NCBI RefSeq assembly: GCF_037392515.1 | Contig: NC_090281.1 | Coordinates: 51,562,753 to 51,626,752, forward strand | Direction: 5' to 3' | DNA from: Haliotis asinina | Lineage: Eukaryota; Mollusca; Gastropoda; Lepetellida; Haliotidae | DNA: 64,000 nucleotides | Shown here: one piece after another, positions 1 through 64,000 of the stretch | Numbering within the stretch: the stretch's first letter is position 1 | How the letters are laid out: each line of letters opens with the position of its first letter | The notes under the pieces: generated by a model | Told to the model about the DNA's origin: nothing | The model's database searches: none | The model's input: the letters and a program-made list of their open reading frames with translations, nothing else | Translations under genes and position numbers: made by a program

Positions 1-301
1 TCATATCTAAAGTTCACAAAACTATTTTCGCCTGGTTACACTTCTCGTGCTTGACTTTGGGAAGAGGACATGGACTTTTTGGTATAGATTGAGTATGCTG
101 TGTATGAATGGCGTATACATCAAATCACCGCATGGTATCTAGGTAGGCCATGTCCCCCGTTATGATATTGCTAAAAGCCAACTCACTCACCCACCTACTT
201 ACAGTCAGTGGGTATGAGGCGGCTATGTGTCCGTGAAATACCCAGGAGAGAAGTGTTCTACAGAATGACTGGAAATAATTTGACTTATTTGGAATTTTCA
301 G
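1..301. other. Intronic or upstream DNA of gene A
   Basis: No coding exon could be supported here. The stretch ends in a pyrimidine-rich AG (300-301) that serves as the probable 3' splice site of the first visible exon of gene A. The real 5' end of that gene, with any signal peptide, must lie left of the window. Confidence 0.4.
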
Positions 302-454
302 ACACATGTGCTGATGACTGCCTGACCAAGATGCTCCGGAGATTCCAGGAACGCCTTCAGCGTCTGCATGAGGTCATTTGTAAGCTAGAGACACTGGCTC
401 GTCAAAAGTGTCCCAAAAAATTCTGGACAGACGGACCACAGATTACCCCTGAAG
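302..454 (+). CDS. Gene A, first visible exon (Cys-rich coiled-coil segment)
   Basis: The open frame runs from an acceptor AG at 300-301 to a strong donor GTACGT at 455. It encodes a segment with cysteines before and after an amphipathic helix (FQERLQRLHEVICKLETL). The exon ends in phase 1, and the next exon at 11489 starts with the two bases needed to complete a Gly codon, which is why I join them across the 11-kb intron. The join is inference: an unseen exon in between, or a separate gene, is possible. Confidence 0.5.
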
Positions 455-508
455 GTACGTTATACCGCCATAAACAAACCTAGACACAGAGTTGTCAAGA
501 GACGTTGG

Positions 509-553
<45 letters not shown>

Positions 554-3500
554 AAAGAGAGAGAGAGAGAGTTTCTTTGATTCTATATGCATCGCCATCT
601 TGTAAAATACGAGATGAGGTCCAGTTTAAAAGAGTCACATTGTGAATATTTCGGCGAAAGGTAATCAGGTGAAAAGGTGATTCGCTCCCAACTGGCACAA
701 TGACATGGGTTGTATCACTATATTTTCGATAAAACCGAGATTCAGTATGACCGTTTAAAGTGAGTTTCGAATATTGTTCTCTAGTTTGTTATTCATAGTT
801 TGGCCAGGTAACAGTTATGTAACGTGTGCTTCTACCAGTGGGACCATCCGGTGCACCAGTAGAAGCTGTAGACAGTAATAATTAACACGTCACAATTTAA
901 TTCTGGACTCACAATAGTCCAGAAACTCTCAGCACTGTGGCCACTCTCGCACAAGGGATTTCGCAAAATTAAACAGGCAGCTGTTATGTATGTGTGCTAA
1001 GGATGAAAAAATGAAAAAAATTTTTTTCGAAAACTCAAAATTTAAACTCGTTCGCCCATGGGCACGCCCATGGGCGAACAGTGGCCAATGGGTAGGCCCA
1101 TGGGCAGGCCCATGGGCGAAAGTGTTTCATTTCATCCAGAATGAATGTTTTGGAGGTTGTAAATGAATGAAAAAATGTTAATAAGTATCATGACACAAAT
1201 TTCAGCTTGTTGTGACTTGACTCTGCTAACTGACAGCGATTTTGAAAAATCTCGCCCATGGGTGAAAAACATATTGGCCCATGGACGAGAATAATTAATT
1301 TCATTGAAACTACATGTTGTTTTTTTTCCAGGCTGTGCAGTTTTTCAATAAATGAACGTGTATTTATTATTGTCTTGACACGAAATTAAGCTTATTTTGA
1401 CTTAATTCGGCTAATTAAGAGTGATTTTTCAAAAAGACTCGCCCATGGGCGAAAACCATTTGGCCCATGGGTGAGAATATTTACTTTTACTCAAAATACA
1501 CCTTTTCCCATGTTTTGGAGGTTGTGAATGGATGAAAGTATGTTCATAAGTATCATGTCACAAAATTCAACTCATTTTGAATTAATTCCGTTAATTTAGA
1601 GCTATTTAACAAAATCTCAGCCATGGGTGAAAAACATTTTGGCCCATGGGCGAGAATATTTCCTTTTACCCCAAACACATCTTTTCCAATATTTGGAGGA
1701 TGTAAATGAATAAAAGTACATTTATGAGTATCATGACAGAAATTTCAACTCACTTTGACTTAATTCCTCTAAATGAGAGCAATTTTGAAAACTCTCGCCC
1801 ATGGGAGAAAGACATTTTGGCCCATGGACGAGAATATTTGCCTTCACTCAAAATACATCTTTTCCTGTGGTTTGGAGGTGTAAATGAATGAGGATATATA
1901 TATGAGTATCATGGCACAAAATCCAACTCATTATGACTTAATTCTGCTTATTGAGACCGATTTTCAAAAACATCTCGCCCATGGGCGAAAAACATTGGGC
2001 CCATGAGCGAAAATCTTTCCTTTTCACTCCAAATACATCTTTCCTAATGTTTTGGAGGATGTAAATGTATGAAAGTGCCATTATGAGTATCATGACACAA
2101 AATTCAACTGATTTTGACTTAATTTTGCGAATTCAGGAAGATTTTTAAAAATATGCCAGAATAATCACTTTTACTCAAAATACATCTTTTCCCGTGTTTT
2201 GGATTTTGTAAATGAATGAGGATATATTTATATGTATCATGGCACAAAATCCAACTCATTTTGTCTTAATTCTGCTAATTTGTAACAAGTACAAGAATCT
2301 GGACTTCCACTTAAATTTTCATAGCTTTTTTTATTGTCTTGGAGGGTGTAAATATATGAATGAAAGTGTGTTTATAAGTATCACGACAAAAAAAAAATGA
2401 AATCATTCCGGTCTTAATTCGACTAATCTCTCTCGTGGACGAAAATATATTCGTTTGCTCGTTTTCTTTATTTTGCAAACATATGGTTTAAAAATAGATG
2501 AAATTCTAATGACAATTCAGTTTAATTTCGTGAGTTTAGTTTTATGTTGCACTCAGTAATATCCCAGCAATATGGCGGCAGTTTGTAGATAATCGAGTTT
2601 GGATCAGACAATCCAGTGATCAACAGCATGAGCATCGACCTGCACAATTGGGAACTGATGACATGTGTCAACCAAGTCAGCGAGCCTGACCACCCGATCC
2701 CGTTAGTCACCTCTTACGACAAGCATAGTCGCCTTTTATGGCAAGCATGGGTTGGTGAGGCCCTCTTCTACTCCAAATCTTCACGGGTCCCGAACACAGA
2801 GCTTTACTTCCAGCAACATATACAATACACTTAGAATACTAAGCCTTGAGATTCTTTTGAATTTAGGTATTCTATAAATATACCAAAATTCAACCTATAT
2901 CTATGAAGTTGAAGTTATTTGTGAAAGCCCTAATCAAGAGTGACCAAACTCCAGTGACTATGCTGGGACACAATAATAAATGGTGCTGTGAGATCTTTAA
3001 CCTGTATTGAAACATGTCTTGCCAATTCCGCTGACATTCACCAAATGTACCTACCTAGTAGTTTTAAGTGTACCTACCCAGTTTAGCATGTTTCGTTTTA
3101 ATAGTGTGGTCTCCATTTTTAGTAATTCCCGTTTGCCCGTGCCGGTTTTTCCTCGTCCGAGATTTTATGGGGTATTCTCCTATTTGTCAGACCAGAAATT
3201 ATCTACAACAGGGGTAGGTCACTCGCTTGTTTCCTTTACCATTTGTACTAATTAGTATGCGCCTCCTCATGCTCCAATGCACACAGTGACCTGATTCGTC
3301 TCCATCGCAACTTAGGCTGCGTTTAACAGTACTTCAGCCAGTTTATTGTATCAGTCGAAATCTTACAATGAATGAATGAATGAATGAATAGCAAGAAGTA
3401 TATCTGAATGAATGAAAGAAATGATAAAAGAAAGAAGTGCATATGTGAATGAATGAGAAAGATATAATAAAAGAAAGAAGTACATATGTGAATGAATGAA

Positions 3501-6500
3501 AGAATAAATGATACATCACGGCCATCCCTTCCAAAACATGCTAAAGAACGCAAAACTATCGTTAGATCACATGTGTTAACATCAGCTTGTTATTGTCTCC
3601 CTGGTCAGGCGTAACAATTGTCAGACAGGTTAAAACAACAAACTATCTGGTTGACTGCACAGCTGCCTGTTGACGTAGTATACCCACAACACCTACTTTT
3701 CCTGCGTAACCTTCATCTACATCACCACCCTTAATATATTGAGCAGAGAGCAAGGAAGGCCCTACAGCTGTAACCACTGAACCGTGGCGTCTCTCTGCTC
3801 CCAAGTTCCCAAGTGGGGGTGTCCTTCTCTACCTCTTCCATTAATCTTAAAACATCTAACACGCTCAACGCATGCATCTTTTTATTAAAATGTGATGTTA
3901 TACATAATCATAAGAGTATTTTTATGTATTATTCAGTTGATAAATTATTATTCTATGATATATATATATATATGTATGACACGCTGGACAGGTCTAGGGC
4001 ATTTTGTGTTAATTTACCATTCCCATTTTCATAATGCTTAAAAAAGACACTCATTAATCTATCGCAGAGTTTTGTCATTCCTTCACTCCAACATGGTTGC
4101 TAAATCCCCTATGATCATAGTATATCGACTCTGCCATACCCAGTTCACCTAATCCTGAGAAATCAACCAGTCATGACATACCCACATCGCCTAATTAATT
4201 TTCCGTACCTATCGAGTAAAAAATACATAAAATGGGAGGACGCCTTGTTAACTAATGGGAGTGAGCCTTGCAGGGAGTACCCTCACTCTCACAAACCCAC
4301 GTATTGAGGAGAAGCGGCCGTGTTTGTCGGGGATTTTTCTGGCTTTGCTAAATAAATCGTACATAAACATGTAAAATATTTTGCTTTGATTCTGTAACTA
4401 CCCACATTATGACATTGAGACCATTTTGATTTATCTAGTAAAATACGATTGAAGAGTTTTGAGTTTGAATCTTGCCACTTTAGCGCTCTATCTTTTTTTA
4501 ATGGGGCGTGCATACTAATATTTAGGTTGTTTTTAGTATTCCATCTATTTGTTTAAATTAACTGATTTACCTGTTTTTGCTTTGTTTGGGTTTTTTATTG
4601 CAAGTGGCCCAGCGAGTGAGTCTGCTTTGATACCTGTAAATTTATTCTGACGTTTGACGAGCGGGACGTAAACAAGAACATATATGGAGCCCCTGCATCA
4701 ATACGTATTAAAGTGTTTGAAACATTATGCTAGACCATTATTTGTACACAAGTGATGAAATGTACCTGAAAGATCAAGGTTCATAAGAACGTACAAGGCA
4801 CATTTCTCCTACCTCATTTAAGAATGTCCATTTCTGATTGGTTCACGTGGCCTTGCGAGGGAGAATAGATAATTTTTACCCCGCCACGTGGGAAAAGCCT
4901 GCATCCAGTCAGTGAACTGTAAAGCAGTGGTTCGAATCGACTATAGTTAGTACCATGTTAATATAATACATGAAGTCTTTGAATGTCATTTAGAAGTGAA
5001 AATACATAAGAATGAAGATTATTATGGATATCAACTTCTTTATGACAGAACACAACACCTGATGAAGGAGTAAGCATTAACTCCGAAACGTTGTGTTCTC
5101 TCATAAAGAAGTTGATATCCATAATAATCTTCATTCTTAAATATAATACATGGTTTCAGCTTGTTTTGATGCTCTTTTGACATAAAGTGATATTTAAACA
5201 TTCGTTATGGTAAATACGGTGTAGCAATGTGATGAAGAGTATGCGGGTTTCTTCATCCCATTTCATCCACCGATGAGAATGGTGGTATCCTCTTTTGGTT
5301 CACACCCGGATTGTCGATTGTTTTATCAAATACACAACAGGACTGTCGAAAAGCAGTGGAGTGTGACAGTGCTCAACACTGTTCTAATGACACCCGGAGC
5401 GTCGACTACCTTGGAGAACTTGTGCCCGAGAATGCCCGTGAATAGCAGAAGACTCGTCTCTACGCTAATTAACGAGCTAAAACACATACACACAGACTTC
5501 GGTGAAAGAATGAGCTGCGGAACCAATTCCTGAATGATAGTCGTCGCACGAACAGTAGTCGAGAAAGTTGGCGTCATCGTGAATCGAGGGTCTGTGAGCA
5601 ATGTAAACTGCATATTGTGAGACAGTGGCCACAATAAAGAATAAAGAAGAACTTGACAGAAGGCTTCAGCGTCTCAACGAGCAGCTCCAAAGACAAGAGA
5701 TTTCCGTAATGAGCTGTGCTCATCAGACTGTCTGCCTCGCTCATAGTGACCACATTACTGTACTTTATAACGTATTTGGTTTTCCTTCATGTCCGGAGCG
5801 TCGAACGCCATAGTGTTGACACCTGATTACCTCCTTACGTATTACCCGAGACCTCGAATTTACAAAAATTTCAATTCAATTTTAGACAGCCCAGGCAAGT
5901 CGTTTGTTTAAGGAGTAAGAGGATTAGGAGGCATGGTCGACTAGATTTCTTTATTTAACTAATCCCACACGGCCTTCACCAATAGAGGGAATGATTTCTG
6001 TTCAGTTATGACATTGCTGTTCTCCATATGTCTCTATTTTCTCCACACATCTCCATGTTGTATTTTTGTATGTTTTGTAACTCTGATAGGGACTGGTGAA
6101 CAAGCTTTACAGTACCTCACCCATACAGCATTTAAAACAAAATATAAATGAAGCATGTGTCGTCATCCATATGAACTATCATATAATAACATATGCATAC
6201 ATATCATTACATCAAATACATCTTTCATATAAGTAAACATGAAAAATAGAATTATGGTTTGTTGTGTCTGACTAGCTCTTTGTAGAAACACTGAACATTT
6301 GTGAGAAGGTTTTTGACAAGTTAATTAGTTTCCTGTTAAAAAATTAAAAAAATCAAGCTTTGTGTTTTATGATAAAATCGTGGACGGATCAACTATTTTC
6401 TGGTTTTCACAGTGAATAAGTTCTTTTCCGTTCACCGAAGTCATCATAGACCACAGTGAGAAAAGGTCGATCTTCAAGCAGTAAGGAAGACCATGATAGC

Positions 6501-9500
6501 GTATGGAGTACGTGTGTCTTGGTCATCTCCTCCGCTATCCCCTCCCCGAATCCACACCCCACCAGGGCGTGTAGGACTTGTCTCGGTGAATAAAAAGGGA
6601 CTCCTATAACCCCATATACCCCTAATCACAATGCTATAATTTGTCGTTTTTGTGTATCCGGTTTTGTGTATTCTGTAATATTGTATAGTACTGGTGAAGT
6701 GTTAATCAAAGCAATATTTTGCTTGCTAAACGAACCACATTTTTTGAGAATCAAAATATGTTTTAAGCACATTTCCAAAATTGAAATGCAGCATGCACAC
6801 AATAACTAAATTGGAAGGAATATCGTGCCGGACAAGGTTTTCCAGAGCACCTGCACATAAATGTCAATGTCTTTCAAAGACTAATATGTGCAGGTCTTGC
6901 AAAAGGACAAAGCAGGTATGCTTGACAAAGTTCTTGCAAAGGAGGTTTATACACAACACCAAAACCAACCGGTCAGTTCGACGCCTTATAGAACAATCAA
7001 TTCGAGATTTCCTTTGAATGTGAGATATTTGGCTGCGCGTCTTGCGCAATCAGTCTTTTTCATCCATATACACTCACGAACACCTGTTCATTTCAAAGCT
7101 GGTGTCTCCTAATGACCTAATGTGATCCATGGATGAATTTTGTAAATGACAAGTAAAATACACATGAAAGCGGCAGCTGTTATACTCCAATAAACAAGAC
7201 CAGCGGACGAGACATGACTTTTTCGGTGCAAATTGTCGTAGGCGCTTTTCGGAAATTACGTAAGTGAACGCGGACGAAACAGAAAGCGTCATCGTTCCGC
7301 TCAGTTTCCATTGTCTTTGCGAGTTATGCTGAGATACTCAACAAACTGAGATAAAAGTCAAAATGATGAAAAAGTGGAAATCAGTGTGTGGATTAGAACT
7401 TGAAAATCACTCATGAAGTCTCTGACAAAGTAATATCTGTTCAGGTCATGATCATTTGGAAAAAAATACGAAAGTTCTATGGATATACAACTTCTTATAA
7501 GGTAAGCAGCATTTCGGCGTAGCTGTTAAACTCGTTATCAAGAAAGGAATATCTTACAGGTAGTCCTGTAAGTTAAACCTTTGTTTTGGGTCGAGGTCAA
7601 AATCGTTTGGTGTAGTGACAACGGTGTTGATTTATGGGATTAGACACGGCTTTTCTATAAAAAAGTAAAATGTGTGTCCTCAGGAAACGAAATAAGACAC
7701 GTGTACCAGAATGTAAGTGAATCGATGTTAGCGAGTTCAATCAGTGACTTCAGTTAAAATGGGCTTTCAGTTCACTCCTTCCAGTAGTAATGAGTTATTT
7801 AGTTTCTTGGTAAAATTGCTTGCAAGGTGAATGTTGAAAATGACAGTTTTCAGGATCATTTTAACAACTTCAGTTATGGCAAATGCGCTGCTATGCTTCA
7901 CGTTTCGTCCTACTTATTTTACGGGAAGATACCTTTGTGTAAACAGCTATATGTTCATTCTGAGAACTGGTAAAAAGGGAGAATATATCTCGTGAAAATG
8001 AATTTTGAAAGACTGCAGATCAACTGTTCCAGTTGTCTCAACAACATAATTTCTAAAATACTTAGAGACAACAATCACGGAAGCCAAAGTAAATCTGTGT
8101 AGCAAAAATAGTGAAAATTTATTTAAAAAATAGAAAAGTAAACGCAAAGTCAATCTTGATTACATTACGTATTCCTCATAGCCCGATATAATGATTACAC
8201 ATTAATAGTATGGATACGTTAATGTATAGTTTAAACTAATCTCCTCAAGTAATCGGGACTGGATTGTCAAGCATAAACATACATATCAATGCCGCTCCAT
8301 ACCAATAATATAATTACATAACATACATGATAACAACACTTCATGTTCCGCTTGTCAAACGTCAGAATAAATTTACAGTTATCAAAGCAGACTAACAGGC
8401 CCACTAGCTGTAAAAAACAAAACAAAAACAAATAAATTAATAAATCCAAATGAATAGATGGAATACTAAAAACCACCAAAATATGCACGCCCCCTTTAAA
8501 TAGGTAGAGTGCAAAAGTGGCAAACCGGTAAAATATGCCAAGATTCAAACTCAAAACTATACAATCGTATTTTACTAGATAAATCAGAATGGTCTCAGTG
8601 TCATAATGTGGGTAGTTACAGAATCGAAGCAAAATATTGTACATATATGTATCATGAAATAATAATTTATCAACTGACTAACACATAAAAAATACTCTTA
8701 TGATATGTATAACATCACATTTGAGTAAAAAAATGCATGCGTTGAGCGTGTTAGATGTTTTAAAGATCAATGGAATAGGTAGAAAAGGACACCCCCACTT
8801 GGGAACTTGGGAGCAGAGAGACGCCACGGTTCATTGGTTACAGCTATAGGGCCTTCTGTGCTCTCTGCTCAATATATTAAGGGTGGTGATGTAGATGAAG
8901 GTTACGCAGGAAAAGTAGGTGTTGTGGGTATACTACGTCAACAGGTAGCTGTGCAGTCAACCAGATAGTTTGTTGTTTTAACCTGTCTGACAATTGTTAC
9001 GCCTGACCAGGGAGACAATAACAAGCTGATGTTAACACATGTGATCTAACGATAGTTTTGCGTTCTTTAGCATGTTTTGGAAGGGATGGCCGTGATGTAT
9101 CATTTATTCTTTCATTCATTCACATATGTACTTCTTTCTTTTATTATATCTTTCTCATTCATTCACATATACTTCTTGCTCTTCATTCATTCATTCATTC
9201 ATTCATTCATTGTAAGATTTCGACTGATACAGTAAACTGGCTGAAGTACTGTTAAACGCAGCCTAAGTTGCGATGGAGACGAATCAGGTCACTGTGTGCA
9301 TTGGAGCATGAGGAGGCGCATACTAATTAGTACAAATGGTAAAGAAAACAAGCGAGTGACCTACCAAGGTAGGTACACTTAAAACTACTAGGTAGATACA
9401 TTTGGCGAATGTCAGTGGAATTGACAAGACATATTTCAATACAGTTTAAAGATCTCACAACACCGTTTATTAATGTGTCCCAGCATAGTCACTGGAGTTT

Positions 9501-12038
9501 GGTCACTCTTGATTAGGGCTTTCACAAATAACTTCAGCTTCATAGATATAGGTTGAATTTTGGTATATTTATAGAATACCTAAATTCAAAAGAATCTCAA
9601 GGCTTAGTATTCTAAGTGTATTGTATATGTTGCTGGAAGTAAAGCTCTGTGTTCGGGACCCGTGAAGATCTGGAGTAGAAGAGGGCGTCAACAACCCATG
9701 CTTGCCATAAAAGGCGACTATGCCTGTCGTAAGAGGTGACTAACGGGATCGGGTGGTCAGGCTCGCTGACTTTTGCTGACACATGTCATCAGTTCCCAAT
9801 TGTGCAGGTAGATGCTCACACTGTTGATCACTGGATTGCCGCCGCCATATTGCTGGGATATTGCTGAGTGCGACATAAAACTAAACTCACGAAATTAAAC
9901 TGAATTTTCATTAGAATTTCATCTATTTTTAAACCATATGTTTGCAAAATAAAGAAAACGAGCAAACGAAAATATTTTCGTCCACGAGAGAGATTAGTCG
10001 AATTAAGACCGGAATGATTTCATTTTTTTTGTCGTGATACTTATAAACACACTTTCATTCATAAATTTACAACCCCCAAGACAATAAAAAAAAAACTATG
10101 AAAATTTAAGTGGAAATCCAGATCCTATACTTGTTACAAATTAGCAGAATTAAGTCAAAATGAGTTGAATTTTGTGCCATGATACTTACAAATATATCCT
10201 CATTCATTTACAAAATCCAAAACACGGGAAAAGATGTATTTTGAGTAAAAGTGATTATTCTGGCATATTTTAAAAAAATCTTCCTAAAGTCGCAAAATTA
10301 AGTCAAAATCAGTTGAATTTTGTGTCATGATACTCACAACGGCACTTTCATACATTTACATCCTCCAAAACATTAGGAAAGATGTATTTTGAGTGAAGGC
10401 AAATATTCTCGCCCATGGGCCAAAATGTCTTTCTCCCATGGGCGAGAGTTTTCAAAATTGCTCTCATTTAGAGGAATTAAGTCAAAGTGAGTTGAAATTT
10501 CTGTCATGATACTCATAAATGTACTTTTATTCATTTACATCCTCCAAATATTGGAAAAGATGTGTTTGGGGTAAAAGGAAATATTCTCGCCCATGGGCCA
10601 AAATGTTTTTCACCCATGGCTGAGATTTTGTTAAATAGCTCTAAATTAACGGAATTAATTCAAAATGAGTTGAATTTTGTGACATGATACTTATGAACAT
10701 ACTTTCATCCATTCACAACCTCCAAAACATGGGAAAAGGTGTATTTTGAGTAAAAGTAAATATTCTCACCCATGGGCCAAATGGTTTTCGCCCATGGGCG
10801 AGTCTTTTTGAAAAATCACTCTTAATTAGCCGAATTAAGTCAAAATAAGCTTAATCTCGTGTCAAGACAATAATAAATACACGTTCATTTATTGAAAAAC
10901 TGCACAGCCTGGAAAAAAAACATGTAGATTCAATGAAATTAATTATTCTCGTCCATGGGCCAATATGTTTTTCACCCATGGGCGAGATTTTTCAAAATCG
11001 CTGTCAGTTAGCAGAGTCAAGTCACAACAAGCTGAAATTTGTGTCATGATACTTATTAACATTTTTTCATTCATTTACAACCTCCAAAACATTCATTCTG
11101 GATGAAATGAAACACTTTCGCCCATGGGCCTGCCCATGGGCCTACCCATTGGCCACTGTTCGCCCATGGGCGTGCCCATGGGCGAGCGAGTTTAAATTTT
11201 GAGTTTTCGAAAAAAAAATTTTTCATTTTTTCATCCTTAGCACACATACATAACAGCTGCCTGTTTAATTTTGCGAAATCCCTTGTGAGAGAGTGGCCAC
11301 AGTGCTGAGAGTTTCTGGACTATTGTGAGTCCAGAATTAAATTGTGACGTGTTAATTGTATAATCAGTAGTAGAAGCTGTAGTAGGAGAGGTTGAGTGCA
11401 TACACGCTCGCACGCACATCGTTGTCGTAGCTGATATATACATAAAAATAAAAAAAATATGATTTTCCATGTTTTATTTTACCTCCAGGGGCAATATCGA
11501 ATACACCAAGCCATGTTTCGTCACCCGAAATTGCTGGTGCAAGCGCTGCTGGTGCAAACGCTGCTGGTGTTTCTCCTTCAGTCGTGGTTGCCACCAATGG
11601 GCACATCTACCGTGCTTCACCAGCCTTCGAAGTCCATGTCGACAAAACCCTTCTCGCTATCTCCTACGACCGCGTGTCCAACAGCTTGTATTCTGTTGAG
11701 GATGATGATGATAACTCCGTTACAATTGTCCGCAGAGATGTAGATGGTAGTTTCCAGGCAGTTGTAAGAACCTACACTGGTAAGTTATGAGTGTTAGCGC
11801 GGAGATGGGCGGGGACAGAGACATCAATGTGGCGTCTGTAACTTATAGATATGTGTGTTATCACTCAGGTGGGTGGGGAGAGAGACATCGGTGTAGCGTC
11901 TGTAACTAACAGATACGTGGGGGGGGGGGGGGGGGGGGGGGGGGAAGAGAGACATCAACGCAGCGTCTGTAACTAATAGATACGTGTGTCGGGGGACGAG
12001 AGAAACATCAATGTAGCGTCTGTAACCAATAGATACGT

Positions 12039-12069
<31 letters not shown>

Positions 12070-15000
12070 GGAGAGAGACATCAATGAGCCGTCTGTAACT
12101 AATAGATATGTGTGTTATCACTCAGGTGGGTGGAGAGAGAGGCATCAATGTAGTGTCTGTAGCTATAGATATGTGTGTTATCACTCAGGTGGGTGGAGAG
12201 AAAGGCATCAATGTAGTGTCTGTAACTAATAGATATGTGTGTTATCACTCAGGTGGGGGGAGAGAGAGGCATCAATGTAGTGTCTGTAGCTAATAGATAT
12301 GTGTGTTATCACTCGTTGGGAGGGGGAGAGAGACATCGAAGTATTGTCGGTACAGGTACGCATGTAGCTAATGCTTGCCCTTGACCCTGTGTGTTAAAGC
12401 TCAACACGCCCCAGCTGACCTGACGTTTGACAACAATGGCGTGATGTACGTGCTTCTCACCGATGAAATAACCACCTACTTCGAACAGATCGAAAATATC
12501 ACAACTTCTCCCGTCGTTACGAAAATGGGCCCTTCCCTCGGTCATGGCAGACGTCTGTCCGTTGATTCCGCCAATAGGTAATTAGGGAGTGCCCATCTTG
12601 GTGAATGTTGACCACTGGGTATTACGTGAGTGAGTGAGTGGGTGGGTGGATGGGTGAGTGAATGAGTGAAGGTTATACCAACTTTTGTTTTTGTACTGAG
12701 GTTAGTCAGATAAATTAAAATGGCGATAGCGGTTATATTACCTAGTTGGTGACTCCGGTTTAATGAGCTGTGGTATCCGGTGGTGTAAAGATATTAGGAG
12801 AGGAAAGATAACACAGTTTGGTGATTGTGTGAATGAAATGCTTGCTGTATTCCGTCTACGTCATGGAATGTCAGTGTAACATCTGAAGCAATGCATGTAT
12901 CAGGCGTATAGCATTTGGGCAAAACGCAGGTGTAAGTGTTTGCTAACAAACCTGGAACCATAATCGGGGTGAATAGGAACTCTCGAGTCACCGTTTTTCA
13001 CCGCGAATAGCGGCATCTTTTTAAGACAAAAGGGCAAGACAGCCATAATAAGACAAGAGGGAACACGAGACAACTAAACACACTACAATGAAGGTACAAA
13101 GCGTTTACTTTACTTGTAATCCATTGAAGGTTAATATACTACACCTCGTCTGCGGGCGTCAGCGTATATGACATCAGCGCTACCACACACACCGAGATCA
13201 GCGACGCCAATAATGCTTTCGGCATCGGATATGACGCCACGGGTAAGTTCCGATTGTTATTACTGGCTGGTAAATGTATGCTATTGCGTAACTCACGATA
13301 AAACACTTCGATTACAAATCCTGAACCGCAATACATACGACTTAGTACAATACAACTTGTACTGATGTAAAAGCATGCGAAATTAACAGAAACTGACCTT
13401 TAAGAACATTTAGACGTGGAAAGCATGAGAAGTCAGATTTATGAATGTCAACTTCTTTATCGTGTATTCCATCAAACCGGTTACCATGTAGTTTTAGTAC
13501 ATTACTGGCCTCATGTCTGTAATGTATTTTTTAGTCTCCAACGTTGTTAAACATGTTTTCTTTGTAGCGCCTCTGTATATACACCCCTCTTGGTACTCTC
13601 TACTGTTCACCTGATAAAGGAGTAAGCGTACGCTCCGAAACGTTGTGTTATCCACAATAGAGTTGGCATCTGTCTCTTCTTAACAGAAAATAATGATGTT
13701 CAAGAAGCAGTTTATGTAGACTGTCCACTATTTTCTCAGTAGCCACAGACCCGTGAAGGTCCCGGGGTAGAATAGGCCTTCAGCAACCCATGCTTGCCAT
13801 AAAAGGTGACTGTGCTTGTCGTAAGAGGCGACTAACGGGAACGGGTGGTCAGCCTCGCTGACTTGGTTGACATATGTCATCGGTTCCCAATTTCGCAGAT
13901 CGATGCTCATGTTGTTGATCACTGGATTGTATGGTCCAGACTCGATTATTTACAGACCGCCGCCATATAGCTGGAATATTGCTGAGAGCGGCGTAAAACT
14001 AAACTCACTCACTCACTCAGTAGCCATAACGTGCAAAATATGCACAGTGCCTCCAAACTAATATTGTTTCTTCCCTCCAGTATCTCTGTTTTGCAGTGTG
14101 AAATCATACTGTCAGTGATGTGTTTAATACCTATATCTCGGCTTTGTTTTGGACCTTATTCGTTTTGCAGACTTTCGGCGACTATTTTCAGCTCACTGAC
14201 ATTTTAATAACATCAGCATTATAATTTTGGCACTTGAAGTGATGCTAGTTTTTTAACCTTTAATACTTTGATGAATGGAGGAATATAGATTGCTATTCAG
14301 ACTAAAATCATTCATTGGTCCATATCCTTACTGTACTGACCCTTTGACCATGCAGTGAACCTTGCACTATTCTTCACGTGTTGCAGACAACAAAGCAGTG
14401 TACTGCTTCAGCAACAGTGATGAGCTCGCTGTCTACAACCCGGCAGATCAGACATCCAGTACGGCATCACATGGCGGATCCGGCTGTTCCGACCTCGCTT
14501 TAAGCTCTTCAGTCCCAGATGCCCAGATCGCTGGTGTAAGCAACGTCTTTGTCTACACCACCGCAAACGACGAAAAGTAAGTCAAATTTAAGTTCAAGCT
14601 GGTCATCAAGCGCTGCTTCACACCTAAAGGTAACTAAGACCACCATTTTAAACATCCGGGATGATACATATAGATCCTAACTGGTGGACACAATGGGGAA
14701 CTGGACATATGACTTTGCATAGGTCACACTAGTTAACACAGGGTATTCGGGCAGACACATAGTATTGTTATTGCTGAATATAGTCACAGTGTTTGTCATA
14801 CTTTAACTTCCCAGTTGGCCACCAGGGTCAGCCGTCGCATGCTGACTTTATCCTTTCTCCTTCATCACATCCATAAATCCTTACTCCTTCGTAACGTCAC
14901 ACCTGTGTATTCTTACTCCTTCATCGCGTCACTCCTGTATATCCTTACTCCTTCATCGCGTCACTCCTGTATATCCTTTCTCCATCACATCGTTCCCGCA

Positions 15001-16357
15001 TATCCTTCATCACATCTATAAATCCTTACTCCCTCATCACGTCACTCCTGTATATCCTTACTCCTTCACCAAGTCACTTATGTATATCCTTACTCCTTCA
15101 TCACGTCACTCCTGTATATCCTTACTCCATCACACCATTCCCGCATATCCTTATTCCTTCATCACACCCATAAATCCTTACTTCTTCGTAACGTCACACC
15201 TATGTATTCCTACTCCTTCATCGCGTCCCACCTGTATAGTCTTACGCTTTCACTCCATCACCTCATTCCCACATATCCTTTCTCCTTTATCACACCCATA
15301 AATCCTTACTCCATCACATCATTCCCGCATATCCTTTCTCCTTCATCACATCTATAAAGCCTTATTCCTTCATCACGTTGCACCTTTATAGCCTTACGTC
15401 TACATCACGTCATATGTGTACATCCTTACTCCTACATCACATCATTCCCGCATATCCTTACTTCTTCATCACATCTATAAATCCTTACTCCTTCGTAACG
15501 TCACACCTGTGTATTCTCACTCATTCATTACGTAATACTTGTATATTCTTACTCCTTCGTGACACCTGAATATTCTTCTTCATCAAGCCACCCCTGTATA
15601 TTCCTACGCTTTCATCGCATCACACCTGTGTAACTTAGTGACATCCATCATTGTATGACTGGGATAACGATAAAAGCAGCGGAAAATGAGTGAGTTTAGT
15701 TTTACGCCGCACTGAGCAATATTCCAGCTATATGGCGGCGGTCTGTTAAATAATAGTGTCTGGACCAAACAATCCAGTAATCACCAACAAGAGCATCAAT
15801 CTGCGCAATTGGGAACCGATGACATGTGCCAACGGAGTCAGCGAGTCTGACCACCCGATCCCGCTAGTCGCCTTTACGGCAAGCATAGTCGCCTTTAATG
15901 GTGAGCATGGGTTGCTGTAGGCCAAGCCTACCTGGGATTTTCACAGGTCGACAGCGTAAAAAGCAGGGCCTAGATTTTCGGACCTCTATTAGCGCGTACT
16001 CATAAGTGCCATCCATTAACATTAACTTACGATTAATTTAGATTCAGTGGTGGAGTGTAACGAAATACACTAAGACTGAGTTTACTTAAAATTGACCTTA
16101 GCGCTAAGAGAGCTTTGAAAAATCTAGGCTCTGTTCCTCGTTAAATGTGGCTCAGCAGGCAGGGGTGTTGAGACTTGCTGGGACTGCATAATTGGGTCAC
16201 CCACAACCCACTATCAATTAAATATTAATGATTTAAAAACCCCGTTCTTTCTTTCAGTCACGTGTTTGTGACCCTCCTTGATGGAGACACCGGTGTACCC
16301 CAGATGACCAACGTCTTCGACACTGGCAGCACCATTACTTCCATCACGCTCGTGTAA
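302..16357 (+). CDS. Gene A: probable secreted beta-propeller-like protein, 5' partial
   Basis: Six exons can be joined with matching phases: 302-454, 11489-11779, 12400-12577, 13130-13242, 14387-14576 and 16258-16357 (TAA at 16355-16357). They give 340 residues and the N-terminus is missing. The first exon is a Cys-rich amphipathic helix (CLTKMLRRFQERLQRL). A short Ala/Gly linker follows, then about 270 residues with repeated blocks such as ISYDRVSNSLYSV and LSVDSANRLIYYTSS. These resemble the YWTD/LDLR class B or NHL type of propeller blade, without a perfect YWTD. All introns have GT/AG ends and the donors are mostly GTAAGT. I do not recognise the family, and secretion is inferred only from the cysteines and the absence of lysine-rich cytosolic features. 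The first intron carries the giant inverted repeat. Exons 2-6 are well supported and exon 1 less so. Confidence 0.65.
515..571. repeat. (GA)n microsatellite
   Basis: An almost uninterrupted GA run with one short A-tract in the middle, lying about 60 bp downstream of the exon 302-454 donor. Confidence 0.9.
572..857. other. Intron DNA left of the giant inverted repeat
   Basis: AT-rich unique-looking sequence of the first visible intron of gene A. I see no exon, repeat or RNA gene in it. Confidence 0.4.
1040..2400 (+). repeat. Tandem array of ~180-bp units with GCCCATGGGC palindromes (left arm)
   Basis: Units start near 1250, 1437, 1615, 1794 and 1975, then degrade towards 2400. Each well-preserved unit has a pair of CCCATGGG palindromes about 25-30 bp apart, then a conserved stretch including TTTTGGAGG-TGTAAATGAATGA and TATCATGACACAAA. 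The outermost unit (1056-1120) has four palindromes crowded together. Left and right arrays differ by one unit. Confidence 0.85.
2531..2790 (-). repeat. SINE family 1, near full length
   Basis: Reads inward from the tail (GTGAGTTTAGTTTTA) to the head (CACGGGTCC). It contains the family's landmarks ATATGGCGGCAG, GATCAACAGCATGAGC and ATGGCAAGCATGGGTT. It lies inside the left arm and is mirrored at 9656-9891. Confidence 0.9.
5006..5139 (+). mobile_element. Hairpin element with hammerhead-like apex, best-preserved copy
   Basis: A nearly perfect inverted repeat of about 50 bp per arm (arms begin ATAAGAATGAAGATTATTAT and end with its complement). The apex reads CCTGATGA, then GGAG...CTCC, then GAAACGTTGTG. 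CTGATGA, a short stem and GAAAC are the conserved core of hammerhead ribozymes, and the arm sequence GAACACAAC pairs with GTTGTGTTC as helix I would. Helix III would be minimal (AC/GU), as described for hammerheads of Penelope-like elements. Whether it is active cannot be seen. Related copies lie at 13429-13682 and 21096-21231. Confidence 0.7.
5604..5720 (+). other. Short coiled-coil-like open frame inside the loop
   Basis: The frame contains KEELDRRLQRLNEQLQRQEI, whose LQRL core and neighbouring nucleotides (CTTCAGCGTCT) match the gene A exon at 302-454 (FQERLQRLHEV). A possible donor, GTAATG, follows near 5705. It could be a copy of that exon, an alternative exon or coincidence. No firm acceptor was seen. 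Confidence 0.25.
9656..9891 (+). repeat. SINE family 1, near full length (mirror of 2531-2790)
   Basis: Begins GGGACCCGTGAAGATC and ends AAAACTAAACTCAC. It shares the diagnostic GGAGTAGAAGAGGGC head with the left-arm copy, so the SINE was present before the arms became inverted copies of one another. Confidence 0.9.
10000..11190 (-). repeat. Tandem array of ~180-bp units with GCCCATGGGC palindromes (right arm)
   Basis: Mirror image of the left-arm array, with CCCATGGG pairs near 10413/10436, 10590/10611, 10769/10791 and 10952/10975 and the crowded cluster at 11120-11185. It lacks the extra unit found on the left (about 1860-2045). Confidence 0.85.
11806..12340 (+). repeat. ~62-bp minisatellite with long G runs
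   Basis: About eight units of the type GAGAGAGACATCAATGTAG, then TGTCTGTAACTAATAGATA, then TGTGTGTTATCACTCAGGT. Some units carry runs of 20 or more G (about 11918-11944 and 12052-12070). It fills most of the gene A intron 11780-12399, starting about 25 bp after the donor. The G runs may vary between assemblies. Confidence 0.85.
12578..13129. other. Gene A intron without further features
   Basis: Contains a short GAGT/GGGT run (about 12628-12665). Nothing else was recognised. Confidence 0.4.
13429..13682 (+). mobile_element. Hairpin element with hammerhead-like apex, second copy
   Basis: The left arm (GATTTATGAATGTCAACTTC) and right arm (GTTGGCATCTGTC) are diverged, and there is about 100 bp extra on the left side. 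The apex reads CCTGATAAAGGAG, then CTCCGAAACGTTGTGTT, so the first core motif is changed from CTGATGA to CTGATAA. It lies in the gene A intron 13243-14386. Confidence 0.6.
13748..14020 (+). repeat. SINE family 1, full length
   Basis: Runs from GACCCGTGAAGGTCCCGGGG to a (CACT)n tail. It sits 65 bp after the hairpin element in the same gene A intron. Confidence 0.92.
14815..15650 (+). repeat. ~31-bp minisatellite
   Basis: About 25 imperfect units of the type CCTTACTCCTTCATCACGTC followed by ACTCCTGTATAT. Higher-order blocks mark it as one long array within the gene A intron 14577-16257. The sense strand is pyrimidine-rich. Open frames across it are by-products of the repeat. Confidence 0.85.
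15688..15949 (-). repeat. SINE family 1, full length
   Basis: From GAGTGAGTTTAGTTTTACGC to the head sequence TTTTCACAGGTC. Same gene A intron as the 31-bp minisatellite, opposite to the gene. Confidence 0.92.
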
Positions 16358-16840
16358 CTGTCGAACGTCAAGGAAGGTTCCTGGCTGATGCAGGAGCATG
16401 GCCCAATACACTGTACACAATTAACGATACAGAAACATTTCCTTTATTTTCCTTTTCCAATTCAGTTATTTGCGGATTGATGTGCCGGTGAATTAGACAT
16501 AACTGTGTTAGGGATATTTAAAGGGATGTTCGAATCATGAGTATTTATACCGGGACACTGAAATTGTGTTTACATTCTGGCAAGAGTCTGGTCATTGTGA
16601 CGTGTCCTGTATTCTTACTAAATTTCTTTGAAACACTTTGATACATATCACCAACGCTTTAATGTAATGTATGTTATTCATTGATTAACCGAAAAATAGA
16701 TATTATTCTTGTCAAATATCGGGAGCGTTGTATCCATTTCTTACCACACACACACAGTACAAAGAACTGTTAAGCAAACACTTTTTGAGAACGTGGGATG
16801 AGGCAAAATGGGGTTTAATGTTAAACGTACCACACCCATA

Positions 16841-17034
16841 TGACACGTGAAGATCCGGGTTAAAATAGTTCCTCAGCAACCCATGGTTGCCGTAAGAGGA
16901 GACACACGGGGTGTCACCGTATCCCAATTGAGTAGATGGATGCTCAAACTGTTATCACTGGACTTTCTGGTGCAGGCTCGATCTTCTACAGACCACCGCC
17001 CATAGCATGAAAAATGCCGCGTCAAAAATAAACC
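16841..17034 (+). repeat. SINE family 1, decayed
   Basis: ACACGTGAAGATCCGGGTT head, CAGCAACCCATGG, then a shortened middle and GCGTCAAAAATAAAC near the tail. Confidence 0.7.
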
Positions 17035-17349
17035 ACGTGACATATGGACGCAAGAGGGCACAGCCGACTCTTCAGCTATGTGGACAAACGCTCCATTCGC
17101 TAAACCACGGAGGGGGGTTGTTTCAGTAGTTCTGGTACCTTTGATGGAAGTGGATCTCGAGAGATGCTATTTATTCAAGCTGGACTGATCTCGAGGAAAT
17201 GTTTTGGAAGCAAGTATTATATTAAGATTTTGTCCCAAACGCTGACGTGAAAAATTTAAAATATCACGAAAACATGGGAACGTGTCGACTACAAACGTAC
17301 ATTTCAGTCCATTTTTAACAAGAGAAAAACCAAATAACGGTCCTTAGTA

Positions 17350-17514
17350 GTTTGAAAAGCGACTGTGCTTATCGTAAGAAGCCTTCTAACGGGATGGGGT
17401 GGTAGGACTCGCTGACACGTCATCGGTTCCCATTTGCGCAGATCGATACTCATGCTGTTGATCACCGGATTGTCTGGTCCAGACTCAACTGTTTACAGAT
17501 CTCCAGCCTAAAGA
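17350..17514 (+). repeat. SINE family 1, internal fragment
   Basis: Keeps GGGTGGTAGGACTCGCTGAC, CATGCTGTTGATCACCGGAT and CAGACTCAACTGTTTACAGA. Head and tail are lost. Confidence 0.7.
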
Positions 17515-18044
17515 ATTCTTTACTTGCAGCCAATGTGTTAATAATGGACAATGAACGTTTCAAGAATCGCTAGTCAGCTTCTGAGATATTGTCACAAGTA
17601 TATTCACTGACCATGAGCCCAAAAAAGACTAAAAAAATTTGTATGATTGTAAACAAATTCTGGTAAAATGTTCCTACATGTACATTGTATTCAGAGGACA
17701 TATTTGATATGTGCTCTTACTGTCTTGTAAAAAAGAACAACACAATTTATTCATGTCAATTTTGTTTTAATCCACTTTAGTCAGTATTTCAAAAGCATCA
17801 AGTGTTGTCAGCTGTAAATCAGTCCAGTGAGTATTTAATTTGTAACATGTCTCTTCACACCAACAAATGAAATATGGACATTTCCAATGGTTTGTGCATC
17901 GACTACCAGTGCTGTTCGTTGGTACAGATACTTACATTATTACCTACATATCTACATGCCTAGATGTTCCTACTCTAACTGGTAAGATTTGTTGACTGCC
18001 AAGATGACAGACATCTTTCAAATAAAGTGGCAATAAACATATTC

Positions 18045-18165
18045 CAGCAATATTTTGACGGGGACACTAGAAATAGGCTTCACATAGTCTATTTATGTGG
18101 GGAATCAAACCTTCGTCTTCAGCGTGACGAACTACTGCTTTAACCACCTGGCTACCCCACGGTTC
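18045..18165 (-). repeat. SINE family 2 (tRNA-derived), head and body
   Basis: On the minus strand it reads GGGGTAGCCAGGTGGTTAAAG (split here as GGGGTAGCC / AGGTGGTTAAAG). Then come a box B-like GGTTTGATTCC and CACATAAATAGAC. The CCCCGTCA end follows. Confidence 0.75.
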
Positions 18166-18651
18166 TAAACCGATAACAGGGGCAATTCTAAGGTTTAGGG
18201 CTCATATTGCATAAGGATGCATGTACCCATGAACTTCAGTTGGAGCAACTAGATCTCACTGATTCCTAGGGCTTAAACAAGACCTCAAATGTGTGAGAAT
18301 AACATCATGTTGTTACACTGCCAATAAGCAGAAAAAAACACAAAAATAAACACATTTAAGAAAAAGAACAACAGATTATGTCCAAATTTAATTCTTTAAT
18401 TTGCCATTTGGATAAAAAATGACAAATAATGACTAACCTCAAGAACAGACCTTTCTAACTGTCAACATATGATTAAATCGAGATAACAAACTCAAATGAC
18501 CTAAACTAATCTTTGTTATCTGAAGATGCCACCTGGCCTGCCCTTTGTTTCTTGTTGCTACAAACACGTATTCTAACTTGCTGCTGAGGCCTTAGTTTGC
18601 ACTCAAGGCCATAGCATCTGATATAGCTTTATTCACACAGGTTGGTCTGAT

Positions 18652-18760
18652 GCATTGCACTCAGCAATATCCCAGCCGCTGTCTGTAAAGAAATCCAGAC
18701 CTGACAAACTTTGAGTCGTCCAGATGGTGCAGTTTCAATTAGCCTGCATAATCACCGGAT
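18652..18760 (-). repeat. SINE family 1 fragment (tail half)
   Basis: Keeps CACTCAGCAATATCCCAGC and a diverged CTGTAAAG. The head is absent. Confidence 0.5.
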
Positions 18761-19467
18761 GTCAATTCTTTGAACATGCACTATTGACGTTTTTTCACCA
18801 AGTTCTTATTTCAAATCTTCCATTGTCCAGTACTCGACTAGACTAAGCTATGTGCCAAGTTTAGATAAGGGATAATGAATGGTTTTAGAGTTCTGCTCCA
18901 GAAGAAAGGACTTCCATCAACTTCAGTTCAAGTCAAACTTGTTCCCATGGAAATGTCAAAAATACAATGTTGAATTCCAAAACTACCAAAAGGCACCAAT
19001 ACACCAGCAGAGCTATCTATGTGCCTAGTTTGGTAAAGAAATATTCAACGGCTTTAAAGTTCTGCTCTGGAAAAGATAAATGTATATGGATGGAGGGACA
19101 GAGCACATTTTAATACCCTCCATAAAATCTGTAACAGGGGTAAAACAGTACCAAAAAACTTAGTCTGCAATGAAATGAAGTGAGTGTGAGTTGCTGCTTT
19201 CAGAAATATTGACAGGCAGATGCTTATACCATTAATAGCAGGCTACCCCAACCCCTCTACAATGCAATGATCACCCTTGTTGGAAATTATGAAACTTCAT
19301 GACTGTGTGGTAGTAGTTACATAAAAACGATAATAAACAAGTCATTGAGAGGTGACATATCGCCACATATACCTTTCTTTTGATGCATTACCATTGGATA
19401 CCTTCACTTCAGTGAGTAAAGTGACTATTGTTTCATACCAGATTGAAATCAGGGTAGAACCTTCAAC

Positions 19468-19575
19468 AATAACACAGCAGGGGACACCAGAAACAGGCGG
19501 TACCCATGTTGGGAATTGAACCTGGGTCTTCAGTGTGACCAGCAAACACATTTACAACTAGGCTACCCAAAGTCC
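19468..19575 (-). repeat. SINE family 2 (tRNA-derived), fragment
   Basis: Minus strand GGGTAGCCTAGTTGTAAATG, then GGTTCAATTCCC and GGTGTCCCC. Box A and box B positions are recognisable. Confidence 0.75.
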
Positions 19576-19802
19576 CACGACAGTGAGGAAGGAAATAATC
19601 CTCCACATGTTTCAGTCTCTGAAATGACTAAAAAGCACCAGTTAACCAACAGACTAGGCTGCAATACAAGTGTCACATATTTAACTGTTATGGAGGTATG
19701 CTCTAGAAATTCATTTTCTATATTGCGATCCAACTCGTCATCATGGAAACAAATTAATTGAAAAAAATATACAAATGAATAAATAAGTAAAAAATATTTT
19801 GA

Positions 19803-20998
19803 ACAAGAGTCATCAGAAGATGACATATCCCCCCGGCCCCCACATCTTTGGAAGGACAAATCATCTGACAGTTACTTGATGTTTTCTTAGATGAAGTGTG
19901 AATCATTTCCGTGGAAGTCATGAATATTATAAGTGCCATATATCTGTAAACAGCAAAAGGCACCACTTCAAGATCTGTCTCATATATCTGCCAAGATCTG
20001 TTGAAAGATATTGAATGGTTTTCAAGTTGTGGTCTGGAAACGAAGTCTATCCCTCCATTTTGAGACTAAGTCAGAATTGTTTCCACGCAAACCAGGAAAA
20101 ATAAAAATGCCAAAACATTCTAAATAACAAAAGACACAACTTTGTGGTCTGCCTCAAATATCTGCCAAGTTCTACTGTAAGGTATTGAATAATTTTGGAG
20201 TTGTGCTCAGGAAACAAAACCCATCCCTCCAAAGTCCGAATCGTTTCCATGAAAACTGAGAAACTATGAAATCACAAAAACCTGTAAATAGCAAAAGGCA
20301 TCATTGAAGCATCTGATTGGGATATCTATTAAGTTTTGCAGAAAAATAAAGAACAGATTTTGAGATCTGCACCGGAAACGAAGCCCATCCCTCCATTTAG
20401 AGACTATGTCCGAAATGTTTCCATCGAAACCGAGAAAATAATATATCACAAAAACCTGTAAGTACCAAAAGGCACCACTTTAGATTCTGACTGATGTATG
20501 TAACAAGTTTTGCAGGAAAATATTGAACGGTTCTTGAGTTCTGCTCCGGAAACGAAGCCCATCCCTCCGTTTTGAGACAAAGTCCAAAATATTTTGCATG
20601 GAAACCGAGAAAATAATAAGTCACAAAAACCTGTAAACAGCAAAAGGCAGCACTTTAGGTTCTGATTGATATATCTACCAAGTTTTGCTCAAAAATATTG
20701 AACGGTTTTTGAGTTCTGATCCAGAAACGAAGCCCATCCCACCATTAGGCTAACACCAAAATGTTCCATGGAAAAACAAAAAAAATAAAAATGCCAAAAC
20801 TCCGTACACAGCAAAAGGCACAACTATAGGTTGAGATTATTATATTTGTCACGTTTGTCTAAAAATATTAAACGGTTTCTGAGTTATGCTCCGGAAACGA
20901 AATGATTACGGACGGACGGACAAGGCGTCGACTATATCCCCGGCATGAAAAGACGAGGCGTCGACTATATCCCCTGCATTTCATGCCGGGGGGATGAA
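19803..20998 (+). mobile_element. Tandem-repeat mobile element (~178-bp core units), copy 1
   Basis: The head is GAGTCATCAGAAGATGACAT with ATCCCCCCGGCCCCC. Six or so ~178-bp units follow, marked by AGCAAAAGGCACCAC, ATCTACCAAGTTTTGC, GAGTTCTGCTCCGGAAACG and AAGCCCATCCCTCCATTTTG. The tail is ATTACGGACGG ... GCCGGGGGGATGAAAA. The CCCCCGGC head and GCCGGGGG tail are complementary. The plan of a unique head, a core of tandem repeats and a unique tail is that of the pearl elements of bivalves; the assignment is by architecture only. A second copy, interrupted, is at 38680-45655. Confidence 0.7.
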
Positions 20999-21095
20999 AA
21001 TGAAATCACACATCATCACAAGGTTGACCTGTACAGCAAGTTTCAAAACCAAATATTCATCAAATCTCTGAAGGGCATTTATAAGTGGAAAGTAT

Positions 21096-21231
21096 GAGAA
21101 AAGACAGATTTATGGATGTCAACCTCTTTATTGTGGAAAACACAACGTACCTAAAGGAGCAAGCATTCACTTCGAAACGATGTGTTTTCCACAATAAAGA
21201 AGTTGACATCTATAAATCTGGTTTTTCTCAA
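21096..21231 (+). mobile_element. Hairpin element with hammerhead-like apex, third copy
   Basis: The arms GAGAAAAGACAGATTTATGG and ATCTATAAATCTGGTTTTTC pair over about 55 bp. The apex has decayed: ACCTAAAGGAGCAAGC, then TTCGAAACGATGTG. Confidence 0.65.
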
Positions 21232-21744
21232 GTATTCATCAGTTTATTACTTCTGTTCTGTAAATGAAAAACAGATGGATACAACTCTGGGATCATCTCA
21301 CATACACTAATGTTACAATCGGTGGGAAGTAAGGAAAAACAGACAATCATTTGCTTTGGTCAGCTCCTATTCATATTGACAGCAATATACACCAGATTGT
21401 CCATACTTCTCAGTTCAAGAACACAAAACTTCAACATTCGTTCTTCACAAAATTAACTCAGATCTTATCAAAATATATCAACGTTCCTTTCTTGTCCATG
21501 AAAAAGTAAGTGGTCCATTGTCTATCAATGAATACTATTAAATAAACATGTCCGTTGTGATGAAAATACGTAAGTGACAAAAGCTTTGGCACTTGCTTTT
21601 GTAATATTCTGTATGAAAAAGCCATGAAATATGACCAACCTGTATTCTTGCCTGAAATGAGATTTGACTGATAGTCTGAAACACACTGTTGAAAATGTAT
21701 TCAACACATGCAGTCCTCTCCATCAACTACATATTCATCCAGCA
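21232..21744 (-). other. Probable 3' UTR of the DDX43-like gene
   Basis: AT-rich DNA directly downstream of the stop codon on the minus strand. A TTTATT at 21243-21248 (AATAAA on the minus strand) is a candidate polyadenylation signal. It would give a 3' UTR of about 500 nt, ending next to the hairpin element. Confidence 0.3.
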
Positions 21745-52896
<31,152 letters not shown>

Positions 52897-54426
52897 TTTC
52901 CCGCTACGTTAAGAAGAGGCAAGATTCTCACGTGGTTCCACACTGTCAGACTTCGTCTGAAACAAGTCGTGATCTAATGTGTGATGTAGTTACACGTTCT
53001 GGTACACCATGTCCAGCGGCATGAGAAATAGCAGTTATTGTTTATAAGATACCGAAACTGAAATTTTCACCCCATCTCTTCTACATGCCCGCAAGGAATA
53101 TAGAGAGCTCCATGCAGAGTTTCAATGTGGTGAGTTTTAAGGTGTGTCTTCGATTAGAGCAACCTACCATGCTTACTAGTTTAGATTCGTGCTAACCAAG
53201 TACCGTTTACTGTTTAACAATATGGAGAATAACAGCGTATGAAACTCCTAAAGAAGCCAGGAATCCCACAGGGCTGATAACTAAAAATGTTGCCGGTCCT
53301 GATAACATGTAACTAGCCCTGTATTGAAAATAAAAATTATTGAGATATGGCTTGAAAATAAAGTAATTAATGAATTACTTATAGTGAGGTAAACGTAAGC
53401 ACGTGCAAAAGCAAATTCAATGAAATCATAAATTGGTGGTCACTATTGATTCGTTTGAAGTCACTGCCATCTGAATCAGAAAAGCCTAAAAGAACGACAT
53501 TATTCATTGGCTGAAGACATTCTCTAAACCAGTCACATTTAGTGTTTGATAAATGGGTAGAGTAATCTGTGGAAGTTCTGTATGAACTATACAGACATCA
53601 TTTAGGTGTCACAATTGTAAACTATTTTCGAAATATTTCCCGTAGTCAATGACATTGTCAAATATATACCCTTGGAAAATGTATTGGCACACAGGGCCTG
53701 CTATAAAAAAAATTAGATAAAATAAATACGCCCGCCATGAAACTAGCAAGCAGAGGGCCGCCATGCAGATGCTATTTTATACACTGAGAATAATATGTTG
53801 CATGAAAAAGAAAAACAGCTACCATAGAAGGGGTTATGTTAGTCTGTCTCACAGTCCCTGAACCACATTTTTCCCAACTGCCAAGCCCTCTTTCTAATGC
53901 TAAAGCCCTAATTAAATGAAGCCACTGGGGCGTCTTTTTCGAGTTAAATGGGTTTATTTGTTACCATCAAAATTACTCAGTCACTAAACGTTAGTCTATG
54001 TTTATGTTTATATCAGTTCATGTGGCACCATGTTGTATAGTACGTAGTGTTGCTCTTGTGGGTTTATGAATTCACTGAAAGACTTAATGAACATTTCCAC
54101 TGAATGGTTTAAGGAAAATTTTCATTTTTGCTGCAGTGCTTTTGCGGGTGGTTTTTGTTTTCTTTTTGCTTCCTTTTTAAGCGCAGTTCAGTTTGGGTCG
54201 GGGTACGTTAAACATTCTAATATTCCGATAATATTAGAACCATATTGGTCGCGGCTGGTCTATATTTTCGCAGATTAGGGAGTTTTAGAATCCGGGAATA
54301 TTATGGACTTGGTCCTTTTATATTTGTAACATTACTGTCAGGGCTCTGTGGAGGTTCAGGGGCAGGACATATTGTGTATATCCCATGGAGGCACTTAAGC
54401 AGACACTGAACATTGCATTATACATA
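52897..54426. other. Head-to-head intergenic region, DDX43 side
   Basis: Must hold the promoter of the DDX43-like gene. No TATA box was obvious near 52920-53000 on the minus strand. AT-rich and without recognisable repeats. The small frame at 54066-54278 has no domain. Confidence 0.4.
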
Positions 54427-54886
54427 CCGTATTTCCTCTAATAAGCGCTGCCCGCGATTATTATTTCAACGGACCTCCTGATCCGGCACTTAATTGAGGT
54501 CTGGCGCTTATTAAAATAGCGGTACCCTGTATTTTTTAAAGCGGTGATGAGTACAATGCCTTCAAGCGACCGACAAATCACGTAACGGAGCCGAGAAATC
54601 TCCGAAGATGGCCGAGCAATATTACTGACATTGCTTCCGATTGGGGGGACGTGTTTCTGCTTTTACCGCTAAATTACAGATATGGCTGCAATTATTCCGC
54701 GAGTGGACTGCGTTTGTTTCCATTTGAGATGCAATTCCTTCAAATTTGTTGTAATACCTTCAATTACTTTGGGGGCCTGATTCTGTCCATTTGTCCTTCA
54801 TGCCCATCACTTGTCTCACACAGTCAGTCGCAGTCAGTCAGTCAAACAATCAATCGACCAAGAGTCAACCATTATCCTTCTCTGTA

Positions 54887-55048
54887 AGTGAGTGACTTTG
54901 GTTTTACGCTGCTTTTAGCAATATGCCAGCGGTATCACGGCGGGGGACACCAGAAAATGGGCCTCACACGTACCCATGTGGGGAATCGAACCCGGGTCTT
55001 TGGCGTGACGAGCGAACGCTTTAACCACTAGGCTACCCCACCGCCCCT
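54887..55048 (-). repeat. SINE family 2 (tRNA-derived), full length, best copy
   Basis: On the minus strand: GGGTAGCCTAGTGGTTAAAG with box A TAGCCTAGTGG, box B GGTTCGATTCCCC, then CCATTTTCTGGTGTCCCCCG and the tail GTAAAACCAAAGTCACTCAC. Box B matches the GGTTCGANTCC consensus exactly, so Pol III origin is likely. It sits inside the DNA transposon 54427-55374. Confidence 0.9.
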
Positions 55049-55177
55049 ATCCTTCTCTGTGAATAATATAAGCTAGACATAGAAAACTAGGGGTCACCCT
55101 ATAAATACTTTTTTTCAAAATTGAAGTATTTAACAGCGATTGTTGACTCTGTAACTGGAGAATATTGATTGACAGCG

Positions 55178-55231
55178 TGCCACAGGCGCTCGACTTTCAA
55201 GTATGTATCAGAGTCGAGCGCCTATGCCACA
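55178..55231. repeat. Short hairpin with GGCGCTCGACT arms
   Basis: GCCACAGGCGCTCGACT and AGTCGAGCGCCTATGCCAC pair around a 16-nt loop inside the DNA transposon. Function unknown. Confidence 0.6.
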
Positions 55232-55839
55232 GGAAGTTGTGATTCAAGGGACCATTCCTTAAAACATTTAATTTTAGACCAAGGGAGAAAACATTTCCGA
55301 AAAAATGCAAAGGTCCATACCCGACGCTTATTAGAGTACCGGCGCATTCTAGAGGAAATACAATATGTACGGCTATACTTAAATACGGATGTTCCGAACT
55401 CAAAAGGCACCACGAATTCTATTTCGTTATAACCGAAATTCTCTGGGATTGTTAGACATCTTTTTTTTCAAATGGTCTTCACGCCTTGTGAATAAAAATA
55501 AATTTAAAAAGTTTTGATGAAGTACGTTTATGCTTCACACACTCGAGTATGGTACATTATGAATGCGTAATCGATACTGTTTCGTTGACATGTGCGTGTT
55601 GAACGTCAGTGTCTAAAGTTAAATTGGTGTGTCTGCAATCAGAACTTTCCATTAATGATATCCTAATTAAAGTGGCAACTTTCATGGATCGATTATGCAG
55701 TCCAGCTGAAATACTACAACCTAACATGTATACTGTTTGCTAAAGTTGTTTAGCGAAAGTGTTTTACGTGTTTTTGTAAAGAAGCTAGACGCGAATTCTT
55801 ATATTTGTGTGCTTTCTGAAGGGGCGCAACCATATTACA

Positions 55840-55897
55840 GTCTGCAATGCTCCAATCGAATAGAGCATGTTACACAAAGGTGAAGGTTATCAAAGAT
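55840..55897 (+). promoter_or_regulatory. MRGBP proximal promoter signals
   Basis: A CCAAT box at 55852-55856 lies 40 bp upstream of the start codon, and the start itself lies in AAGATGGCTGAC, close to the YY1 element found around start codons of TATA-less housekeeping genes. An in-frame TGA 15 nt upstream fixes the start. Confidence 0.45.
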
Positions 55898-58800
55898 GGC
55901 TGACTCTGAAAGCACGAACTGGAATGTGGACATGGAAGTGAATCTATTTCACGCAATGAGACGACATAAACCAGCTGGTACGTATTTGTGACAAGATGAA
56001 AGAGTGTGTGTGTTTCCTTCGACACAACTGAATGCCTACAATTTCTCTGAAGGTTTTTCATTTGCGATTCTTTGTTTTCATCGTTAGGATAGTCCCGGGA
56101 AATCATCTCCCATTATCCAGACTTATACCGTGTTACACCGGACCCAATGTTTTCCCACAGACTTCTATAGGCTTCTACAGTAACCCTATATATTTTAGAA
56201 AACACATATGCAGACCTTCAACAGCCATCCATGTACATATGGGTACAGTCTGCCTTGAAACTACAATAAAACACAAATTCTGTCCAACCTGTCCGGCGAA
56301 TTTTCCAACAGAGGAAGCGGAAGACATTGGTAAGAGCTTCGCCCGGACCCTATCCCCCGCCCAAACAAAATAAAAAACCCAAGATTACAAACTGACATGA
56401 ATAACTCTCGGTAAATATACTTTCAATAAACTAGAACAGGTATTTATAAAAAACAGCAATCAATGAACTGATGTCAGTGTTGGAATATGACACATGGGAA
56501 GGAGCAAATGTACTATGGAAAAGGAGGGGGTAAGAAGGTAAGAAATCCTCCTGCTCAAAAATCAAAGTTGAAAAAAAACGCGATGAAAAAGAAGCCTTTT
56601 ATATTTGAGAATATTTGAGTTCAAACGATTCACTAAATTTCCCTCAGCACTGGGGAAAAAGTGGTTTCAACAGCTGTGCTGCGCTCCCATAATGCATGCA
56701 CAGTGAATAGGTTCGCGGAGCTTGAAACAGCCTGCCCGAAGTATGAGGTCATAAGCAGTAGTATAATCTTGGTTGTGTACACAAACAAGTAAATAATCTA
56801 CTCGTTACATAAAAAAACTTGTTGATTGTGGTTATCAGCCTCAGTCACAGAGAAAACTTAATCTCTGGTTTACTGACACCTATATGTCTGCCTGCCTGTC
56901 TGTTAAAGACACTATGCAATACACAGCTTCAGTCATTGACCACATGCAATTTGAACTTATCACCTATCAGGCTATATGCCATAAACAGAATAAATTGATT
57001 TACGACTCGTGCACCCGAGTCCTGTCTCTTCCGCATTATGAATTTAGGCAGATGTGATACTTGTACATGTGACATGTTTTTATTTCTGTGGGTTGCAAAC
57101 AAACTACATTCATTTTTCTCGGATGACTGGATCTGACAGAAACTGGTGCAAACTCTTGTCAGTTTTAAGTCCTGCTTTGTACTAGGACGAATGACAGTTT
57201 CCATTCACGCGGTAGTTCACCATCTCTTTTTGACTGGATCGAACGCAAATTCAGTGAATATGTATTTACAAAACCAAACATCTCTATATACTATCTTTAT
57301 GGATAACAACTTCTTCAAGTGTATATGAGTTTGTTTGACAACAGCATGTGAATCCATACTGGAACGACGCATCAAATACAATAAAAGACGTTATCCATAT
57401 GTTATCCATAAAAGAATCTTACTTTCTTGCAGGGATAACCTACAACTAATCTCTATGTAGGTTCCCTGTTTTGTTGTAACTCGCCATAAATGCCCATCAA
57501 ACAGATCATCTTTCTGTACACACAATGAGCTCTCAGCGTATCAGCAAAGGAACCTTCCGAAGCCGTCGTTACACTTAAGTGCACAGCCACCCACTACTGC
57601 TGAGTACGGTCTCCCGGGGGCTTTGTTTCGAGGGCAGTAAGCCCAAGTACAAAATATTGCACTTTTGAATCGCGATTGTACACTTATAATTGTTTGTTTA
57701 TTTGTTTTTTTACAAGCAGCAGTGTATATTATATGTCATGAATAAGTGATAATTGTGTTTTAATTAGGTTTGATTTTTTTGTTGCATGTGACCCTCAAAG
57801 TTGTCAAAGTAAAATGACTGTCATAAGTGAACATTACAGTGCAGTATTGTGATCAGCCAAGGTCTGTAACAGCTTTGTGAAAAAGTACCAAGTTCAAACG
57901 ATATGTATTATTTGTTGTTTTTGACATGTTAAATAATTTAGGAATAATGGAGCGCCAAAATTTTCATGATAGTCCGATATAAAGTAACATGTTGAAGGAT
58001 GAAATGAAACAGTTTGTGTTTTTCTCATATATTTACAATCTTTTGATGATACCAGATACACGAACAAACAATGTGTAAAACAATTAGGAGACAAAAATCA
58101 TGTGTTGAGTATTTGAAGCAGGGGAATACATTTGGAACCAATGTTATTTGTACATATTAATATGCAGTGAAAAGTCTTGCAATTACCAGGAATTGAATAC
58201 AATTCAATCATGTTTTTCAACCAGTCAGATTAAAGAACACAGTGTCTTTTGGTTTACAATTATGTATAGATAGTTATTACCCTTATGATAAATTTGTGAA
58301 ATTCTGATTACCAAATGGCTGATTGCTTCGAAATTTTAGAGTTGACGTTAACAATTTTGAATATATTAACAGAGTAATAAAATTGTTGCCATAAATTCTT
58401 ATTTGTTTGTTTCAAAAAATGTAAGCAAAACTACAATGTTCTCGTATTTCACTTGGATCCATGAAGGCAGGGGGTAGAATAGGTCTTCAGCAACCCATGC
58501 TTGCTGTAAAAGGCAACTCAACTTGTAAGTGGCGACTAATGAGATTGGGTAGTCAGACTCACTGACTTGGTTGGCGCATGTCACTGGTTCCCAAGCGGTT
58601 CGTTGATCACTGGATTGTCTGGTCCAGACTCGATTATTTACAGACCACCGCCATACAGCTGGAATGTTGCTGAGTGTTGCATAAAACTAAACTCACTCAC
58701 TCACTGTATTTCACTTGTCGTTTAACAAAACCTCAAATTTGATCATTTTCATCATAAACTAAGCCATCCCGAGTTATCTCCCTTTATGACCGTTCAGGAA

Positions 58801-61553
58801 ATATCATGACGAAACATTTTGCGTCTCATTCTGCTGAATGCCGAATGTTGTGTAAGGATAAGCGAAAGGAAAAGACCTTACTTAAGAATAACAGATTAAC
58901 ACGGTGTTTAGAAAGACCCTTGTAAAGTCCGTATTTCCAGAGGAGCAGCCGAAGGAAATACAGACTTTACAAGGGTCCTACAGTCCCATACATCCTTTCA
59001 AAACACTGTGTTACTAATAATGAACTTTCTTCTGTCTTTATTACAGGTGTAAATAGGTATTTCCAAATGATGTTCATCCACGATAAGCTGAACAATGCCA
59101 GCAGTCGGAAGATCTCCTCCAAGCACATATGGAAACACCTTACTGAGATGTATGATTTACAGGCATTGGTCAGTACTGCATTACTTACACTTTCAAGAAA
59201 AATAGTGCTTGATTCATGGAATGCTATTTAATCCTATTTCAGTAGTTTTGCTTGAATTGTAAGTTTCATATTTACATGTTCTTTAGAAATGTTTGGGTAA
59301 AATAATGATTTTACATAACCTCAAACTTTGACATGTGCTGACAGTGACTAACCTTTGAAACTTAATGACCCTAGCTGTTAAAACTAAACTAAAGTAAATT
59401 TTGCAATGTTTGACTGTTGGCTGATATTCTGTGGCAAGAATTCCCAGTGGCTATGGAAAGTCTCTTATTGTAAACCCAAGATGCATGGAATGTTAGTTAT
59501 GGGTGCCCACGTTGCCACAAACATCGTTAATGTATTTATGATACCACCTTTTCACTTTCCCTGATTTGTTTTTTTGCAGAATGAATCAGAGATCATTCCC
59601 TTCCCAAACAAGGAGGTAGAGTTCCTGCTACCTGAAGTCGACTACCATTCTCTGATGGATAAGCCCTACCCTAGGATTGAACAGGCATCCATCAATGCTG
59701 AGGGAGAAAAAACTGAAGGTACACTGCCATCTCATTTGTCTTTAGAATGTAGCAATTCAATGAGTAGTATACTGTGTGGCCTCTGGGAGTGTAGGGGTAG
59801 CCTAGTGGTTAAGGTGTTCACTCATCACACTGATGGCCTGGGATCTATTCCCCACATGGGTACAACCTTTGAAGCCCATTTCTGGTGTCCTCATTGTGAT
59901 TTTACTGGAATGTTATTAAAGGCGACATAAAACTCGACTCACTCACTTACTCACAGTGACCTCTCTAGATACAAGTATCACATTGTTGCATCCCCATTGT
60001 TGCCGACTTCATTAGTGTCTTTGATACAACTCATGCTAACATTGTGCAGTGACAGGGTAACTGTCTACAGAGTTATTTCCCCTTGTGATATGTAAACATT
60101 TTGAACATCTAACATATGATGGACAGACACAAGACTTACAACTGAGCAGCTAAATGCCCCAAACTATGACCACCATACAAACAGTCCCAATTGTTCATAA
60201 CAATCAAAAGTCACCAACTGTCATTCCACTTTATGCATGCACCAAGGTTTGAAATATCCTCCATAATCTCCAGGGTATAAATTCCCATAAATCTCCACAA
60301 CTACCCTGGATGCATCTGTGGCTCAATATTTTTATTACCTCCCTTCGATGGCTCTGCATTCTCACTGTAACCGAACAGCCAAGTCACTGTTACAACCAAG
60401 TTTGCCAGTTACCACAAAATGACAGATATGAAACTTTAAAAAATTCTACCTCTGCATCTATTATTTAATCGGTGAGATAATTTAACAAGTGAAAGTGAGT
60501 TGTGATTGGTACGCTCAACTTCCCAGGGCAGACACCTGATTGGATAAAATGCCAGCCAAGGGAGAGAATAAAATCATTGGGTCATAGATGCATCAAGGGT
60601 ATAGTGAACATTTCTATCGTCACATATGCTCTGAAAATTATTGAGGATGGATTTGAAATAGATAAGGCAGATTCAGTGGTCACAGTCAGTTCTTGTTTGC
60701 AGTAAGGAAGTGTCCACTTATCCAAAGTCTATTGTTTTAACTTAAACAAATATAGCAAAGATGCACTGTAGCAACTTCATTAGAACACTGTCTTTTTAAT
60801 ATAATTTACACGGTAGACTGAGTTGCTTTGTTGTAGAAACAAATTCTAAATACAAACAGCTGAAGTAAAATTAAGTTTAACTGTTCTGTTTATGGGTGTG
60901 CAAAAAATTTTACACAGGAGGGGATTATTCAGATTAGAAAGCTTTATTTCACAAAATTCAGCTGGGGTAATAGATAGGATTCTGACTTAAAGTCATTTGC
61001 TGAATACCATTTGAGTTATCTCCCTTTACCTTAGCATTAGCTTCATCTTTAATCCTGTTTTTGTGCATAAGCATGGAAAATGTAGCACAGTGTTGACATG
61101 TTTTGTTACATTCTAGGTAAAGGATCAAAGTCTGATGGGAAAGGAAGCAGCTCCTCGAATGATAAAAATAAATATGACAAATCCACAAACAGAGGTGAAA
61201 CAAAAGGCTCCTCAACCCCACATTCTAAAGAGAGTAAAAGTGATAGTAAAGGCACATCAACTCCTCATGGGAAAGATGGCAAAGGTGACAATAAATCAGG
61301 AAAAGATTCTAAAAGTGACTCTAAAGGTTCCTCAACACCTCATGGTAAAGAAGGCAAGGGGGAGGGAAAAGCCTCCTCCACCCCCCATAGTACAAAGGGA
61401 AGTAAGTCTGGGGTGTCTGGGTCAGGCGGCACATCTGCATCCAGCACTCCCGAATCGACACCCAAGAGGAAACGGACACGACAAGCTAATTCTACTAACG
61501 CAAGTCCAGCCACGCCATCAGATTCACAGCCCACCAAGAGAGGCAGAAGGTGA
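55896..61553 (+). CDS. MRGBP: MRG/MORF4L-binding protein (Eaf7 family)
   Basis: Nuclear subunit of the TIP60/NuA4 histone acetyltransferase complex that binds MRG15/MRGX. Four exons: 55896-55977, 59047-59168, 59580-59718 and 61117-61553, totalling 780 nt (259 aa plus TGA). Residues about 10-100 form the conserved Eaf7 domain: MEVNLFHAMRRHKPAGVNRY, MMFIHDKLNN, SRKISSKHIWKHLTEMYDLQ and ESEIIPFPN align with human MRGBP. The C-terminal ~145 residues are Lys/Ser/Gly-rich with repeated SSTPHxK units and end in TPKRKRTRQ and PTKRGRR, likely nuclear localisation signals. It is longer than human MRGBP (204 aa as I recall it) because of this tail. The 3' UTR contains a SINE. Confidence 0.92.
55978..58460. 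other. MRGBP intron 1, left part
   Basis: About 2.5 kb of AT-rich DNA without recognisable repeat, apart from short low-complexity runs. Open frames such as 56032-56373 lack conserved domains. Confidence 0.4.
58461..58704 (+). repeat. SINE family 1, near full length
   Basis: CATGAAGGCAGGGGGTAGAA head to AAAACTAAACTCACTCACTC tail. Lies in MRGBP intron 1 in the sense direction. Confidence 0.9.
58895..59015. repeat. Hairpin (foldback) element just upstream of MRGBP exon 2
   Basis: Inner arms ACCCTTGTAAAGTCCGTATT / AATACAGACTTTACAAGGGT and outer arms TTAACACGGTGTTTAGAAAG / CTTTCAAAACACTGTGTTAC pair around a small AGAGGAGCAGCCGAAG loop. It ends about 30 bp before the exon 2 acceptor AG at 59045-59046. 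Confidence 0.8.
59169..59579. other. MRGBP intron 2
   Basis: AT-rich with a GTCAGT donor and a TTTTTTTGCAG acceptor. Nothing else recognised. Confidence 0.5.
59788..59958 (+). repeat. SINE family 2 (tRNA-derived), full length
   Basis: GGGTAGCCTAGTGGTTAAGG (box A region), a decayed box B (GGGATCTATTCCCC), AAGCCCATTTCTGGTGTCC and the tail ACATAAAACTCGACTCACTC. It lies in MRGBP intron 3 in sense orientation, about 70 bp after exon 3. Confidence 0.9.
59959..61116. other. MRGBP intron 3, remainder
   Basis: AT-rich and featureless apart from short open frames. The acceptor before exon 4 is TTACATTCTAG. Confidence 0.4.
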
Positions 61554-61769
61554 TATCTGGAAGCTCATGTTGGAGACAATGATTGTAAATATTCAAATAA
61601 CACTCAGAGGGCATCTGAAGCAACAGGACCCAAAACATCAGAACACAGTTCCCTTTGTGGGTTTGATGGGTAGAAAGGGTCCTCTTGATCTCCTTATCAA
61701 GTTTGTATGTCCATAGTGAAGAAGGGGTCTTATGACTGACACACTTCTGGGTATTCTTTGTTTGAAACT

Positions 61770-62036
61770 GACCTGTGAAGGTCTCGGGGTAGAATAGGCC
61801 TTCAGCAACCCATGCTTGCCGTAAAAAGGCTACTATGCTTGTCGTAAGAGGCGACTGACAAGATCGGGTGGTCAGGCTCACTGACTTGGATGACACATGT
61901 CATCGGTTCCCAGTTGTGCAGATTGATGCTCATGTTATTGATCACTGGATTGTCTGGTCCAGACTCGATTATTTACAGACCACCGCCATATAGCTGGGAT
62001 ATTGCTGAGTGTGGTGTAAAACTAAACTCACTCACT
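61770..62036 (+). repeat. SINE family 1, full length
   Basis: GACCTGTGAAGGTCTCGGGG head through GTAAAACTAAACTCACTCAC tail, within the likely MRGBP 3' UTR. Confidence 0.92.
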
Positions 62037-62467
62037 TTTTTTATACTGGACCAAGGTACCATATGTTGCTTCATTACAAGGGAATATTGATCCCAAGATA
62101 CGCACCTCACCTCACTTTGTGAAAGATGAACCATGCTTACATTATTCCATGTTGTTAATTGTTTCATTGTATTACTTGACTGTTTTGTACCAATATCAGG
62201 GTTTTGGTCACTTAGTCCACTTTGGTGGTATAGTGGATAAAGCTTCTACTTGGAGTGTGAAAGGTCACTGTATTGTCTTTACTGGACTTAATCGTTAAAT
62301 TTCCACCATTGAACACCTCCAGAGAAAATATGCTGGCAAACAAAAAAAAGGATGATGCATTACATGGGTATAGCAGTCTTGTCAGTCATGTATCTTTCAG
62401 ATAACCTTAAGTCTCAATATGCTTAAAACTTTCATGTATGATCGAAATGTTTGAACAACTGGTATGG

Positions 62468-62473
62468 AATAAA
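62468..62473 (+). terminator. Candidate MRGBP polyadenylation signal
   Basis: AATAAA, followed within 30 bp by T/G-rich sequence (TATTTTGTCATTTGG), as expected downstream of a cleavage site. Confidence 0.45.
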
Positions 62474-63038
62474 GATATATTTTGTCATTTGGAATGATTG
62501 TCTGTGTTGTACATAGCACTCTTAATTATGACCATGGGCTGAAAACACTCAGAGACAAATACAGATATGGGAACAAATCCCCATGGTCAGAAATATTAAG
62601 GTGATGACTATTTGTATCCTCAGTCTGATGGAACTGGTAATTGTTTAGAGCTTCAAGGACACGAAGAAGTAATGAGATACATTCATGAGAATGACGCTAG
62701 CATGCCACTCATGACAGGAGACCAAATGACCAGCCATAGAGGAGGGGTAGTGTAGCAAAAATACAGGTACAATCACTATTTACCTTGATGGGGATGAGGC
62801 AACAGTAGCATAGATTAGACACCAGATGGGTGAAAAGGGACCAGTTAGTTTTCCAAATGTCAACCAAAGACTGGCATGTACTGCATTACCGTTTCTGTTC
62901 CTGTAGTAGGTGATGTTCCTTCTCTTCCAATTCATGGTTTATTAGAGAGAGATGTTTAGAAACTGGCAGCCATGGAAGGTCAACATGACTCATTTATCCA
63001 GTTAAACATATCAGAAATAATTTTTTCATTTGGTGATA

Positions 63039-63296
63039 GACCCGTGAAGATCTGGGGTTAAACAGATCTTCAGTAACCCATGCTTGCCACAAAAGGCGAG
63101 TATGTTTGTCTTAAGAAGTGACTAACGTGATCGGGTGGTCAGGCTCGCTGACATGGTTGACACGTCTTCGGTTCCCAATTGCACAGGTCGATGCTCATGC
63201 TGTTTATCACTGGCTTTTCTGGTCCAGACTCGATTATTTGCAGACATAGAGCTGGAACATTGCCGAGTTCGGTGCAAAACTAAACTAACTCACTAA
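63039..63296 (+). repeat. SINE family 1, full length
   Basis: GACCCGTGAAGATCTGGGGT head to GTGCAAAACTAAACTAACTC tail. Confidence 0.92.
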
Positions 63297-63511
63297 TTTG
63301 GTGATATGAATTCTGTTGCAGATTTCTTATTGGACAGATATTGATAAAACGGATTAAATACAATTGTAGTCAGGGTTAGACTTCTCAGAATATAAACTGT
63401 GGGCTAGAGAATGTGAACACCCTTATTCGATAAATTCAAAGCAAAGCATTAAATCATTATGGAACATTGTGATTTGGACTGTGAAAAAAACACTCGCTGC
63501 CAATTTCGTAC

Positions 63512-63767
63512 CACCCGTGAAGGTCCCGGGGTAGAACAGGCCTTCAGCAACCCATGCTTGCCGTAAAAAGGCTACTATGCTTGTCGTAAGAGGCGACTAA
63601 CAAGATCGGGTGGTCAGGCTCGCTGACATGTCATCGGTTCCGAATTGCGCAGATCGATGCTTATGTTGTTGATCACTGGATTGTCTGGTCCAGACTCGAT
63701 TATTTACAGACCGCCGCCATAGAGCTGGAATATTGCTTAGTGCGGCGTAAAACTAAACTCACTCACA
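63512..63767 (+). repeat. SINE family 1, full length, close to consensus
   Basis: ACCCGTGAAGGTCCCGGGGT head to GCGTAAAACTAAACTCACTC tail. The flanks CAATTTCGTACCA (63501-63513) and CAATTTCGTACCA (63768-63780) are a 13-bp direct repeat, i.e. an intact target-site duplication, so this copy is young and its ends are certain. Confidence 0.95.
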
Positions 63768-64000
63768 CAATTTCGTACCAGCCAGGGACTTATAGTCTTT
63801 GCCCAGTGCAACCTACGGCGACTATGTTCCTGGGTCACCACGATGTTCGTCGTTACCATGCAGAGGACGTCGAGCTCTGATACCTGCTGTGCGTGGACGT
63901 CGTAGCACAGTACTTAGACTGATGATATGTCCTAGAGCCGTTGCCGCCGTTTCCGTTGCTGATGGTGTGATATGGTGATCTTTTAAAGATGGGGCATTGG

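Follow-up and report, generated by a model that had tools for sequence, protein, structure and literature searches.

The 10.5-kb foldback in the stretch of Haliotis asinina DNA analysed here (the window: 64,000 nucleotides, C2:51562753-51626752, from a set of 159 contigs and a genome of 1.143 Gb) belongs to a mobile family with several hundred copies. We hold with high confidence that it is a non-autonomous foldback DNA transposon lying in host DNA, mobilised by a transposase acting in trans at AT-rich 4-bp targets, with duplication of 4 bp. The true target-site duplication of the window copy is the 4-bp sequence AATT, with its left copy at 880..883 (+) and its right copy at 11354..11357 (+), and the empty site contains a single AATT.

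Architecture and ends of the foldback

The complete element occupies 884..11353 (10470 bp, no strand assigned) and has the termini AACACGTCACAATTTAATTC and GAATTAAATTGTGACGTGTT, its bounds having been set by comparison with other copies. In a genome search with the outer 172 bp (best 40 scored places of 1118 candidates), similarity among the ends begins at AACACGTCAC while the DNA outside differs from locus to locus (30 loci), and the element is therefore placed at 884-11353. Self-comparison and a full arm alignment delimit a left arm at 884..4667 (+, 3784 bp), a right arm at 8345..11353 (-, 3009 bp), and a loop at 4668..8344 (3677 bp, no strand assigned) in which no coding capacity was recognised and which is conserved in the other copies compared. 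The multi-kilobase, oppositely oriented arms and the loop described in an earlier note on this DNA are thus borne out: the arms pair far above chance (BLAST E = 0 in the window self-comparison), and the full alignment of the window copy's arms gives 96.3% identity across 2985 aligned positions. By 300-column block, identity is 98.7-100% in the outer three blocks and 85-98% further in.

Each arm consists of a short outer domain followed by a tandem array with units of roughly 178 bp. The left-arm array lies at 1144..2152 (+; 5.6 copies by TRF) and carries CCCATGGG palindromes, and the right-arm array lies at 10296..11093 (-; 4.4 copies). All 20 of the CCCATGGG palindromes within the element fall at 1055-1978 or 10412-11175, which are outer parts of the arms. 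Within the loop, a stretch of about 167 bp (4973..5139, no strand assigned) that includes an inverted repeat (5007-5139) is missing from copies C5a, C1, C2a, and C5b. The element has the features of the foldback class, namely long, internally repetitive inverted arms around a middle domain. A scan of the window against Rfam returned 0 matches at the gathering threshold.

Copy number, amplification, and coding capacity

The earlier note had proposed a genome search for the termini beside other flanks, and such termini were found: the exact 24-bp terminus has 672 matches in the 1.14-Gb genome (343 forward and 329 reverse; control, 0), and the ends are shared at other loci. Among the first 100 of these 672 places, which were used for the analysis of end pairs, there are 33 convergent pairs less than 40 kb apart and 0 divergent pairs within 13 kb; 26 of the 33 listed pairs span 8.8-12.6 kb (median 10.4 kb), one spans 1.2 kb, and six span 18.9-32.8 kb. 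A 26-mer marker from the loop has 167 exact matches genome-wide and 272 at up to three mismatches (control, 0), and a 1251-bp loop query is 97-100% identical in the best 40 scored of 732 candidates. The exact marker is absent from 11 of the 26 listed elements of 8.8-12.6 kb, two of these were read as a sample, and their loops are diverged; in an older, diverged copy (L059) the loop is 88% identical over 3430 aligned bases. At roughly 270 loops of about 10 kb each, the family would cover roughly 0.25% of the genome.

A larger end-to-end interval as the autonomous version was considered and rejected. The 18.9-kb interval on C1, of which the middle 10 kb was read, is a family element with open frames inside that look like those of a non-LTR retrotransposon; it was the one read among the larger intervals, the others being 22.7, 26.2, 32.1, and two of 32.8 kb. 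In L056 (C1:16674000-16683999) the family copy is interrupted by open frames resembling non-LTR retrotransposon genes for endonuclease, reverse transcriptase, and RNase H. Two end-to-end intervals on C2 (C2:32331881-32364673 and C2:32461870-32494662) are both 32793 bp long and lie about 130 kb apart, and are probably a local duplication.

One segment of the inner arm was compared among 19 arms from 10 copies. All 18 of the 18 arms having a partner find their nearest relative in a different copy, in an arm 0-2.8% apart, whereas the partner arm in the same copy is 3.5-6.9% apart; the whole foldback has thus been copied as a unit. Since this arm divergence is shared, the arms diverged before amplification and the foldback was not formed anew at each site. 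In the outermost 260 bp (in the window copy, the left outer terminal domain at 884..1143, +), the arms of one copy differ by only 0-2.6% in the 10 copies having both, a pattern that looks like homogenisation of the outer ends or constraint on them.

No gene for the element's own mobility had been visible to the earlier note, and the searches agree. The longest open frame across 11 copies is 166 aa, six open frames from the loop and arm of the window copy had no Pfam match, and the read-through frames of that copy (six across the loop, six across the left arm) gave no match above the curated cut-off. Four sub-threshold Pfam matches were retrieved from the read-through frames (E 0.027-0.34). We considered whether a transposase gene, decayed or split by introns, lies concealed in the loop, which would make some copies autonomous. 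Retention of the 3.7-kb loop in L059 speaks for such a gene, as does the best of the sub-threshold matches, to HARE-HTH (E 0.027). Nevertheless, the absence of any Pfam family at the curated cut-off (which leaves room for transposases outside Pfam) and the short open frames speak against it; 3-base periodicity is not clear across 8 loop sequences (lowest p 0.018 among 35 overlapping windows, uncorrected), and short indels between the loop and L059 are multiples of three in only 11 of 42 cases. We consider a concealed gene unlikely. Genome pattern searches for relatives gave 4 hits with the first 15 terminal bp (control, 4) and 113 with the first 12 (control, 255); these searches address relatives sharing just those 15 or 12 bp, and a partner sharing more could escape them.

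On this sequence evidence the element is taken as non-autonomous, and without a recognised transposase it must be moved by one encoded elsewhere. Such a transposase would recognise the ends AACACGTCAC and possibly also the arm repeats, as putative binding sites by analogy with Galileo, and the whole 10.5-kb unit would insert at an AT-rich 4-bp target whose 4 bp are duplicated. Both the trans-acting enzyme and a cut-and-paste mode are presumed in this scheme. The features expected of a mobile foldback are present, namely many loci, defined ends, a target duplication, and an empty site. Three points count against the reading as a mobile foldback: no source of transposase was located, 34 of the 100 listed ends have no exact 24-mer partner under the pairing rule, and one copy (C11) carries no duplication.

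The target site and its empty counterpart

The joined flanks of the window copy with one AATT are identical at 200 of 200 bases to C7:50367599-50367798, and apart from C7 this query has just two matches, which are the window's own two flanks. The surrounding stretch of C7 aligns colinearly to window 18-20762, with long matching pieces 97.9-98.9% identical, and the alignment breaks in a minisatellite at about 11.9-12.2 kb. That minisatellite (~64-bp units, 8.3 copies, window 11806-12337) lies just downstream of the insertion. Overall, window 18-20762 and 59400-60400 are matched by a colinear, inverted counterpart at C7:50319034-50368650 (97.9-100% identical). The probes fall on C7 in inverted order, the one from window 59400-60400 at a rounded 100%, and a probe taken some 100 kb before the window begins matches over 1201 bases, again at a rounded 100%. 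The correspondence thus extends upstream of the window for no less than 100 kb, and reflects either a recent segmental duplication or an uncollapsed haplotype. If it is a second haplotype, it has been placed on a separate contig; on either reading the insertion on C2 is young, its age being of the order of 1-2% divergence.

Conceivably, the element is older than the split between C2 and C7 and was lost from C7 by precise excision. DNA transposons are able to excise, but C7 has precisely one AATT with no footprint in 200 bp, and a fresh insertion on C2 requires a single step. We regard loss from C7 as very unlikely and favour insertion on C2.

The earlier note had taken a 13-bp flanking repeat for the footprint of the insertion. 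Within the window the 13-mer AGTAGAAGCTGTA is found only at 858 and 11369, both strands considered; genome-wide it has 60 occurrences against 68 for the reversed control, and the word itself is therefore unremarkable. The repeat extends to a 14-mer, AGTAGAAGCTGTAG, at 858..871 (+) and 11369..11382 (+), both copies being host sequence outside the element and shared with the empty site. A foldback insertion with a 13- or 14-bp target-site duplication draws support from these identical words near the two ends, since 3000 random draws of two 60-bp pieces from the window yielded a shared 14-letter word once, which makes pure chance unlikely. However, the 14-mers do not abut the element, as the 13-mers had been said to do, but are separated from it by 12 bp on the left and 15 bp on the right, and no similar repeat lies within 60 bp of the ends in any of the 11 other copies (0 of 11; longest, 8 bp). 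Both 14-mers are already in the C7 site, 37 bp apart from start to start, where the element is absent; the pair thus predates the insertion and is not the element's footprint. Two 13-mers without the insert were the outcome that the earlier note had itself set as refuting its claim, and the longer duplication retains next to no probability, unless C7 arose by an excision that kept both words. A persuasive flanking repeat can mislead, and it is the empty site that decides.

A locally formed inverted duplication or an assembly artefact in place of a transposon is scarcely credible, general caution and the near-identical C7 stretch (the assembly may hold two haplotypes) being outweighed by hundreds of exact termini, copies at different loci that share their ends and are of comparable size, diverged arm pairs common to the copies compared, and a clean empty site; the earlier proposal of one large inserted foldback unit is upheld on this point.

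A copy on C4 gives a second empty site: its flanks with one AATT form a gapless 94-bp match to a tandem unit of the window (84 identical), and with two AATT a 4-base gap opens in the same alignment. This copy (C4:51454563-51467065; L049 and L050) sits inside sequence resembling the family's own tandem unit.

Duplications were read at both ends of 12 copies, namely 9 convergent pairs, the window copy, and the short copy C15 from the 40 scored places, together with L057; C15 was taken because both ends lie in its locus, L057 came from the list of 24-mer matches, and ends without a partner in the listed places are excluded from the count. The direct repeats are exactly 4 bp in 10 of the 12. Five fit AWWT (AATT three times, AAAT, and ATTT) and five do not (ATAA, ATAC, ATTC, TATT, and ACAG); of the remaining two copies, C15 has a longer, ambiguous duplication of 7 bp inside a TATT run, and C11 lacks a duplication. 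Reading the flanks toward the element, the adjoining base is mostly T (22 of 31 ends) and the fourth base mostly A (18 of 31), a tally that counts both ends of some copies.

Relation to known transposons and genomic surroundings

PMC4079207 describes Tetris of Drosophila virilis as a non-autonomous foldback with 8-10-bp duplications and 3 structurally complete copies, and states that most foldbacks seem to be members of Mutator, with exceptions. Our element resembles Tetris, as portrayed there, in being a non-autonomous foldback with tandem-repeat arms (~220-bp repeats in Tetris) and an inner domain, the middle having no apparent coding; it differs in its 4-bp duplication, its hundreds of termini, and its conserved loop, the middle domain of Tetris being variable in composition (PMC4079207). 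The 8-10-bp duplication of the Mutator type was not found here, where the length is 4 bp in all but the ambiguous copy and the copy with none.

Target duplications of the P superfamily are 7-8 bp long. Galileo, a foldback-like member of that superfamily, is described in PMC3688188 as having additional transposase binding sites in its TIR repeats; very long TIRs with tandem repeats are common to Galileo and our element, whereas here no transposase was recognised and the duplication is 4 bp. Pfam searches of the loop and left arm of the window copy gave no THAP-type match above the cut-off, although for a non-autonomous copy it is the partner that decides membership of the P superfamily.

According to PMC3627910, members of Sola2 have AT-rich 4-bp duplications of the form AWWT (ATAT, AAAT, ATTT) and TIRs of 12-21 bp. 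The AT-rich 4-bp duplication of our element resembles this, with AWWT in 5 of our 12 copies; the short TIRs of Sola2 are unlike the arms described here. By duplication type, Sola2 is the leading candidate, which is suggestive only, and our literature search found no paper combining foldbacks and Sola2. Chapaev (CMC) likewise has 3-4-bp duplications, but its ends are given as invariably CAC...GTG in PMC4079192, whereas our element ends in AAC...GTT, with CAC starting two bases in. Chapaev-type termini were rejected, AAC being found at both ends of 11 copies and at 31 ends of 30 loci.

Tentatively, and with somewhat less than even confidence, we propose a foldback lineage outside Mutator and P, served by a Sola2-type or undescribed transposase with 4-bp AWWT-like targets, in which a non-coding 10-kb unit reached hundreds of copies and the 3.7-kb loop was kept over successive waves of spread. 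Were the loop so kept, it would be a functional non-coding part and not a passenger. That so large and recently active a family makes 4-bp duplications suggests a further origin of the foldback form, with another transposase. Its inverted arms of 3 kb, present in the hundreds, may also be sources of dsRNA and sites of ectopic recombination.

Beside the element, the flanking open frames at 175-480 and 11452-11787 had no Pfam match, and the earlier note's placement of the foldback in an intron was not confirmed. One flanking open frame, searched against the PDB, gave a best E of 0.68. Further downstream, a reverse transcriptase domain (RVT_1, E 3.2e-16) lies at window 42369-43070 (-), with more open frames at 41.1-44.5 kb; the RVT_1 locus is presumably a fragment of a DIRS-type retroelement.
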